Shown in pieces: positions 1 to 64,000 of a stretch of DNA of 64,000 nucleotides. Source of the DNA: Novosphingobium resinovorum (GTDB lineage: Bacteria; Pseudomonadota; Alphaproteobacteria; Sphingomonadales; Sphingomonadaceae); contig NZ_CP017078.1 in NCBI RefSeq assembly GCF_001742225.1, positions 290,887 to 354,886 of the forward strand, in the 5' to 3' direction. The first letter of the stretch is position 1. Every line of letters starts with the position of its first letter. Below the pieces are notes generated by a model, which worked only from the letters and a program-made list of their open reading frames with translations, had not been told where the DNA came from and made no database searches. Made by a program: the position numbers and the translations under genes.

Positions 1-97
1 GCGATCGACATAGCTCAACGGGGATAATGTAATACAACGAGCGCCGCAATACCTATCCTGCCACCATCAAAAATCCCCCACCTAAATCTGCTTCCAC

Positions 98-115
98 GTG
101 TGCCACGTGGCACAC
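98..115. promoter_or_regulatory. parS-like centromere palindrome
   Basis: GTGTGCCACGTGGCACAC is a perfect 18-bp palindrome about 100 bp beyond the end of parB. Its centre CACGTG and outer TGT/ACA match 12 of 16 positions of the classical Spo0J/ParB site (TGTTTCACGTGAAACA, from memory of the family). Its place beside parAB suggests a ParB-binding partition site. Only one copy was seen in the window. The role is inferred, the palindrome is directly visible. Confidence 0.6.
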
Positions 116-213
116 CCCAATTCTTTTGGAAGCGATGAAGACGCGGAAAGGAAGGATTGGGTTCAGGGCGCGAGCGACGGCCGCTGCCGGCGCTCTCACT
201 CACACCGGCGCGA

Positions 214-1224
214 TCAGCGCCAGCTCACGATGCGCGGTTCCGCTTCACCGTCGAAGTGCACCAGCGCCTCGACAACCATCGCGCGCTTTCCCTCGATCTC
301 GATGGTCGGCCGCTCCACGCGCTGCTTGCCACCTTTCGGCTTCGTCGTAGCGCGAGGGGCAGGGGCCTGTGCAGGCGCGGGAGGATCGATCGATATGGCA
401 GGAACCACCGGCGTCTCGTCCAGCGCACGATCGGCCTCCGCATCCCGGATTGTGTCCGTCGTGGGCTCCGGTGCGGGCGTCTCTCCCGGGCTCTGCGTAT
501 CGTCATCGCCGCTATCGGAGGTCGCATCGACTTCCGGTGAGGGGGCGGGGTCAGCTTTGGGTGCCGACTTCTTCGCGCCAACCTCGCGCGCGAAACGCTC
601 GCACGCCAACACGGTCATATCCTCGGCCGCGGTGTTCGCAACAAAGGCTCGTGTCGCAGCATCGTCCGTCTTGGCGGCCTGGGTGAGCGCGACAGCGCTC
701 CGCATCGATATGTCGGCGAACAGCAGCGCGATATAGTCCGGCGCCTTAGCGAGACCCTGATACCGGGTGAGCAGCGTGCGGTTACGCCCCGTTGCACGCG
801 CCAGCTCAGCCAGGGAGCGCCCCTTCGCGACCTGCCCCGTGACAAACCGGATCATGTCGGCCGTCGACAGATCCTCGCGCTGATCGTTCTCGATGAACTG
901 ATCGATGCGGACCCGTTCGATATCATCGGTCTTGCTGACGATCGCGCGGACCGGCACGCCGAGCTTCTGGCACGCGCGCCAGCGCCGCTCGCCGAACATG
1001 ATCCGGTAGCGCCCGTCGTCATCCCTCGGAGCGACAGTGATTGGCTGGAGCTGGCCGCGCTCCTTGATCGTCTCGGCCATTTCGTCGATCTTGGCCGGGT
1101 CGATCTCGCTGCGGACGTTCTCCGGATCGGGATACAGCAGCTCGGGGTCGATGAGCTGGACGCGATCGGCGTCCGCGACGGCGGCCTTCTCGCTGAAAAC
1201 GTCGAAACCGGAGAAGTCTGTCAT
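214..1224 (-). CDS. parB: ParB-family plasmid partition protein
   Basis: This 336-residue protein should bind the plasmid centromere and, with ParA, distribute plasmid copies to daughter cells. The N-terminal ParB nuclease-like (CTPase) domain covers about residues 22-115 and has the family box GERRWRA near 78-84. A helix-turn-helix follows near 135-155 (SLAELARATGRNRTLL). A low-complexity acidic/proline linker, about 215-290, separates it from a basic C-terminus. Its ATG overlaps the parA stop as ATGA, so the two are translationally coupled. A parS-like palindrome lies about 100 bp past its end. The length is normal for plasmid ParB/RepB proteins. Confidence 0.93.
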   Translation of the reverse strand: MTDFSGFDVFSEKAAVADADRVQLIDPELLYPDPENVRSEIDPAKIDEMAETIKERGQLQPITVAPRDDDGRYRIMFGERRWRACQKLGVPVRAIVSKTDDIERVRIDQFIENDQREDLSTADMIRFVTGQVAKGRSLAELARATGRNRTLLTRYQGLAKAPDYIALLFADISMRSAVALTQAAKTDDAATRAFVANTAAEDMTVLACERFAREVGAKKSAPKADPAPSPEVDATSDSGDDDTQSPGETPAPEPTTDTIRDAEADRALDETPVVPAISIDPPAPAQAPAPRATTKPKGGKQRVERPTIEIEGKRAMVVEALVHFDGEAEPRIVSWR

Positions 1225-1961
1225 ACGTGGCTCCCGATCCGGGTCATCGCTTCCTCAAGGAACGCGCGCATTGCGGGAAGCGAATTGCGCACGTCCTTAT
1301 CGAAGCGCCACACCGGCACATGCTCTTGGATGGCCTGGCTGTAGTGCGCGCGTTCCGGAAGGACGGCGGTGAACAGATTGCGGCCGATCTTGCTCTTGAT
1401 CGCGGCGAGCATGTCCATCTGATGCCGATCGTTGGCTCGCACGCGATTGGGGACCAGGCCGACGACGTGGATCGGCGTGCGCCGCTTCCCATTGACCGTC
1501 GCGATCGAGTCCGAGACCTGCTTGGTTGCAGCAGGGCCGAACGGCCCCAGCTCGACGGGGACGATCAGGTGGTTGCACACCAACAGCGCGGCGAAATTGA
1601 TCCATGACCAAGAGGGCGGCGTGTCGATGACGCAATAATCGAAATGCGGATCGAGCGCCGGAAAGTTGACATTGATGTTCGAAAGCGCGCGCGGGTAGTC
1701 CGCGTCATACTCGCCGCCCATGCGGTTCGAGTAGATCGCGAGCCGGGGAAAACTGGCGGGCGGGGTGTAGCCCGGCTCAAAGAGCGGCTTGCACGTGCCA
1801 AGGCTCTCGAAGTCGGCCAGTGCATCGGTCGCGTTGCACTGGCGATCAAGGTCGAGAAACAGCACGCGATGGCCGGCATCGGCCAGATGCCATGCCACAT
1901 GGCACGCGATCATCGTCTTGCCGGCGCCGCCCTTCTCGACGTTGATGGCGATGGTCTTCAC
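1221..1961 (-). CDS. parA: ParA-family partition ATPase
   Basis: This 246-residue ATPase would move ParB-bound plasmid over the nucleoid. A deviant Walker A motif, EKGGAGKT, sits at residues 9-16 and includes the signature lysine (KGGxGKT). The Walker B-like stretch YCVIDTPPS is near 108-116. There is no N-terminal HTH extension, so this is the short type Ib-like form, although the ParB partner is of the larger HTH type. The start is GTG at 1961, chosen because the conserved KTIAINVEKGG strand begins at once. The gene begins 3 bp after the stop of a small membrane protein and ends overlapping parB. Confidence 0.93.
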   Translation of the reverse strand: MKTIAINVEKGGAGKTMIACHVAWHLADAGHRVLFLDLDRQCNATDALADFESLGTCKPLFEPGYTPPASFPRLAIYSNRMGGEYDADYPRALSNINVNFPALDPHFDYCVIDTPPSWSWINFAALLVCNHLIVPVELGPFGPAATKQVSDSIATVNGKRRTPIHVVGLVPNRVRANDRHQMDMLAAIKSKIGRNLFTAVLPERAHYSQAIQEHVPVWRFDKDVRNSLPAMRAFLEEAMTRIGSHV

Positions 1962-1964
1962 GCG

Positions 1965-2156
1965 CTACCAGCCTCGATCGGAGTTGTTGTTCCAGTGGTC
2001 GTAACCGCGATAGTTCGAATCCGTTCGCGTGTTGCGACGCGCCTCCTCGTCCGGAGTGTCGCCACTCCAGATGCGCAGGCTCTTGCCGCCACCGCCCCTG
2101 AGGACGGTCCAAGCGATCAGGACGAACAATCCGATCGTCAGTAGATTACCCAACAT
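1965..2156 (-). CDS. Small single-pass membrane protein, first gene of the parAB operon
   Basis: The 63-residue product has one hydrophobic helix at about residues 3-20 (LGNLLTIGLFVLIAWTVL), then a glycine stretch GGGGK and a hydrophilic, Asn/Arg/Asp-rich tail. I do not recognise a family. It is the first gene after the divergent promoter region that contains a 9-bp inverted repeat. It stops 3 bp before the parA GTG, so it is almost certainly co-transcribed and coupled to parA. A link to partition or to membrane association of the plasmid is only positional inference. It is a believable gene because of its ATG, its membrane helix and the tight spacing. Confidence 0.6.
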   Translation of the reverse strand: MLGNLLTIGLFVLIAWTVLRGGGGKSLRIWSGDTPDEEARRNTRTDSNYRGYDHWNNNSDRGW

Positions 2157-2202
2157 GGCCTTCGCCTCCGTCGCCTTGATGAAAGGCGCAACCTGTAATA
2201 TA

Positions 2203-2235
2203 CGATACCGCTAATGCCGTCAATATGCGGTATCG
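2203..2235. promoter_or_regulatory. Inverted-repeat operator between the parAB operon and an RHH-like gene
   Basis: Perfect 9-bp arms CGATACCGC (2203-2211) and GCGGTATCG (2227-2235) are separated by 15 bp in the 98-bp divergent intergenic region. The AT-rich surroundings suggest overlapping promoters. It is a likely operator for ParA, ParB or the adjacent small DNA-binding protein. Which one binds cannot be told from sequence. Confidence 0.55.
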
Positions 2236-2254
2236 GTAATTACTAGGGCATTGG

Positions 2255-2455
2255 ATGACGTCTAGCAATATCCGTTCTGTCGGTCGCCCTCCAATGGGGG
2301 ATCAGACGCTTGCGCGGTTCCCAAAAGGCACGCTGGGGCGCATCAAATCAGTTCTTCGGGATGGCGAGAGTCAAGCCGACTTCATGCGCGAGGCGGTCGA
2401 GCTGGAGCTACGCCGGCGAGAGGGGCCGCCGGTAGGCGGCCCCGACCGCGCCTAG
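2255..2455 (+). CDS. Small ribbon-helix-helix-like plasmid regulator
   Basis: The 66-residue protein has a pattern compatible with an RHH/CopG fold. A short strand (QTLARFPKG, residues 17-25) is followed by two helices (LGRIKSVL and SQADFMREAVELELRRRE). Such proteins repress plasmid copy-control, partition or antitoxin promoters as dimers. It is transcribed away from parAB, with the inverted repeat 2203-2235 just upstream of its ATG, so autoregulation is plausible. Its stop codon overlaps the ssb stop on the opposite strand. No toxin partner gene is visible beside it. Family assignment is by pattern only. Confidence 0.5.
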   Translation: MTSSNIRSVGRPPMGDQTLARFPKGTLGRIKSVLRDGESQADFMREAVELELRRREGPPVGGPDRA

Positions 2456-2772
2456 TCGCGATCTTCCGAGCCCTTGGCGAGAACCGCAAAGCCGTCGGCG
2501 ATCAGTTCCACCGTGTAGCGCTTGCCCTCGGCAGTGTCGTAAGAGTTCTGCCGGACGCGGCCCGTGATATGCACCAAGTCGCCCTTCTGAGCCTTCGCGG
2601 CGCGCTCGATCAGCTTGCCGAACAGAGTCACCTCGTTCCAGTGGGTATCCGTCACCCACTCGCCATTGTCCTGGCGGTTGTAGTTGGCGGCGACGTTCAC
2701 CTTCGTCACCTTGTCATGCTCCGTGATCTTGCCGACGCGGCCGATGATCCGAAATTCAGCGATGTTCTGCAT
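2452..2772 (-). CDS. ssb: Single-stranded DNA-binding protein (plasmid SSB)
   Basis: The 106-residue protein consists of one OB fold. The N-terminal strand MQNIAEFRIIGRVGKI is followed by KVNVAANYNR, WNEVTLFGKLIERA, KGDLVHITGRVRQNSY and YTVELIADGFAVL, which is the normal order for SSB. It lacks the long acidic-tipped C-terminal tail of chromosomal SSB, as is common for plasmid SSB-like proteins. The ATG at 2772 was preferred over the upstream open frame because AAAGGACAGG precedes it and the OB fold starts there. It probably protects single-stranded plasmid DNA during replication or transfer. Confidence 0.85.
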   Translation of the reverse strand: MQNIAEFRIIGRVGKITEHDKVTKVNVAANYNRQDNGEWVTDTHWNEVTLFGKLIERAAKAQKGDLVHITGRVRQNSYDTAEGKRYTVELIADGFAVLAKGSEDRD

Positions 2773-3306
2773 GGTCCTGTCCTTTCGATTGATCAGGCTC
2801 ATTCCTGATGGGAATTGAAAGGGAGTGCAGTCGCCGCGATCAAGCGAAAAAACGGAGGGTCCGCGCAGCGGAAACCGTAGGCGCAGCCGGTTATTTGCTT
2901 GATCGTAGAAGGCGGCCAGCGCCCATTTTCCCATCGATTCAGGAAGAGCCGATCGAAGGGGCAGACGTGAATGTCGCGCGGGGGATCTCGGCGCCGCGGC
3001 TCAGTCGTGGCGCGGCAAAGGGATGGTCGACCAGTTCGACATGGCCGCGGGGGAAGGGAAGGGGGAACGCCGATGAAAAGGGCATTCGATCCAGATCGCG
3101 CGCTCTTTGGCTTGAAGACCTGGCGCTACGGCCGCGCTCAAGGTGAAAAAAACGGCTCAACCAAGCACGAACGTGGCCATTTGAGCGCTGCAGAAGCCGC
3201 ATGCTCCCCTCGGGAGCACCGCGACGCGGAGCGGCGCGTCCGACGGTTCGGTTAGGTGCCGTCATAGTGATTTGGCGTATCGGGTTGGGTCAGAGCGTCC
3301 TCGCCG
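2773..3306. other. Intergenic region without a convincing gene
   Basis: These 534 bp lie between ssb and the HTH replication gene. The only candidate is a 60-codon frame from ATG 3074 with a purine-rich leader (AAGGGGGAAC), but its product has no recognisable domain and is Arg-rich. I see no repeats comparable to the iterons. Confidence 0.4.
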
Positions 3307-4143
3307 TCAGGCGTTAGAGCGTTGGCCGACTAGGCCAACTCCATCTGTCCCTAGTAAATATGAATCTAGGAGCGGTTGACCATTTTTTTGAGACTCTTGG
3401 TTCTCGATCGCGATGGCAAGGCTGTCCAACACGCGCCGCAAGCCTTCGTCCTCGATGTCTTCGGCGACCATCTGGCGAGGGGTGCGCCAGAGTCGCATGG
3501 TTTCTATCTCTTCGATACGATCCACCTCACGCTGCACCACGTCATCGGGGAGCGGCACGGGCCGAAGAAAGCGCGGAAGGAACCGAGCGAGCCGGTTGGG
3601 GAAGCTCATGCGATAGACGTTCGACGTCTGCGCGTTGCGCGCCTTGTGGCGGTCGGCGGGCGGATCGATCGGGACGCATCGCCGCTGCTTCTCGATCAAC
3701 CCCATCTTGGCGAGGATCGACAGGCCGCGCCCGACACTCGCGCGAGACAGGCCGCTCGCGGCCTCGATCCATTCCCAGGTTGGGAAAACCTTGCCGGCGC
3801 AGGTTCGGGCAAGCGTCGTAAGCTGCTCGAACACGCGGATCGCCGCTGGCGTTATCAGCGTGACGAGCCGTTCGTCCTCGGAGAGCTGGCGACCCTCGGC
3901 GCGCGCGAGCCGCCGCACAGCGTTCTTGCGCTTCAGCAGCTCCACAGCCTTCTTATAGAGCCGGTCGGTTTCGCCCTTCGCGTAGCTGTAGAAAAAGTCA
4001 TCCTCGAACGTGCCGGCACGCCGGCTGTTCGGATGCACATGCGCGCGCGTCGGGTTTGGTGCGCCCGATCGTGATCTCGGCCGCGCGCGCTCAATGCGGT
4101 CGAGCGCCATGAAGCTCGCCTGCGCGAGTGAAACTGCTCCCAT
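3307..4143 (-). CDS. Helix-turn-helix replication-associated protein
   Basis: The 278-residue protein is predicted to bind DNA. A winged-HTH-like segment lies near residues 115-155 (PTWEWIEAASGLSRASVGRGLSILAKMGLI), the usual pattern of HTH_36/replication-protein domains. The N-terminus is basic and the C-terminus acidic. Genes of this kind commonly accompany repA on sphingomonad plasmids, where they are annotated as replication protein or HTH protein (family knowledge, recalled). It lies 270 bp downstream of the repA-side iteron cluster and in the same orientation. Its exact function, whether replication control or initiator helper, is not shown by the sequence. Confidence 0.65.
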   Translation of the reverse strand: MGAVSLAQASFMALDRIERARPRSRSGAPNPTRAHVHPNSRRAGTFEDDFFYSYAKGETDRLYKKAVELLKRKNAVRRLARAEGRQLSEDERLVTLITPAAIRVFEQLTTLARTCAGKVFPTWEWIEAASGLSRASVGRGLSILAKMGLIEKQRRCVPIDPPADRHKARNAQTSNVYRMSFPNRLARFLPRFLRPVPLPDDVVQREVDRIEEIETMRLWRTPRQMVAEDIEDEGLRRVLDSLAIAIENQESQKNGQPLLDSYLLGTDGVGLVGQRSNA

Positions 4144-4292
4144 CGTCCGTCCCCTTCATCGGGGCCGGGACCAGGCAAAACTTGGGCGTGGCGCGAAGCG
4201 CGCTCCCTTGAACCGAAGCTCAGGAACGGGTATGAGGGGGGTGTCTTATGTCCCGATCGATGCCGCCAAGCATCGCTCATCACATTCCAGGG

Positions 4293-4313
4293 TGCCCGGC
4301 CTCGTGCCGGGCA
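4293..4313. terminator. Hairpin between the HTH gene and the iterons
   Basis: TGCCCGGC and GCCGGGCA form a perfect 8-bp stem around a CTCGT loop, followed on the plus strand by TTCGTTT. On the minus strand, the direction of the flanking genes, no T-run follows. It could be a terminator for plus-strand or antisense transcripts, or an origin structure. Confidence 0.35.
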
Positions 4314-4415
4314 TTCGTTTATGTGGTCACGGCCGCTCCCTAATTCGTCGTCCGCCAATTGCGCACGACATCGGTATTTTTTGCCGGAAGCGACGCGCCA
4401 GCGAAACAACTACAA

Positions 4416-4539
4416 TTCGTGCTTTCGCGGACTAATGCAGGAAAAAGTTCGTGCTATCGCGGACCCGGGTGACGCGGGTTCGTGCTTTCGCGGACCTGAC
4501 TTCGTGTTTTCGGGGACCGGCACTCGTGCTTTCGCGGAC
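4416..4539 (+). repeat. Five iterons downstream of repA (candidate oriV)
   Basis: Five near-identical 17-mers of consensus TTCGTGCTTTCGCGGAC start at 4416, 4448, 4479, 4501 and 4523, all in the same orientation. Variants are GCTATCGC in copy 2, GTTTTCGGGGAC in copy 4 and a leading C in copy 5. Start-to-start spacing is 32, 31, 22 and 22 bp, that is about three and two helical turns, as expected for initiator-bound iterons. The cluster lies just beyond the repA 3' end and probably marks the replication origin. Confidence 0.85.
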
Positions 4540-4579
4540 CAAACAAGGCCGCGATGCAGAATCGATTCGCAACCCGCGC

Positions 4580-5440
4580 TTAGGCGGACATCAACGCCGG
4601 CTTCGGCGTAATTGTCACAGTCGTCGCGGTGGTATTCCGGCCCTTGCCCGCGACTGTCGCACTGGATGCAGTATCGCCCATAATGATGTGAAAGTCGGGG
4701 ATGGCATTTGCGTCGGTAATGCCCTTCATTACGTGCCGGAAGTGCTTCAAGGAATTTTGGTAGCCGAGTTGGAGCCGCAAATCGTCTAGCCCGACTTGGA
4801 CTGCACCACCCTTGCAGGTCGAAAGCGCGACCTCATAAAGCCGGCGCTCGACAGGGCCGAGCTGGAAATAGGAGGGCGAATATTCCAGCACGCGACGATC
4901 GCGCAGGATCGCACGGTAAAGCCAGTCGCACAGGCGAACCTTGACGCCCTTCAATCGCTTATCGCCGTTTTTGCTCTTGGTGTAGTGGAGCTGCGCTTCC
5001 GACAACCAAGAGAAGAAGCCAGCCTGGCCCTCGCCACCCGCTTCGATGTTGGTCTTGATCTGCGTGCCCTGGAGTCGTTCCAGCGCATCGGACAGTCGCG
5101 AGTAGGAGCGCGCCGAGCCATTGACGCCGGTCACGCGGAAAAGATCGTGAGCGGTAAAATAGAAATCTTGGGCAACAGCCTCGCCGGCATCAAGTTTGGA
5201 GACCAGCAAGCTCGCTATATAGAGCAATACTTCCTTGTCGTAGATAGTAGCGACCCCGCGAGGGCCGGGACCGATCTCGATCGACACCGCGTCGGTCTTG
5301 TAGATCAGCGAACGCTTCCACGCCGTCTTGGACAAAGCGAAAAACGGATACGCCATCAACGACTGCTCGCCGCGGACCTCGGTCAGCAATGGGCTGTCGA
5401 GAATGAACAAGTCGCCTTGGCTCAGGTCACGCTCGGTCAT
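4580..5440 (-). CDS. repA: Replication initiator protein RepA
   Basis: The 286-residue protein resembles the RepA/RPA initiators of alphaproteobacterial iteron plasmids. Typical blocks are MAYPFFALSKTAWKRSLIYKT-type N-terminal residues, the middle segment ARSYSRLSDALERLQGT, and the C-terminal SYFQLGPVERRLYEVA and LQLGYQNSLKHFRHVM, which make a winged-helix arrangement. The start at 5440 (MTERDLSQGD) was chosen because upstream residues are translated iteron sequence. Three iterons (5456-5576) sit directly in front of the gene and five behind it. This fits RepA binding both its own promoter and the origin. Confidence 0.88.
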   Translation of the reverse strand: MTERDLSQGDLFILDSPLLTEVRGEQSLMAYPFFALSKTAWKRSLIYKTDAVSIEIGPGPRGVATIYDKEVLLYIASLLVSKLDAGEAVAQDFYFTAHDLFRVTGVNGSARSYSRLSDALERLQGTQIKTNIEAGGEGQAGFFSWLSEAQLHYTKSKNGDKRLKGVKVRLCDWLYRAILRDRRVLEYSPSYFQLGPVERRLYEVALSTCKGGAVQVGLDDLRLQLGYQNSLKHFRHVMKGITDANAIPDFHIIMGDTASSATVAGKGRNTTATTVTITPKPALMSA

Positions 5441-5455
5441 GCCGCAATTTCCCGG

Positions 5456-5576
5456 GTCCGCGAAAGCACGAACGGCGAGGAAGGATGGTCCGCGAAAGCA
5501 CGAAACGGACCGTCGTCGCCACGGAAGGCAGAGGGCAGAGCCAGCGATCGGTGCCAATCTTCGTGCTTTCGCGGAC
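5456..5576. repeat. Three iterons in the repA promoter region
   Basis: The same 17-mer occurs inverted at 5456-5472 and 5488-5504 (GTCCGCGAAAGCACGAA) and direct at 5560-5576. Opposed copies in front of the initiator gene are typical of autorepression by RepA dimers. The spacing of the inverted pair is 32 bp, matching the downstream cluster. Confidence 0.75.
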
Positions 5577-5619
5577 CGACGTGGTGACAGGCGGCGTCGG
5601 CAGTAACTCGTCTCGCAAA

Positions 5620-5739
5620 CGATCGATTTTGAAGCGGCACCATATGAGAATGTGTAGCAGCCGCGCAGCGCGTATCAAAACACTTTCTCGATTGTGTGCT
5701 GTCGTGATAGGCGCGAAGGATGAGTTTTGAGAACGATTC
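5620..5739. promoter_or_regulatory. Possible resolution site of the multimer resolvase
   Basis: The 120 bp before the resolvase contain related elements: ATTTTGA near 5627, TATCAAAAC...TGATA (outer arms TATCA/TGATA) and GAGTTTTGAGAAC just before the ATG. The arrangement resembles a three-subsite res region, but the arms are short, so the call is tentative. Confidence 0.3.
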
Positions 5740-6330
5740 ATGCTGATCGGCTATGCGCGCGTCTCGACGCCCGAACAGGATCTGACGCCCCAGCTCGACG
5801 CGCTGCGCGAAGCTGGGTGCGAGCGGACCTTCACCGACAAAGCGAGCGGCGCCAAGGCGGACCGCGCTGGTCTAGCCGAAGCTCTGTCGCACGCACGTGC
5901 CGGAGACGTGCTGGTGGTGTGGAAGCTCGATCGTCTCGGCCGAACGATGAAGGGGCTGATCGATCTGGCCGCGAACCTTGCTGATCGCGGCATCGGCTTC
6001 CGTTCGCTCACGGACGGCATCGACACTGGCGGCACCGCCGGCAAGCTCGTCTTTCACATCATGGCTGCGATGGCCGAAATGGAACGCGACCTCATCCGCG
6101 AGCGCACGACGGCTGCCTTGATCGTGGCGCGGCGCGAGGGAAGGGTAGGCGGCCGAAAGACGGTGATGACGCCCAAGCGGCTAGAGGCAGCTCGCAAGCT
6201 CTTGGCTTCGGGGATGACGGTGCGCGAGATCGCGCCGACGATCGGTGTATCGGTGCCGACGCTCTACCGCCATTTCCCGGCGCCGGTGCAGGAGGCCATC
6301 AGCGCGGAAGGGGAAGGCCCTGGCGCGTGA
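5740..6330 (+). CDS. Small serine resolvase (plasmid multimer resolution)
   Basis: The 196-residue serine recombinase has the nucleophile Ser9 in MLIGYARVSTPEQD. Conserved catalytic arginine segments are WKLDRLGRTMKGL (about 62-74) and AEMERDLIRERT (about 112-123). A C-terminal HTH, MTVREIAPTIGVSVPTLYRHF, lies near 160-180. It resembles Tn3/gamma-delta-type resolvases, and its place next to repA suggests it resolves plasmid dimers. Its TGA stop overlaps the GTG of the next small gene. It lacks the C-terminal extension of the other resolvase at 6733-7599 and is clearly a different gene. Confidence 0.85.
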   Translation: MLIGYARVSTPEQDLTPQLDALREAGCERTFTDKASGAKADRAGLAEALSHARAGDVLVVWKLDRLGRTMKGLIDLAANLADRGIGFRSLTDGIDTGGTAGKLVFHIMAAMAEMERDLIRERTTAALIVARREGRVGGRKTVMTPKRLEAARKLLASGMTVREIAPTIGVSVPTLYRHFPAPVQEAISAEGEGPGA

Positions 6331-6515
6331 ACGTCTGGCTCTTCACCGGCGCAGACGGATTATCCGCTCTGACGATTGACGGGGAGGGGGCGAACCTCCC
6401 CGCCGAGCTGGGGCCGTGGACCAAGGTTCGGGCGATCGAATTGCACAATGACGGCCCCGACGAACAAGAGGCCATCGCCCTGATCGGCGAACATGGATTC
6501 TGCTGTTTCAACTAG
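6327..6515 (+). CDS. Small acidic protein coupled to the resolvase
   Basis: The 62-residue product starts at a GTG that overlaps the resolvase stop (GTGA), so translation is probably coupled. It is acidic, ends in the sequence GFCCFN, and has no membrane helix or known motif that I recognise. The overlap and the strand continuity support a real gene. An accessory role in resolution or copy maintenance is only a guess from position. Confidence 0.5.
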   Translation: MNVWLFTGADGLSALTIDGEGANLPAELGPWTKVRAIELHNDGPDEQEAIALIGEHGFCCFN

Positions 6516-6732
6516 CAATTGATCTGATCTCGCATCGATGCGCCGAACGGTGCATATGCCATGTTCCCTTTCCGTTCCATCACGCGTTACAATGGCCGTG
6601 AAGGGAATCACCATGCTGCCACTAATGCAGCCGGTGCCGATCGCCGAGGTGCCGAAGGGGATTCTTCTAGGCCCAGTCGGCCCGAAGCTGCGATTTTGGC
6701 CATGTTGAAGAACAAAGATTGAACATGGCGAT

Positions 6733-7599
6733 CTACCAGGCTCGCTCTTGTCCTCCAATCTCGTAAACATCGGTCTCGATCGAGCACCTGTAGCTCTCTG
6801 CGATGTTGAACATCTCTGTCTGGAGAGATGCGATCTCATCATCGAGGCTGACGCCATCGGCACCCTGATCATAGGCGACGGTCAGCGTGTAATCGCAGTT
6901 CCCGGTCTTTTGCATCTGGTAATCCCGCTCCAGCATCGCCTCAATGCGCTCGCGAGCGGGCTTTCTGCCACGACCATGCTTGTTGAAGTTCTCGATGGTC
7001 AGATGCAGGGCGATGGTGACAGAAGGCGGCTTTTCCGGCAGCCCGATCCTTGAAGGAATGACGTCAAGCGCCCGATAGACGGTCATTCTTGAGATCTTGA
7101 GGTCGCGCGCGACGCTGGCCTTGCTCGCGCCGGCGGTGATCCGGCGTCGGATTTCATCGTCATCGATGTTTTTCTTCCGGCCTTTGTAGACGCCTTCGGC
7201 GCGCGCCGCCTCGATCCCGGCGCGCTGCCGGTCCTTGATGAACGTCAGTTCCATGTCCGCGACCATGCCCAGAATGGTGATCACCATCCGCCCCATGCTT
7301 CCGGCCGTCGTCACCTCCGGCTCAAGCACCCGCAATGAGGCTCCCTTCTGGTCGAGTTCATGAACCAGATTGAGAACATCGCGTGTGGAGCGACCGAGCC
7401 GATCGAGACGCAGGACGACGAGTTCGTCATCGGCGCGCAGGAACTGCATGATCGTCTCAAGCTCCGTGCGTCCAGTGCGCGATGCGCCCGAGCCTGTTTC
7501 GGAGCGGAGGATTTCACAGCCCGCTGCCTTCAACCGGGCAACCTGGATGTCGAGATCCTGGTCGATGGTGCTGACGCGGGCGTAGCCGACGCGGGTCAT
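6733..7599 (-). CDS. tnpR: Tn3-family resolvase with C-terminal extension
   Basis: The 288-residue serine recombinase begins MTRVGYARVSTIDQDLD (Ser10 nucleophile). It has LRLDRLGRSTRDVL, a MELTFIKDRQRAGIEAAR helix and a C-terminal HTH at about 155-180 (AGASKASVARDLKISRMTVYRAL). It then continues for about 100 residues beyond the usual end, with HGRGRKPARERIEAML and an acidic tail. Such extended resolvases occur in some Tn3 subgroups. The start at 7599 was preferred because upstream codons are in the res-like repeats. A tnpA 3' fragment follows upstream on the same strand. Confidence 0.8.
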   Translation of the reverse strand: MTRVGYARVSTIDQDLDIQVARLKAAGCEILRSETGSGASRTGRTELETIMQFLRADDELVVLRLDRLGRSTRDVLNLVHELDQKGASLRVLEPEVTTAGSMGRMVITILGMVADMELTFIKDRQRAGIEAARAEGVYKGRKKNIDDDEIRRRITAGASKASVARDLKISRMTVYRALDVIPSRIGLPEKPPSVTIALHLTIENFNKHGRGRKPARERIEAMLERDYQMQKTGNCDYTLTVAYDQGADGVSLDDEIASLQTEMFNIAESYRCSIETDVYEIGGQERAW

Positions 7600-7609
7600 G
7601 GGCAAATCC

Positions 7610-7712
7610 GTCACATTAGGGTGGCTTTGCCCTCGTACAGTAACATTGGTGACGGAACCACCCTTTTGTGACATGTCGTATATGTCACTTCCGATCGTCA
7701 CGTTCGGGTGCA
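7610..7712. promoter_or_regulatory. Tn3-type res site
   Basis: GTCACATTAGGGTGG (7610-7624) faces CCACCCTTTTGTGAC (7658-7672) with 13 of 15 positions paired. GTGACAT/ATGTCAC arms lie at 7668-7674 and 7682-7688, and a further GTCACGTTCGGGTG starts at 7697. These repeated GTCAC half-sites between tnpR and tnpA are what a multi-subsite resolution region looks like. Confidence 0.65.
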
Positions 7713-7741
7713 CCCAAATGGTGCGAGCGGAAAGGCCCCGG

Positions 7742-8547
7742 TCAGGCAGCAAGCCGCCCAAAATCGATCCGGCTATTCAGATCGAGGTCGAAGCGGCCAT
7801 AAGGATTGACGTGGCTGTAAATCAGCGGTGTGAGGCCGCGATAATCATCCGGCGTCATCCGGCCCGTCCATTTCGGTTCCACCAGCACGCTCTGAAGCAT
7901 TCGGGTGTTCACATAGACAAGCGACGCTTGCAGCAAATGTAGCGCCAGGACCGAGAGCTGCTGCTCATCGATGCGGTTAGTGGCGATCTCGCCGCCCTTG
8001 CCGAAGAAAACGAACCCATTGGCACTGTTCCAGTTTTCAACGACATTCAGGCCTTCATGAATTTCGCGGCGGAAGGACTCCTCGCGCAGATACCGGCACA
8101 GGAAGATCGTCTTGACCGCGCGGCCCAGCTCACTCAACGCCTTGTAGGTCGGGTGCATCACCTCGGAGCGGCTAAACCGGCGCAGGATCGCCTCCGGGTC
8201 GGCGGTTTTTGTCTGCATCGCGGCTGCATATTTGACCATCTCGTCATATTGCTGCTCGATCTCATCCCAGTTGATCGGACTGGAGAGGATCGGCTGCAAG
8301 TGGGGAAGCCGCGTTCGCATGCCGACATCGGGAAGAGCCAGCTTCTGGCGAGCGATCGCTTTCAGGCGGGGTGCAAGCTCAAATCCGAGAAGCCGGCAAA
8401 ATGCAAAGCCAACCGCGCTTTGGCCATGACTATCAACATATTGTCGCTGGATTTCCATGTCGGTGCAATGGCGCAGCACGCCCTCGATCATGGAGGCGAC
8501 CTCGGAGGAAGAGCAGCTGTCAACGGCGGAGCAAAAGTCGGCCATTC
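7742..8547 (-). pseudogene. tnpA: Tn3-family transposase, C-terminal fragment
   Basis: About 268 residues survive of a transposase that is normally near 1000. The remnant includes [26 protein letters not shown] and ends in the family-like [22 protein letters not shown]...[15 protein letters not shown]...[19 protein letters not shown]. Everything upstream is missing because the IS21-family element abuts at 8548. The missing N-terminal part is not found on the far side of that element. The unit (tnpR, res, tnpA fragment) cannot transpose by itself, although the res/resolvase pair may still recombine. Confidence 0.85.
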
Positions 8548-8576
8548 GGCGGCGTAAAACCAGGCCACGGTGTTAC

Positions 8577-8629
8577 ATGCCGGGGGGAGTGGCGTGAGGG
8601 CGTAGCCCGAAGGCCACTCCCCCCGGCAT
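8577..8629. terminator. Strong 17-bp hairpin after istB
   Basis: ATGCCGGGGGGAGTGGC (8577-8593) and its perfect reverse complement (8613-8629) enclose a 19-nt loop, 11 bp past the istB stop. It is GC-rich and not followed by a T-run. It may insulate the element from outside transcription or terminate istAB. Confidence 0.5.
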
Positions 8630-8640
8630 TGGCTTGATTT

Positions 8641-9408
8641 TCAGGGTCTGGTTTTGGCCTTTCGGGCCCGGCTGTGAGCGAGGCGATAGCTTTCGCCGTT
8701 CATCTCGAGGATGCTGACGTGATGGGTCAGACGATCGAGGAGCGCGCCTGTGAGGCGCTCGGATCCGAAGGTTTCAGTCCATTCGTCGAAGGGCAGGTTG
8801 CTGGTGATCAAGGTGGAGCCGCGCTCATAGCGCTGGGAGATCAGCTCGAACAACAGTTCGGCACCGGTCTTGGAGAGCGGTACGAAGCCCAGTTCGTCAA
8901 TGATGAGCAGCTTGTATCCGGCCATCTGCTTCTGGAAGCGCAGGAGACGCCGCTCGTCGCGCGCCTCCATCATCTCGCTGACCAGCGCCGCCGCAGTGGT
9001 GAAGCCCACCGACAGTCCTTTCTGGCATGCTGCCAGCCCGAGCCCCAAAGCTACGTGCGTCTTGCCGGTGCCCGATGGCCCCAGAGCGATGGCGTTCTCA
9101 CGCCGCTCGATCCACTCGCAGCGCGCCATCTCGAGCACCTGCATCTTGTTGAGCCTGGGGATAGCGGCGAAGTCGAAGCTGTCGAGGCTTTTGACGGCGG
9201 GGAAGCGCGCGGCCTTGATGCGCCGCTCGACCATACGACGCTCCCTGTCGATCATCTCCATCTCGACGAGACGGGCGAGGAAGCGGATATGATCGACGCC
9301 TTCAGCGGCACATTGCCGGGCGAGCTTGTGATGCTCTCGCAGGCACGTAGGCAGCTTGAGTGCCTTGAGATGGTGAGCGAGAAGAATCTCCGGTGCCTGA
9401 TCGCTCAT
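8641..9408 (-). CDS. istB: IS21-family helper ATPase IstB
   Basis: The 255-residue AAA+ ATPase supports target capture by IstA. Walker A GPSGTGKTH lies near 108-116, preceded by the DnaC-like N-terminal segment ERRMVERRIKAARFPAVKSLDSFDF. Walker B LLIIDELGF lies near 170-178, and SNLPFDEWTETFGSERLTGALLDRL is the typical C-terminal part. The ATG at 9408 overlaps the istA stop (ATGA). The length is normal and there are no disruptions. Confidence 0.95.
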   Translation of the reverse strand: MSDQAPEILLAHHLKALKLPTCLREHHKLARQCAAEGVDHIRFLARLVEMEMIDRERRMVERRIKAARFPAVKSLDSFDFAAIPRLNKMQVLEMARCEWIERRENAIALGPSGTGKTHVALGLGLAACQKGLSVGFTTAAALVSEMMEARDERRLLRFQKQMAGYKLLIIDELGFVPLSKTGAELLFELISQRYERGSTLITSNLPFDEWTETFGSERLTGALLDRLTHHVSILEMNGESYRLAHSRARKAKTRP

Positions 9409-10913
9409 GCGGCCTCCTGCCTGTCGGACAGCAGGCTCATATAGGCTCTGGCAAAGGTCTTCTCGACCGTCGTGCGTGGCAGGAAGGGATAGACGTCCAG
9501 GTCCAGCCTGGGCGGCACGCGTTCGACCCGGCACAGGACCAGGTGCCTGACGGCATCGAAGCCGATGGCGCCAAGGTCGATGGCCTGTTCCACCGCCGCC
9601 TGGAGATCGGCGATGGTGAACGTTTCCAGCAGGCGCAGCACCTGTACATATTCGCGCCTGCCATGTTTGTGCATGCGCCCTTCCATCAACCGCTGGAGCG
9701 TCCCGAACGCTTCGGGCAGGTCCCAGCCCTGCAAAGGGGCCGCCTGGTCGAATGCGTTGATCTTCTGCTCAATCAGCGGGAGATAATGGAGCGGGTCGAA
9801 GATAACCTCCTCGCGGGCATGGCAACGCGGGTGACGGGCGATGACCTCGCTGCGGCATCCGATCACCACCGCATCGACATAGGCCCTGATCCAGACTTCC
9901 TGATGGCCCCAGGCCACCGGAACCGAATAATCGTTGGTCCTGTAGCGCACCAGGGATTGCGAGGAGACCCGCCCCCCGGTCTGATCGCAGGCCTCGAAGG
10001 GTGTAGCGGGCAGAGGCTGCATCGCCGCCAAATCGCGCTGCAAGCGCTCACCGATCGTCTCGCTCTCCCCGCGCACCTTGTCCTGCTGGCGCCTGCGGCA
10101 TTGCTCCTCCAGCCACAGGTTGAACGCCTCCCAGGTCGGGAACTTCGGGATCGGCACCATGAAATTGCGGCGGCAGTAACCAACCAGCCCTTCCACATTG
10201 CCTTTCTCGTTCCCCTTGCCCGGGCGGGCATAGCGGTCGCGGATCACGTAATGCGACAGGAAAGCGCTGAACAGCGTGGCACGCTTGCGCGTGCCGTCTG
10301 GCAGGATCTTCGCCACCAGGCAGCGATCGTTGTCATAGACGATCGAGCGCGGCACCGCGCCGAAGAACGCGAAGGCATGGACATGTCCGTCCACCCAGGC
10401 CTCCGCCACCGCCGCCGGATAGGCTCGCACATAGCAGGCATCACTGTGCGGCAGATCGAGCGCGAAGAAGTAAGCCTTTTGCTCCACCCCGCCGATCTCC
10501 ACCAGCGCTTCCCCGAAATCGGCCTGCGCATCTCCCGCCGGGTGCGCCAGCGGCACGAACATCTCCCGGCTGCGTTGCTCGCGCTCCCGGATGTAATCCT
10601 TGATGATCGTATAGCCGCCGGTAAAACCATGTTCGGTGCGCAAACGGTCGAATACCCGCTTCGCCGTATGGCGCTGCTTGCGCGGGACACCGCGATCCCC
10701 CTCAAGCCATCCATCGATGATCCCCACAAACCCGTCCAGCTTCGGGCGCTGCGGTGCAGACTGACGCCGGTAACCCGGCGGCGATGAAAACGACAGCATC
10801 TTGCGCACCGTATCGCGCGACACATTGAAACGCTTCGCCGCCGCCCGTTGGCTCATGCCATCCGCGCAAGCCAAACGGACCTGAAGATAAAGTTCCACGC
10901 TGTAGATCCCCAC
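9405..10913 (-). CDS. istA: IS21-family transposase IstA
   Basis: The 502-residue DDE transposase has an N-terminal HTH (SQRAAAKRFNVSRDTVRKML, about 21-40). The catalytic core has Asp in DAQADFGEALVEI, Asp in SIVYDNDRCLV and Glu in GKGNEKGNVEGLVGY. The C-terminal beta domain includes YRTNDYSVPVAWGHQEVWI. It starts with GTG at 10913 and overlaps istB at its end. The gene looks intact, so the element may still be active. Confidence 0.95.
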   Translation of the reverse strand: MGIYSVELYLQVRLACADGMSQRAAAKRFNVSRDTVRKMLSFSSPPGYRRQSAPQRPKLDGFVGIIDGWLEGDRGVPRKQRHTAKRVFDRLRTEHGFTGGYTIIKDYIREREQRSREMFVPLAHPAGDAQADFGEALVEIGGVEQKAYFFALDLPHSDACYVRAYPAAVAEAWVDGHVHAFAFFGAVPRSIVYDNDRCLVAKILPDGTRKRATLFSAFLSHYVIRDRYARPGKGNEKGNVEGLVGYCRRNFMVPIPKFPTWEAFNLWLEEQCRRRQQDKVRGESETIGERLQRDLAAMQPLPATPFEACDQTGGRVSSQSLVRYRTNDYSVPVAWGHQEVWIRAYVDAVVIGCRSEVIARHPRCHAREEVIFDPLHYLPLIEQKINAFDQAAPLQGWDLPEAFGTLQRLMEGRMHKHGRREYVQVLRLLETFTIADLQAAVEQAIDLGAIGFDAVRHLVLCRVERVPPRLDLDVYPFLPRTTVEKTFARAYMSLLSDRQEAA

Positions 10914-10963
10914 ACCTCCCTGACTTGGCAGAAAGGCTTCAAGGTGGACGACTTTTACGCCGC

Positions 10964-11482
10964 CCGCAGCAGGACTATCCCGCCGCTAGCGTGGCCGAAT
11001 ATTGCTCCGCCGTTCTCAGGAAAGCCTGCCTGGAAGCGATAACACAGAGCACGACCGGAATAATCGCGGAAATTTCCAAGATTGCCTCAGACGATAGCCG
11101 TTCGGTTCATGACCGACTTTGCGACGCGATTACGCGCATAATCTATTTTTATTCGGACCATCCCTATGTGAGGGATTTTGTCGTTCGGCACGCAGCGGAT
11201 AGGTCTGAGCGGTCGACATTGGTTACGGAACAACTGATCCATCCTGCCTATGAAAGTTGTCGGACGCTTTACGAGGCCGGAATCGCTCAGGGCATAATCA
11301 GGGCCAGTCACCCTGCGCTCTTTTTCGCGTTGCTGAGCGCCGCTGCCAATCAACCCGCCAGCTTTCCTACTGTCCTGCGATCGCTTGCTCCCGAGATCCC
11401 TGAGGACGCCGCCCGAATTCTCATCGCAGAGACCATCGTCGAGACTTTGCTCCACGGCGAGCCATGCGCTCCGCCGCGGTGA
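10964..11482 (+). pseudogene. TetR-family regulator, N-terminally truncated
   Basis: The frame reads from the IS21 end and gives the ligand-binding part of a TetR protein, about 170 residues: PQQDYPAASVAEYCSAVLRKACLEAI, then helices such as VHDRLCDAITRIIYFY and LTEQLIHPAYESCRTLYEAGIAQGI, and a C-terminal ILIAETIVETLLHG. The roughly 45-residue HTH domain is missing. It lies immediately upstream of and co-directional with the PHA operon, so it probably once repressed it. Without the HTH it cannot bind an operator. A TTG inside the IS could in principle start translation. Confidence 0.7.
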
Positions 11483-11601
11483 ACCTCAAAGGGGAGGTAC
11501 TTAACCTTTCTGCAGGCTGCCGAGCGCCTGCGCAAAGAAACACAGCAGAGGGACTCGCCTGCTCGCAGGCATTGCCGCTCTGCCGCCGCAGGAGATTGAG
11601 C

Positions 11602-13353
11602 ATGTCGATCGATGAACACCAAACCGACCCCCTCGACGGCCTCGCCGAGACGCTCGATCACGCAGCGGCTGCCATGGTGGCTCAGGCAACGCATGGCCTG
11701 TCTCCCGCAACGCTTGTTCAGGCATGGTCGGACTGGGCGCTCCATCTCGCCATCTCTCCGGGCAGGCAGTTGCAACTGGCTACCAAGCTGGGTCGCAAAT
11801 ATATGCGACTGGCTGATTATGCAGCCCGGCGCGCCGGCGATCCCGACACCCTTCCCGCAATCGAGCCGCTGCCCCAGGACCGCCGCTTCGACGACCCTGC
11901 CTGGCGGGAACAGCCCTATGATCTTCTCGTGCAGGCATTTCTGCTGACCCAGCAATGGTGGCACGCCGCCACGACGGGCATAAAGGGCGTGGACCGTCAT
12001 CATGAAGACATGGTTGCGTTCGCGGCCCGCCAAATCCTCGACATCGTCGCGCCGACGAACATTATCGCGGCGAATCCCGTGCTCCAGAAGCGGATCGTCG
12101 AAACAGGCGGGCGCTGCCTCATCGACGGCATCGAGCATCTTTTCGAGGACATGAGCCGCCTTGCACGAGGGGAATCACCGGCGGGAGTTGAGGCGTTCCC
12201 GGTTGGCGAGACTGTTGCCGCGACGCCAGGAAAGGTCGTCTATCGCAACGAACTGATCGAACTGATCCAGTATGAACCGACGAGCGGGATGGTCCATCCG
12301 GAGCCGGTGCTGATCGTGCCCGCCTGGATCATGAAATATTATATTCTCGATCTTTCGCCGGACAATTCGCTGGTCCGCTGGCTGGTGGGCCAGGGTTACA
12401 CGGTCTTCGCCATCTCCTGGCACAATCCGGGCAGCGCCGACCGCAACCTCGACATGGACGCCTATCGACGGCTGGGCGCGATGGCAGCGATCGATGCCAT
12501 CCACGCGATCTGCGGCGACGCGCATATCCACGCGCTGGGTTATTGTCTCGGGGGCACATTGCTGTCCATCGCCGCAGCCGCAATGGCGCGCGATGGCGAC
12601 GACAGGCTGGCGAGCGTCACCCTGCTCGCGGCCCAGACCGAGTTCAGCGAACCCGGAGAACTTGGCCTTTTCATCGATGAGTCCCAGCTCAATCTGCTCG
12701 AGAACATGATGTGGAGCCGGGGCTATCTCGACAGCAGCCAGATGGGCGGTGCGTTCGAGATTCTGCGTTCGAACGATCTCGTCTGGTCGCGGATCCTCAC
12801 CGAATATCTGATGGGCGAGCGTGCGCCCATGAACGATCTCATGGCGTGGAACGCCGACGGCACGCGCATGCCTTATGCCATGCACAGCCAGTATCTGCGC
12901 CGTCTGTTTCTCGATGATGATCTGGCCGAAGGCAAATACAAGGTCGACGGCCGGGCTATTTCCCTGTCGGCGCTGCGCAAACCGATGTTCATCGTAGGAA
13001 CCGAACGCGACCATGTCGCGCCGTGGAAGTCGGTCCACAAGATCCACATGCTCTCCCCGGCCTCCATCCGCTTCGTGCTGACAAGCGGCGGTCACAATGC
13101 CGGCATTGTATCGGAGCCGGGCCACAGGGGGCGTCGCTACAGCGTGCTCGATCGTGTGGAAGACGGCCCCGTGCTCGACGCGGAGGAATGGCTTACGCGC
13201 GCCGAGCCGCATGAGGGAAGCTGGTGGACCGCCTGGGGCGAATGGCTGGTCGACCATTCGAGCGAGCCCGTCCCGCCTCCCCCGATGGGATCGCCCGACA
13301 AGGGATATCCCGCGCTCTATCCGGCACCTGGCCACTATGTGAAGGAGCGTTGA
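11602..13353 (+). CDS. phaC: Class I poly(3-hydroxyalkanoate) synthase
   Basis: This enzyme polymerises (R)-3-hydroxyacyl-CoA into PHA granules. It is 583 residues, close to the 589 of the Cupriavidus enzyme. The lipase-like box HALGYCLGGTL places the nucleophile at Cys315, with Asp470 in VGTERDHVAPWKSVHKIH and His498 in TSGGHNAG, which is the family triad. The N-terminal domain (PYDLLVQAFLLTQQWW) is present. The ATG at 11602 was chosen for AGGAG 7 nt upstream and because the preceding residues are unrelated. It is the first gene of a nine-gene overlapping operon. The substrate chain length cannot be read from sequence. Confidence 0.93.
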   Translation: MSIDEHQTDPLDGLAETLDHAAAAMVAQATHGLSPATLVQAWSDWALHLAISPGRQLQLATKLGRKYMRLADYAARRAGDPDTLPAIEPLPQDRRFDDPAWREQPYDLLVQAFLLTQQWWHAATTGIKGVDRHHEDMVAFAARQILDIVAPTNIIAANPVLQKRIVETGGRCLIDGIEHLFEDMSRLARGESPAGVEAFPVGETVAATPGKVVYRNELIELIQYEPTSGMVHPEPVLIVPAWIMKYYILDLSPDNSLVRWLVGQGYTVFAISWHNPGSADRNLDMDAYRRLGAMAAIDAIHAICGDAHIHALGYCLGGTLLSIAAAAMARDGDDRLASVTLLAAQTEFSEPGELGLFIDESQLNLLENMMWSRGYLDSSQMGGAFEILRSNDLVWSRILTEYLMGERAPMNDLMAWNADGTRMPYAMHSQYLRRLFLDDDLAEGKYKVDGRAISLSALRKPMFIVGTERDHVAPWKSVHKIHMLSPASIRFVLTSGGHNAGIVSEPGHRGRRYSVLDRVEDGPVLDAEEWLTRAEPHEGSWWTAWGEWLVDHSSEPVPPPPMGSPDKGYPALYPAPGHYVKER

Positions 13354-13356
13354 GCG

Positions 13357-14781
13357 ATGGCCGGTCCAGCGATGATCGAAAACCGCACCTTCGATGAAAT
13401 CGAAGTTGGCGACACCGCATCGGTCACACGAACGCTCGAGCCGGAAGACATTCAGCTTTTCGCCCTGGTGTCTGGCGACGTCAATCCGGCTCACCTCGAC
13501 GCGCAATATGCCGCGACCGACATGTTCCGCCACGTCATTGCCCACGGCATGTGGGGCGGCGGCCTCATCTCCGCCGTCCTCGGAACGCAACTACCCGGTC
13601 CTGGCACCATCTATCTGGACCAGTCGTTGCGCTTCCGCCGCCCCGTCGCACCGGGCGACACGATCACCGCCTCGGTCACCGTCGTCGAGAAGCGTGCGGA
13701 GAAGAAAATCCTGATCCTCGACTGCCGCTGCGCCAACCAGCATGGCGAGGATGTCATCACTGGCCAGGCCCAGGTGATCGCGCCCGGCGAAAAGGTGCTG
13801 CGCCCGCGCGCGGAGCTGCCGGACGTTCGCCTCAACGATCATGACAAATATCGCCGGCTGATGGAGCTTGCCGGTGGTAGCGATCCGGTCCCGACGGCGA
13901 TCGTGCATCCTTGCAGCGAAGCCGCCATCACTGCGGCGCTCGATGCGGCGCAAGCCGGATTGATCGCCCCGATCCTCATCGGGCCCGATGCGAAGATCAA
14001 GGCCGCAGCCACTGCGGCCTCGCGCGCGATCGACGGTTTCCGGATCGTGCCGGTGGCGCACAGTCATGCCGCAGCGGCCAAGGCGGTGGAACTGGTGCGC
14101 ACGGGCGAAGCGCAGCTCGTCATGAAGGGATCACTGCACACGGATGAACTGATGGGCGCGGTAGTCTCTTCCGCTACAGGCCTTCGCACCGAACGACGGA
14201 TCAGCCATGCCTATGTCATGGACGTGCCTGGCCGGCCGACACCGCTCATCATTACCGATGCCGCTATCAACATCGCCCCCTCCCTCGAGGAAAAGGCCGA
14301 CATCATCCGCAACGCCATCGATCTCGCGCATGTGATCGGCATGGAGGCGCCCAAAGTCGCGATCCTCGCTGCGGTCGAAACCGTCAACCCGGCAATGCCT
14401 TCGACGCTGGATGCGGCGGCGCTCTGCAAGATGGCGGATCGCGGGCAGATCAGCGGCGGCATTCTCGATGGACCCCTCGCCTTCGACAATGCGGTCAGCG
14501 AGGCCGCGGCCAGGGAAAAGGGTATCGTTTCCGAAGTTGCGGGCCATGCGGAAATTCTGGTCGTGCCCAACCTCGAAGCCGGGAACATGCTGGCCAAGCA
14601 GCTCACATTCCTGGGCGGCGCCGACGCGGCCGGTATCGTGCTTGGCGCGCGCGTGCCGATCATCCTGACGAGCCGTGCCGACAGCCTGCGCACGCGTCTC
14701 GCGTCCTGCGCAGTGGCGGTGCTGATGGCGCGCGCCGTGACGCCGGCAGCCCCTGGATTGCCCGGGGGCAAGAGTGCATGA
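13357..14781 (+). CDS. Bifunctional MaoC-like enoyl-CoA hydratase / phosphate acetyl(butyryl)transferase
   Basis: The 474-residue protein is a fusion. Residues about 8-150 form a MaoC hotdog domain (FALVSGDVNPAHLD, with the catalytic Asp/His in the DxNPxH motif, and IAHGMWGGGLISAVLG). Residues about 170-465 form a phosphotransacylase (LVMKGSLHTDELM, RRISHAYVMDVPG, ITDAAINIAPSLEEK, GGILDGPLAFDNA). The first half can make (R)-3-hydroxyacyl-CoA, the direct phaC substrate. The second exchanges CoA for phosphate on acyl groups. It starts 3 bp after phaC and overlaps ackA by ATGA. Confidence 0.9.
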   Translation: MAGPAMIENRTFDEIEVGDTASVTRTLEPEDIQLFALVSGDVNPAHLDAQYAATDMFRHVIAHGMWGGGLISAVLGTQLPGPGTIYLDQSLRFRRPVAPGDTITASVTVVEKRAEKKILILDCRCANQHGEDVITGQAQVIAPGEKVLRPRAELPDVRLNDHDKYRRLMELAGGSDPVPTAIVHPCSEAAITAALDAAQAGLIAPILIGPDAKIKAAATAASRAIDGFRIVPVAHSHAAAAKAVELVRTGEAQLVMKGSLHTDELMGAVVSSATGLRTERRISHAYVMDVPGRPTPLIITDAAINIAPSLEEKADIIRNAIDLAHVIGMEAPKVAILAAVETVNPAMPSTLDAAALCKMADRGQISGGILDGPLAFDNAVSEAAAREKGIVSEVAGHAEILVVPNLEAGNMLAKQLTFLGGADAAGIVLGARVPIILTSRADSLRTRLASCAVAVLMARAVTPAAPGLPGGKSA

Positions 14782-15971
14782 AGGCGGTCGTCAGCCTCAA
14801 TTCCGGCTCGTCGAGCATCAAATTCTCTCTCTTCGCCATGGAGCCGGGAGGCAGCCTCCAACTCGCGGCCGGCGGAAAGATCGAGAAAATCGGGATAGTG
14901 CCAGCGCTGAAGGCCCGAAGGACGGACGGTACGATCCTGCTCGATCGCACCTGGCCGGATGGCGCAGGCCTTACCCACGCCGACTTGCTGGCCGATCTTT
15001 TTTCCTGGGCGATGCAGCATCCACTTGAAGGCTATGAGATCGCCGCCATCGGACACCGCATCGTCCATGGCGGCACAGAATTTTCCGTCCCGCGGCGCAT
15101 CGATTCTGAATTGATCGACAAGCTGGAAGCACTTTGTCCGCTGGCGCCCCTGCATCAGCCCCATAACCTGGCTGCCGTCCGGGCGATCACCAAGCTTGAT
15201 CCCGACCTGCCTCAGGTCGCCTGCTTCGACACCGCTTTCCATCATGACAAGCCAGCCCTTGCCTCTCGTTTCGCAATCCCCCGTGCGCTTCACGACCAGG
15301 GCATCCGTCGCTACGGTTTTCACGGCCTTTCCTATGAATATATCGCCCGGCGCCTCGCCGCGATCGACCCGGCGCTGGCCTCGGGCAAGGTCATCGCCGC
15401 ACATCTGGGCAATGGCGCGAGCCTTTGCGCCATGGCGGCGGGGCAAAGCGTCGACACGACCATGGGGTTCACCGCGCTCGACGGTTTGATGATGGGCTCC
15501 CGCTCGGGCAGTCTCGACCCCGGTGTCGTGTTGCATCTCATGACGCAGATGGGCATGGGCGCCAAGACGATAGAGGATATGCTTTACAGGCAATCGGGCC
15601 TTCTGGGCGTGTCGGGCATTTCCAGCGACATGCGCACGCTTGCCGCGAGCGACGCACCCGAAGCGAAAGAAGCGATTGATCTCTTCGCCTGGCGGGTAGC
15701 CCGTGACACCGGCGCCCTTGCCGCTTCGCTGGAGGGTGTGGACGGGATCATCTTTACTGCTGGCATCGGCGAAAATGACGCGGGCATGCGCAGTCTTATT
15801 GGTCGCCGGCTCCAATGGCTGGGCCTTGAGATCGATGATCGCGCCAATGCTGCAGGTGAGACGCTGATCAGCGCCCCCGAGAGCCGGATCAAGGCCCTCG
15901 TCATCCCCACCGACGAGGAACGCATGATCGCAATTCACACGCTCAGCCTGCTGCAGGAGACCGCCCAATGA
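14778..15971 (+). CDS. ackA: Acetate/propionate-family kinase
   Basis: The 397-residue ASKHA-fold kinase should convert acyl phosphate plus ADP to the acid plus ATP, following the phosphotransacylase encoded just before it. The N-terminal phosphate loop NSGSSSIKFSLF, IGHRIVHGG, FDTAFH, RYGFHGLSYEY, HLGNGASLCA, MGSRSGSLDPGV and IFTAGIGEND are all in the family order. The length is normal. Both junctions overlap by ATGA. In this context it probably drains surplus acyl-CoA to acid while saving ATP. Acetate, propionate or butyrate cannot be distinguished. Confidence 0.93.
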   Translation: MKAVVSLNSGSSSIKFSLFAMEPGGSLQLAAGGKIEKIGIVPALKARRTDGTILLDRTWPDGAGLTHADLLADLFSWAMQHPLEGYEIAAIGHRIVHGGTEFSVPRRIDSELIDKLEALCPLAPLHQPHNLAAVRAITKLDPDLPQVACFDTAFHHDKPALASRFAIPRALHDQGIRRYGFHGLSYEYIARRLAAIDPALASGKVIAAHLGNGASLCAMAAGQSVDTTMGFTALDGLMMGSRSGSLDPGVVLHLMTQMGMGAKTIEDMLYRQSGLLGVSGISSDMRTLAASDAPEAKEAIDLFAWRVARDTGALAASLEGVDGIIFTAGIGENDAGMRSLIGRRLQWLGLEIDDRANAAGETLISAPESRIKALVIPTDEERMIAIHTLSLLQETAQ

Positions 15972-16741
15972 CACCGCTTGTAGATCTGACCGGCAAGCGC
16001 GGCCTCGTCATCGGGATCGCATACGAACATAGCATCGCGACAGGATGCGCGGAGGCATTTGCCCGGTGCGGCGCCCGGCTTGCCGCCACCTATCTCAACG
16101 AAAAGGCAAAGGACTGGGTCCAGCCTGTCGTCGACCAGCTCGGCGTCGAATGGACTGCGCCGTGCGATGTACGCATCCCCGGCGAACTCGAGGCGCTTTT
16201 CGGCCAGGTGCAAGAACGCTGGGGTGGCCTCGATTTCCTGCTGCACTCGATCGCCTTCGCGCCGAAGGAGGATCTCCACGGTCGGGTGGTCGACAGCAGT
16301 GCGCAAGGCTTCTCGACGGCGATGGACGTGTCCTGCCACAGTTTCCTTCGCATGGCGAAGCTCGCCGAACCGCTGATGGCAACGGGCGGATGCCTGCTTT
16401 GCGTGACCTTCTATGGTTCGGAGCGGGTGGTCGAACACTATAACCTGATGGGTCCCGTCAAGGCGGCCCTGGAAAGCGCAACGCGCTATGTCGCCGCGGA
16501 ACTGGGCGCCAAAGCCATTCGGGCACACGCTATTTCACCAGGGCCGATTGCCACCCGCGCCGCAAGCGGAATCGACCGGTTCGACGAGTTGCTCGATCGG
16601 GCTGCCGCGCAGGTTCCCGCAGGAAAATTGGTTGACGTAAGCGACGTCGGCGCGCTGGCCGCCTTCCTCGTCAGCGATGCCGCGAAGCGGATCACCGGCA
16701 CGATCATTCCGGTCGATAACGGGCAGCATCTTTTCGCGTGA
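15968..16741 (+). CDS. fabI: FabI-like enoyl-ACP reductase
   Basis: The 257-residue SDR-superfamily protein has the FabI-type nucleotide site GLVIGIAYEHSIATGCAEAF and LNEKAKDW. The catalytic pair is Tyr158/Lys165 (YNLMGPVK), with Tyr149 (VTFYGSE) corresponding to the second FabI tyrosine. Family members reduce trans-2-enoyl-ACP with NAD(P)H. It is probably a second copy beside a chromosomal fabI. Such PHA-linked paralogues (phaC, pta, ackA, fabI) occur in other proteobacteria. It could act on enoyl-CoA or as an ACP reductase, and may confer triclosan tolerance by dosage (inference). Confidence 0.87.
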   Translation: MTPLVDLTGKRGLVIGIAYEHSIATGCAEAFARCGARLAATYLNEKAKDWVQPVVDQLGVEWTAPCDVRIPGELEALFGQVQERWGGLDFLLHSIAFAPKEDLHGRVVDSSAQGFSTAMDVSCHSFLRMAKLAEPLMATGGCLLCVTFYGSERVVEHYNLMGPVKAALESATRYVAAELGAKAIRAHAISPGPIATRAASGIDRFDELLDRAAAQVPAGKLVDVSDVGALAAFLVSDAAKRITGTIIPVDNGQHLFA

Positions 16742-17973
16742 TCGTTCGGGCTGCCCCTCTTGCCCTCGCAGCCAGCGCCGTACTGGCGTCGCAGGCGCAC
16801 GCGCAAGCTGCTCTGGAGTATGTCGTCCAGCGCGCAGGCAACCGCGATCAGAGCGGACATATCCTTGTCGATGTGCGCGTTCTCAATGCCGGGGCGGCCG
16901 CGCAGGAGGTTCGCCTTCCCGACGAGGTTGCGGCCGATCTGGTCAGCAACGGCACGTATCGAAAGGTCTGGCTGCAACGAGGCGAAAAACAGGCTGCGGT
17001 TCTGACGATCCGGGCCAATGGCTTTGCGGCGGCGCGCTACCGGATCGACTTTCAGGACGTCATGGACGGCGCGGCCTTGTCCATTCCCTCCTGGTCAACG
17101 CAGCAAATCCTCCTGACGATCGGCGTCGATCCTGAGGCCGACCGCTCTGCCCCGGTCGCCCTGACTGCCGCGCCCTCGCTCACGCCTCCGACCTCTCCGC
17201 AGATATCGCCAGACTCCGTCACACCATCGCCGACAGACCGAACCCGGGGCAATGCTTTCATCCCCAATCTCTCGGTCTACGAACCGATCTATGCGGTCTA
17301 TGGCCCCGGCACCAACACCGACGCACGCATCCAGATCAGTTTCAAATATCAGCTGTTCGGAAGTCGAGCGCGGATGGACCGCTCTCCCTCGCTGATCGAC
17401 GGCCTCTATTTCGCCTATACCCAGCGCATGTTCTGGGACGTGGCGGCGAAATCCTCGCCCTTCCGCAATATCGATTATCAACCCGAGCTCTTCTATCTCT
17501 CGCCTGCCCTGCCCGTGTCAGATAAGGCCACGATCAGCGGCCAGATCGGCCTTCGCCATGAGTCCAATGGACGCGATGGCGCAGCCTCGCGCAGCCTCAA
17601 CATGCTCTATCTGGCCCCGATGGCCGGCTTCTCGCTCGGCGAGGACCGAAGGCTGACGATCGCGCCGCGGCTGTGGCTCTATCTCGGAAACCTTTCGGAC
17701 AATCCTGACATTCGCCGATATCGCGGCAATAGCGGGCTTTTCATTGAGGCCAGCGAGGATGATGGGCTGCGCGTCTCGGCTTCTACCCGTCTCAACCTGG
17801 GTAGCGGCAAGGGAGCTCTGACCGCCGAGCTCTCCTACCCGTTCCGGCGTATCCTGGGCGGAGGCCCGGACTTCTATCTCTTCGGCCAGGGCTTCACCGG
17901 CTATGGCGAAAATCTGCTCGACTATAACAAGCACGTGACGCGCCTGCGGATCGGCGTGGCGCTCGTGCGATGA
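16738..17973 (+). CDS. pldA: Outer-membrane phospholipase A (PldA family)
   Basis: The 411-residue protein has a signal peptide (cut near AQA, residues 21-25). An N-terminal domain of about 120 residues and a Pro/Thr/Ser linker come before a C-terminal beta-barrel (about 172-411). The active site is clear: His274 and Ser276 in LRHESNGRDG and Asn288 in RSLNMLY. The 14-residue His-Asn spacing equals that of E. coli PldA (His142, Ser144, Asn156). It should hydrolyse acyl chains from outer-leaflet phospholipids. The start is GTG, overlapping the fabI stop. It is unusual inside a PHA operon and may supply fatty acids or remodel the membrane. Confidence 0.87.
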   Translation: MIVRAAPLALAASAVLASQAHAQAALEYVVQRAGNRDQSGHILVDVRVLNAGAAAQEVRLPDEVAADLVSNGTYRKVWLQRGEKQAAVLTIRANGFAAARYRIDFQDVMDGAALSIPSWSTQQILLTIGVDPEADRSAPVALTAAPSLTPPTSPQISPDSVTPSPTDRTRGNAFIPNLSVYEPIYAVYGPGTNTDARIQISFKYQLFGSRARMDRSPSLIDGLYFAYTQRMFWDVAAKSSPFRNIDYQPELFYLSPALPVSDKATISGQIGLRHESNGRDGAASRSLNMLYLAPMAGFSLGEDRRLTIAPRLWLYLGNLSDNPDIRRYRGNSGLFIEASEDDGLRVSASTRLNLGSGKGALTAELSYPFRRILGGGPDFYLFGQGFTGYGENLLDYNKHVTRLRIGVALVR

Positions 17974-17992
17974 ACGCTCAAGGAGGTATAGC

Positions 17993-18970
17993 GTGAAGCT
18001 GCGGGGCCCTATCGTCATTCCCATTCTGGCCGTCGTCCTCATCGCCCTGGCTTTCGGGCTGTGGTGGATGTTTGGACGCACCGACAAGCTCCCCGATACC
18101 ATCGTGCGCGGCAACGGCCGTCTCGAGATGACGCGCACCGATATTGCCGCCAAATATCCTGGCCGCCTGATGTCGCTTGACGTCCATGAAGGTGATCTCG
18201 TCGGGGCGGGTCAGGTCATCGCCCGGCAGGATGATGTAGACCTCAAAACCCAACTCGCCGGAGCGCTTGCCAAGCGCGAACAGGCAGTATCCGCCCTCAT
18301 GCGCGCGCAAGGGGAGCTCGCCGCGCGGGACAGTCAGGCTCAGCTCGCCCGCATCGACTGGGTCGAGACCGGCAAGCTGCGGGAGCGTGACATGGTCTCG
18401 AACGTCGAGCTGGAGCAGCGTCGCCTGGCCTTGGTTGCTGCGCAAGGTGGCGCCCAGGCGGCGGGCGGCGGTGTCGGCGAGGCACGCTCGGCCATTGCCC
18501 AGGCCGACGCCCTGATCGCGCAAACCAGAGCCGGCCTTGCCGACCTGCGGATCATCGCACCGACGCCCGGGCGCGTCGAATATCGGATCGTCGAGCCTGG
18601 AACCATGTTGCCACCGGGCGGCAAGATCGTGTCGCTGGTCAATGCCGAGGATGCCTGGCTCACCATCTTCCTGCCCGCTTCGGTCGCCGGCAAGATCAGG
18701 ATCGGCGACGAGGCACGCATTCTTCCGCAGGGTTTTGGCGACGCCATTCCCGCGCGCGTCAGCTTCGTGGCGCCCGATGCGCAGTTCACGCCAAAATTCG
18801 TCGAGACGGCCAGCGAACGCGAGAACCTGTCCTACCGGGTGAAGCTGCAGATCGCGCCTGATCTCGCCCGTGGCCTGGACGGAAGGCTGAAAGCCGGCAT
18901 GACGGCGGACGGGTTCGTGCGCACCGATACGCGCCAGCCCTGGCCCGACCTCACCAAGATCGACAAATGA
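17993..18970 (+). CDS. HlyD-type membrane fusion protein (YhiI/YbhG-like)
   Basis: The 325-residue periplasmic adaptor has one N-terminal membrane helix (about 6-27). Lipoyl-type halves (YPGRLMSLDVHEGDLVGAGQVIARQ and LRIIAPTPGRVEYRIVEPGTML) flank a coiled-coil hairpin rich in Ala, Gln and Glu (about 80-180). The start is GTG at 17993, fixed by a very strong AAGGAGGT just upstream. It overlaps the next gene by ATGA. It should link the RbbA/YhhJ-like inner-membrane ABC exporter to the outer-membrane channel encoded at 22914. The substrate is unknown, and lipid or hydrophobic compounds are possible from context. Confidence 0.9.
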   Translation: MKLRGPIVIPILAVVLIALAFGLWWMFGRTDKLPDTIVRGNGRLEMTRTDIAAKYPGRLMSLDVHEGDLVGAGQVIARQDDVDLKTQLAGALAKREQAVSALMRAQGELAARDSQAQLARIDWVETGKLRERDMVSNVELEQRRLALVAAQGGAQAAGGGVGEARSAIAQADALIAQTRAGLADLRIIAPTPGRVEYRIVEPGTMLPPGGKIVSLVNAEDAWLTIFLPASVAGKIRIGDEARILPQGFGDAIPARVSFVAPDAQFTPKFVETASERENLSYRVKLQIAPDLARGLDGRLKAGMTADGFVRTDTRQPWPDLTKIDK

Positions 18971-21756
18971 TCCCGCCCGCTCAGATCCTCCCCGAAGAGG
19001 CGATACGGATCGAAAGCCTTTCGCATCGATATGGCGGTATCATCGCCCTGAACGAGGTTTCGCTCTCCCTGCCCAAGGGGAAGACCACCGCGCTGGTCGG
19101 GCCCGATGGCGTAGGCAAGTCGACGCTGCTCGGCCTCATATCCGGCGTGAAAAAGCTGCAAACGGGACGTCTTTCGGTTCTCGGCTTCGATCTCACCGAG
19201 CGTCGCAAGCGGGAGGAGTTCCTTTCCCGCGTCGCCTATATGCCCCAGGGGCTTGGTCGCAATCTCTACCCGACGCTTTCCGTCCGCGAGAATATCGACT
19301 TCTTTGGTCGCCTCTTCGGACTGTCTGCAGTCGAGCGGGAAGCGCATATGCGGCGCTTGCTGGACGCGACGGGGCTTGCACCCTTTCCGGACCGGCCCGC
19401 CGGCAAACTTTCGGGCGGCATGAAGCAGAAGCTGGGCCTGTGTTGCTCGCTGGTGCACGATCCGGATCTGCTCATCCTCGACGAACCCACCACGGGGGTA
19501 GACCCTCTTTCACGACGGCAGTTCTGGGAACTGGTGGATGCGATGTGCGCGGAGCGGCCGGACATGACCGTGCTGGTCTCCACGGCTTACATGGAAGAGG
19601 CAGAGCGCTTTGGCCACCTCGTGGCGATGGACGATGGCAAGGTGATCGCGCAAGGGGATACGCGCGAGATCATGCGTGACGCGGGCGCGGATACGCTCGA
19701 AGCCGCCTATGTTCGCCTGCTTCCGCAAGACAAGCGGCCATCGGGCGACGCGCTGGTCGTGCCGGCCTGGCAGGACAAGGGCGAAGCGCCGGCAATCGAG
19801 GCGCATGATCTGACGCGGCGCTTTGGTGATTTCGTAGCGGTCGATCATGTGAGCTTTCGCATCGGACGCGGCGAGATATTCGGTTTTCTGGGCTCGAACG
19901 GCTGCGGCAAGACCACGACCATGAAGATGCTGACCGGCCTGCTCGATGCGACGGACGGAACGGCCAGCCTTTTCGGGCGGCCGATCGCCCCCGGAGACAT
20001 GGAGACGCGCATGCGCGTGGGCTATATGTCGCAGGCCTTCTCGCTCTATGAAGAGCTTTCGGTTCGCCAGAACCTGGTCCTTCATGCGCGGCTCTATCGC
20101 GTGCCACGCCAGCAGGCAGGCGAACTGGTTTCGGCCGCGCTTGCCCAGTTCGAGCTCGAAGCCCATGCCGATGCCGTTCCCGCCGCTCTGCCGCTCGGCA
20201 TACGGCAACGCCTGCAACTCGCCGCCGCCTGCCTCCATCGACCCGAGATCCTGATCCTGGACGAGCCCACGTCCGGCGTCGATCCGGCGGCGCGCGACAT
20301 GTTCTGGCGCCATCTGATCCGCCTCTCGCGCGATGAAGGGGTAACGATCTTCGTCTCCACCCACTTCATGAACGAGGCGGAACGGTGCGACCGCATATCG
20401 CTGATGCATCGCGGGCGGGTTCTGGCGGTCGGCGCGCCGACGGAACTCACACAGCGATATGATGCGCAGCGGCTCGAGGATGCTTTTATCGCTGTCCTCG
20501 AGAAGGATAATGACGAAGCGCCGACTGCTTCCGCCCATCTGCCGGTCGATGCTTCGGTCGCTTCGTCCACTCCTGCCGCCGGTGCGCGATCGACGGCTCC
20601 CGGCCGGCCGCGATTACCAACCGCTGCCGGCAGCTGGCCGGGCTTCGCCTGGGCCTTTGCCCGGCGCGAAGCGACCGAACTCATGCGCGATCGCATCCGG
20701 CTCGCCTTCGCGCTGATCGGCCCGATCATCCTGCTGTGCATTGCAGCCTACAGCATTTCCTTCGACGTCCAGAATATCCGCCTTGCCGTTCTCGATCATG
20801 ACCGCAGTGCCGCCAGCCGTGACCTGCAACTTTATTTTGAAGGGTCACGCTATTTCCGGGTTGAGCCCGAACTTGCGAGCGACGCGGCCGCCGATCAGGC
20901 GCTGCGCGAGGCATCGACCAAGATGGTGCTGGACATACCCCCCGGCTTCGGACGCGATCTGACCGCAGGGCGGCGGCCCGCGGTCGACGTGCGGATCGAC
21001 GGCGCGAGTCCTTTCCCCGCGTCGAACGCCCGCGCTTATGCCGAGGCTGTTCTCCTTCGCTACGCAATGGACCAGTTGCGGTCCGCGCAGCCCTTCGCTG
21101 TGCCTGATCTCTCGTCCACAATCGAACCGCGCTTCATCTACAATCAGGAGTTTCGCAGCATCTACGCCATGGCGCCGGGCGTCCTGATGCTCTGCATGAT
21201 CCTCATTCCCGCGATGCTGACGGCCCTTGGGGTCGTGCGCGAAAAGGAAATCGGCTCGATCACCAATCTCTACGCTTCGCCGGCGAGCCTGGGCGCATTC
21301 CTGGTCGGCAAGCAGATGCCCTATGCCCTTCTTGCGATGACCAGTTTCGTGACGCTGATCCTGGTGACTGTCTTCATTTTGGGAGTACCGCTCAAGGGGT
21401 CCTTGCCGGCCCTTCTGATCGGCGGGTTCCTCTTCATTCTGTCTGTCACCGGGCTGGGGCTGATGATCTCGGCCTTTGTGCGCTCGCAGGTCGCCGCCAT
21501 CTTCGCGACATCCCTCATCTGTCTTATTCCGTCGGTGAACTTCTCCGGGCTCCTTTACCCCGTTTCCACCCTGACAGGCCCGAGCCATATCATCGGGCTG
21601 ACCTTCCCCTCCTCCTGGTTCCAGATCGTCAGTCTCGGCACATTCACCAAGGGTCTGGGCATGGCCAGTTTCGGCCAGGCCTATCTGGCCCTGATGGCGC
21701 TCGCATTCCTCTTCGTGGGCGGCGCACGCCTGATGCTGGGAAAGCAGGAGAAATGA
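18967..21756 (+). CDS. RbbA-like ABC transporter: two ATPase domains fused to a permease
   Basis: The 929-residue protein has NBD1 with Walker A GPDGVGKS (45-52), signature KLSGGMKQKLG and Walker B LLILDEPTTGVD. NBD2 follows with GSNGCGKTTT (near 300), a degenerate signature LGIRQRLQLA and ILILDEPTSGVD. The C-terminal ABC2-type permease (about 565-929) has one early helix, a large periplasmic loop and five late helices (SIYAMAPGVLMLCMILIPAM onward). This layout matches E. coli RbbA (YhiH), which has been described both as a ribosome-associated ATPase and as an exporter component. With YhiI- and YhhJ-like neighbours, export is the likelier role. Confidence 0.9.
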   Translation: MIPPAQILPEEAIRIESLSHRYGGIIALNEVSLSLPKGKTTALVGPDGVGKSTLLGLISGVKKLQTGRLSVLGFDLTERRKREEFLSRVAYMPQGLGRNLYPTLSVRENIDFFGRLFGLSAVEREAHMRRLLDATGLAPFPDRPAGKLSGGMKQKLGLCCSLVHDPDLLILDEPTTGVDPLSRRQFWELVDAMCAERPDMTVLVSTAYMEEAERFGHLVAMDDGKVIAQGDTREIMRDAGADTLEAAYVRLLPQDKRPSGDALVVPAWQDKGEAPAIEAHDLTRRFGDFVAVDHVSFRIGRGEIFGFLGSNGCGKTTTMKMLTGLLDATDGTASLFGRPIAPGDMETRMRVGYMSQAFSLYEELSVRQNLVLHARLYRVPRQQAGELVSAALAQFELEAHADAVPAALPLGIRQRLQLAAACLHRPEILILDEPTSGVDPAARDMFWRHLIRLSRDEGVTIFVSTHFMNEAERCDRISLMHRGRVLAVGAPTELTQRYDAQRLEDAFIAVLEKDNDEAPTASAHLPVDASVASSTPAAGARSTAPGRPRLPTAAGSWPGFAWAFARREATELMRDRIRLAFALIGPIILLCIAAYSISFDVQNIRLAVLDHDRSAASRDLQLYFEGSRYFRVEPELASDAAADQALREASTKMVLDIPPGFGRDLTAGRRPAVDVRIDGASPFPASNARAYAEAVLLRYAMDQLRSAQPFAVPDLSSTIEPRFIYNQEFRSIYAMAPGVLMLCMILIPAMLTALGVVREKEIGSITNLYASPASLGAFLVGKQMPYALLAMTSFVTLILVTVFILGVPLKGSLPALLIGGFLFILSVTGLGLMISAFVRSQVAAIFATSLICLIPSVNFSGLLYPVSTLTGPSHIIGLTFPSSWFQIVSLGTFTKGLGMASFGQAYLALMALAFLFVGGARLMLGKQEK

Positions 21757-22880
21757 CGCGCTGGATTCTCAACGTTGCGCTTCTGAGCGGCAAGGAACTG
21801 CGCAGTGTCATGAAGGATGTGACGCTGATGGCGCTTATCCTCTTCGCTTTCACCGTGGCGATCCAGCTTGTTGCGAACGGGGTACGCGCAGAGGTCATGA
21901 ACGCTTCGGTCGCGATCATGGACGAGGATCATTCCGAACTGTCGCGCCGGCTGCGCGATGCCATCCAGCAGCCCTATTTCAAACCACCCGAGGACATCGA
22001 GCGATCCGCGATCGGCCCTGCGATGAACAGCGGAAAATATATCTTCGTCATCGAAATCCCGCCCCGCTTCGAAGCCGATACGCTCGCGGGCCGGTCGCCT
22101 TCCGTCCAGATTCTCGTCGACGCGACCGCCATGACGCAGGCAGGTCTGGGCGCTGCCTATTTCCAGCAGATATTCGCGCAGGAAACGCTCGACTTCCTCC
22201 ATGCCCGGGGCCTCCTGGAGGCGCTGCCGGTCCAGGTCGAAAGCCGGATGCATTTCAATCCCAACGCCCAGTCGGCCTGGTATACCTCGGTCATGCAGAT
22301 CGTCACCAACGTGACGGTGCTCTCGATCATCCTCGTCGGCGCGGCGGTGATCCGTGAGCGTGAGCATGGCACGATCGAGCATCTGCTGGTGATGCCCGTG
22401 CGCGCCAGCGAGATCGCCTTCGCCAAGATCCTTGCCAACGGCCTCGTCATCCTGCTGGCCTCGATCGCGTCCCTCTGGTTCGTCGTTCATGGCGTTCTGG
22501 GCGTGCCGCTGACCGGATCTCTCCTGCTCTTCACTGCCGCGATGTTTCTCTACCTCTTCTCGGTCACCTCGCTCGGCATGTGGATGGCAACGCTCGCGCC
22601 ATCCATGCCGCAGTTCGGGCTCTTCGCAGTGCCCGTCTACGCCATCGCTTATCTGCTCTCGGGAGCGGCAACGCCGCTCGAGAGCATGCCCTCGGCGATC
22701 CGGACGATTGCGCTATGTCTGCCGACCACCCAGTTCGTCAGCCTCTCCCAGGCGATCCTCTATCGCGGCGCGGGCGTGCGAACGATCCTGCCGGAACTCG
22801 CGATCATCTGCGGCTCGGGCGTGTTCTTCGTGGCGATGGCCGTCAGCCGCTTCCGTTCGATGCTCTCAAGGCAGGGCTAA
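21753..22880 (+). CDS. ABC2-type permease (YhhJ-like)
   Basis: The 375-residue integral membrane protein has an N-terminal helix (about 25-47) and a periplasmic domain (about 50-170). Five to six C-terminal helices start at TNVTVLSIILVGAAVIRERE and end near residue 370. The motif VIREREHGTIEHLLVMPV is typical of ABC-2 transporter permeases. It overlaps the RbbA-like gene by ATGA and should pair with its fused permease half, making an asymmetric transporter. Its stop is followed at once by an 11-codon frame and then the outer-membrane channel gene. Confidence 0.9.
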   Translation: MTRWILNVALLSGKELRSVMKDVTLMALILFAFTVAIQLVANGVRAEVMNASVAIMDEDHSELSRRLRDAIQQPYFKPPEDIERSAIGPAMNSGKYIFVIEIPPRFEADTLAGRSPSVQILVDATAMTQAGLGAAYFQQIFAQETLDFLHARGLLEALPVQVESRMHFNPNAQSAWYTSVMQIVTNVTVLSIILVGAAVIREREHGTIEHLLVMPVRASEIAFAKILANGLVILLASIASLWFVVHGVLGVPLTGSLLLFTAAMFLYLFSVTSLGMWMATLAPSMPQFGLFAVPVYAIAYLLSGAATPLESMPSAIRTIALCLPTTQFVSLSQAILYRGAGVRTILPELAIICGSGVFFVAMAVSRFRSMLSRQG

Positions 22881-22913
22881 AGGTCATGGATGACATCACC
22901 CAGGAAAATCAGA

Positions 22914-24320
22914 ATGCATAGCCAATTGCTTCCTCCATCGCTCGCGCTGCTGCTCACCGCTTGCGCCAGCGTCCCGAACACGCCCGCGCACGCGCCACGC
23001 ATCACTCCGCCCAATCGCCTGGATGCGGCGGCGGCGAACGACGCGGCAATAACCGGGACAGACCGCTGGTGGACGGCGTGGGGCGATCCCGCTCTTGATG
23101 CGCTGGTCGAGAAATCGCTCGAAGCAAACGCCGATATCCGCGCTGCAAAGGCCCATGTCGCCGCCGCGCGTGCGCTAGTCACTGTCGCGGAATCGGCGCT
23201 TTATCCTACCGTTGCCGCAAATGGCACAGCGTGGGCCAGTCAGAGCGATGCCGGGATCGATGACAAGTGGCAGGCCATGCTGCCGTCGCTGTCCGGAAAC
23301 AGCGGCAGTGGATATCTGGTGGGTCTTGGAGCCACCTGGGAGGCTGACCTGTTCGGTGGACGCCATGCCGACGCCGAAATGGCGCGCGCGCTTTCCGAAA
23401 GCACCGCACGAACGGCCGATGGCGTCAGGCTCATGGTCGCCGCCGATGTCGTCGAAAATTATCAGCAGCTGCAGGGGCTGAGGCGGCGCCTCGATGTCCT
23501 CGATCGCAGCGAGGCTACGGCCAGTCGCCTTGTCGATTATGCGGCCGCCCGGCAGCGGACGGGCGCCGCGACAGCGGCCGATGTCACCCGCGCCCGCAAT
23601 GGACTGGAGGCGCTGCGCGCCTCCCGCCCGGCCCTCACATCCCTCGTCGATGCGCGCAAGCGGCGACTGGCCGTGCTGGCGGGCGACGTCCCCGAACAGG
23701 CGCCGGATATGGTCGCCTCCGCCACTTTTGAGACGCCAGATGCGCCCACCGGGCAACTTCCTTCCGACATTCTTGATCGCCGGCCTGATGTCGCGGCGCG
23801 ATCATGGCTGGTGAACGCGCGTGCGGCGCGCCTCAAGAGCCTGAAGGCCGATCTGCTTCCGCGCTTCGCCATCCATTTTCTGGGGCAGAACGGGCATATC
23901 GAACTGGGCGCCCTGCCGGGCTATGGCGGAACCGGAGGTCTGGTCGGCCTTTCCGCATCGATGCCGCTTTTCAATGCCGGAAGGTTGCAGGCCAGTGTCA
24001 AGGCGGGCGATGCCGAACTTGAGGCTGCTCTCGCCAATTATGACCAGGCCATGCTGTCGGCGCTCGAGGAAGTTGAATCCGCTTATGGTTTTCGGGCGGG
24101 GCTGGACGAACGCCTGGCCGGGCTTATCCGTACATCCGACATGGCCCGCCGACGCGCCGACCAGCTGGCGATATTGTACGATGCCGGACGCACGCAGTTG
24201 GGCGATGTGTTGCAGGCCCGATTGGATGCGCTCTCGGACGAGGACAAGATGGAACAGACCCGCATCGCACAAGGAACGGCAACCGTTCAGCTCTATCGTG
24301 CACTGGGGGGCGGCTGGTAA
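22914..24320 (+). CDS. NodT/TolC-family outer-membrane efflux lipoprotein
   Basis: The 468-residue protein starts MHSQLLPPSLALLLTACAS, a lipoprotein signal with lipobox LLTAC. Two OEP repeats follow (about 40-240 and 250-468), with landmarks WWTAWGDPALDALV, LGATWEADLFGG, LPSDILDRRPDVAARSWLVNARAAR and LSASMPLFNAGR. It forms the outer-membrane channel for the preceding HlyD/ABC genes. ATG 22914 was chosen because AGGAAA precedes it and the lipoprotein signal begins there. It is the last gene of the operon, and no clear terminator hairpin follows. Confidence 0.9.
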   Translation: MHSQLLPPSLALLLTACASVPNTPAHAPRITPPNRLDAAAANDAAITGTDRWWTAWGDPALDALVEKSLEANADIRAAKAHVAAARALVTVAESALYPTVAANGTAWASQSDAGIDDKWQAMLPSLSGNSGSGYLVGLGATWEADLFGGRHADAEMARALSESTARTADGVRLMVAADVVENYQQLQGLRRRLDVLDRSEATASRLVDYAAARQRTGAATAADVTRARNGLEALRASRPALTSLVDARKRRLAVLAGDVPEQAPDMVASATFETPDAPTGQLPSDILDRRPDVAARSWLVNARAARLKSLKADLLPRFAIHFLGQNGHIELGALPGYGGTGGLVGLSASMPLFNAGRLQASVKAGDAELEAALANYDQAMLSALEEVESAYGFRAGLDERLAGLIRTSDMARRRADQLAILYDAGRTQLGDVLQARLDALSDEDKMEQTRIAQGTATVQLYRALGGGW

Positions 24321-24627
24321 GGTTGCGCCGGGCCGCTCGGCCAGCGTCGAGGTCTGCTTTTCCGCCTTTTGAGGGCCACGCAGATCGACGAACTCAGCTG
24401 ACCGATCACGACAAAATGCAGGTCGCTGAGTGACGCTGCAGGATCAACCTCATGATGTGACTGGGAAAAATGCGGCCTCGTATCAATTTTCCAGTCATCA
24501 ATTAGGTGCCAGGCACAGTGGAATAAAATCTAAAGGTCAACTGTGCTATTCCTGCTTTAGAGCTATGAGAGCGCGCATGCGCCGAACAGAATAGGTGAGC
24601 CATGAAGGAGTTTCTCGAACGTGCGGC
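24321..24627. other. Gene-free stretch before the IS3 element
   Basis: No convincing gene. CACAGT and ACTGTG lie about 20 bp apart near 24515-24545. ATG 24602 opens a short frame (MKEFLERAA) that runs into the IS3 left end, so this may be the 5' stub of an interrupted gene. Confidence 0.35.
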
Positions 24628-24661
24628 TGATCTGCCCCCACCGAGTGGCCCGATTGGTTTG

Positions 24662-25573
24662 TTAGTGGATTAAGCCCATCGCCGCCATATCCGGACGGAG
24701 GTGGAGCGAAGCGGAACCGGAGGCCGGATATGGCGGTGTCGCCGTTTCCGGTGCCGGCGGTCGGTAGCCCAGGCTGCTGTGAGGGCGAACGGTGTTGTAA
24801 TGCCGCCGCCATGCCTCGATCAGCACCTTGGCCTCAGCGAGGCTGTAGAAGATCTCGCCGTTGAGCAGTTCGTCGCGAAGCGACCCATTGAAGCTTTCGT
24901 TATAGCCATTCTCCCATGGTGATCCCGGGGTGATATAGAGCGTCTTCACGCCGATCTGCCCCAACCATTTCTGGACGGCGGTCGCGATAAACTCGCTACC
25001 ATTATCGGATCGTATATGCGCTGGTGGCCCACGCGAGATGAACAGGTCAGCCAGCGCCGCCAGCACATCCTCGTGTTTGAGCTGCCGGGCAACGATGAGT
25101 GCCAGGCATTCCCTGCTGGCCTCGTCGATGATCGTCAGAATCCGGAACTTGCGGCCATCGTGCGTGCGCCCTTCGACGAAGTCGTAGGCCCACACATGCC
25201 CGGGATACTCAGGCCGCAAGCGGATACATGATCCGTCGTTGAGCCACAGGCGTCCCCGTTTGGGCTGACGCAGCGGGACCTTCAGTCCTTCGCGTCGCCA
25301 TATCCGCTCGACCCGTTTGTGGTTCACCGTCCACCCCGCATGGCATAGCAACGCCGTCACTCGGCGGTAGCCATAGCGGCCATATTGCTTCGCCAGCGCG
25401 ACGATGTCCTCCGTGAGCGCCTGTTCGTCATCTGCCCCACGCGGCACCTTGCGCTGTGTCGATCGATGCTGCCCCAGCACCCGGCATATCCGTCGCTCGG
25501 ACACCCGGATCGGCAAATCTCGTCGCAACTGATCGATGCAGCGCCGCCGCCGCGCGGGGCTCAGAAGTTTCCC
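24662..25573 (-). CDS. IS3-family transposase, OrfB catalytic part
   Basis: The product is expressed as a fusion to OrfA by -1 frameshifting at GGGAAAC (25567-25573). It has the DDE integrase core: Asp in [13 protein letters not shown], Asp in [10 protein letters not shown] and Glu in [16 protein letters not shown], the canonical IS3 series. It ends with [22 protein letters not shown]. About 303 residues follow the slip site. The frame is intact, so the element may be active. Confidence 0.93.
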
Positions 25574-25839
25574 TTGGCAGCTTCCTGCAAGATCAGCTTG
25601 TCCAACGTCAGATCCGAAATCGCCCGGCGTAGCCGCTGGTTCTCTTTCTCCAGATCCTTCATCCGCCTCGCCTGGTCGGTCTTCAGGCCACCATATTCCT
25701 TGCGCCAGCGATAGTATGTCTGCTCGCTGACTGCGATCCGGCGGCACGCCTCTGCTGTCGAGGCTCCCTGCGCCAGAACAATCTCAACTTCACGCAGCTT
25801 GCCGATAATTTCTTCCGGCTTGTGCTTCTTGCTCGGCAT
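25561..25839 (-). CDS. IS3-family OrfA
   Basis: The 92-residue protein has an HTH ([24 protein letters not shown], about 29-52) and a leucine-zipper-like helix ([23 protein letters not shown]). It recognises the IS ends. It terminates just after the G-GGA-AAC slippery heptamer, which lets ribosomes shift into orfB. Confidence 0.93.
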
Positions 25840-25944
25840 TCATCGTCCCTTTCGTGGTCCAAACTATCATAGTCTCTGGGCCACTCAGCGGGGGGCAGAT
25901 CATGCTTTGGGTGTCAAATTCATGATCAGCATATATAACGAATA

Positions 25945-25961
25945 ATAGACCAGTCGTCTAT
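25945..25961. promoter_or_regulatory. ATAGAC/GTCTAT palindrome (NemR-like operator)
   Basis: ATAGAC (25945-25950) and GTCTAT (25956-25961) flank CAGTC in AT-rich DNA just right of the IS3 element. NemR-type TetR repressors bind similar TAGAC-GTCTA palindromes (recalled). The gene it once controlled is probably lost, since only recombinase debris follows. Confidence 0.4.
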
Positions 25962-26877
25962 ATGGCTATGGCGTCACCACCTACGCGGGCTCATCGGCAT
26001 AGCCAATGGGAGGCATACATGAGCAACGTCGGGCGGCTCGCCGACAATATCGGCAACTTCAGCGCTGGCCGGCGCGGAGCGCCCCTGCGTGGCGCAGCGA
26101 TGCTTCAAGGCATCGTGGTCTGCGGGATATGCGGACACCGCATGGGTCTTCACTCACTCTGCCCATAAGAAGACCCCCGTCTATCACTGCATCGATAGCG
26201 AGCAGAGCGGGCACTGCCAGAATGTGCGCAAACCAGGTTGATGCAGAGGTCGAGCGGCTGTTGATCGAAGCTCTGCAACCCGATCGCATCGACCTTGCGC
26301 TTGCGGCTCATGAACAGATGAACGGCGAAAACCGGCTCCTGGAACGTCAATGGGCGCTGAATCGGGAGAAGGCGCATTACGAAGCGGAGCGTGCACGCCG
26401 ACAATATGATGCCGTGGAGTCGGAAAAGCGGCTCGTCGCACGTTCGCTGGAAACGTTGTGGGAAGAGAAAATACGCGAAGCCGACGCGTCGAACAGGATT
26501 ACGCGCGGTGGCATGTCGAGCAGGTTAACGCCCTGGCCGCCGCCGCGCGAACGCGTATCCTGACCATTGCCGACCCTGTTGCCCGCGTTCTCGAAGCGGG
26601 CTGGCATCGACGAACGCAAAGAGATGATGCGGCTCGTGATCGACAGCGTGACGGTCGACAAGAGCCGTGCGCAAGGCCGTATCTGGTTCGCGATCCTGTG
26701 GCAGACCGGCGCGCGAACAGAGCATGTGATCATCCGCAATACCGCCAACTATGACGATCTGGCTCACTTCGCACGCATCGAGGAGATGGTGCGAACGCTC
26801 AATGCTGTGGGATCACTCGACCGTCAGATCGCGGACGCCCTGACAGCCGAGGGCATCATGAGAAGATCGGCGCTCTG
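25962..26877 (+). pseudogene. Serine recombinase, C-terminal half, multiply frameshifted
   Basis: Three reading frames together give the C-terminal half of a large serine recombinase. Frame one ends at MLQGIVVCGICGHRMGLH, a zinc-ribbon half. The next, out of phase, contains YHCIDSEQSGHCQNVR, followed after another shift by ANQVDAEVERLLIEALQPDRIDLALAAHEQ and RLVARSLETLWEEKIREAD. The last frame has DERKEMMRLVIDSVTVDKSRAQGR. The catalytic N-terminal domain is absent. At least three frameshifts separate the blocks, so it is dead. It lies between an IS3 element and a DUF736 remnant, marking an old junction. Confidence 0.8.
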
Positions 26878-26961
26878 ATCTATGCCAACCTCTTCGACAA
26901 CGAGGGCGAAGACACCTTCTCGCTGATCTGGTCCCGCCCCAACGGCAGGCGCGCCGACTAA
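26878..26961 (+). pseudogene. DUF736 protein, C-terminal remnant
   Basis: The frame IYANLFDNEGEDTFSLIWSRP, ending at TAA 26959-26961, looks like the end of a DUF736 protein. These small proteins are very common on alphaproteobacterial plasmids next to conjugation genes (recalled). The roughly 80 N-terminal residues are missing, replaced by the recombinase remnant. No start codon is available. Confidence 0.5.
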
Positions 26962-26971
26962 GACCCCACGC

Positions 26972-26998
26972 AAGACCCCGCCACAAGGTCGGGGCCTT
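26972..26998. terminator. Terminator-like hairpin after copA
   Basis: AAG-A-CCCCG (26972-26980) pairs with CGGGG-C-CTT (26990-26998) with one mismatch. It lies 7 bp beyond the copA stop on the minus strand and beyond the DUF736 stop on the plus strand, so it could end transcription from either side. Confidence 0.5.
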
Positions 26999-27004
26999 GG
27001 TCCG

Positions 27005-29494
27005 TCATGCCTTCACTGTCCGGAGCCGCAGCGAATTGCCGATGACGCTGACGGACGACAGCGCCATCGCGGCAGCAGCGATGATCGGCGACAGCAGCAG
27101 CCCAAACGTGGGATAGAGCGCACCGGCCGCAATCGGTACGCCTGCCGCATTGTAGATGAACGCGAAGGCGAGGTTCTGGCGGATGTTGGCCATCGTCGCC
27201 TGCGACAGGCGTCGCGCGCGGACAATGCCGGTGAGATCGCCCTTGAGCAGCGTCACGCCCGCACTTTCGATCGCAACGTCGGTCCCCGATCCCATGGCGA
27301 TACCAACATCGGCGGCGGCAAGCGCCGGCGCGTCATTTACGCCGTCACCCGCCATCGCCACCACCTTGCCCTGCGCCTTCAGGCGCTCGACGACCGCGGC
27401 TTTCTGGTCCGGCAGCACATCGGCCTCGACCTCATCGATGCCGAGCTTTCTCGCAACGGCTTCGGCTGTGGTGCGATTGTCACCGGTCAGCATGACGATG
27501 CGGATGCCTTCCGCATGCAGGGCCTTCAGTGCCTCAGGCGTGGTCGCCTTGATCGTGTCGGCGATGGCGAAGATGCCGCCGATGGCTTTATCGATGCCGA
27601 TATAGATGGCGGTTGCGCCGTCGCGGCGTAGCTCATCGGCCTGTGCCGCGAGCGGCGCTGTATCAACCCCATGTTCGGCGAGGAAGGTGGTGCTGCCGAG
27701 CACCACATGCCGGCCCTCGACACGACCGATCGCCCCCTTGCCGGTCGGCGAGTCGAAGTCGGCGACATCGGGGATGGTGATCTTTCGCTCGTCGGCAGCC
27801 GCCACGATCGCCCGCGCAAGCGGATGCTCGGACGCCTTCTCCACGCCGGCTGCAAGCCGCAGGATGGTCTCCTCGACAAATCGCGGGGCCACGACGATCC
27901 GGGTAACGGCCGGTTTGCCTTCGGTAAGCGTCCCGGTTTTGTCGACCACCAGAGTATCGATCTTCTCCATCCGCTCGAGCGCCTCCGCGTTCTTGATCAG
28001 AACGCCGGCGGCCGCCCCCTTGCCGATACCCACCATGATCGACATCGGCGTCGCGAGCCCGAGCGCGCAGGGGCAGGCAATGATCAGCACGGAAACGGCC
28101 GCGATCAGGCCATGCGCCAGCCGCGGCTCCGGCCCCCATACACCCCAGGCCGCGAAGGCGAGCAGCGCGACGGCGATGACGACCGGCACGAACCAGCCCG
28201 ACACCTGATCAGCCATGCGCTGGATCGGCGCGCGCGAGCGCTGGGCATCCGCGACCATCTGGACGATGCGGGCGAGCATGGTGTCGCGCCCGACTTTTTC
28301 AGCCCGGATGACGAGCGCGCCGGTCTGGTTCAGCGTACCTCCTACGACCGCTTCGCCGACTACACGCGTCACCGGCATGGATTCTCCGGTCACCATCGAT
28401 TCATCGATCGATGAGCGACCCTGCTCGACCACGCCGTCAACCGGCACGGTTTCACCGGGCCGGACCCTGAGCCGATCACCGATGACGACGGCTTCGACAG
28501 GAATATCCTCTTCAGCATTGTTCCGCCCGATCCGCCGGGCGGTTTTCGGCGCGAGATTGAGAAGCGCGCGGATTGCGCCGGAGGTCTGCTCCCGGGCGCG
28601 CAGTTCCATGACCTGACCGAGCAGCACCAGCACGGTGATCACGGCCGCGGCCTCATAGTAGACCGCGACCGTGCCATCGGCGCCTCGGAAAGCCTGCGGG
28701 TAGAGCTGCGGCGCGAATGTCGCGACGATGCTGTAGCCCCAGGCGACCCCGGTGCCCATCGCGATCAGCGTGAACATGTTGAGGCTGCGGTTGACGATCG
28801 ACGCCCAGCCACGTTCGAAGAACGGCCATCCGGCCCACAGGACCACCGGCGTCGCCAGCGCGAACTGGATCCAGATCGAGATGCGCATCGGCACCAAATG
28901 GTGCAGCGCCGGGATCAGGTGACCGCCCATCTCCAGCAGGAACACGGGCAAGGCGAGCACGAGGCCGATCCAGAAGCGTCGGGTCATATCGGCGAGTTCG
29001 GGGCTTGGTCCGGCATCCGCCGCCGCGATCAGCGGCTCCAGCGCCATGCCGCAGATCGGGCAACTACCCGGCGCATCCCGGCGGATTTCCGGATGCATCG
29101 GGCATGTCCAGATCGTCCCTTCCGTTGCGGTTGCCGTTACTGCCGCAACGTGGTGATGCTCATGGGTATCAGGTCCATGCGTGTGGCTATGGTGGGAATG
29201 ATCGCCATGGGCGGCAGCACCCTCATGGTGATGTGCAGCATGCGCTGCCAGTGCCGCATAATGCACGGGGTCGGCGTCGAACTTCGCCTTGCAGCCGGCC
29301 GAGCAGAAGACGTAGCGCTCGCCTTCATACTCAGCATTGTGAGCGGTCCTGGCGGGATCGACCACCATGCCGCAGACCGGATCATGGTCGACGTGACCGG
29401 ACGGCGTTTCGCCGTCCGGCTCATGATGGTGATGATGGCCGTGCGCCCCAGTCACCTCGGCGGCGCGTTCGCTCTTCTGATCGTCGTCGGCCAT
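27005..29494 (-). CDS. copA: Copper-translocating P1B-type ATPase with His-rich/YHS N-terminus
   Basis: The 829-residue efflux pump starts with His clusters (HGHHHHHE), a YHS-type domain ([21 protein letters not shown]) and the heavy-metal-binding motif [20 protein letters not shown] (131-150) in place of a ferredoxin-like HMA domain. Core motifs are ACPCALG with CPC at 474-476, [11 protein letters not shown] with Asp518, SEHPLA with HP at 557-558, and [10 protein letters not shown]. Eight transmembrane helices are expected. It exports Cu(I), or Ag(I), to the periplasm. No CueR-type regulator is adjacent. It begins only 41 bp after the oleate hydratase stop, so it may be the last gene of that operon. 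Confidence 0.92.
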
Positions 29495-29535
29495 TCATCA
29501 CCTTTCACACGCCGCGCGTGCCTTCCGGTCTTTGT

Positions 29536-31302
29536 TCACTCCTCGATCAGATGGAACTCTTCGAGCAGCTTGGCGATCTCGGTGCCTTCGAGCTTCTTCA
29601 TCAGCAGCTTGCGCAGGAAGGCCGGCCCGGGAAGATCGATGCCCTTGCCGTCCCGCAGCGGACCGATCGCAGCAAGAAGTGTACGGATATCATAGGTCGA
29701 GTTGAAGACCTCGGGCACGCCGCGCTCGACATTCATCAGCGTGTAGACGGCCTCCATCGGGGTTCTCACCGAATATTCCGTGGTGAAGATGCAGTCCCGC
29801 TGCTTCGACTCCGCGAACTGGCCGATGAAGGCGAAGTTGACCGCGCCCTCCGGCACCACGTCCGGCCGGTCACCCGCTTGGCGCGGCATGAAGAAGGCGG
29901 TAATATAGGGCATCATCGTGGGAACGGTGCTGGCGCCGGATGCCGCGAGTTCGGGAATGTCCTCGACCGGCACGCCGAGGTGATAGAGCCATTCCTGGGT
30001 GATCTCCTCACCGGTGCATTCCTGCATCGGCTTCTTCACGAAGTCGCCGGGGCAATCGACAAAGAGCGCGTAGAACCAGGCGATCATCTGATCTTTGGGC
30101 TGCTTCTTGAAATGCGGCTGGCGATGAACCGTCCAGCTCAGCAGCCACGCCGAGTCCTTCACCGTGACGATACCGGCGGAGACGATCTTGCCGGTAAAGG
30201 GGTTCCGCTTCGTGATCTTCTCGACATAGGCCGGAATGCGGGCGTCGAGGGCAGTGATCGACGCGGAGGCCCATTTCGTCTCCGGGATATGGGCGCCGAA
30301 TACGTCCGGGCGGCCGAAGGCCGGATCCTTCGCCGCGATCCGCCGCCACAGGTCCCAGGCCGGCGCCGGTCCTTCGTTGAGCTTCGCCGGTGTCCTGTGG
30401 TCGCCATTGTCGGAATTCTCGGTCAGCGAGCCGATGGTGATGAAGACGAGATCGTCGGGCCCGAGATCAATGCCGCCTTCGACGCCGCGCTCCTTCCAGT
30501 GGATGCGCGTCGCCTGCTTGGAGCCGGGCTGGATGTCGAAATCGACATCGGTGACCTCGACGCCGTAGCGGAATTTAACCCCGTGATCGGTCAGCCACTT
30601 CACCAGCGGCAGGACCATCGATTCATACTGGTTGTAGCGATTGAACTTGAGCGAGGAAAAGTCGGCGAGACTGCCGATGTGATGGATGAAGCGGTGCAGG
30701 TAGAGCTTCATCTCCAGCGCGGAATGCCATTCCTCGAAGGCGAACATGGTGCGCCAGTAGAGCCAGAAATTGCTCTTGAGGAAGTCCTCGCCGAAGACCT
30801 CGTTGATGCGCTTGTTCTCCATCTCCTCCCGCGTCGCAAGGAAGACCGAGAGGAGATCCTTCTGCGCCTTGTCGTTGAGCGTTAGCAGCGCCTTGTCGGG
30901 CACGTCCTGACCCTGGTTCTGCGTCGTTCGCTGCAGCGAAAAGTTGGGATCGTCCTTGTTGAGCCGGTAGAACTCGTCGAGCACGCTGGCATCCTCGATC
31001 TCCAGCGAGGGGATCGAGCGATAGAGGTCCCACAGGCACTCGAAATGCTCCTCCATCTCGCGGCCGCCGCGAATGACGAAGCCCTTTTCGGGCACGTCCA
31101 GACCATCGAGCGCGCCGCCGGGGATTTCCAGCTCTTCCAATATGGTGATGCGGTCGCCGGAAACGCCGCCGTCGCGGATCAGGAAGGCCGCGCCGGCAAG
31201 CCCCGCCAGCCCCGAACCGACAAACCAGGCCGTCTTCTTGTCGGCGCCCTCGGGCTTGCGGGGACGCACGAAGGCTTCATAGTTTCCGCTGCTATAGTGC
31301 AT
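29536..31302 (-). CDS. ohyA: Oleate hydratase
   Basis: The 588-residue FAD enzyme adds water to the cis-9 double bond of oleic and similar acids, giving 10-hydroxy acids. The Rossmann FAD motif WFVGSGLAGLAGAAFL is at about 26-41, with the family blocks EIPGGALDG, GFVIRGGREMEEHFECLWDL, TMFAFEEWHSALEMKLYLHRF and FAFIGQFAESKQRDCIFTTEYSVRTPMEAVYTL. The length is normal for the family. It lies third after the TetR in an operon with a thioesterase and a 3-hydroxyacyl-CoA dehydrogenase, 27 bp after the latter. It probably detoxifies or uses unsaturated acids. Confidence 0.95.
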   Translation of the reverse strand: MHYSSGNYEAFVRPRKPEGADKKTAWFVGSGLAGLAGAAFLIRDGGVSGDRITILEELEIPGGALDGLDVPEKGFVIRGGREMEEHFECLWDLYRSIPSLEIEDASVLDEFYRLNKDDPNFSLQRTTQNQGQDVPDKALLTLNDKAQKDLLSVFLATREEMENKRINEVFGEDFLKSNFWLYWRTMFAFEEWHSALEMKLYLHRFIHHIGSLADFSSLKFNRYNQYESMVLPLVKWLTDHGVKFRYGVEVTDVDFDIQPGSKQATRIHWKERGVEGGIDLGPDDLVFITIGSLTENSDNGDHRTPAKLNEGPAPAWDLWRRIAAKDPAFGRPDVFGAHIPETKWASASITALDARIPAYVEKITKRNPFTGKIVSAGIVTVKDSAWLLSWTVHRQPHFKKQPKDQMIAWFYALFVDCPGDFVKKPMQECTGEEITQEWLYHLGVPVEDIPELAASGASTVPTMMPYITAFFMPRQAGDRPDVVPEGAVNFAFIGQFAESKQRDCIFTTEYSVRTPMEAVYTLMNVERGVPEVFNSTYDIRTLLAAIGPLRDGKGIDLPGPAFLRKLLMKKLEGTEIAKLLEEFHLIEE

Positions 31303-31329
31303 GGCGAACTCCTGTTCTTCTTGTTGGGA

Positions 31330-32196
31330 TCAGTCTGCGGAGGGCTTGTAGCTGTAGAAGCCTTCGCCCGAGGCGATGCCGAGCCTGCCCTTGTCGATGT
31401 AGTTTTCCTTCAGCCAGGCGGCGAGCGACTGAGCATGCTCGTCGCCATGCGAGAGGATGTTGTAGGGGGTGTTCAATCCGATGATGTCGTAGATCTGGAA
31501 CGGCCCCATCGGCGCGCCGGTGGCGATCCGCCAGACCTTGTCGACATCTTCCGGCTCGGCATAGCCGCCGGCCGCCAGATCGGCGGCCGCGTTCAGGAGC
31601 GGCACCAAAAGCGAATTGAGGACGTAACCCGCTTTCTCCTTGCGCACCGGGATCGGCACCATGCCGATGGCGGAGGCGAAGGCGATCAGGGCATCGAACA
31701 CGGCCGGATCGGTGTCGTCCGTGCCCATCACCTCGGCGGTGTTGAACTTCCAGATGCTGTTGGCGAAGTGCAGCGCCAGAAACCGGTCCGGTCGGCCGGT
31801 GTAAGCCTTCAGGCCGCTCGGCAGCAGGGTCGAGCTATTGGTGGCGAAGATCGTCCTGTCCGGCGCGAGCCCCGCCAGTTTCTCGTAGAGCGCCTGCTTG
31901 ATCGAAAGAACCTCCGGAACCGCCTCGATCACGAGGTCCGCGTCCGCGACGGCCGCGCCGAGATCGCTCAGCAGAGCGATCCGCTTGAGCGCCCCGGCCG
32001 CCTTGCCGCCAGCCGCGCCCGACACCTCGTTCGTGTAGGTTTCGACGAGCGCCGCCAGCCGTGCGCGCGCCTGTTCGAGAGCTTCCTCGCTGATGTCGTA
32101 GGCGACAACATCGAAGCCGCTAAAGGCCGTCTGGAAGGCGATCTGGCTCCCGAGGACTCCCGTGCCGAGAACCGCCACTTTCCTGATATCGCTCAT
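31330..32196 (-). CDS. 3-Hydroxyacyl-CoA dehydrogenase (single-domain)
   Basis: The 288-residue NAD-dependent enzyme has an N-terminal Rossmann fold (VAVLGTGVLGSQIAFQTAFSGFDVVAYD, about 6-33), the catalytic region LALHFANSIW (His) and a C-terminal dimerisation domain ending in LKENYIDKGRLGIASGEGFYSY. The His-Phe-Ala-Asn stretch stands where related enzymes have HFFNP, so the substrate may be unusual. It overlaps the thioesterase stop by ATGA and precedes ohyA by 27 bp. It may oxidise hydroxyacyl-CoA made from hydroxy fatty acids. Confidence 0.85.
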   Translation of the reverse strand: MSDIRKVAVLGTGVLGSQIAFQTAFSGFDVVAYDISEEALEQARARLAALVETYTNEVSGAAGGKAAGALKRIALLSDLGAAVADADLVIEAVPEVLSIKQALYEKLAGLAPDRTIFATNSSTLLPSGLKAYTGRPDRFLALHFANSIWKFNTAEVMGTDDTDPAVFDALIAFASAIGMVPIPVRKEKAGYVLNSLLVPLLNAAADLAAGGYAEPEDVDKVWRIATGAPMGPFQIYDIIGLNTPYNILSHGDEHAQSLAAWLKENYIDKGRLGIASGEGFYSYKPSAD

Positions 32197-32690
32197 CCAA
32201 TTTCCTTCTGCGCGGTATCGTCACTTAGAAACGGAGCCGCCACCTCCACCGGGACGCGGGCCAGCTTGCCGGTTTCCCGATCGACCAGGGCCCATTGGGT
32301 CAGCGAGGCGACGATCGTCCGGCCGTCTTCGGCATGGAATTCGACACATCGTGCATAGCGGGCACCCCGCGGCGCTCGGACGACCCAGGTGATCGCACTG
32401 ACCTCGTCTCCCGCCCGGACATTGCCGCGATAGTCGACCTCATGGCGCAGCACGACCGCGACGAACCGGTCGCGATCCTGCGGCCGCGCGGCCGTCAGCC
32501 AATGCGCCACCGACACATCCTGAATCCAGGTCACCCAGACCGCATTGTTGACATGGCCGAGTTCGTCGATGTCGGCGTCCCGGGCGCGGAAGCGGATATG
32601 GAAGCGCCGATGCTCATCCACCTCGCCGACGAGCGGGTGTCCGTGCTCATCGCAGCCGATGCGTCGACGATCTGACACGATCCCGCTCAC
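32193..32690 (-). CDS. Hotdog-fold acyl-CoA thioesterase (4HBT type)
   Basis: The 165-residue protein has the YbgC/4HBT signature DIDELGHVNNAVWVTWIQDV at about 39-58 and VVLRHEVDYRGNVRAGDEV. The usual catalytic Asp is represented by DELGHVNN. It would release free acid from an acyl-CoA. It overlaps both neighbours by ATGA (TetR stop and dehydrogenase start), a tight operon link. The chain-length preference is unknown. Confidence 0.8.
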   Translation of the reverse strand: MSGIVSDRRRIGCDEHGHPLVGEVDEHRRFHIRFRARDADIDELGHVNNAVWVTWIQDVSVAHWLTAARPQDRDRFVAVVLRHEVDYRGNVRAGDEVSAITWVVRAPRGARYARCVEFHAEDGRTIVASLTQWALVDRETGKLARVPVEVAAPFLSDDTAQKEIG

Positions 32691-33310
32691 GAATACGCCT
32701 GCTCCTCATGCGACGAACCCAGTCCTGCCATGGCGCGGAAGAAGCCGACGAGCATCTCGTCGCGCGGCATGGCGCCTTCGACATCGCCCTGCACCGCCAG
32801 TCCCATCCAGACCGCGTAAAGACCGATACCGGTCTGCATCGGCGGCAAGGCCGGACGAAGTGCGAAGCGTTGCGTCAGATCGGCGACGAGCTCACCGAAC
32901 ATCCGATAGCAGGCCGCCTTGCCCTCCCGGTGCCGCTCGGCGAAAGCCGGATCGCGCCGGGCATGGAGCTGCAATTCGATCGAGAGCAGTGACCATTGTG
33001 CCTCGTCGGCCAACTTCGCGAGCCGCGCGGCCAGCACCTGCAGCGTCGCCTCGATATCGTCGCCGGAGCAGTGCGCGACCAGGTCGCGAAGCAGTGTGAC
33101 CTCGTCCTGGATATGGCTTTGCAGGATCTCGACCAGCAGATCATCCTTGCTGGCGAAGTTCGAGTAGAAGGCGCCCTGCGAATGCCCTGCGGCGCTGCAG
33201 ATGTTGCGAATCGACATGGCAGAGACCCCCTCCTCGATAATCGAGGAATGCGCGGCCGCGATCAGCCGGTCCCGCGTCTGGCGCTGCGTGTCCTTGCGCG
33301 TAAGCGGCAT
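32687..33310 (-). CDS. TetR-family regulator of the oleate hydratase operon
   Basis: The 207-residue repressor has an HTH at about 27-50 (SAMSIRNICSAAGHSQGAFYSNFASKDDLL) and an all-helical ligand domain. The ATG at 33310 was chosen because GGAG precedes it and upstream codons give only a TTG. It is the first gene of the minus-strand operon and faces a catalase-like gene across a 155-bp region containing a perfect GATATCA-AC-TGATATC palindrome. It probably controls both directions in response to a fatty acid or acyl-CoA (inference). Confidence 0.85.
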   Translation of the reverse strand: MPLTRKDTQRQTRDRLIAAAHSSIIEEGVSAMSIRNICSAAGHSQGAFYSNFASKDDLLVEILQSHIQDEVTLLRDLVAHCSGDDIEATLQVLAARLAKLADEAQWSLLSIELQLHARRDPAFAERHREGKAACYRMFGELVADLTQRFALRPALPPMQTGIGLYAVWMGLAVQGDVEGAMPRDEMLVGFFRAMAGLGSSHEEQAYS

Positions 33311-33381
33311 GGGTTCGTTCTCCAACCAACGGGCGAGACGTGCGAAACCTTTTCGGAGGTTCCGCGTTCTCAGTGAGACCA

Positions 33382-33446
33382 GATATCAACTGATATCCGA
33401 AATCAACGGCGATTTCGACCCGAAATCGTTCCTGGGCAACGAAATC
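33382..33446. promoter_or_regulatory. Divergent operator region: GATATCA palindrome plus CGAAATC repeats
   Basis: GATATCA (33382-33388) and TGATATC (33391-33397) form a perfect 16-bp palindrome. Next come CGAAATC at 33398, its inverse GATTTCG at 33411-33417, and direct copies at 33421 and 33440. All lie between the TetR gene and the catalase-like gene, so TetR binding here is likely. Confidence 0.6.
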
Positions 33447-33465
33447 TCAGTGTGAAGGAGCGCTC

Positions 33466-34554
33466 TTGGCTCAAACCTACATTGGCTATTCTCCGGACGT
33501 GGAGGTTCTCGGCAAGGACGAGGAGCGGCTGACCGCCGAGATCCTTGAGATCATGGCGAATACCAACCGCAAGGCGTTCGAACGCCACCGCCATGCGGTG
33601 CGCGACGCCCATGCCAAGAGCCACGGGTTCCTCAAGGGCGAACTCGTCGTGCCGGAACTGCCGGAGCATCTGCGTCAGGGGCTTTTCGCTCGCCCGGCCA
33701 CCTATTCCATGGTGATCCGCCTCTCATCAGCGCCGGGCGACATTCACTCCGACACGATTCCCGCCCCGCGCGGCATGGCGATCAAGGTGATCGGCGTCGA
33801 AGGCGAGCGGCTTCTCCCCGAAGACCAGGGCCAAAACCAGGATTTCCTGCTCGTCAACATCCCGACCTTGAGCTTCGGCACGATCGGTAAATATCGCCAG
33901 CTCATCAGCCTTCTGGAGAAGAATGCCCAGAACCCGGTCTTTCTCCAGCGAGCGATGGCTGGGGTGGCGCGCGGCGTGGAAGCTGCGGTCGAAGCGGTCG
34001 GCGTCGAGCCCGGCGCCACGCTGCGCGGTCTCGCGCGCGACAACGACCATCTGCTTGGCGAGACCTATCACTCGATGGCGGCGATCCGTTTTGGCGATTA
34101 CATCGCCAAGATCAGCGCCGCGCCGCTTTCCGACAATGTCCGCGCGCTCACCGGCAAGGACGTCGGCACGGTGGAGGATGCCACCATGCGCGATCTGGTT
34201 GTCGAGCATTTCCGCGACCAAGGTGCTGAGTATCAACTGCGCGCCCAACTTTGCGCTGATCTCGACAAGATGCCTGTCGAGGACGCGGCGGTGCTCTGGC
34301 CCGAAGAGCTGTCGCCACACCAGCCGATCGCCACGCTGCGCATCCCGCCGCAGGACGCCTATTCGCCGGCGCGGCGGGTCTATGGCGATGACGTGCTGTC
34401 GTTCAATCCCTGGCACGGTATCCGCGATCATCAGCCGCTCGGATCGATCATGCGGGTGCGCATCGCCGCCTATGAGCGATCCACCCGCTACCGCCATGAG
34501 ATGAACGCCCAGCCTCGTGTCGAGCCGACAAACATCGACGCCATCCCGGACTGA
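33466..34554 (+). CDS. Catalase-related haem protein (y4iL/SrpA-like)
   Basis: The 362-residue catalase-fold protein lacks the full catalase length. The distal region HAVRDAHAKSHGFLKGEL carries the His, ARPATYSMVIRLSSAPGDIHSDT and PRGMAIKVIG follow, and the proximal side contains SFNPWHGIRDHQPLGSIMRVR. Relatives include catalase-like peroxidases and, distantly, fatty-acid-hydroperoxide-converting catalase homologues (family knowledge). The start is TTG with AAGGAG upstream. It is followed by the 203-residue protein and the DyP gene. Proximity to oleate hydratase raises a role with lipid hydroperoxides (inference). Confidence 0.82.
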   Translation: MAQTYIGYSPDVEVLGKDEERLTAEILEIMANTNRKAFERHRHAVRDAHAKSHGFLKGELVVPELPEHLRQGLFARPATYSMVIRLSSAPGDIHSDTIPAPRGMAIKVIGVEGERLLPEDQGQNQDFLLVNIPTLSFGTIGKYRQLISLLEKNAQNPVFLQRAMAGVARGVEAAVEAVGVEPGATLRGLARDNDHLLGETYHSMAAIRFGDYIAKISAAPLSDNVRALTGKDVGTVEDATMRDLVVEHFRDQGAEYQLRAQLCADLDKMPVEDAAVLWPEELSPHQPIATLRIPPQDAYSPARRVYGDDVLSFNPWHGIRDHQPLGSIMRVRIAAYERSTRYRHEMNAQPRVEPTNIDAIPD

Positions 34555-34594
34555 CGCACCGATCGTCACACGCAATCACGAAAGGAGGCCAGCC

Positions 34595-35206
34595 ATGGCC
34601 GAAACCGAAGACACCCCGCAGATCGACGAAACCCGCCTTCAAGCCATCCGGCGGCGGATCGAGGAAGTGGCCGGCGACGCGCCGCAGCTCGCCAAGCTCG
34701 CCCTTGAGCAGATGGTGACGAAGCACAATCCCGACCTCAAGGGCACGGCGGGCTCGGCTGGCCGTGTCGGCGCCCAGTCCGGCAATGTCTCCGAGCTCAC
34801 AGCCATCGCAAACTTGAAGCCAGGCGGCGCGGACCGGCTGAAACGCATCTTCGGGCTGGTGAACGGCAATTTCGATGGCGCGCAGAAGGTCGGCACGCTC
34901 CACAATATGCGGTTCGTGTTCTTCGACAACGACACACGCATCCTGTTCGCCACCGCCTATGACGGCGACTGGGACACCTATATCAACGACTTCGCCACCA
35001 AGATCCCCGACCTGATGGACCTGCTTTTCGCTTCGGTCGAAGGTTGGCCTGGCATCGCAAGCCCCAAGGTCAAGGATTTCATCGCCGAGCATCAGATCAC
35101 CGCTGCCGGCTGGTTCGTCGCCAACCCGCAGGTGACCGTCGTCGACGTGCGCCGCCTTCAGCGGATGGAGCATGCGGTCAACGAATTCCTGGACAAGGTG
35201 GGCTGA
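34595..35206 (+). CDS. Conserved-looking protein of unknown function between two haem peroxidases
   Basis: The 203-residue soluble protein starts at ATG 34595 behind a strong AAAGGAGG. The middle part (about residues 65-140: LTAIANLKPGGADRLKRIFGL, TLHNMRFVFFDNDTRILFATAYDGDWDTYINDF) has the strand-helix pattern of a ferredoxin-like fold, as in the halves of DyP peroxidases. No haem ligand motif is obvious. It starts 40 bp after the catalase-like gene and stops 3 bp before dyp, so a partner or accessory role for the DyP is plausible. I do not recognise a named family. Confidence 0.6.
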   Translation: MAETEDTPQIDETRLQAIRRRIEEVAGDAPQLAKLALEQMVTKHNPDLKGTAGSAGRVGAQSGNVSELTAIANLKPGGADRLKRIFGLVNGNFDGAQKVGTLHNMRFVFFDNDTRILFATAYDGDWDTYINDFATKIPDLMDLLFASVEGWPGIASPKVKDFIAEHQITAAGWFVANPQVTVVDVRRLQRMEHAVNEFLDKVG

Positions 35207-35209
35207 GCC

Positions 35210-36577
35210 ATGGCGATCCTTCAGAAACTGAAAGAGCGCTTCCGGCGCGACAGCGTTACGCTCGATCTGCACGACATTCAGGCGCTGATCCTGCGAAGCC
35301 GGCCCGAGCCTTATGTCGGTATCCACGCCATGCTCCATTTCGACGAGGCGGAGGGCGCGCGCGATCTTCTCGGCCGGCTCGCGCCCCATATCGCATCTGC
35401 CGACAACTGGAGCGAGGATCTTGATTTCTGGATCGGGGCCGCACTCAGCTTCGAGGGGCTGAAGGCGCTCGGCGTTCCCGAAGCGCAGCTCAAGACATTC
35501 CCGCTCCCCTTCCAGCAGGGCATGGCCGCACGCGCGGAGCAGCTTCGCGACTTCGGGCCCAACGCGCCTGAAAACTGGGAAGAGGTGTTCAAGCCCGGCA
35601 ACTGCCATCTCGCGCTGACTATCTACGCCGTGGATGATGCTGCGCTCGATAAGGCGCTGGCGACGGCGCGCACCGAACTCGACCGGAGCAGCGGCGTGAC
35701 CCTGCTCGGCGAGCATCGTTTCGGCGCGCCGGATGGCGCGAAAAACCCGTTCGGTTTCCGGGATTCGATCTCCCAGCCCGCCGTCGAGGGTAGCGGCGTC
35801 GATCCGCTGCCGGGCGAGGAGCGCCCGATCAAGGCGGGCGAGTTCATTCTTGGATATGAAAGCGAGAACGGCCAACCGCTTGGCATGCCCGAGCCCGCCG
35901 GGCTGGGCAAGAACGGCACCTTCGTCGTTATGCGCAAGTACAACAGCCGGGTCGGCTGTTTTAACGCCTTCCTCAAGGCGCATGGCGAGACGCCGGAGGA
36001 ACGCGAGCTATTAGCCGCCAAGATGTTCGGTCGCTGGCGTTCCGGCGCGCCCTTGACGCTGTCGCCCGATCACGACGATCCCGACCTCGGCGCCGACCCG
36101 CAGCGCAACAACGACTTCAGCTTCAAGGATGACCCCAAAGGTCGCGTTGTGCCGCTTGGCTGCCATATGCGCCGGCTCAATCCCCGCGACTCCGAGTTGA
36201 CGCTGCTCACCGACGTCAACATCCACAGGATCATCCGTCGTTCCTCGACCTTCGGGCCGGTCTATTCCGAGGATGTCACGCCGCAGGACGATAAGAAAGG
36301 CGATCGCGGCCTGTTCTTCATCTTCATCAGCGCGCGTGCCTATGACACGATCGAGTTCATGCAGCAGGAATGGATCAATCGCGGGAATTTCGTCGACCTT
36401 GGCGAAGAGCGCGATCCAATCGTCGGCCTGCATGAGGAGGACGGTCGGTTCACCATCCCGCAGGCGCCCGCGCGCAAGCGCATCGACGGTGTGCAGACTT
36501 TCAATGTCATGAAGGGAGGCGAATATCTGTTCATGCCAAGCCTATCGGCGCTTAAGTGGTTGGCAGAACGACGCTAA
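35210..36577 (+). CDS. DyP-type haem peroxidase
   Basis: The 455-residue protein has two ferredoxin-like halves. The distal Asp185 is in FGFRDSISQP, a variant of the GxxDG motif in which the last Gly is Ser. The proximal haem ligand is His319 in LGCHMRRLNPRD, and the conserved Arg lies in NIHRIIRRSSTFG. No Tat or Sec signal is seen, so it is cytoplasmic or encapsulated. It uses peroxide to oxidise dyes, phenols or other substrates. It is the third gene of the catalase-like/203-aa/DyP operon. The real substrate is unknown. Confidence 0.88.
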   Translation: MAILQKLKERFRRDSVTLDLHDIQALILRSRPEPYVGIHAMLHFDEAEGARDLLGRLAPHIASADNWSEDLDFWIGAALSFEGLKALGVPEAQLKTFPLPFQQGMAARAEQLRDFGPNAPENWEEVFKPGNCHLALTIYAVDDAALDKALATARTELDRSSGVTLLGEHRFGAPDGAKNPFGFRDSISQPAVEGSGVDPLPGEERPIKAGEFILGYESENGQPLGMPEPAGLGKNGTFVVMRKYNSRVGCFNAFLKAHGETPEERELLAAKMFGRWRSGAPLTLSPDHDDPDLGADPQRNNDFSFKDDPKGRVVPLGCHMRRLNPRDSELTLLTDVNIHRIIRRSSTFGPVYSEDVTPQDDKKGDRGLFFIFISARAYDTIEFMQQEWINRGNFVDLGEERDPIVGLHEEDGRFTIPQAPARKRIDGVQTFNVMKGGEYLFMPSLSALKWLAERR

Positions 36578-36659
36578 AGCTATTCACCTGATTGTCGGTT
36601 GAGATTTGAAGTGTGCAGAGTGACCCGGAAAGTGCGGGGCTGTGCGGAAGGTTAAGTGA

Positions 36660-37571
36660 GTGGGAGTTGAGTTTCGGCAAGGCTGGGGATGGTTGGTCCT
36701 TGTGGCGCTTACGATTTCGACGACCGGCGATGAAATCACGTTGCTGACGTTGATGTTCCGCACTGCCGAGAACGCATCCGGCTATGCGGTGCCGACGCTG
36801 CTGACCGCGGAGCTGCTACCCGGTCTGATCGCCGCACCCTGGGCGGGCCGCTTGATCGACCGCCGGGAGGCGGCCCGCATTCTGGTCATGGTGTCAGTTC
36901 TGCAAGCGGGCGTGATAGCATTTATCGCCTATTATCCCATGTTCACGCTCGCCGGGGCCGCGCTGTTGAGCGTGCTGTTCACGATCAGCAGCGCCGCAAC
37001 ATTCGCGTTGATTCCAGTGCTGGCGAGCGGCTTGGAATGACCTCGCACTCGCCAATTCCCTTATGGAAATGGTTCGCAGCCTTGGAATGCTCGCTGGTCC
37101 AGTCGCTGGGGGCGTACTGGTGGGATGGATCGGATCGCGCAATGCGCTTTTAGCCGATGCCGCCAGTTTTGCCCTTTTGGCCCTCGTCGTGATGGCGAGC
37201 AGGCTTCGCCGCAAGCCACAACGGGACGATCAGGAGGAAGAGACCCTGTTCGCGGACTACCTGCCGCTGCTCCGCAATCGACGGTTGATGGTGGTTACGG
37301 GTGCGCTCAGCCTCGAAGTGTTTGCGACCGCCATAGCCGACGTTGCTTTCGTGTTTCTCGTGATGGTGACGCTGGGAGCGGGCCGACCGCGTTTGGAATG
37401 CTGACGGCACTATGGGCGGTTGGGATGTTGATCGGCGCTGGGCTGGCCGAAAGGGTTATTGGCCATAGGGTCGGACTGGCGGCGTTCGGCACGGCCGCTG
37501 TCATGGGCGCGACCATGCTGTGGATCGGCCTTGCGCCGATCGGGCTGGCAATCGTTGCCGTCGCCTTCATC
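36660..37571 (+). pseudogene. MFS transporter, frameshifted and cut by an IS5-family element
   Basis: Three frames together encode the first eight or so helices of a major facilitator protein. These are GTG 36660 to about 37035 (LLTAELLPGLIAAPWAGRLIDRREAAR), a second frame from about 37040 (NDLALANSLMEMVRSLGMLAGPVAGGVLVGWIGSRNAL) to about 37385, and a third (FGMLTALWAVGMLIGAGLAERVIG) to 37571. Shifts lie near 37038 and 37385. The coding sequence then runs into the CTAG duplication of the IS element, and nothing of the remaining helices is found beyond it. It is non-functional. Confidence 0.85.
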
Positions 37572-37575
37572 CTAG

Positions 37576-38412
37576 GCTCAGGACTCACTGATCAGAGCCA
37601 AAAGATGACGGTGGCAGCGAGGGCGATGGCCGAGAAGAAGGCGTTGGGGCACCGGTCGTAGCGCGTCGCGACCCGCCGCCAGTCCTTCAGGCGGCCGAAC
37701 ATGATCTCGATCCGGTTGCGGCGCTTGTAGCGACGTTTGTCGTATTTGACGGCCTTGTTCCGGGATTTCCGGCCCGGGATGCAGGGGGTGATGCCCTTTT
37801 CCTGCAAGGCGTCTCGGAACCAGTCGGCATCATAGCCACGATCGGCGAGCAGCCATTGGGCTTTGGGTAGTTCGTCCAGCAAGGCCGCCGCGCCAATATA
37901 ATCGCTGACCTGACCTGCGGTCATGAAGAAGCTGATCGGCCGACCATTGGTATCCGTCACGGCATGAAGCTTGGTGTTCATGCCGCCTTTCGTGCGGCCA
38001 ATCAGGCGGCCCGCATCCCCTTTTTTACCGCAAGGCTCGATGCCGTGCGGTGCGCTTTGAGATAGGTCGCGTCGATCATCACCGTCTTGCGTTCGGATGC
38101 CTGGGGCGCAGCCAGACCTTCCATTATCCGCAGGAATACGCCTTTATCGCCCCACCGCTTCCAACGATTGTACAGCGTCTTGTGTGGCCCATAGTCTTTC
38201 GGTGCATCGCGCCAGCGCAGCCCATTGCGGTTCACAAAAATGATCCCGCTCAACACCCGGCGATCGTCAACCCGAGGCTTGCCGTGGCTCTTCGGGAAAT
38301 ACGGCTCAAGCCGTGCCATCTGCTCGTCCGTCAGCCAATATAGGTCGCTCAAATCCAGTCTCCTCACGGAGCCTGAATCACACAAACCTAATCATATCAA
38401 TGGGTCCTGACC
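37576..38412 (-). mobile_element. IS5-family insertion sequence with CTAG target duplication
   Basis: Inverted ends G-C/G-TCAGGAC-T/C-CA-C/T-TGAT start at 37576 and, reversed, at 38412. Identical CTAG flanks (37572-37575 and 38413-38416) form a target duplication, typical of the IS427 group. The length is 837 bp, with one frameshifted transposase gene. The duplication shows a simple, relatively recent insertion at this spot. Confidence 0.9.
37592..38385 (-). CDS. IS5-family transposase (two frames, programmed frameshift)
   Basis: The first frame (38385 down to 38002) gives the N-terminal part: LYWLTDEQMARLEPYFPKSHGKPRVDDRRVLSGI, with Asp in TVMIDATYLKAHRTASSL. The second (37981 down to 37592) gives Asp in LLADRGYDADWFRD and Glu in RRNRIEIMFGRLKDWRRVATRYDR, completing the DDE set. 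A slippery AAAAAAG (38020-38026, minus strand) lies at the junction and would allow the -1 shift used by IS427 elements. The parts appear intact, so the element may be active. Confidence 0.9.
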
Positions 38413-38486
38413 CTAGGAAACAGGGCAGATTCTCGTAAACTCAATCATCGCAGAGCAACGATATTGTCCTGCGGCCAGTAAATTCA

Positions 38487-38786
38487 TCATGCCTTGCTGA
38501 GCATTTTCTCGGCGCTCGTTTTCACAAAATCCGAAATCTGTCCTGACATCATTTTGAGGAACAGCGGTACGCTGACGTCGCCGCGAATCTCGCTATCCTC
38601 AATGTCGAGTTGCACCGGGATATTCTGCCCCATCGCCCCGATGACCAAGTGTAGTGCGTAGTCCGATACCCACTCGGAACTGAGCGAACCGCCTCCCGGG
38701 ATATGCGCTGCCAGCTTGGGCAGGCCGGCCTCGATCCTGCTCTTCGCTTCGATTTTACCAAGGCTGTGCGGGATAACGACTTCCAT
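38487..38786 (-). CDS. PHA-granule-region-type small protein (polyhydroxyalkanoic acid system family)
   Basis: The 99-residue protein resembles the PHA_gran_rgn/polyhydroxyalkanoic acid system family: MEVVIPHSLGKIEAKSRIEAG, GSLSSEWVSDYALHLVIGAMGQNIPVQLDIEDSEIRGDVSVPLFL and a C-terminal amphipathic helix. Such proteins are found near PHA genes in several proteobacteria, with an unclear role (recalled). It is the last gene of the eight-gene beta-oxidation operon, 14 bp after the PaaI-like gene. It links that operon to the PHA genes 25 kb away. Confidence 0.6.
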   Translation of the reverse strand: MEVVIPHSLGKIEAKSRIEAGLPKLAAHIPGGGSLSSEWVSDYALHLVIGAMGQNIPVQLDIEDSEIRGDVSVPLFLKMMSGQISDFVKTSAEKMLSKA

Positions 38787-38800
38787 ATCTTCTTTCCTGT

Positions 38801-39226
38801 TCAGGCCGCCCGATCGACGAGCAGCAAGGTCGATGTCGCGGAGGCATAGAGTTTGCCGGCCATGTCGATCAGACGCGCCTCGGTATGCGCCACCCTCTTG
38901 CCCATCGACACCACCTGGCCGATTGCACGGACCATCCCGACCCTGTCGGTCAAGGGCGCATGATAGGCGACCTTGAGTTCGAGCGTGACGCAGTTGATGG
39001 GCACTTGGGCCGCGGAGTTCGCCGCGATGCCGCAGGCCGAATCCAGGAGCGTCGCGGCATAGCCACCATGGGCGATGCCCATGAAATTGTAGGTCTGCGA
39101 GGTGGGCGTCGCGACAAAGACGACCTTCCCCTCCTCCGCCTCAAGCAGATCGATGTCGAACAGGTCCATCATGGGCGGCCGGGTGCCGGCCGCCATGAAC
39201 TGTTCGATCTCTTCCAGACCGGTCAT
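38801..39226 (-). CDS. PaaI-family hotdog thioesterase
   Basis: The 141-residue thioesterase has the PaaI core NFMGIAHGGYAATLLDSACGIAANSA (about 48-73), with the HGG motif and the catalytic Asp downstream of it, then VTLELKVAYHAPLT. It would hydrolyse an acyl-CoA, releasing CoA during beta-oxidation overflow. It starts 8 bp after etfA and precedes the PHA-type small protein. The substrate is not determinable. Confidence 0.85.
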   Translation of the reverse strand: MTGLEEIEQFMAAGTRPPMMDLFDIDLLEAEEGKVVFVATPTSQTYNFMGIAHGGYAATLLDSACGIAANSAAQVPINCVTLELKVAYHAPLTDRVGMVRAIGQVVSMGKRVAHTEARLIDMAGKLYASATSTLLLVDRAA

Positions 39227-39234
39227 CGCTTACC

Positions 39235-40161
39235 TCAAAGCTTTTCGGTCAGTTCAGGAACGATCTTGAAGAGGTCGCCGACCAGGCCGATATCGGCGAC
39301 CTGGAAAATGGGCGCGTCCTCATCCTTGTTGATCGCGATGATGGTCTTGCTATCCTTCATGCCAGCAAGGTGCTGAATCGCACCCGATATGCCGACGGCG
39401 ACATAGACTTCCGGCGCCACGATCTTGCCGGTCTGGCCGACCTGAAAATCGTTGGGCGCATAGCCAGCATCGACCGCTGCGCGGCTTGCGCCCACACCCG
39501 CGCCCAGCTTGTCGGCCAGCGGATCGATCACGCCATGAAACTGCCCGGCCGAGCCCAGCGCTCGCCCGCCCGAGACGATGATTTTGGCCGAGGTGAGTTC
39601 CGGGCGCTCGGACTGGGCGATCTCGGCACCCACGAAGCTGGAAAGTCCCGCATCCGTGCCCGTCGCAGCCTCGATACTGGCCGAGCCACCCTCGCGGGCC
39701 GCCTTCTCGAAGGCTGTGCCACGCACCGTGATAACCTTCTTTGCATCAGACGACTGGACCGTCGCGATCGCATTTCCCGCGTAGATGGGACGCGTGAACG
39801 TGTCAGCGCTTTCCACCGACAGGATGTCGCTGACCTGCATCACATCAAGCAAGGCCGCCACGCGCGGCGCGATGTTCTTGCCATTCGAAGTGGAAGGCGC
39901 CACGAACGCGTCATAGCCGCGCATCAGGTCCGCGACGGCCGGCGCGACATTCTCGGGCAAAGCGTGTTTGAACGCCGCATCGTCGAACGTTACGACTTTG
40001 GCGACACCCGCGACCTTCGCAGCAGCCTCGGCCACGCCGCCGATGCCCGCACCGGCAACCAGCAGATGGACCTCACCAAGTTTGGCAGCGGCGGTGACGG
40101 CCGATAGCGTCGCATCCTTGACCGACGCATTGTCATGTTCAACCCAGACGAGCGTATTCAT
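39235..40161 (-). CDS. etfA: Electron transfer flavoprotein alpha subunit
   Basis: The 308-residue FAD-binding subunit of ETF accepts electrons from acyl-CoA dehydrogenase and passes them to ETF:quinone oxidoreductase. The C-terminal FAD domain carries ISGGRALGS, VGQTGKIVAPEVYVAVGISGAIQHLAGMKDSK and IIAINKDEDAPIFQVADIGLVGD, all standard. It lies 115 bp after etfB, and this gap contains an unusually long hairpin. It forms a functional unit with EtfB and the acyl-CoA dehydrogenase at 41935-43725. Confidence 0.96.
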   Translation of the reverse strand: MNTLVWVEHDNASVKDATLSAVTAAAKLGEVHLLVAGAGIGGVAEAAAKVAGVAKVVTFDDAAFKHALPENVAPAVADLMRGYDAFVAPSTSNGKNIAPRVAALLDVMQVSDILSVESADTFTRPIYAGNAIATVQSSDAKKVITVRGTAFEKAAREGGSASIEAATGTDAGLSSFVGAEIAQSERPELTSAKIIVSGGRALGSAGQFHGVIDPLADKLGAGVGASRAAVDAGYAPNDFQVGQTGKIVAPEVYVAVGISGAIQHLAGMKDSKTIIAINKDEDAPIFQVADIGLVGDLFKIVPELTEKL

Positions 40162-40184
40162 AACTTATTCTCCGAGAAATCCGC

Positions 40185-40221
40185 CCCCGCTTCATCTCTG
40201 TGCGCACAGGATGAAGCGGGG
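40185..40221. terminator. Long hairpin between etfB and etfA
   Basis: CCCCGCTTCATC (40185-40196), a bulged T, CTGTGC (40198-40203), GCACAG (40204-40209) and GATGAAGCGGGG (40210-40221) fold into an almost loopless 18-bp stem. No T-run follows. It may set etfB/etfA mRNA stability or partial termination. Confidence 0.6.
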
Positions 40222-40276
40222 TGCGCCGTCACTTGCATGGGAGAGGTTCGGCAAGTTCGGCGCGTTTGAAAGTTTA

Positions 40277-41020
40277 TCAAATCGCCATTTCCTTGAGCCT
40301 GGCGACCAATTCATCGACGTCGGCCACCTTGATGCCCGCCGAGCGCTTGGGGGGTTCGGTCACCTTGAGCGTCTTGAGGCGCGAGGCGATCTCAACACCG
40401 AGATCGGCCGGCGTCTTCGTCGCCAGCGGCTTGGATTTGGCCTTCATGATATTGGGCAGGCTCGCATAGCGCGGTTCGTTGAGACGCAGATCGGTCGTCA
40501 CGATCGCCGGCAGTTTGAGGCTTACGGTCTCCAGACCGCCATCCACCTCACGGGTCACCGCGACAGTCTCGCCCGATACTTCGACCTTGCTGGCGAATGT
40601 GCCCTGCCCCCAACCGAGAAGGGCTGCCAGCATCTGGCCGGTCTGATTGGCATCATCGTCGATGGCCTGCTTGCCGAGGATCACCAGGCCCGGAGCCTCC
40701 TCGGTGGCGATGGCCTTCAGGATCTTGGCGACGGCGAGCGGCTCGACCTCATCGTCAGTCTGGACGAGGATCGCGCGGTCGGCCCCCATGGCGAGCGCGG
40801 TGCGCAGCGTTTCCTGCGCCTTGGCGACGCCGATCGACACCACCACGATTTCGGTCGCGACTCCCTTTTCCTTGAGGCGGATAGCCTCTTCGACGGCGAT
40901 CTCGTCGAACGGGTTCATCGACATCTTCACGTTCGCCAAATCGACGCCCGTCCCATCCGCCTTCACGCGCGGTTTCACATTATAATCGATAACCCGCTTG
41001 ACGGGCACAAGCACCTTCAT
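40277..41020 (-). CDS. etfB: Electron transfer flavoprotein beta subunit
   Basis: The 247-residue subunit starts [20 protein letters not shown] and includes [47 protein letters not shown] (AMP-binding region) and [22 protein letters not shown] (the ETF-beta signature). It pairs with EtfA. It starts 9 bp after the nitronate monooxygenase-like gene in the same operon. The length is normal. Confidence 0.96.
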
Positions 41021-41029
41021 GGATCAATC

Positions 41030-41938
41030 CTACTCTGATTGTAATGCCGCCTGATATTCGGCAATGAGTCTCTCACAGATGGATCGGGCCGGTTGGACGG
41101 CAGTGGTAGCGCCGACACCGTGGCCTGCCGACCAGATCGTCTTCCAGGCCTTGGCCTCCTCCGAAACCGAAAGCGCGCCATGTGGCTCAGGGAGAGTCGC
41201 GGCTTCCAGCGAGGGCCGGAGAAAATTGGCCCCGACGCCGGTGACCCGGTCCGTATAGACGATATCCGCTGGTCCGGCCCCGATCACCATGTCTTTCTGT
41301 GCCGGCGAGGCGAGACTCTCTTCCGACGCGATGAAGTGGGATCCGATATAGGCAAGATCGGCCCCCATCATCTGCGCGGCCGCGATCTGGTGGCCGCGCG
41401 TGATGGCGCCGGAAAGCGCCAGCGGCCCCTGGAAGAAGCGCCGTATCTCGTCAACCAGTGCGAACGGGCTCATCGTGCCGGCATGTCCCCCCGCGCCGGC
41501 AGCGACCGCGATCAGACCGTCGACGCCAGCTTCGAGCGCCTTTTCCGCATGACGCACGTTCGTCACGTCGTGAAAGACCAGCCCGCCATAGCCCTGAACC
41601 ACCTGGACAAGATCGGCGATGGCGCCGAGCGAGGTGATGACCAATGGCACATGGTGCCGAACGATCAGTTCCAGATCGGCGTCGAGCCTCGGATTGCTCT
41701 TATGGACGATGAGGTTGACGCCGAAGGGCGCCGCTCCCGGCATGGGAGCCAGCCGCTCCTCGATTTCATCCAGCCATTCACCGAAACCTTGACTGGTGCG
41801 CTGGTTGAGCGCCGGGAAAGTACCAAGCAGTCCCGCCTCGCAGCAACTGACGACAAGGTCCGGTCCCGACACAAGGAACATCGGCGCAACGATGGCTGGA
41901 ATGGCCAGCCGCTTTTCGAGGCTTGCCGGAAGCGTCAA
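41030..41938 (-). CDS. Nitronate monooxygenase-like FMN protein
   Basis: The 302-residue TIM-barrel flavoprotein of the 2-nitropropane dioxygenase family has IPAIVAPMFLVSGPDLVVSCCEAG near the start, then HHVPLVITSLGAI, GGLVFHDVTNVRHAEKALEAGVDGLIAVAAGAGGHAG and IGAGPADIVYTDRVTG. TTG 41938 was chosen because it overlaps the preceding TGA (TTGA) and the conserved barrel begins at once. Members in fatty-acid operons are often of unknown substrate. Some act as enoyl-type reductases or detoxify nitronates. Its function here is open. Confidence 0.82.
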   Translation of the reverse strand: MTLPASLEKRLAIPAIVAPMFLVSGPDLVVSCCEAGLLGTFPALNQRTSQGFGEWLDEIEERLAPMPGAAPFGVNLIVHKSNPRLDADLELIVRHHVPLVITSLGAIADLVQVVQGYGGLVFHDVTNVRHAEKALEAGVDGLIAVAAGAGGHAGTMSPFALVDEIRRFFQGPLALSGAITRGHQIAAAQMMGADLAYIGSHFIASEESLASPAQKDMVIGAGPADIVYTDRVTGVGANFLRPSLEAATLPEPHGALSVSEEAKAWKTIWSAGHGVGATTAVQPARSICERLIAEYQAALQSE

Positions 41939-43725
41939 AACACGTCGTCTTCCAGCGCCATCAGCGACTTCTTGCCCGCCTTGATCGCCAGGAAGCTGGC
42001 GGTCGCCTGAGGCAGGATACGCTCGAAGAAGAACGTCGCCGTCTTGATCTTGGCATCGTAGAAGCGCTTGTCCTCGCTGCCGAAGAAGAGCTGCAAGCCT
42101 GCGATCTTGGTCGCCTTGGCAAAGCAATAGCCCATGGCCACCAGGCCCATCAGACGCAGATAGTCCGCCGACGCCGCGCCCGCCTCTTCGGGATCCTTGA
42201 GCGCCCGCTGCGCGACCGTGGCCGTCGAAAGCTGCAGCGCCCCGAACGCCTTGGCGAGCGCCTCGATCATCGGCTTCATCGGTCCGTCGACGTTGTTTTC
42301 CTCGATGAAAGCCGACACCGGATGGAAGAAGCTGCGCAGATAGCGGCCCATATGGGCGCCGAGCTTGCGGCCGACGAGATCGAGCGCCTGAACGCCGTTC
42401 GTCCCCTCATAGATCATGGTGATCCGGGCATCGCGGGCATATTGCTCGACGCCGCTTTCGCGGATGTAGCCGTGGCCACCATAGCATTGGACCGCAAGGT
42501 TCGCGCTGTCGAACGCAAGGTCGGTGAAGAGCGCTTTGACGACGGGGGTCATGAGCGCAATGAAGTCACTCGCACGCTGGCGCACTTCGGGTTCGGGAGA
42601 ATGTTTTTCCGCGTCCAGGGCGCGCGAGACCCAGGCCGAGAGCGCCCGGCATCCCTCATTATAAGCCCGCATCGTCATCAACATGCGGCGAACATCGGGG
42701 TGAACGATGATCGGATCGGCTGCCTGATCGGGATATTTGGGTCCCGAGAGCGCCCGACCCTGAATACGATCTTTCGCATACCAGGCCGCCGCCTGATACG
42801 CCGCCTCGCCCACACCCAGGCCCTGGATGCCGACGGAGACACGCTCCGTGTTCATCATCGTGAACATGGCGGCCATGCCCTTGCCAGGCTCACCGACGAT
42901 CCAGCCGATCGAATCATCGAAGTTCATCTGGCACGTCGCCGACGCCTTGAGACCCATCTTGTGCTCGATCGCGGCGCAGGCGACGCCGTTCGATTGACCG
43001 GGAGTACCGTCCTCCCTGGGCAGATATTTGGGGACGAGAAACAAGCTGATGCCCTTCACGCCCTTGGGGGCGTCGGGCAGGCGGGCGAGCACGAGATGGA
43101 TGATATTCTCGGTCAGGTCATGCTCACCGGCGGAGATGAAGATCTTGGAACCGGTGACCTTGTAGCTGCCATCGCCCTGCGGGACCGCGCGGCTGCGCAG
43201 GAGCCCGAGATCGGTACCGCAATGAGGCTCGGTCAGGCACATCGTGCCGGACCACTGGCCGCTCACCATCTTGGGCAGGTAGGCCTGCTTGAGCGCGTCA
43301 CTGCCATGGCCCTCGATCGCAGTGGTGGCACCATGGGTGAGGCCCGGGTAGAGGCCGAAGGAGAGGTTGGACGAGCAGATCATCTCCTCGACCAGCTTGT
43401 TGACCGCTTCCGGCAGCCCCTGCCCACCCCATTCCGGATCGGATGCGAGCGCGGTCCAGCCACCTTCGGCGAACTGCTTATAGGCTTCGGGGAACCCCGC
43501 CGGCGTCCGCACGACGCCGTTTTCCAGATGACACCCCTCCTCGTCGCCCGACCGGTTGATCGGCAACAGGACGTCGCGACAGAAGCGCGCCGCCTCCTCG
43601 AGGATCGCATCGGTGAGATCCGGTGTGAACTCCGACAGCGCGGGAATATCCCCGAAGCCGTCATCGGCATGGAGTTCGTTGAGCACGAAGCGCATGTCGC
43701 GCAACGGGGCGTCATAGACTTGCAT
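41935..43725 (-). CDS. Long-form acyl-CoA dehydrogenase
   Basis: The 596-residue flavoenzyme of the FadE5/DmdC-like group catalyses the first step of beta-oxidation. Key blocks are MCLTEPHCGTDLGLLR (FAD/substrate), KVTGSKIFISAGEHD, HKMGLKASATCQMNFDD, CYGGHGYIRESGVEQYARDARITMIYEGTNGVQALDLVGRK (catalytic Glu in YEGTNG) and a C-terminal extension of about 130 residues. ATG 43725 follows AGGAGAT. It overlaps the next gene by TTGA. Electrons would go to the ETF encoded downstream. Confidence 0.93.
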   Translation of the reverse strand: MQVYDAPLRDMRFVLNELHADDGFGDIPALSEFTPDLTDAILEEAARFCRDVLLPINRSGDEEGCHLENGVVRTPAGFPEAYKQFAEGGWTALASDPEWGGQGLPEAVNKLVEEMICSSNLSFGLYPGLTHGATTAIEGHGSDALKQAYLPKMVSGQWSGTMCLTEPHCGTDLGLLRSRAVPQGDGSYKVTGSKIFISAGEHDLTENIIHLVLARLPDAPKGVKGISLFLVPKYLPREDGTPGQSNGVACAAIEHKMGLKASATCQMNFDDSIGWIVGEPGKGMAAMFTMMNTERVSVGIQGLGVGEAAYQAAAWYAKDRIQGRALSGPKYPDQAADPIIVHPDVRRMLMTMRAYNEGCRALSAWVSRALDAEKHSPEPEVRQRASDFIALMTPVVKALFTDLAFDSANLAVQCYGGHGYIRESGVEQYARDARITMIYEGTNGVQALDLVGRKLGAHMGRYLRSFFHPVSAFIEENNVDGPMKPMIEALAKAFGALQLSTATVAQRALKDPEEAGAASADYLRLMGLVAMGYCFAKATKIAGLQLFFGSEDKRFYDAKIKTATFFFERILPQATASFLAIKAGKKSLMALEDDVF

Positions 43726-43770
43726 ATTTATATCTCCTGACCGGTCGGCCATCCGGCCGCCGGCCGCCAA

Positions 43771-46122
43771 TCAGTTACGCAGCGGCTTGCCGGTGACGAG
43801 CATCTGCTCGACGCGCGCCTGGGTCCGCGGGTCGCGCACCAGTTGCATGAAGGCCTTGCGCTCGAGCGCCAGCAGATCCTCTTCGGTCACGATGTCGATG
43901 AGATCCTTCTCGCCGCCCGTCAGGACGTCGGCGAGCGCGCCGGATACGACACCATCGTAAGATGTGGCGAGGCCACGGGCCTGGAAGCCTTCGACAGCCA
44001 TCGAAAGAGCGGACTTGCCTCCCGCGCCAGGCAAGCGGAATTCCGGAGCCACAGGCGGTTTGTAACCGTCGGCCAGTTCCAGTGCCTTCGCCTTGGCGTC
44101 CGCCAGCAGACGGTCCCGGTTCATCGTAATGCCGTCCGAGGGACGCAGGAAGCCATGCTCCTTCGCCTCGGCGGCCGACTTTGCCACAGTGGCTGTCGAT
44201 ACCGTCTCGAAGACCTTGGCTACGGCCGGCATCGGCCCCTTGGGCATGCCGGGACTGGAGCGCCAGCGATCGATCATTTCACCGCATCCGCCCCAGCCAG
44301 GGATCAGACCCACGCCGCACTCGACCAGACCCACATAGCTTTCGGCATGGGCCTGCACGGCATCACTGTTGAGCAGGATCTCGCAACCGCCGCCCAATGC
44401 CATGCCGGCCGGAGCGCTCACGACCGGGAACAGCGCATATTTGAGCGCCTTGTAGGCCTGCTGCCCGCCCGCGACGAGCTTTTCGATCTCGCCCCATGCC
44501 GCGATGTTCAGTGCGAACAGAGCAAGACCGAGATTGGCGCCGGCGGAGAAATTGCTGCCCTCATTATAGACGACGAGCGCCTTGAACTTGTCCTGCACGA
44601 CCGGGATCGCCTGACCGATCAGCTTCATCACATCGCCGTCGAGCGCGTTCATCTTGCCGGTGAACTCAAGGCAGGCAACGCCGTCGCCGACATCCCAGAG
44701 TGCCGCCGAACCATTTTTGAGGATCGGCTGGCTATGGAGCTTGATGTCTTCCAGCAGCAGCACGCCCTCGGGCCGCACGACATCATGATAGTCGCCGGCG
44801 GCATCGAGATATTGCCGACGGCCGTCCTGCACCCGGTAGAAAGGCCGATCTCCGGCTACCTTGAGGATCGCGGGAACATCCCGCCCCTCGGCGGCCAGCC
44901 GTTCGGCGAGCTTGCCCGGCCCAAGGCGATCGATCAGTTCGAACGGCCCGAACTTCCAGTTGTAGCCGAGCTTCATCGCGTCATCGATGCCGACGATGTT
45001 GTCCGCAGCTTCACCGACCAGACTCGCGGCATAGGAAAGAACCTTGCCGAGAATTTCCCAGGCATAGGCGCCGACCTTGCCGGGCGCAGCAACCAATGCT
45101 GCCAGGTCCTTCTCGGCCCGGCCCGGCAAGGAAGCCGGCTTCACCGATACGCGATATTCGCCGGTCGCGAGATCGAGCGCTTTCTTGGTCTTCGTCGCCT
45201 TGTCGAACGCGTAGAAACCGCCCTTGCCCTTCCGCCCGGTAAAGCCTTCCGCGATCATCCTGTCGACGAGCGGCATCGGCCTCACCGTGTCGAAATAGGC
45301 GTCACCTGCCGGCAGCGTCGAGGACAGGCTCTTCGTGAGCAGCGGCATGAGGTCGACGCCAACGAGATCGACAAGGCCGAAAATGCCGGTCTTGGGCACG
45401 CCCATCGGCTTTCCGCCGATCTGGTCGGCTTCCTCCACCGTCAGCCCCTGGTCCATCGCGGCATTGATCGCGACGGCCAGCCAGTAGGTACCGATGCGAT
45501 TGGCGATGAAGCCCGGCGTGTCCCGCGCCGGCACGATGCGCTTGCCGAGCTTTCGATCGACGAAATCCGAGACGCGCCTCGCCACAGCCGTATCAGTGTC
45601 GGGGCCGGTCACGATTTCGATGAGCCGCATGTAGCGCGGCGGATTGAAGAAATGGGTGATCAGGAAGTCCTGTTTGAACTGATCGTCCCGCCCCTCGACC
45701 AGATGGCCAAGCGGAATCGTCGAGGTATTGGACGATACCGCCGTGCCCGGACGCTTGAGCTGCTCGAGCTTGGCGTAGAGCGCCTGCTTGATGTCGAGCC
45801 GTTCGACGATCGCCTCGACGATCCAGTCGCATTCGGCCACCCGCTCGAGATGGTCGTCGATATTGCCCGTTTCAACGAGCTTCGCCGCAGCCTTCGACAT
45901 GAAGGGCGCCGGATCGGTCTTCAGCATCTTCGCGACCGCACCCTTCGCCACGGCGTCACGATCGCCGCCCTCCTTGGGCACGATATCGAGCAGCAGCACC
46001 GGCACCCCGGCATTGGCGACCTGCGCTGCGATGCCGGCGCCCATGACGCCTGCGCCGATCACGCAGACCTTTTTGATGGTTTCCGGCGGGGCGCCGACTG
46101 GCTTGATGGCCTGCTCGCTCAT
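43771..46122 (-). CDS. FadN-type 3-hydroxyacyl-CoA dehydrogenase / enoyl-CoA hydratase
   Basis: The 783-residue bifunctional beta-oxidation enzyme has the dehydrogenase first (Rossmann CVIGAGVMGAGIAAQVANAG near 18-37, LITHFFNPPRYMRLIEIV with the catalytic His, and TPGFIANRIGTYW). The crotonase domain is at the C-terminus (LNIAAWGEIEKLVAGG, MALGGGCEILLNSDAVQAHAESYVGLVECGVGLIPGWGGCGEM). This order is that of FadN, not E. coli FadB. ATG 46122 overlaps the thiolase stop (ATGA). It works with the neighbouring thiolase. Confidence 0.93.
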   Translation of the reverse strand: MSEQAIKPVGAPPETIKKVCVIGAGVMGAGIAAQVANAGVPVLLLDIVPKEGGDRDAVAKGAVAKMLKTDPAPFMSKAAAKLVETGNIDDHLERVAECDWIVEAIVERLDIKQALYAKLEQLKRPGTAVSSNTSTIPLGHLVEGRDDQFKQDFLITHFFNPPRYMRLIEIVTGPDTDTAVARRVSDFVDRKLGKRIVPARDTPGFIANRIGTYWLAVAINAAMDQGLTVEEADQIGGKPMGVPKTGIFGLVDLVGVDLMPLLTKSLSSTLPAGDAYFDTVRPMPLVDRMIAEGFTGRKGKGGFYAFDKATKTKKALDLATGEYRVSVKPASLPGRAEKDLAALVAAPGKVGAYAWEILGKVLSYAASLVGEAADNIVGIDDAMKLGYNWKFGPFELIDRLGPGKLAERLAAEGRDVPAILKVAGDRPFYRVQDGRRQYLDAAGDYHDVVRPEGVLLLEDIKLHSQPILKNGSAALWDVGDGVACLEFTGKMNALDGDVMKLIGQAIPVVQDKFKALVVYNEGSNFSAGANLGLALFALNIAAWGEIEKLVAGGQQAYKALKYALFPVVSAPAGMALGGGCEILLNSDAVQAHAESYVGLVECGVGLIPGWGGCGEMIDRWRSSPGMPKGPMPAVAKVFETVSTATVAKSAAEAKEHGFLRPSDGITMNRDRLLADAKAKALELADGYKPPVAPEFRLPGAGGKSALSMAVEGFQARGLATSYDGVVSGALADVLTGGEKDLIDIVTEEDLLALERKAFMQLVRDPRTQARVEQMLVTGKPLRN

Positions 46123-47285
46123 TCCGCCGCCTCCAGCACGGTGGCGATGCCCTGACCGCCGCCGATGCACTGGGTGGCAAGCGCATAGCTGCCGCCTTCG
46201 CGCTTCAGCAGAGCCGCGGCCTTGCCCACGATCCGCGCACCGGTCGCCCCCAGAGGGTGGCCTATCGCGATGGCGCCGCCGTCCAGATTGACCTTCGACT
46301 GGTCAAGCCCCAGGTCGCTGATGCAGGCCAGTGACTGGCTCGCAAAGGCTTCGTTGAGCTCGACAACGTCAAGCTGGTCCACACTGAGCCCCGCCCGCTG
46401 CAGCGCCTTGCGCGAGGCCTCGACCGGTCCGATGCCCATGATCTCCGGCTGGCAGCCAGAGACAGCAACCGACTTGATGCGAGCAAGGATCGGCAGTCCA
46501 TGCGCGCGCGCATAATCCTCGCTCGTGACCAGGATTGCGCTTGCGCCATCGGTCAGCGGCGAGGACGTTCCCGCCGTTACCGTGCCGTCCTGGCTGAAGG
46601 CCGGCTTCAGCCCGGCGAGGGTTTCCGTCGTCGTGCCGGCACGCGGCGTGCCATCCTTGTCGACCACGCCCGCCTTGGTCGTGATCGGCACGATCTCGGC
46701 CTCGAGCTTGCCGGCCGCGATAGCCGCGGCCGCCTTGTCCTGACTGGCGACCGCAAAGGCTTCCTGCTGGGCACGGGTGATCTGATATTTGGTCGCGACA
46801 TTCTCCGCCGTGTCGCCCATGCCCATATAGGCGGCGCTCTTCTTCGCGAGCTCGGGGTTCGGCAGCGGATTGAACCCCATCATCGGCACGCGGCTCATCG
46901 ACTCCACGCCCGCGCAGATGAAGGCCTCGCCGGCGCCAAGCTGAATCTGGCCCGCAGCGATGTGGACCGAGCTCATCGACGATCCGCAGAAGCGATTAAC
47001 GGTCATGCCGCCGACAGAGAGCGGCAGGTCGGCGAGAAGACCGATAAGGCGCGCGATGTTGAAGCCCTGCTCGCCTTCAGGAAAAGCGCAGCCCAGCACG
47101 ATATCCTCGATATCTTCGGCCTTCACGCCGGTCTGCTGAATCAGTCCGCGAATGACCTGAGCGGCCAGATCGTCAGGGCGGACGCGCGCCAGCGCGCCCT
47201 TGCCTGCCAGGTGAAAGGGGGACCGGGCATAGCCCGCAACAACCACATTACGCATCGATGATAGCCTCTCCAGGGAATCGGACAT
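46119..47285 (-). CDS. fadA: 3-Ketoacyl-CoA thiolase
   Basis: The 388-residue thiolase has the nucleophile Cys in NRFCGSSMSSVHIAAGQ (about 98), His in GGAIAIGHPLGATGARIV and the second Cys in ATQCIGGGQGIA near the C-terminus, all canonical. Either ATG 47285 or ATG 47255 (with GGAGAGG upstream and the conserved strand RNVVVAGYARSPF directly after) could be used. The second gives a more usual length. It is the first gene of the eight-gene minus-strand operon. A perfect TGACGT-TT-ACGTCA palindrome lies 25 bp before the first ATG. Confidence 0.95.
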   Translation of the reverse strand: MSDSLERLSSMRNVVVAGYARSPFHLAGKGALARVRPDDLAAQVIRGLIQQTGVKAEDIEDIVLGCAFPEGEQGFNIARLIGLLADLPLSVGGMTVNRFCGSSMSSVHIAAGQIQLGAGEAFICAGVESMSRVPMMGFNPLPNPELAKKSAAYMGMGDTAENVATKYQITRAQQEAFAVASQDKAAAAIAAGKLEAEIVPITTKAGVVDKDGTPRAGTTTETLAGLKPAFSQDGTVTAGTSSPLTDGASAILVTSEDYARAHGLPILARIKSVAVSGCQPEIMGIGPVEASRKALQRAGLSVDQLDVVELNEAFASQSLACISDLGLDQSKVNLDGGAIAIGHPLGATGARIVGKAAALLKREGGSYALATQCIGGGQGIATVLEAAE

Positions 47286-47309
47286 CTGATTACCTAATGG
47301 TGCGTGAAA

Positions 47310-47323
47310 TGACGTTTACGTCA
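47310..47323. promoter_or_regulatory. TGACGT-TT-ACGTCA operator in front of fadA
   Basis: A perfect 14-bp palindrome in the 252-bp region between fadA and the DUF3422 remnant. A close relative, TTACCT-AT-ACGTCA (10 of 12 arm positions), sits before the DUF2147-FadL-FadD genes. It is a probable target of the MerR-family regulator encoded at 51896. Confidence 0.6.
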
Positions 47324-47537
47324 ACTAAAATCTTTGGCACTCTTCTCACGCCGTCGAGGGAATCGTCATGCACCGGTTCCCGGGAGGCTTGATATCGGAG
47401 GTCTTGGCCGAGGAACGTACGGATGCTCGCCAGTGAAAAACCGCGCACTCTCATCCCGGCGATGATGCTCGCGCCCGTCTTATCGACGGCTGCGCCTCTC
47501 CCCAAGCGCCACTGCACCTGTTTTCGAAGGCGCACAC

Positions 47538-48182
47538 ATGCGATTTTCTGAGCATCCCCTCCGGCGTCAGATCGTCGGCGAAATGCATCTGCGCCGTTTT
47601 CCTGCACTCGAATTGCCCGCCATGGCATTTCAGACGGTTCGCCTGGTCGATGAGAATGACCGGGAGAAGGAATGGCTGATCCTGGAGCAGCGATGTGCCT
47701 CTGGACTCGATCGCAACCTGCGCCACCTGGAAACGGAGTGGTCCGCCAACGGGCGGCTGGCCTGGGAAAGGCACAGTGAAGCGGTCACCACGACGCTAAC
47801 GTCAACCTCGGTCAGCGCGGACGCGCAGTTCTGGTCTGCTCCCGACGTCGGCCCCTTCAGTGATACCTTGCAGTGGATGGAAACGCTGCCGGGCCTGGTC
47901 ATCCGCGCAACCCACATCGTCGTTGTGGCGAACGATCGCTACGCCGAGCCGGTTGTCGATCGGGCCGACTTCCATCCGGGCCATCTCGTCTCCTGCATCA
48001 TCGGGGATAGCGTCCGGATTTGGAGCCACTTTCGCATTCACGCCGGCGGCTACGGGCGCCTGGTCGTTGCCGCGAACGGGGCGGCTGACGGCGAAGTGTC
48101 GCGTTCCATCCAGCGCATTCAGGAACTGGGCAATTATCGCAATCTTTCCTTGCTTGAAGGCACGCACAGATCAATAGCTTGA
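47538..48182 (+). pseudogene. DUF3422 protein, N-terminal half only
   Basis: The 214 residues match the first half of the DUF3422 family, which is normally about 420-450 residues with two C-terminal membrane helices (recalled). Landmarks are the start EHPLRRQIVGEMHLRRFP, WERHSEAVTTTLTS, FSDTLQWMETLPGLVI, VRIWSHFRIHAGGYGRLVVAANG, and IQRIQELGNYRNLSLLEG just before the stop. The membrane part is absent and unrelated sequence follows. It is divergent from fadA and may still be transcribed, but is likely non-functional. Confidence 0.65.
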
Positions 48183-48293
48183 CGGCGTCACACACGAACA
48201 CGCCCGAACCCTGACGACGGGGCCAGCAGCGCCTGACCCCTCCAATTCGCACACAACCTAATAGGCATTTTGATGACGCATTGAGCTATTGAC

Positions 48294-48307
48294 TTACCTA
48301 TACGTCA
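48294..48307. promoter_or_regulatory. Putative MerR-type operator/promoter of the FadL-FadD genes
   Basis: TTACCT-AT-ACGTCA overlaps a TTGACT -35-like element (48289-48294) about 100 bp upstream of the DUF2147 gene. The resemblance to the fadA palindrome suggests shared control. MerR proteins normally bind between a -35 and a widely spaced -10, which fits the position. Confidence 0.5.
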
Positions 48308-48393
48308 TCGAGATGGTTATGGGACGCTGATTTGCCGCATATTGGCTCCAGACGTGAAACAGACGGTCGCCTGAAGGCGCGCGGAGAGGAACA

Positions 48394-48798
48394 ATGTCGA
48401 TCATTCTGACACTACTGGCTTCGAGCACTGCATTGCCCGCCGACACCGTTGTCGGTCGCTGGCAAACCGAGAGCCGTCATGGCGTCGTGGAAATCACCCG
48501 CTGCGGGCAATCGATCTGCGGTGCCTTGATCAGTTCCGACGGGATCAAAGCCAACCCCGAACTACGTGACGAAAAGAACAAGACCGCTGCGTTGCGCGGT
48601 CGTAAGCTTCGTGGATTGCAGATTCTGCAGGGTTTTACGTGGAAGTCGGGCAGTTGGTCGGGTGGTTCCATCTACAACGCTGAGGATGGCGGTACATACA
48701 GCGCGACGGTCACGTTAGCCGATCGGGATCATTTGCGCCTCAAGGGCTGCATCGTCTGGCCCCTGTGCAAGACGCAGACATGGACGCGCCTCCGATAA
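48394..48798 (+). CDS. DUF2147 secreted protein
   Basis: The 134-residue protein has a short signal-like N-terminus (MSIILTLLASSTALPA) and the DUF2147 core VVGRWQTESRHGVVEITRCGQSICGALI, NPELRDEKNKTAALRGRKLRGLQIL, WSGGSIYNAEDGGTYSATVTLADRDHLRLKGCI and a Cys pair likely to form disulphides. Function is unknown. In other bacteria the family is often next to FadL-like or lipid genes. It is probably co-transcribed with the FadL gene 32 bp downstream. Confidence 0.82.
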   Translation: MSIILTLLASSTALPADTVVGRWQTESRHGVVEITRCGQSICGALISSDGIKANPELRDEKNKTAALRGRKLRGLQILQGFTWKSGSWSGGSIYNAEDGGTYSATVTLADRDHLRLKGCIVWPLCKTQTWTRLR

Positions 48799-48830
48799 GC
48801 ACGAGGAATTTGACAATCACGAAAGGGGAG

Positions 48831-50138
48831 ATGGGCGTGGCAGGCAAAAATTGGAAAGTTGGGATCGCAACATCGGCCGTGGCGGCTGGATTGCTCGCGC
48901 CGCAAGCCGCGAGCGCGCAGGCCTTTTACCTTCAGGAACAATCGTCCAGAGGTGCCGGACGAGCCTTTTCGGGCGAGGTCGCCGACCAGGGCGTACAGTC
49001 CCTCTGGTGGAATCCGGCTGCGATCGCAGGCATGGAAGGAGTCGATGCCCACCAGGCCGTAAGCGTAATCCTTCCCAAAGGGTCGGTTGACAATGTCAAC
49101 ACGCTCATTGTCCGTCCCGGGCAGTCGGCTGCGGCTGTAGGCGGGAGCCAACGCTCTCGTGATCCGATCAATAATGGCGTACTACCCTCCGGCGCGATAG
49201 CCGTCGGCCTGACATCACGGCTCGCTTTGGGGCTGACCGTCGCCTCCCCTTATAGCTTCACAACCAATTATGATGCCGACAGCTGGGCACGGTATAGCGC
49301 CGACAAGACCAAGCTGCGAACATACGACATCCAGCCATCGATCGCCTACCTCGTTACGCCAAATCTCAGCATCGGCGCCGCGCTTAATATCGAATATGCC
49401 GACGCATCATTGTCCAACTATCTGCCGAACCTATCGCCTCTTCTCGCCGACGGCCACCAGGAGCTGAAAGGCAATGGTTGGGATCTTGGCTGGTCGGCCG
49501 GGCTGCAATATCGCGCCGGCCCCATGCAACTGGGCGCCAGCTACAAGTCGAGCGTGAAGCATAATCTCGACGGTTCGGTGACGACGACCGGTCTTCTTGG
49601 TCCGCTCGCCGGGCAAAACAGCGTAGTGAATGCAAACGCCACGTTCGAGACCCCCTGGCAGGCGATCTTCGGAGCGCGCGTGGCGGTGTCGCCCAAGGTC
49701 ACCCTCAACGGTCAGGTGACCCGCATGGGTTGGTCGAAATTCGACGCTATCCGGCTCGGCGCGCCGCTCAACGTTTCAATCCCGGAAAATTACCGGGACA
49801 CTTGGAGCTTCGCAGGCGGCATCGATTACGCGGTCACACCAGCCTGGACCGTTCGTGCCGGCGTTCAACACGCCCAGACCCCGACGCGCAACGGCAATCG
49901 GGACGCTCGAGTGCCTGACAGCAACCGTTGGAATTTCGCTGCCGGCACAAGCTATGCCGTGTCTTCCCGGTTCACGCTCGATGCGGGCGCAGCGTATATT
50001 ACGTTCAAGGATACGACTATTGATCGCACGACAGCGGCCTATGCCGGCACGGCCGTGCAGACGCCGATCCTGATGGACGGCAAGCTCGAGGACGCGCACG
50101 CCGTCGTGCTGTCGCTCGGCGGACGTTTCCACTTCTGA
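48831..50138 (+). CDS. fadL: FadL/OmpP1-family outer-membrane fatty-acid transporter
   Basis: The 435-residue barrel has a signal peptide (KVGIATSAVAAGLLAPQAASAQA). The mature N-terminus FYLQEQSSRGAGRAFSGEVA is the FadL hatch-like segment, followed by SLWWNPAAIAGM (the NPA motif). Fourteen beta strands end in LSLGGRFHF with a C-terminal Phe. ATG 48831 is adjacent to GGGGAG, so GTG 48837 (8 nt further) may be the true start. It imports long-chain fatty acids and is followed without gap by the acyl-CoA ligase (TGATG overlap). Confidence 0.93.
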   Translation: MGVAGKNWKVGIATSAVAAGLLAPQAASAQAFYLQEQSSRGAGRAFSGEVADQGVQSLWWNPAAIAGMEGVDAHQAVSVILPKGSVDNVNTLIVRPGQSAAAVGGSQRSRDPINNGVLPSGAIAVGLTSRLALGLTVASPYSFTTNYDADSWARYSADKTKLRTYDIQPSIAYLVTPNLSIGAALNIEYADASLSNYLPNLSPLLADGHQELKGNGWDLGWSAGLQYRAGPMQLGASYKSSVKHNLDGSVTTTGLLGPLAGQNSVVNANATFETPWQAIFGARVAVSPKVTLNGQVTRMGWSKFDAIRLGAPLNVSIPENYRDTWSFAGGIDYAVTPAWTVRAGVQHAQTPTRNGNRDARVPDSNRWNFAAGTSYAVSSRFTLDAGAAYITFKDTTIDRTTAAYAGTAVQTPILMDGKLEDAHAVVLSLGGRFHF

Positions 50139-51814
50139 TGCTGGAGATCGCCATGCCCCAGCCCGCCATCAGCGCCTTCCCGTCGATACCGGAACCGGCA
50201 ATTCCGCCACGGCTCCTGACCGACCTCCTCGACAATGCGTTGAACCTTTATCCCGAACGCGTCGCCATCGACTTTCTCGGGCGAACCTGGACTTATGCGC
50301 AGGTGGGGCAACTCGTTCGCCGTGCAGCACGTGGATTGCAGGATCAGGGGCTGCGCAAGGGCGATCGGTTCGGCCTGTGCCTGCCGAACTGCCCCTATTT
50401 CGCGATATTGTACTTCGCGGCGCTGCGCGTGGGTGCGATCGTGGTCAACTTCAACCCGCTCTACACGGAGCGCGAACTGGAGCATCAGATCCGGGACTCG
50501 GGAACGCGCATGATGGCGGTACCGGACGTCCGGATAATCCACGAGAAAGTGCAAGCCGTCGCGCCACGTGCCGGGCTGGACAAGATCGTGTTGTGCGGCA
50601 TGAGGGATATGCTGCCCTGGCTGCAAGGCCTGGGCTTTGCGCTATTCAAGCGAAAAGACCACGCGCGGATACTCGACGAAGGCCTTCATGTCCGGCTCAA
50701 GGCGCTTCTCGCCCATGATGCCGAACCTGACGCGGTAGAACGTCACCCTGATGATGTCGCGGTCCTTCAATATACCGGAGGCACAACCGGCGTGCCCAAA
50801 GGCGCAATGCTGACCCACGCCAACCTCACGGCGAACAGCGCCCAGATGGTGGTGCATGTGGGAGGACTTCGCCCGCAGCAGGAGAGAACTCTCGGCGTCC
50901 TGCCCATGTTTCACGTCTTCGCACTCACGACGGTGCTCAACTTCTCAGTCGAAATCGGCGCCGAAATCGTCCTGCTGCCACGGTTTGAGATGAAGCAGGT
51001 TCTCAACACGATGAAGCGCAAGCCGCCGACACAGTTCTTCGGCGTGCCTACGATCTATGTTGCCCTGAACGCGCTTCCGGACGACGAGATACCCGATCTC
51101 TCGGCCGTGCGCGCCTGTATATCCGGCGGCGCACCGCTCCCGCTCGAGGTACGCGAGGAGTTCGAGGCACGCACGCGTGCCAGGGTCGTGGAAGGATATG
51201 GGCTCTCCGAAACCGCCCCGATCATCGCCTGCAACCCGTTGTTTGGGACGGTGAAGGACAATAGCTGCGGCCCAAGTTTCCCCGGCACCATCATCGAGAT
51301 CCGAGATCCGGAGAATCCCTCGCGGGTTCTTCCCCAGGGAGAACGCGGAGAAGTGTGCGCCCGCGGCCCTCAGGTGATGAAGGGCTATTGGCAGCGCCCT
51401 GCAGAAACCAGTGCTGTCTTCGTCGATGGCGCGCTACGAACCGGCGATATCGGCTATTTTGATGAGGATGGCTATCTCTTCCTCGTCGACCGCATCAAGG
51501 ACATCATCTTCTGTGGCGGATATAATGTATATCCCCGGATCATCGAGGATGCGGCCTACCAGCACCCGGCGGTAAAGGAGGCGATCGCAATCGCGATTCC
51601 TGACGCCTACAGAGGTCAATCTCCCAAGTTGTTCATCGCGCTGCACGAGGGATCGAACCTGACCGTCGATGAACTCAAGGTCTTTTTGCAGGATCGCCTC
51701 AGCAAGATCGAGATGCCCAAGGCCTTCGCATTCCGGGACAGCCTGCCCAAGACGTTGATCGGCAAACTTTCGAAGAAGGATTTGATCGAGGAGGAGAACA
51801 AAAAGCTCGCCTGA
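50138..51814 (+). CDS. fadD: Long-chain fatty acid--CoA ligase
   Basis: The 558-residue ANL-superfamily enzyme has the P-loop YTGGTTGVPKGAML (about 213-226), GYGLSETAPI, LRTGDIGYFDEDGYLFLVDRIKDIIFCGGYNVYPR (the adenylation/FACS motif) and the catalytic Lys near the end in KTLIGKLSKKDL. It activates imported fatty acids to acyl-CoA, coupling FadL to the beta-oxidation operon. ATG 50138 overlaps the fadL stop. ATG 50153 is an alternative. Confidence 0.95.
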   Translation: MLEIAMPQPAISAFPSIPEPAIPPRLLTDLLDNALNLYPERVAIDFLGRTWTYAQVGQLVRRAARGLQDQGLRKGDRFGLCLPNCPYFAILYFAALRVGAIVVNFNPLYTERELEHQIRDSGTRMMAVPDVRIIHEKVQAVAPRAGLDKIVLCGMRDMLPWLQGLGFALFKRKDHARILDEGLHVRLKALLAHDAEPDAVERHPDDVAVLQYTGGTTGVPKGAMLTHANLTANSAQMVVHVGGLRPQQERTLGVLPMFHVFALTTVLNFSVEIGAEIVLLPRFEMKQVLNTMKRKPPTQFFGVPTIYVALNALPDDEIPDLSAVRACISGGAPLPLEVREEFEARTRARVVEGYGLSETAPIIACNPLFGTVKDNSCGPSFPGTIIEIRDPENPSRVLPQGERGEVCARGPQVMKGYWQRPAETSAVFVDGALRTGDIGYFDEDGYLFLVDRIKDIIFCGGYNVYPRIIEDAAYQHPAVKEAIAIAIPDAYRGQSPKLFIALHEGSNLTVDELKVFLQDRLSKIEMPKAFAFRDSLPKTLIGKLSKKDLIEEENKKLA

Positions 51815-51895
51815 GCCTCTATCCCCTGTCAAGCTACGAGGCTTATGCGCTTGAGTGGTAGGGTAGCCGTGATTGGAGGACAGGGAGTGGATGGC

Positions 51896-52366
51896 ATGGG
51901 GAACTCGCTCCACCTCGCCGAGGACGATGAAACGCTTAAGGACGCGGATCGCGACAACCCCACGCACAAGGGGAGAACCCGCGCAAAGGATGCGGATTTA
52001 CAAGTGTACGGCATCCAGGATGTCGCTCAGGAACTCGGACTGACACTTCGCACGCTACGCTTCTACGAAAAGGAGGGGCTTATCGCCCCTCAACGGGTAG
52101 GCAGTACCCGGGCATATTCCAGGCGTGAGATCGGACGCATACAGCTGATTTTGCGCGGCAAACGCCTTGGCTTCTCCATCAAGGAAATCAAGGAGTTTCT
52201 CGATCTCTACGATGCCGATCCCGAGCATAAGGAGCAAATGGAGCGATTGATTGCCCGCATCCGGGAAAGGTTGGTCGACTTGAAGACGCAGCGCTCTGCG
52301 CTCGACCTGACAATCGACGAGCTTACAACCATCGAAGTGGAAGCGATGGCAAAGTTGCAGCGATAA
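51896..52366 (+). CDS. MerR-family regulator next to the fatty-acid genes
   Basis: The 156-residue regulator has the HTH segment YGIQDVAQELGLTLRTLRFYEKEGLIAPQR, then RAYSRREIGRIQLILRGKRLGFSIKEIKEFLDL and a coiled-coil dimerisation helix. No metal-binding cysteines are seen, so it is more like fatty-acid or branched-chain regulators (LiuR type) than CueR. ATG 51896 was chosen for AGGGAG upstream, and ATG 51845 would add 17 residues. It probably recognises the TGACGT/ACGTCA sites before fadA and fadL. Confidence 0.85.
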   Translation: MGNSLHLAEDDETLKDADRDNPTHKGRTRAKDADLQVYGIQDVAQELGLTLRTLRFYEKEGLIAPQRVGSTRAYSRREIGRIQLILRGKRLGFSIKEIKEFLDLYDADPEHKEQMERLIARIRERLVDLKTQRSALDLTIDELTTIEVEAMAKLQR

Positions 52367-52425
52367 TTTGGTCATCCCATTCTCTAACCGAGCGGTAACG
52401 CTTGATCGCGGCGCCCCCGATCCAA

Positions 52426-52698
52426 TCAAGCCGTCAAGCGACGAGCGCCGCGCCGATCGCTAAGGCCGCCCCAGAACCGCGCCATGATCATCCAGGCGAT
52501 GCCCGACGCGGTCATCGCCCCGCCGACCTGCCATGGCTCGAGGCCAAGCACGCGCGCGATGGGGCCCGCGAGCGCCACGAACGACATCATCGCCATCGAG
52601 CAGACGAAGGTCTCGAACATCAGTGGCTTCATGCTGAAAGCGCCTGATGCTTCCTCCCCCACTTGTTCGTCGCCTGTCGCTGTCGCAGCTTCGGTCAT
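52426..52698 (-). pseudogene. MFS transporter, N-terminal fragment
   Basis: About 85 residues have two helices and the first cytoplasmic loop motif (FWGGLSDRRGARR, the MFS motif A). The frame then stops near 52440, and the remaining ten helices are missing. ATG 52698 overlaps the stop of the upstream membrane gene (ATGA), so the operon was real before truncation at the boundary with the MerR block. Confidence 0.75.
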
Positions 52699-53447
52699 GC
52701 TGCTTCGTCCCGTGATGCGACCGGCGAACGGCCACCATTCCAGAGCAGCGCCGTCGAGACGGCATAGACAACGAGCCAGCCGAGGTTGAACGCGGCGCCG
52801 TCAAGCCAGGTGTGCGCCGGCTCGGGCAGGATGCGCGCGATCAGCATGCCGATCGCGACCAGCGAGACGGGATTGGCCAGCGCTGCGAACCAGCGTGGCC
52901 AGGCGGTGCGGCCCAGCGCGATGACGATCCCGAGGAGCAGCAGCGCCAGGCCCAGCGTCACGATCGGCATCAACCAGGCGATGAGCAGGACATGGTAGAA
53001 GTGCTGGCCGAGATCGAGCAGCGCGCCATGGGCCGCGGCCGGCGTTTCGAGGATCGTCTTGTAGGCCATGCCGACATAGTAGAAGCCCGCATGGCCGAGC
53101 GGAGACCAGGCGTTGCCGGCGACCAGCAGGACGAAGGTCAGCCAGCGCCACCAGCCCATCGCCGGACGCAGCCCTTCGAGCAGATGCCAGCAGCCCGCGA
53201 GATAGAAGACGATGCCGGCATCGGCCACCAGCGCGCCCGCGGCGAGCCGCGCCTCGGAGGATGGAAGCATCAGCGCGACACCGTCGAACTGGATGCGATC
53301 GGCATAGGTCTTCAGGATCAGCGGATAGTCGTCGGGACTTGCCCTAGCCCCGATGATCAGCGCGTCGCCAAGCGTCCAGAGGATCGCGCCGATCACGCCC
53401 GCGATACCGCAGAGACGAAGAAGCGGGAGCCGCTGGATATCCGTCAT
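52695..53447 (-). CDS. Multi-spanning membrane protein of unknown function
   Basis: The 250-residue protein has about seven predicted helices (LLRLCGIAGVIGAILWTLGDALIIGA, LVADAGIVFYLAGCWHLLEG, WWRWLTFVLLVAGNAWSPLGHAGFYYVGMAY, VLLIAWLMPIVTLGLALLLLGIVIALG and others). It resembles DUF6796/DUF4386-like integral membrane proteins in length and topology, but I cannot name the family. It overlaps genes at both ends by ATGA. Its upstream and downstream partners are both truncated, so its own expression is doubtful. Confidence 0.6.
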   Translation of the reverse strand: MTDIQRLPLLRLCGIAGVIGAILWTLGDALIIGARASPDDYPLILKTYADRIQFDGVALMLPSSEARLAAGALVADAGIVFYLAGCWHLLEGLRPAMGWWRWLTFVLLVAGNAWSPLGHAGFYYVGMAYKTILETPAAAHGALLDLGQHFYHVLLIAWLMPIVTLGLALLLLGIVIALGRTAWPRWFAALANPVSLVAIGMLIARILPEPAHTWLDGAAFNLGWLVVYAVSTALLWNGGRSPVASRDEAA

Positions 53448-53536
53448 AGGCTTGTCCTTGCTTCGGCGCGGGATCGATCGACGAGACGCATGATCTCCTG
53501 GGCGATCAGCTCGGGCTCGCTGAACGGAACCATTGC
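53444..53536 (-). pseudogene. 3' stub of an unidentified gene
   Basis: The last 30 or so codons (MVPFSEPELIAQEIMRLVDR, then an Arg-rich end) overlap the following gene as ATGA, which argues for a real gene end. Upstream the frame becomes non-coding because IS110-type sequence begins near 53540 on the other strand. The family is not identifiable. Confidence 0.4.
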
Positions 53537-53539
53537 CAG

Positions 53540-53662
53540 CGCTACCGTCGCCTGGCGGCCACGGGCAAGCCTCAGCCCAAGGTGACCACCGCGATCGCGC
53601 GTGAACTGTTCGGCTATGCCTGGGACATCGCCCGTCGGGTGTCGCCGGCGATAGCCGGCTGA
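53540..53662 (+). pseudogene. IS110-family transposase, C-terminal remnant
   Basis: The frame RYRRLAATGKPQPKVTTAIA, then RELFGYAWDIARRV, closes at TGA 53660-53662. It matches the typical end of IS110-type transposases (YRRLAxxGKxxxVVTTAIARELxGFIWAIA, recalled). Only about 40 codons survive, and the catalytic DEDD part is absent. Confidence 0.6.
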
Positions 53663-54030
53663 TCCACCCACGACATTAACGAGAGGAGGCGCCAGCGCAC
53701 CAACTGCATAGCCTTGGCCGACGTGCCGCGGGCACCCGACTGTGATGGGCAATCCACGGTGTACGGTGGGGCAGGTTCGTCCGACGCCCGAACTTATACG
53801 GAGGATAGGCCCAGCGACGGATACGGATAGTGCGGTAATCAACCCGCGGATGAGAGCATGATCAATCGTCGTCGATCAGGCGCCCGCGGCACACCCGCCA
53901 AGGTCAATGCGACCGCTGGTCTCGAGGCCAGCGAAGGAGTAAACTCGGCCAGCGTCTCGGATGGCAGTCATGAGAGCGTATATCTGTGCCCGTTTTATGT
54001 GACGCCCCCGACATGGCGGTTTGAGTAGAC
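53663..54030. other. Non-coding stretch, probably IS110 3' flank
   Basis: I see no credible gene in these 368 bp. The sequence directly after the IS110 remnant is likely the element's untranslated end. No inverted repeat or duplication marks a boundary. Confidence 0.35.
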
Positions 54031-54060
54031 GCGGAGAAGGGCGATGTCGCCCTTCTCCGC
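54031..54060. terminator. 14-bp hairpin downstream of hmp
   Basis: GCGGAGAAGGGCGA (54031-54044) and its exact complement TCGCCCTTCTCCGC (54047-54060) are separated by TG, 6 bp after the hmp stop on the minus strand. The following minus-strand sequence (GTCTACTCAAACC) has no long T-run. It is still a strong terminator candidate. Confidence 0.65.
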
Positions 54061-54066
54061 GCTCAG

Positions 54067-55281
54067 TCAGGCGGCGAGCAATTCGTCCGCCGGACCGAAG
54101 AATTCGTAATGAATGCGGTCGGATGGGACGCCAGCCAGCGACAAGGTCGAGACGGCGTGCCGCAGAAACGGGCGTGGTCCGCAGATATAGTAATCGGCCT
54201 CACCTACAGGCGTGTTGGCGACCAGCCATTCATCGGTAATGATGCCGGCGACGTCATAATCCCGTCCTGCGACTTCATCTTCGAGCGGGGTCTGATGAAA
54301 ATCGGTGACGGTGATTGACTTGCCCCGCCCAGCGACAGCGCGAACATGATCACGCATTGCGTGGGTATCGCGGTCATGAGTTCCGTGGACATAGTGCACG
54401 GGGACTCCCGCCTCGCCCTCAGCAAGCGTTTCGAGCATGGCCACCATCGGGGTCAGCCCCACGCCGCCCGACAGGAGGATCACCGGGCGTTCGACATGCG
54501 CTGCCAGGAAGAATTCGCCTGCAGGCGCGGCAACTTTGAGCACCGTGCCCGGCTTGGCTTCATCATGAAGCCAGCCTGACGCAAGACCAAGCGGCTCACG
54601 CTTGACCGAAATGCGATAGGTTTCGCCGTTGGGGGCTGCTGAAATCGAATAGTTGCGCTTGACTGGCGGATGTCCCGGAATTTCAAGCCAGAAGGTCAGA
54701 TATTGCCCGGGCTTGTGCCGCATGACGGCCCCGCCATCAACGGGGCGCAGAACGAAGGAATTGATGACGCTGCTCTCACGCACGACGTCCTCGACGCGAA
54801 AATCGCGCCAGCCATTCCATCCGCCGGTCGCATCCTTCTGTTCTGAGTAGACTCGCTGCTCGCGGGCGATCAGGATGTTGGCCAGGAACCAGTAGGCTTC
54901 GCCCCAGGCAGCGAGAATCTCATCGGTGGCCGCATCCCCCAGCACCGCCTTGATCGCCCCCAGGAGCGCCTCGGCAACGTGCGGATAATGTTCGGGCAGA
55001 ATTTGCAGGCCGACATGCTTCTGCGCGATCCGCTCGACCGCCGGGGCAAGCGCACCGAGATTTTCGATGTTGCTCGCATAGGCGAGAATGGCGCCGGTCA
55101 GCGCCCGCGGCTGCGAACCGGCATCACCATGGTGCGATTGGTTGAAAAGGTCGCGAATGTTCGGGTTCTGGAACATCCGGGAATACATCTCGTTCACGAT
55201 GTCGAGGCCATGCGCTTCGAGCGCGGGGACGGTCGCCTTGACGAGCGCAATGGTCTGATCGCTGAGGGGCTGCGTCATCAA
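54067..55281 (-). CDS. hmp: Flavohaemoglobin (NO dioxygenase)
   Basis: The 404-residue protein converts NO and O2 to nitrate using NAD(P)H. The globin domain (1-150) has the proximal His89 in ERIAQKHVGLQILPEHYPHV. The FAD domain has GQYLTFWLEIPG and VKRNYSISAAPNG. The NAD domain has ILLSGGVGLTPMVAMLETL and YYICGPRPFLRHAV. All three are complete. It is last in a row trHb fragment, DUF1971, hmp on the minus strand and ends in a strong hairpin. The original promoter of this operon may have been lost with the truncated globin, unless one lies in the 36-bp gap before hmp. Confidence 0.96.
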   Translation of the reverse strand: MMTQPLSDQTIALVKATVPALEAHGLDIVNEMYSRMFQNPNIRDLFNQSHHGDAGSQPRALTGAILAYASNIENLGALAPAVERIAQKHVGLQILPEHYPHVAEALLGAIKAVLGDAATDEILAAWGEAYWFLANILIAREQRVYSEQKDATGGWNGWRDFRVEDVVRESSVINSFVLRPVDGGAVMRHKPGQYLTFWLEIPGHPPVKRNYSISAAPNGETYRISVKREPLGLASGWLHDEAKPGTVLKVAAPAGEFFLAAHVERPVILLSGGVGLTPMVAMLETLAEGEAGVPVHYVHGTHDRDTHAMRDHVRAVAGRGKSITVTDFHQTPLEDEVAGRDYDVAGIITDEWLVANTPVGEADYYICGPRPFLRHAVSTLSLAGVPSDRIHYEFFGPADELLAA

Positions 55282-55317
55282 CTTCTCCTTTTTGAATGCG
55301 TTGAAAATCCCGGAATG

Positions 55318-55593
55318 TCAGAGCTTGGGAATGTGATCGTAAAAATCCACCTGCATCTTCATCGGCCCTGTCGGCGTTACGAAATGCGGTTGCTGAGGGA
55401 GAATCAAGCCAGGCTGGTCAGGCGTCAGGACGATCTCCGAAGGTGGCTCGAGGTAGGTTAGCCGGAGTTCGCCCTCCAAAACCCGGATCACGCCCCAAAC
55501 ACCAGCCTTCGTGTCATGTCGCGCGCGCAAGGCAGCCGGCAGAGTGTCCTGGTTGAACACCGGCGTGGAACGGTAAGGCAAGATTTCAGCCAT
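55318..55593 (-). CDS. DUF1971 (TehB/YeaR-like) protein
   Basis: The 91-residue cupin-like protein has LPYRSTPVFNQDTLPAALRARHDTKAGVWGVIRVLEGELRL and VLTPDQPGLILPQQPHFVTP, the DUF1971/YeaR pattern. In E. coli, yeaR is induced by nitrate and NO. The pairing with hmp and a globin fits a nitrosative-stress operon. ATG 55593 lies inside the last codons of the globin frame, so the two overlap. Confidence 0.85.
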   Translation of the reverse strand: MAEILPYRSTPVFNQDTLPAALRARHDTKAGVWGVIRVLEGELRLTYLEPPSEIVLTPDQPGLILPQQPHFVTPTGPMKMQVDFYDHIPKL

Positions 55594-55954
55594 GGGTTTG
55601 CCCTGGTCGCTCGATGGCATCCTTACGTTCCGCGTTGGCGACCGATGCAGCACTCCGTTCCTCCAGTTGGAAGAACATCGCCAGTTGCAGGCTCTCGGCG
55701 ATGCGCCGCGCCTTCGCTTGTAGCGCCGCTGCCGCTTCGGGCGTCATCCTGTCATTGGTCGTTTGAACCCAGAGTGCGAGCCAGCGCTCGAACAGCGCGG
55801 GCGTTATCCTGGCCTTATGCTTCAAATGGGCCGGCACCGGTTGCCCCTTGTATCGGCCACTGGTGAGCATGACGGAGGACCAGAACGCAGTCAGCTTCCC
55901 AAGATGCTCCGGCCAGTCATCGATCGCATCGTTGAAAATCGGCCCAAGCGCGGG
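55586..55954 (-). pseudogene. Group III truncated haemoglobin, 5' end deleted
   Basis: The frame reads PALGPIFNDAIDDWPEHLGK, then LTAFWSSVMLTSGRYKGQPV and PAHLKHKARITPALFERWLALW (proximal His in HLKHKARI-type context). This matches group III trHb from about residue 35 to the end, about 122 residues. The first 30-35 residues are absent because the sequence meets the TGTCG end of the Tn402-like transposon at 55955. No start codon is in frame. The missing part is not found beyond the other transposon end. Confidence 0.75.
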
Positions 55955-55967
55955 TGTCGGACGCCAA

Positions 55968-56024
55968 AATAGAGCGCAATGGCGTGCAATGCGCTGTTAT
56001 TGAGCGCCACAATAGACTGCATTC
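55968..56024. repeat. AATAGA-type transposase boxes, left end
   Basis: Three related boxes: AATAGA-GCG-CAATG (55968-55981), inverted CAATAA-CAGCG-CATTG (55987-56002) and AATAGA-CTG-CATTC (56011-56024). Similar boxes occur near the right end. Multiple ordered transposase-binding sites in each end are usual for Tn402/Tn7/Mu relatives. Confidence 0.5.
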
Positions 56025-56054
56025 AAAGGGCGCAGCAGCGGCAGGCAGATCCGG

Positions 56055-57206
56055 TTACTGATCGGCGAACCGCTTGGCCAATCTGGCGCTTGCCCCACTT
56101 TTAGCGGCAAGCTTTGAGCCATACCGCAAGACGGTACGCGCATCGCGCCACCGGTAGGCCTGCATGATAGCTGGCAGTCCTTCTCCTGCCGCAAAATTGT
56201 CCTGGGCCACCCCGACCCGGATCGAATGTGACGAGACCGTGCTGAGCCAGCGGTCGCGTTCGGCTTCGCTCATTTCACCGAGCAGGCCCTTCTCCCAGGC
56301 GCGACGGATGAGCCGCCTGTAAATGAGTGTGATGCTGTTCGGGTGCAGGCGCTCGGTGCCGATGCTGTCGATCGAGCCGTCGAAGTGCGTCGTCACGCGG
56401 CGCAGCAGCGGACCCTTGTCCACCCTGCCCGCTTCACGCCAGCGGGCAATCGCCGCCATCGTCGCGGGAGAAAGATAAGCCTCGGCTCCGGCTTGCTTTC
56501 GGTCGGTCTTGCTTGAAGGGATGTGCAACAAACCGGCTCCGTCGCTGTCGGGCCCCTCGATATGCCCGACATCGATCGCGACCAGTTCCGAGCGCCGCGC
56601 GGCTGTATCGTAAGCGATGCGCAACATGGCCGCGTCGCGCATCCCCAATTCATCGCGGCGGCAGGCCTTGAGCACATGGGCCAGGCACACGCCAGAGGCG
56701 GGACTGTCGAGATCAGCGATGTCGCCCTTGAACCGGATGGCGCGCGCCTGCCTCTGGCGCACGCCGAGATGATTGCGCGCCGCCTTGCGCTCGAACTTGA
56801 CCAGCGCTGCGGCGGTCGGATCCGTCAACCCTGCCATGCGGTAGGCCCACCCGACATGGACGAGGTAGCGCTCGATCGTGGCCATGGCGCGGGTCTTTAC
56901 GGACGATGGATCGATCCCGGCAAGCGCACGGATCCAGGCGGCGACGTCGGCGGGTTCGGCCGCACCCGGTACAATCCGGCGTGAGTGGCACCACTGTCCC
57001 CACAAAGTCAGGTCCGAGCGGAACGCGCGCCGGGTATTGATCGACCAGCCCCGCATCGCGGCGTCGAGCAAGGCCTCGTCGATACCGCCACCCGGACGGG
57101 TTCCCGTCCCAATCAGGGCGCGGACATCGGCAACGAGATCGGCCGGCTCGACGCTCAGCGGCACGAGGGCGCTGCCTGCGGCGGGTCTGGGGTGCTTTTT
57201 CGGCAT
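56055..57206 (-). CDS. Tyrosine site-specific recombinase
   Basis: The 383-residue integrase-family protein has a SAM-like core-binding domain at about 50-150 (STKRAFRSDL-type helix NTRRAFRSDLTLWGQWC). The catalytic domain has Arg in LRIAYDTAARRSELVAIDV, the SSHSIRVGVAQDNFAAG box (His-x-x-Arg), and Tyr in RTVLRYGSKLAAKSG. It is divergent from the DUF1612-type gene across 116 bp that contain a GATAA-N7-TTATC core-like site. It lies inside the Tn402-like ends, so its likely job is resolving transposition cointegrates (inference). Confidence 0.88.
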   Translation of the reverse strand: MPKKHPRPAAGSALVPLSVEPADLVADVRALIGTGTRPGGGIDEALLDAAMRGWSINTRRAFRSDLTLWGQWCHSRRIVPGAAEPADVAAWIRALAGIDPSSVKTRAMATIERYLVHVGWAYRMAGLTDPTAAALVKFERKAARNHLGVRQRQARAIRFKGDIADLDSPASGVCLAHVLKACRRDELGMRDAAMLRIAYDTAARRSELVAIDVGHIEGPDSDGAGLLHIPSSKTDRKQAGAEAYLSPATMAAIARWREAGRVDKGPLLRRVTTHFDGSIDSIGTERLHPNSITLIYRRLIRRAWEKGLLGEMSEAERDRWLSTVSSHSIRVGVAQDNFAAGEGLPAIMQAYRWRDARTVLRYGSKLAAKSGASARLAKRFADQ

Positions 57207-57213
57207 GGGGACG

Positions 57214-57266
57214 ACGATAACCGGGCGTTTCGCTTATGTATAGCCTCACGATAAGCATCTATTATC
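57214..57266. promoter_or_regulatory. Candidate recombination/resolution site between int and the DUF1612 gene
   Basis: There are four half-sites: ACGATAA at 57214-57220, inverted TTATG at 57234-57238, ACGATAA at 57248-57254 and inverted TTATC at 57262-57266. The second pair makes a perfect GATAA-N7-TTATC inverted repeat, the geometry of a tyrosine-recombinase core with a 7-bp crossover region. Promoters of both genes must also lie here. Confidence 0.45.
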
Positions 57267-57322
57267 AACACTAGGACGTAGGGCTCGTGGACTGAAGAAC
57301 GGTTTCCGTCTAGTATCGCGTC

Positions 57323-58357
57323 ATGAACCGCCCTCCCATGCCGCTCAGCGCGATCGCCTGGACCCCTGACCTTGTGAGCGCACTCGCCGACGCCAGCAGC
57401 GCGATCGGGCGGCTTGATGCTAGGATTTCCGCCACTGCGCTCGCTCCTGCCTGGCACCTGCGCGCCAGCTGGACCGGCTACGCCAAAGCGCTCAGCCTGC
57501 AACATCTCGAAATTGAGGAAATCGATATTATTTCGCGGCAATGTGGCCTTCAGCTGGCCGGAAGGCCGCGTCTTGAAACGGCAGGGGCTCCATTTTCCGC
57601 GCTTGAACCCTGGCGGAACCGGCTCGCCGAGAAAGAGGGCAGGCACTGGCGCGAGGATCTGCCGTTCAGCTTCGATCTGCCCGCAGGGTGGGACGAAGCC
57701 CCTGCCCTCGCACGCGCGCTCGCGCTGCTCGATGACTGGGCACGGCGCGACCGCACGATCACGCCGTGGCTGGCGTTCCCGATGGTTCTGCGGCGCATGG
57801 GGTTAACGCAGCGCACCTTGCCCTGCCTCGTCATGGGCGATCCCGGACAGCGCTTTGTGCAGGGTGACCGCCCTGCCCTGCTCAAGCGGCTGCTGAAGCA
57901 GCTACGCCGCAGCGCCGAGGACGGTCTGACCCGGCTAGAACGGCTCGAAGATACCGTGCAGCGAGGCGCGGCGACAATCGCCGCGCAGCATCGTCCCGGC
58001 AAGCTTGCCGACCTTGGCCGGCTCGCCCTCACCCGTCCCTGCCTGGCCGCTCGCTCACTCGCTCCCGAGCTCGACCTCACCGTGTCGGGCGCAGGCAAGC
58101 TACTCGAGCGTGCGACCAGCCTCGGCCTGCTGGTCGAAATATCCGGGCGCGGAACCTGGCGCTCCTATGTCACCCCCGACATCGCCGTCTCGCTCGGCTT
58201 GGTCGCTCCGATGCGGGGACGCCCCCGTCTAGTGCCTGCCCCCTCACCAACGCTGGATTCGGTCCTTGCAGCGTTTGATGCCGAATTGGCCGAGTTCGAC
58301 ACTCGCATTGCGGGCCTTGGCGGGCCCGATCTCGCTGGTTCGACTATAAACAATTGA
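57323..58357 (+). CDS. DUF1612/RHE_PE00001-family HTH protein
   Basis: The 344-residue protein has the DUF1612 N-terminal part (DARISATALAPAWHLRASWTGYAKALSLQHLEIEEIDI). Its C-terminal HTH_13-like wing is GAGKLLERATSLGLLVEISGRGTWRSY (about 255-285), followed by an acidic tail. The family is common on rhizobial and sphingomonad plasmids with unknown function (recalled). It is divergent from the tyrosine recombinase inside the transposon, the layout of the TnpS-TnpT pair in Tn4651-type elements. An accessory role in resolution is therefore a reasonable hypothesis, without sequence proof. Confidence 0.72.
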   Translation: MNRPPMPLSAIAWTPDLVSALADASSAIGRLDARISATALAPAWHLRASWTGYAKALSLQHLEIEEIDIISRQCGLQLAGRPRLETAGAPFSALEPWRNRLAEKEGRHWREDLPFSFDLPAGWDEAPALARALALLDDWARRDRTITPWLAFPMVLRRMGLTQRTLPCLVMGDPGQRFVQGDRPALLKRLLKQLRRSAEDGLTRLERLEDTVQRGAATIAAQHRPGKLADLGRLALTRPCLAARSLAPELDLTVSGAGKLLERATSLGLLVEISGRGTWRSYVTPDIAVSLGLVAPMRGRPRLVPAPSPTLDSVLAAFDAELAEFDTRIAGLGGPDLAGSTINN

Positions 58358-58524
58358 TATAGCTTGGCAATTATGAGGCCGCCGGAAACGCCCCTTGCAG
58401 CGCGATAACCGGCCTCGGGCTGCCCGGAGTATGCAAATGCCGTAAATGCGCTCCACGAGCTTCTCAGGGCAGATTTCGACATGATCGCCCCTTCGTCCAC
58501 CAAGGCGGCCCCGGATTGGCACCC

Positions 58525-59481
58525 TCACGAGGGAAATCGGCCAAATTGGGCTTCAACTTGAGTCTGGGCATCGCGGCGCACCCGCAGATGGGCATACGCG
58601 AGCACGAGGTCGAGCACGCCAGCGTCATGACTACCCGGCCGTAGACTGCCCTTGCTGATGCGCCAGCGACGCGGTGGCAGTTTCGGCGGCTGCAGTGTCA
58701 TCACCTCTCGCCCTGGACGCCCGGGCAATTCCAGCGCCACCAATCGCTCGAATCCCCACGTCGCCTTGCCCACCCGGCTGTGCGCCAGTGCCAGCATCGC
58801 GATCCGATCGTGTGCGAAGTGAAACAGGTTCGCCTGAAAGCGATCCACATAGGCTTTCTTCTCCCCCTTGAACCGCTCGCGGCTTGCCCGCACGAGTGTG
58901 TCGACGCCCTCGGCGTTCCATTCGACCAAGCGCGGATGAGCCCCGAGCTTCCAGCGCAAACTCTCTGCGCGGGCCACCGCCCCGCTCAGCCACGAACCGA
59001 CAGCCTGCTCCGACATCGCTCCATCCGCCACCGGCAGTGCACAGAGCGGGAGAGCGTGCACTTGGCACCGCCAGCTCATGCGCAAGATCCATTCCTTGCG
59101 GATGATTGGGGCCCGGCCATCCCGCAGGGCCTGCTGCCAGCAGAGCGGACAGACATATCGGCGCTGGCGGCGCGGCAGAACCACCGAAGCCTCGACGTTG
59201 AGGAAGGTTCCTTCGATCTGTTGGACCTCAATCTCAACCGCCCAGGCCAACTGACCAATCACTTGATACACGGCGAAGTACTGCTCATTGGACAAGCCGC
59301 ATGTGCCGCGGGCCAGATCCAGGCTGGCAATCGCCGCTTCAAGACCAAGGTGCCGAAACAGCGCGGGTCGCGTGGTTTCGTGCGCGGCCGCAACCCGATC
59401 GATCCAGGAATCAAAGCACTCGTCGGCCTGCGGGCGGACCCGGAACGCCAGCGGCTGCGGCTCCAACGCCAGTACGGTCAT
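58525..59481 (-). CDS. tniQ: TniQ-family transposition protein
   Basis: The 318-residue protein begins RVRPQADECFDSWIDRVAAAHE, the TniQ start. The zinc-ribbon pair is CPLC (YVCPLCWQQALRDGRAP) and WRCQVHALPLCALP, typical of TniQ/TnsD proteins that guide target choice. Its ATG overlaps the tniB stop (ATGA). It is the last gene of the tniA-tniB-tniQ operon and converges on the DUF1612-type gene. No CRISPR effector is near, so this is not an RNA-guided system. Confidence 0.88.
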   Translation of the reverse strand: MTVLALEPQPLAFRVRPQADECFDSWIDRVAAAHETTRPALFRHLGLEAAIASLDLARGTCGLSNEQYFAVYQVIGQLAWAVEIEVQQIEGTFLNVEASVVLPRRQRRYVCPLCWQQALRDGRAPIIRKEWILRMSWRCQVHALPLCALPVADGAMSEQAVGSWLSGAVARAESLRWKLGAHPRLVEWNAEGVDTLVRASRERFKGEKKAYVDRFQANLFHFAHDRIAMLALAHSRVGKATWGFERLVALELPGRPGREVMTLQPPKLPPRRWRISKGSLRPGSHDAGVLDLVLAYAHLRVRRDAQTQVEAQFGRFPS

Positions 59482-60317
59482 CGCGCCGCATAGTTCGGCA
59501 GCAACACCGCCGCCTCGCGAATATCCGCGAATTCCACGCGCGCTCTGCCATGTTGATACGCCACTTTCTGGCCCCAGTGCAGCAGGCGCTTGAAGTTTCC
59601 GGTCACCCCAAGGCTTTGCTCCCAGAGAAAACCGGCGACCTCCGGCTCGGCAAGGCGATCCGGCTCGATCAGTCCCATCCCCTGCCCGAGTACCCGAATG
59701 AGACGTTGCGTCGGCGCTCCCTGTGGCCAGGGCTTAAGTCGCAAGATGATCGAGCGATAGGCAAGCTCGACGTCCTCGGTAAAGATATCGGCGGCGACGT
59801 CGAGTCCTGCGACCACCATCGGTACATTGCCCTCGCTCATTAGGAAGCGGAACGCATCAAGCGTATCGCGGCGCGCTCTCCCGCTGGCGGTGAGGATCGC
59901 ATGAACATTGTCGATCCCGATGAGCCGGGTGTGTTGACGCCGCAAGAGTTCGACGACCTTAAGGTCTGCAATGCGGTGGGTCTTTCCGGTGATCGGCCAG
60001 CCTTGCTTCCACAGCAGGGTCAGGTTGATCTTGAGGGCGGTCGAACCCGAAGGGATGACGGTTCGCAGCATCGGTTGATAGCGGGCATCATCAATGCTGA
60101 GCGGCTCGGGAAAATCGTGGGCAATCCGGCGCTGGGCCTCGCGCAGAATCGAGGTTTTGCCCATGCCCGACTGCCCGACCAATACCACACAGGTCGGCCG
60201 TTCGTCGGGTTCGTCATGGGCAAGTTCGACCAGAGTTTCGACATGCTGGCGGGCTTCATCGAAATCGATCCAGAAGGCCTGCGACAGCGCCGAGCCGCCA
60301 GACATAGGGGCAGTCAT
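59478..60317 (-). CDS. tniB: TniB-family AAA+ ATPase
   Basis: The 279-residue AAA+ regulator has Walker A VVLVGQSGMGKTS (about 47-59), Walker B HTRLIGIDNVHAIL, sensor-like PMVVAGLDVAADIF and a C-terminal GVTGNFKRLLHWGQ. It is the counterpart of TnsC/MuB and activates TniA at the target. ATG 60317 overlaps the tniA stop. ATG 60335 would add six residues (MAETDR). Complete. Confidence 0.92.
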   Translation of the reverse strand: MTAPMSGGSALSQAFWIDFDEARQHVETLVELAHDEPDERPTCVVLVGQSGMGKTSILREAQRRIAHDFPEPLSIDDARYQPMLRTVIPSGSTALKINLTLLWKQGWPITGKTHRIADLKVVELLRRQHTRLIGIDNVHAILTASGRARRDTLDAFRFLMSEGNVPMVVAGLDVAADIFTEDVELAYRSIILRLKPWPQGAPTQRLIRVLGQGMGLIEPDRLAEPEVAGFLWEQSLGVTGNFKRLLHWGQKVAYQHGRARVEFADIREAAVLLPNYAAR

Positions 60318-61984
60318 TCGATCCGTTTCAGCCATGTATCTTCCCCCAACTCCGCCACGGGAAGCCAATTCGACGCGGGTTCTGCCGTGGCTCGCGCCGG
60401 TGCCCGTGTATGGGATGTTCCCTCGCGCTCCGCTCGTTTTCGGGCCTCACGGGCGCGCCGGGTCTTCGCAGTTGCAGAGAGAACATCGCTGCGATTGGCA
60501 TGGATCAGGCGCGCGGCTTCGGCGCGCGCGCCGTTATCCTGATAGGCCCTGCCGGCCCGGAACCGTTCGTTCCGCGCCGCTTCCCATTCCGCCAGGCTGA
60601 CATCGGGATAATGCCCGACAACCGCTGCTGAGACGAAGCCACCCTCCACTTCCGGATAGACCTCCTGGATGGTGCGCTCGTCGAAGTGAACCATGACTTT
60701 CTGGCCGATCCGCGATGCAAGGCTGGTGTGCCAGTACCGACGATAGCCAATCTGGATTCCGTAGGCCTTCACCGTTCGCTCAACCCATGGCAGGAAACGG
60801 CGGACGAGAGCCGTTTCGTCGAGGCCGAGCGGAACCAAAGGCCCTTGGCTCCTCGCCTCCTCGGCCCAAGCCTGCGCCGGCGCACAGCCGCCCAAGCCGG
60901 CGTGCGGCTCGGCGTGATAGAGACAAATTGCCCGAACAAACCAGCGTTCAAACTCATCGATGGTCATCGCAGCGGCCGCACCAGCGTCATAACCGTCGCG
61001 CTTGGTGGCGTTTGCTCCCGTCGCACCGGGCAACAAGCGCATCTTGGCCATCATCGTTCCAATCAGGCGCTCGATATGGCCACCGAAATGCGCGGGGCCA
61101 CGTGGCCTGACATCCGGATCGATGCCGTGGGAAAGGCACGCGGACCGGAAGGATTGTGCACGATGTGCTGCCGCATGGTCAGCGTGTAGCCGCTTGAATA
61201 GCCCATGCATTGGGTAGTCGACATCAAGCTGTAACGCCTGCAAAAGGCTATGCTTTGGCAGGATCGCATTGGCGATCGCACGCCCGCATCGAAATATCGA
61301 GGGATCCCCAAAGCTCACATAGAAGCCAAGGATACATCGGGTCCGCACTTCGATTAGCAAGGTCACCCAAGGGCGCCCCAGCTCTTTGCGCTGCACGCTG
61401 TCGACAAGGATTACATCGGCCCGCGTATGATCCATCTGAACGAGGTCCAGGAAGCCCCGGCTTAAATACTCACCCGCATGCGGCTCATGTGCACTGCGCG
61501 TCTTCGAGCCCATCATGGTGCGTGCCCGCACCGGGTCCGATATCGCCGCAATCGCCCGCTCAATGCTGCGTTCGCTTGGCACTTCACTGGCTTCAAAACG
61601 ATAATCGCCGTTGTCGGCGATTAGGAGTCCGCGAACCTGACGAGCAGTTTCCTTCATGCTCGCGCCGGCCTTGCGCAAGTGAATCTCGCCGATGAGCGTG
61701 TCGATCGCAGCCAGCACGGTTGGGCCACCACGTCGGCTTCCTGGTTTGGGTCCTTTGGGCAACGACGCCAACGATTCTGCGACGGGGTGATCTCGGAATC
61801 GCCGGGCGAGTTCGCGAATTCGTCGTTCCTTGAGTCCGGTTACGGTCGAAATTGCCACGACTGCCTGCGCCGTCAAAGGCGCATCAAGCGGAACGTACTG
61901 GCGAAACGCTGGATACAGCGCCGTGCCTGTTGCCAATGCAGCTTCTGAACGACGAGCCGAAGGCGGCGGCTTGCGTGCAATCAT
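60314..61984 (-). CDS. tniA: TniA-type Mu-like DDE transposase
   Basis: The 556-residue transposase has an N-terminal HTH (VTGLKERRIRELARRF) and the rve core. The catalytic Asp is in FLDLVQMDHTRADVILVD, the second Asp in RLHADHAAAHRAQS, and Glu in FGGHIERLIGTMMAKM. The C-terminal Mu-type beta-barrel follows (IGQKVMVHFDERTIQEVYPE). ATG 61984 was preferred because the upstream frame runs through AATAGA boxes. It is the first gene of the tni operon and reads inward from the right end. It appears intact. Confidence 0.92.
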   Translation of the reverse strand: MIARKPPPSARRSEAALATGTALYPAFRQYVPLDAPLTAQAVVAISTVTGLKERRIRELARRFRDHPVAESLASLPKGPKPGSRRGGPTVLAAIDTLIGEIHLRKAGASMKETARQVRGLLIADNGDYRFEASEVPSERSIERAIAAISDPVRARTMMGSKTRSAHEPHAGEYLSRGFLDLVQMDHTRADVILVDSVQRKELGRPWVTLLIEVRTRCILGFYVSFGDPSIFRCGRAIANAILPKHSLLQALQLDVDYPMHGLFKRLHADHAAAHRAQSFRSACLSHGIDPDVRPRGPAHFGGHIERLIGTMMAKMRLLPGATGANATKRDGYDAGAAAAMTIDEFERWFVRAICLYHAEPHAGLGGCAPAQAWAEEARSQGPLVPLGLDETALVRRFLPWVERTVKAYGIQIGYRRYWHTSLASRIGQKVMVHFDERTIQEVYPEVEGGFVSAAVVGHYPDVSLAEWEAARNERFRAGRAYQDNGARAEAARLIHANRSDVLSATAKTRRAREARKRAEREGTSHTRAPARATAEPASNWLPVAELGEDTWLKRIE

Positions 61985-62014
61985 GGTGCTGAATTCCACC
62001 AGAAATTTCACGCT

Positions 62015-62057
62015 CAATGTCATCTATTATGGCACAGTGCGCAAATAGATTCGCACG
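62015..62057. repeat. AATAGA-type boxes and palindrome before tniA (right end)
   Basis: Inverted AATAGA-TGA-CATTG (62015-62028, minus strand) and direct AATAGA-TTCG-CACG (62044-62057) form, with their flanks, an ATCTATT...AATAGAT palindrome (62022-62050). They match the left-end boxes and overlap the expected tniA promoter, so TniA may bind and autoregulate here. Confidence 0.5.
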
Positions 62058-62144
62058 TGCGTCATTGAATGCTGCGATACCTTTGATGTATCTGGTTGTT
62101 TTTACGTAATTTATGCTGCTTGCAGCCTTCTTTGGCCGGCGACA

Positions 62145-63004
62145 GCAGCACTGTCGGCTATCGTCCCAAAAGATGGTAATACCTGTCGGCCTGGCTTCCC
62201 CACTGGCCCGAGTATGGCGCCGGCCCCCGCTGCACGAAGGCGCAGCTTTGGCAGAAGCTGAACGTCGCGCCACGACCCGTCCCATGAAAGATCTGCGTTA
62301 GCTCGGGACTACATTCGGCGAGGCACAGCGCGGCGTGATCACGCAGGCATCGTTTCGGCCATTGCCCGCCCCACGCATGAAACCTCTGGCGCAACACGGA
62401 AGGGTTTTACCTGTTGCGCAGGATGCTCGACCGTTACGCCCGCTGCAGGCTTAGAATGCCGGAACCAACATCAGGCTGCTGTGCGGGCTCTAGAGAGCAG
62501 TTCGAATGGGATAAGCGGTACCCCCCGATGAACTTCAGTCGGATCCCGTGAGCATCAGAGCCAAATCATTCGTTCCGAAGTCTGACCGTTGCGGTTGGCC
62601 TTTATCCTCCATGGCTGAGGCCCGAGCAATGCATGCATTTGCTCTCCCGTTCAAAGGGCGCGCGCGAAGGAAATCTGCTATTCGGGTGATCTTGGATCTT
62701 GTCCGGGTTCCGACACGATTTTGGCACCTTTTTGCCTAACCCGCACCTTCCCTGTGAAGCCCCCTGGCGGCCATTTGGGTGACTTGATGGCCCCGAGTTA
62801 CCCGTTACACCGCAAGGCACTCAGAGGGCTCCTGAGGGCAAAATAGAGCTGTTTCTCTATTTGTTCCACCACCCCAACGTCAGGAGGCCCTGTCATCGAC
62901 CAAAGCGGCAGGTGTTGTTCGTCAGTCGGCGCACTCGAGCTGGCTGGCGTAAAGCCCCATACGCGCAGCCGCCTTGCCCGCAATGTCGATCGTGCAAAAG
63001 TTGC
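62145..63004. other. Region right of the transposon, no firm gene
   Basis: A 79-codon minus-strand frame (GTG 62397 to 62158) has a CxxC and several other cysteines but no known motif. It ends just outside the transposon end and is a weak candidate. A perfect hairpin AAATAGAG-N6-CTCTATTT lies at 62841-62862. The rest shows nothing recognisable. Confidence 0.3.
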
Positions 63005-64000
63005 TTACAGGGCTGTTCGCAGCTTGCTTCGCAGTTCGGCATGCTCATCGTCGGTTGACGACATCATGCTCAAGGTAACCTGAACGATCTTCTTCAAATC
63101 CGGGCCACTGGCCGCCTCGATGATCTGCTCGAGTTCGATCGGCGTCTGACGAGACAGCAAAGTCATATTGGTCGACGTCCAACGGTTCTCGCGCGCAATC
63201 GTCTGAAACACCTCCAGAGCCGACCGCCTATCGACGGGCATGGCGAGTATCTGCTCGAAAGCATTTCCCAACTCCGGGTCCACATTGCCCTTCGCGAATT
63301 CCGATGTCGGACCGACGGTGAAATCAAGATGATTGCCCTGCCTTTTCGCTGCGTAGTCCGCGATAAGGATCGAAGCATCCTCGCCCCGTTCTACATCCCG
63401 CAGCAGTCTCACCGCTGCATTGAGACTGGGCGGGTCGATTGCGTCGAGGTTCTCCCGCGCTGCTTCAAGGATACGCTCGACCACCTTGGCCTCGTCGCCA
63501 GCAAAGGACCCCCAGTAGTCATCCCAAGCCCGAGAATAGCTCTCGGCTCGCGACATGTCCCTTGAGCTCGCCTTCCAGTTCACCGACGAGCGTGAGGATA
63601 GCATCTTCATCGAAGTACCCCCGAGCGGCACCATCAAAGATGATGCCGTCCAGTTCGTCCTGGTAGGAGAACCCCAGGCGAGCCAGCTGCCGGCGCCAGG
63701 TGATGTTTTCTGCGCTGCACCTGCGCCGCCATCGCCTGGCTCGCGTACGAGCTCGTCCACAAGCGGGTCGAAGGATTTTAGATTTTCTGGCGACGGCGCT
63801 CGATCGGGTTCGAATACCGACCATCCCGCCAGTGCGACCGAGGTGATGGCCCTGTCGACAATCTCCTTCGGCTTGCCGGCCAGTATCTCGAGAACGTTCC
63901 CGGTCAGTACGCCGATCTTGCGGATCACGCGGATGTTCGTGATCTCGAGGGCTTCCACGTGATAGCGCAGCTGGGCAACGCCATCGGCGCCGTCCTTCAA
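63005..64000 (-). pseudogene. Partial, frameshifted protein, possibly KAP-type P-loop NTPase C-terminus
   Basis: The gene enters from the right edge. About 95 residues in frame (ALEITNIRVIRKIGVLTGNVLEI, then IVDRAITSVALAGWSVFEP) are followed by a segment that makes sense only in another frame (WRRQLARLGFSYQDELDGII, GYFDEDAILTLVGELEGELK). From about 63540 the first frame resumes (AWDDYWGSFAGDEAKVVERILEAARENLDA to the stop). The two shifts, near 63720 and 63540, compensate. NIRVIRKI is reminiscent of KAP-family NTPases, but the Walker motifs would be outside the window, so the family call is weak. Confidence 0.45.

Follow-up and report, generated by a model that had tools for sequence, protein, structure and literature searches.

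The element described here shares with the res site hunters Tn5053 and Tn402 the genes tniABQ, TGTC ends, a 5-bp target duplication that is present in some copies and often missing, and a strong preference, seen here in sequence comparisons, for recombinase modules in a fixed orientation, the non-TniA end being closest to the target's recombinase in readable copies. However, where Tn5053 and Tn402 have tniR and res, this element has a tyrosine recombinase (int), a divergent gene that we call X and a dif-like core, and unlike them it mostly targets an X gene that neighbours a tyrosine or, in some cases, a serine recombinase. With TnpS/TnpT-rst of Tn4651 it has in common a tyrosine recombinase and a divergent helper gene with the site in between, but the transposase family differs and no homology connects the helper X with the TnpT candidate. 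Its core layout, ATAA-N6/7-TTAT, resembles that of dif and lox, and Cre is the closest solved structure to int (3.2e-32 in a PDB profile search); in contrast to Cre/lox and Xer/dif, the element has a partner protein, and its site lies between two genes. Tyrosine or serine resolvases have been reported in elements of the Tn5053-containing clade, Tn7-like clade 3, in a part of that study that is silent on X and the core as well as on the plasmid module and the targeting (PMC8649781). In the openly licensed literature we found no prior naming of the X/core module; it looks new, as do its origin in plasmids and its use as a target, and the element extends the known family of site-hunting transposons.

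The window, the whole 64,000-nucleotide stretch of Novosphingobium resinovorum that was analysed (contig NZ_CP017078.1, positions 290,887 to 354,886), holds the element at 55955-62144 (6190 bp), and near-complete copies occur in other sphingomonads. In a plasmid megablast, two places matched almost the full length of 55900-62300, with edges at window 55951-62144 (L003, 99.5% identity) and 55955-62149 (L004, 95.0% identity), and L125 is 99.98% identical across the whole element; these copy edges confirm the discrete tni element, with these ends, that an earlier note on this DNA had proposed. The outer ends, TGTCGGACGCCAAA and, as reverse complement, TGTCGCCGGCCAAA, agree at 17 of the first 25 bases; they are imperfect repeats, where Tn402/Tn5053 transposons have terminal inverted repeats of 25 bp. 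The int-side terminal inverted repeat (TGTCGGACGCCAAAATAGAGCGCAA; 55955..55979, + strand) is the counterpart of the IRo end, with an edge common to L003, L004, L005 and L125. A subterminal copy of the end sequence at 55998..56021 (+ strand; direct repeat family D1, 71% to 55948-55978) is a possible second TniA-binding site. The TniA-side repeat (TGTCGCCGGCCAAAGAAGGCTGCAA on the - strand; 62120..62144) is a TGTC-type end with a CAAA-type block, and in relatives this type of end precedes tniA by 120-121 bp (window type) or by 161-166 bp.

A search for conserved ends with 5-bp duplications, as the earlier note had proposed, found exact duplications at the canonical second end in 5/36 elements (L003, with CCGGC, L007, L129, L142, and L149), against 0/1731 for permuted 5-mers; the 36 are those for which >= 6.2 kb was available and include near-identical copies. 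The same test found no duplication in the other 31, and the window copy has none either (flanks GCGGG / GCAGC). The second end of L007, L142 and L149 is CACA, not GACA. Duplication candidates in L114 and L157 lay away from canonical ends and were excluded from the count. Outside the int end of the window copy lies a truncated group III truncated-haemoglobin gene (55586..55954, - strand; query bases 1-65 match L006 at 97%), an intact form of which is annotated in L006. The flank beyond the TniA end (62145..62413, no strand assigned) belongs to a locus with three hit positions in a blastn of the flanks (90-91%): the window, L125 (198 bp away) and L124 (269 bp away). In L125, a serine-recombinase ORF begins ~300 bp outside the int end.

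Three genes on the - strand make up the transposition machinery, all with Pfam scores above cutoff: tniQ (58525..59481; PF06527 TniQ, 46.3 bits), tniB, an AAA+ ATPase (59478..60368; PF05621 TniB, 87.9 bits), and the transposase gene tniA (60314..62023; PF09299 Mu-transpos_C, 37.4 bits). Compared with R751, identities are 34% over 381 aa for TniA, 26% over 245 for TniB, and 22% over 155 for TniQ. The Tn402/Tn5053 placement previously made from the ends and tniA-tniB-tniQ holds, but because the Tni proteins are just 22-34% identical to those of R751 over the aligned parts, the kinship is, by this measure, distant. A profile built from seven serine recombinase sequences found nothing significant among the 127 ORFs of the element (best E 1.5), in agreement with the earlier claim that no serine resolvase lies inside the ends.

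The gene int (56055..57206, - strand) encodes a Cre-like tyrosine recombinase of 383 aa with a PF00589 Phage_integrase match above cutoff. Tyrosine recombinases act through catalytic residues in the pattern R-K-H-R-(H/W)-Y, and R204, K233, H327, R330, W353 and Y362 of int are invariant in 12/12 aligned sequences. Distant homology links int to the divergent integrase of pWW0 (hhalign E 7.9e-24), which, from its position and layout, we take to be TnpS of Tn4651, although it is not so named in the record. The partner gene on pWW0, which carries KfrA_N and by the same reasoning is presumably TnpT, gave hhalign E 0.37 against X, and X was rejected as a TnpT homologue.

X (57323..58357, + strand; 344 aa) is predicted to combine a Fic-like fold lacking the Fic motif with a C-terminal winged helix (AlphaFold2 pLDDT 91.2, pTM 0.83), and the predicted model resembles Fic proteins (Foldseek E 6.4e-6, TM 0.52 to 3zcn). 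The Fic active-site motif, in the form given by the abstract of PMC2686095, was found in 0/56 X relatives. We propose that X is a recombination accessory factor. The note had paired the tyrosine recombinase with a divergent DUF1612/HTH_13 protein; the divergent pair stands, whereas the family label does not survive curated cutoffs, as X scores 17.9 bits against HTH_13 (cutoff 26.1) and 42 bits against NF040876 RHE_PE00001_fam (cutoff 250), and has no DUF1612 match in Pfam up to E 0.1. 'DUF1612' is therefore a distant relation of X, and formal membership was rejected. PMC9022086 proposes that RHE_PE00001, a distant relative of X, is essential for Rhizobium etli. Tni elements ending between tniQ and X, which by the note's account would make int and X unrelated neighbours, were not seen: X is head-on to tniQ wherever the contig is long enough. 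In L053, a serine recombinase, which may be the element's own or the target plasmid's, occupies int's expected place with X still adjacent. These observations support a tni element whose recombination module, a tyrosine recombinase with a helix-turn-helix protein divergent from it, is conserved as one unit.

Between the two genes lies the predicted core recombination site, CCTCACGATAA-GCATCTA-TTATCAACACT (11-7-11; 57244..57272, + strand). A dif-like core is present in 24/25 int-X pairs, counting tyrosine pairs with < 300 bp between the genes and omitting L012, L088, L108-L111 and the L003 copy of the window pair. After removal of the near-duplicates L087 and L101, outer-arm positions in 22 sequences were paired in 102/154 cells, a value reached by 0/5000 shuffles (mean 80.6; relatedness ignored), while slid versions of the arms gave 26-57 paired cells. 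This multi-sequence test was used instead of a single-sequence palindrome test, which was often not significant, including for the window's own core. Among 40 of 61 elements, picked by length and with near-identical copies among them, the core was found in 35 and absent from 5, compared with 1/800 shuffled stretches. Upstream of X, a stretch at 57287..57316 (+ strand) that resembles a promoter or operator forms a partial inverted repeat (GTGGACTGAA...TTTCCGTCTAGTAT), recognized by eye across intergenic sequences, and is a possible X-binding accessory site.

Between the window and L004, the best breakpoint falls at element position 4885, inside the core spacer at 4884-4890 (LLR 70.3), with 6.3% divergence before it, 0.1% after it, and 1 mismatch in 1300 past the spacer, so that the pair is, by alignment, a natural recombinant with its breakpoint within the core spacer. 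For L158/L161, the breakpoint lies 17 bp beyond their core (LLR 30.0). L126-L128 looked like core recombinants in the plot, but their best breakpoints lie elsewhere, and for this reason window/L004 alone is claimed firmly. Several other family breakpoints are far from the core (e.g., 1226, 2115, 3081, 3488, 3954, 4286, and 4630), and general recombination is therefore also at work in the family.

X-int pairs also occur on plasmids. X genes away from tni had par/rep nearby in 31/32 rows and a divergent recombinase in 26/32 (23 tyrosine, 3 serine); these rows come after 11 tni-adjacent rows were set aside, cover X matches of about 200 residues or more, and include the near-duplicate records L087/L010 and L092/L014. 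Gene context was taken from 10/49 plasmid records with an X match and, for the family search, from 27 X places. The plasmid modules beside parAB/repA probably serve multimer resolution. In the int grouping, window-type int falls within a plasmid clade, which suggests capture, and on this grouping the window-type module was probably taken from a sphingomonad plasmid with the parAB/repA-linked type. The hybrid with a TnpS/TnpT-like module suggested earlier thus keeps its distant TnpS-like int and loses its TnpT homology and its origin in Tn4651-type Tn3 elements, of which we found no sign. The plasmid setting of 31/32 rows would also fit int and X being plasmid-maintenance cargo, a multimer resolution or stabiliser module with no role in transposition, and cointegrates being resolved by host recombination or the target recombinase. 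We regard this as unlikely, however, since long-enough sister elements keep X, and mostly int (the named exception being L053 with its serine recombinase), inside the ends where Tn402 has tniR, the core is retained in 35/40 elements, and transposon-borne ints include one clade without plasmid-backbone rows.

An X gene lies next to 41/50 distinct TniA-side junctions, head-on in 41/41, as a raw junction count. The 50 are distinct by sequence, some perhaps representing one old insertion in diverged plasmids, and leave out 6 elements whose flank is < 60 bp long; because the X search supplied L085 and L107, the unbiased figure is 40/49 (the L085 flank was too short anyway). In 22 of the 41, X similarity starts <= 10 bp from the junction; 17 rest on diverged X homologues with similarity starting 64-436 bp away, and in 2, X lies at 589 and 883 bp. 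No X was found beside the remaining 9, and permissive settings revealed no X remnant at the TniA-side flank of the window copy, a locus common to L124 and L125. In L003, L007 and L142, which have exact duplications, the element lies between the two parts of a single X gene, and cutting it out of L003 or L007 at one copy of the duplication makes the X frame continuous again; L129 has a duplication in a target that is not an X gene. Where readable, the non-TniA end is nearest the target recombinase. L117 and L119 (35% TniA group), outside the 50, have opposite polarity: judged through L090, their TniA end lies about 20-40 bp from the core, towards int. Most relatives examined thus sit in or adjoin X-recombinase modules, and the family seems, from these junctions, to hunt X modules as Tn5053 hunts res.

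It might instead recognise the DNA of the X coding sequence, bound proteins having no role, since 20 of the 22 close junctions fall at estimated codons 52-198. Yet the codons scatter, similarity among the X groups (A, B and C) is mostly in the C-terminal part and a DNA word common to them near codons 52-198 is therefore unlikely, no X was found at L125, which is close to a serine-recombinase gene, and one L127 copy is 589 bp from X, within int by coordinates; we consider recognition of X DNA improbable. That the clustering reflects recombination between X-int modules, core crossovers joining halves, and not transposition into X is the least probable explanation and one to which we give little credence: halves do swap at the core, 31/36 elements have no duplication, and L131, L138 and L143 have X pieces from different groups on their two sides, but the exact duplications of L003, L007 and L142 split one X gene, and a core crossover cannot put the TniA-end junction inside X.

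The unit, its ends, the duplications in relatives, the core, the natural recombinant and the target bias can be read from sequence comparison, and we think it likely that this is a replicative tni transposon resolved by its own plasmid-derived int/core/X module and hunting X modules. In this Tn402/Tn5053-like sphingomonad transposon, TniA, TniB and TniQ would make a cointegrate, and int would separate it by recombining the two dif/lox-like cores (57244-57272), with X, through its Fic-like scaffold and winged helix, binding beside the core as accessory factor and regulator. Preferred insertions would be into X genes of plasmid or sister-transposon modules, the non-TniA end facing the recombinase of the target, and the Tni proteins may recognise X or recombinase complexes, which would transfer the res-site-hunting rule to tyrosine-recombinase/X modules. 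We hold more tentatively, with slightly more doubt than belief, that a catalytically dead, DNA-binding Fic-fold X at once helps recombination, acts as a beacon to incoming transposons and is shared by plasmid partition loci as one of their parts, such that transposons sense tyrosine modules in place of serine res sites and their halves reassort at the core.

To our knowledge, how Tn5053/Tn402-type elements locate res sites is understood only in part. With a sister family that finds recombinase modules of another class, an accessory protein and a location being in common, one could examine what it is that the Tni proteins sense. Such a family would also give the Fic-like/winged-helix protein family a first concrete, testable role, and connect transposon traffic with the maintenance modules that sphingomonad plasmids carry.

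The tni transposon, 55955–62144 of the window, is a variant of the Tn402/Tn5053 kind. As the earlier note held, its tniA-tniB-tniQ genes are kin of that group, with protein identities to R751 (Tn402) of 34% over 381 residues, 26% over 245 and 22% over 155, respectively, and no serine recombinase was detected among the ORFs between its ends. Two serine recombinase ORFs (5731–6327 and 6736–7776) are remote from the element. The int gene (56055–57206, minus strand) encodes a tyrosine recombinase with a complete catalytic residue set, for which the nearest solved structure is Cre. It diverges from the gene for a protein that we call X (57323–58357, plus strand), and the TnpS/TnpT likeness proposed for this pair held for int, which is distantly homologous to the tnpS candidate of pWW0, and failed for X, which is no homologue of the tnpT candidate; we take both candidates to be such from position and divergent layout, the record giving no such names. 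Nor did X prove to be the DUF1612/HTH_13 protein it had been called: it falls below the DUF1612/HTH_13 cutoffs, and formal membership is rejected at these. Its structure model (pLDDT 91.2) matches Fic proteins, with a predicted winged helix at its end, and the Fic motif is absent in all X relatives checked (0/56). A remote Fic likeness of the N-terminal part of DUF1612 was previously stated in PMC2686095. Tyrosine resolvases have precedent among elements of the Tn5053 clade, for which PMC8649781 reports resolvases of the serine or tyrosine type. In the openly licensed literature, we found no prior report of the module of X and its recombination site, of its sharing with plasmid partition loci, or of insertion into X genes.

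The extent of the unit is evident from near full-length copies among the relatives compared (loci with L-numbers), namely L125, also from Novosphingobium resinovorum (99.98%), and L003 (99.5%) and L004 (95.0%) on Sphingobium plasmids. The outer ends of the window copy are TGTCGGACGCCAAA and TGTCGCCGGCCAAA, and over their first 25 bases the two ends agree at 17; a TGTC-type end and a CAAA-type block at constant distance from tniA are common to relatives retrieved with TniA. Of the 36 elements for which 6.2 kb or more of sequence was available, L003, L007, L129, L142 and L149 have an exact 5-bp duplication at a canonical second end (5/36; permuted 5-mer control, 0/1731). No 5-bp duplication was found at the ends of the window copy, flanked by a broken truncated-haemoglobin gene on one side and on the other by a locus struck by three copies at positions within 269 bp. 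The truncated-haemoglobin gene (group III, 55586–55954), cut by the int end and intact in L006, adjoins DUF1971 and a gene that we name flavohaemoglobin-like from its sequence alone; another contig of the same genome has a 53-bp match at 94%.

Between int and X lies the core (57244–57272), a predicted recombination site with an 11-7-11 inverted repeat, ATAA-N7-TTAT. Of 25 tyrosine int-X pairs separated by a short intergenic stretch, 4 of them carried by transposons and 21 located elsewhere, 24 have the core, and the one without it has a fragmented int. Among elements, the motif is present in 35/40, versus 1/800 shuffled stretches. Watson-Crick pairing at the outer seven arm positions holds in 102/154 cells over 22 sequences, as high in 0/5000 shuffles, which take no account of relatedness. 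In L053 and L015, a serine recombinase is now beside X, yet a core-type motif is retained (read by eye from sequence in L015). A natural recombinant at the core is seen between the window copy and L004, whose divergence is 6.3% towards X but 0.1% towards int, with the best single breakpoint at element position 4885, within the core spacer, and 1 mismatch in 1300 past the spacer. For L158/L161, the switch point lies 17 bp past the core. Because many other element pairs have breakpoints away from the core, not all exchange is site-specific. L127 and L128 carry a toxin-antitoxin cassette between core and int, with FitA-like antitoxin and PIN-domain toxin genes identified at L127 10183–10868 and a similar stretch in L128, which recalls the toxin-antitoxin pairs adjoining Tn3 resolvases described in PMC7157771.

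The 61 elements yielded 56 TniA-side junctions that differ from one another, and the 50 for which 60 bp or more of flank is available reveal a target bias: an X-family gene adjoins the TniA end at 41/50, head-on in 41/41. Similarity to X starts at most 10 bp from the junction in 22 of the 41, a diverged X is recognised at 64–436 bp in 17, and X lies at 589 and 883 bp in two. No X was found beside the TniA-side junction in nine of the 50 (window, L124, L125, L129, L153, L159, L164, L166, L168), among which L153 and L164 have flanks below 270 bp. Since X genes measure about 1 kb and plasmid records with an X match have 66,704–1,247,975 bases, chance insertions next to X should be few, judged from these lengths alone. 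L003, L007 and L142 combine an exact duplication with pieces of one X gene on either side. L003, L125, L131, L138, L142 and L143 have a recombinase past their non-TniA end, which is the orientation of Tn5053-type elements, whose IRo (the end away from tniA) is nearest the target resolvase according to PMC7765201. A nested insertion occurs at L050 6171–15012, with a tni element in the X of a second tni element, itself in a plasmid X gene. A second tni group (L117, L119; TniA about 35%) has its TniA end about 20–40 bp from the core of plasmid-type modules, in the direction of int, with opposite polarity.

Away from tni genes, X has par or rep genes no more than 4.5 kb distant in 31 of 32 rows, among which are a few near-duplicate records, and the divergent recombinase beside it is tyrosine in 23, serine in 3 and absent in 6. 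pSWIT02 (L014, 5832–8047) has a divergent pair of X genes that do not enclose a recombinase, and two parB-like genes flank the pair. In the int tree (61 rows; midpoint root for drawing only, with a warning of long-branch joins), window-type ints fall within a group of 29 rows (100/97), 15 of which come from plasmid backbones, and their nearest neighbours are plasmid rows (99/96). Ints of the L007, L049 and L051 types form their own group (100/99) of 17 transposon and 4 unassigned rows, with 0 from plasmid backbones. Given these groupings, the window-type module looks captured from a plasmid, and a module proper to the transposons exists. Sequence comparison shows the unit, its ends, the duplications in relatives, the core, the recombinant and the target bias. 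We infer that the element would form and resolve cointegrates, with X as a putative accessory factor, and that its targeting may be protein-guided.
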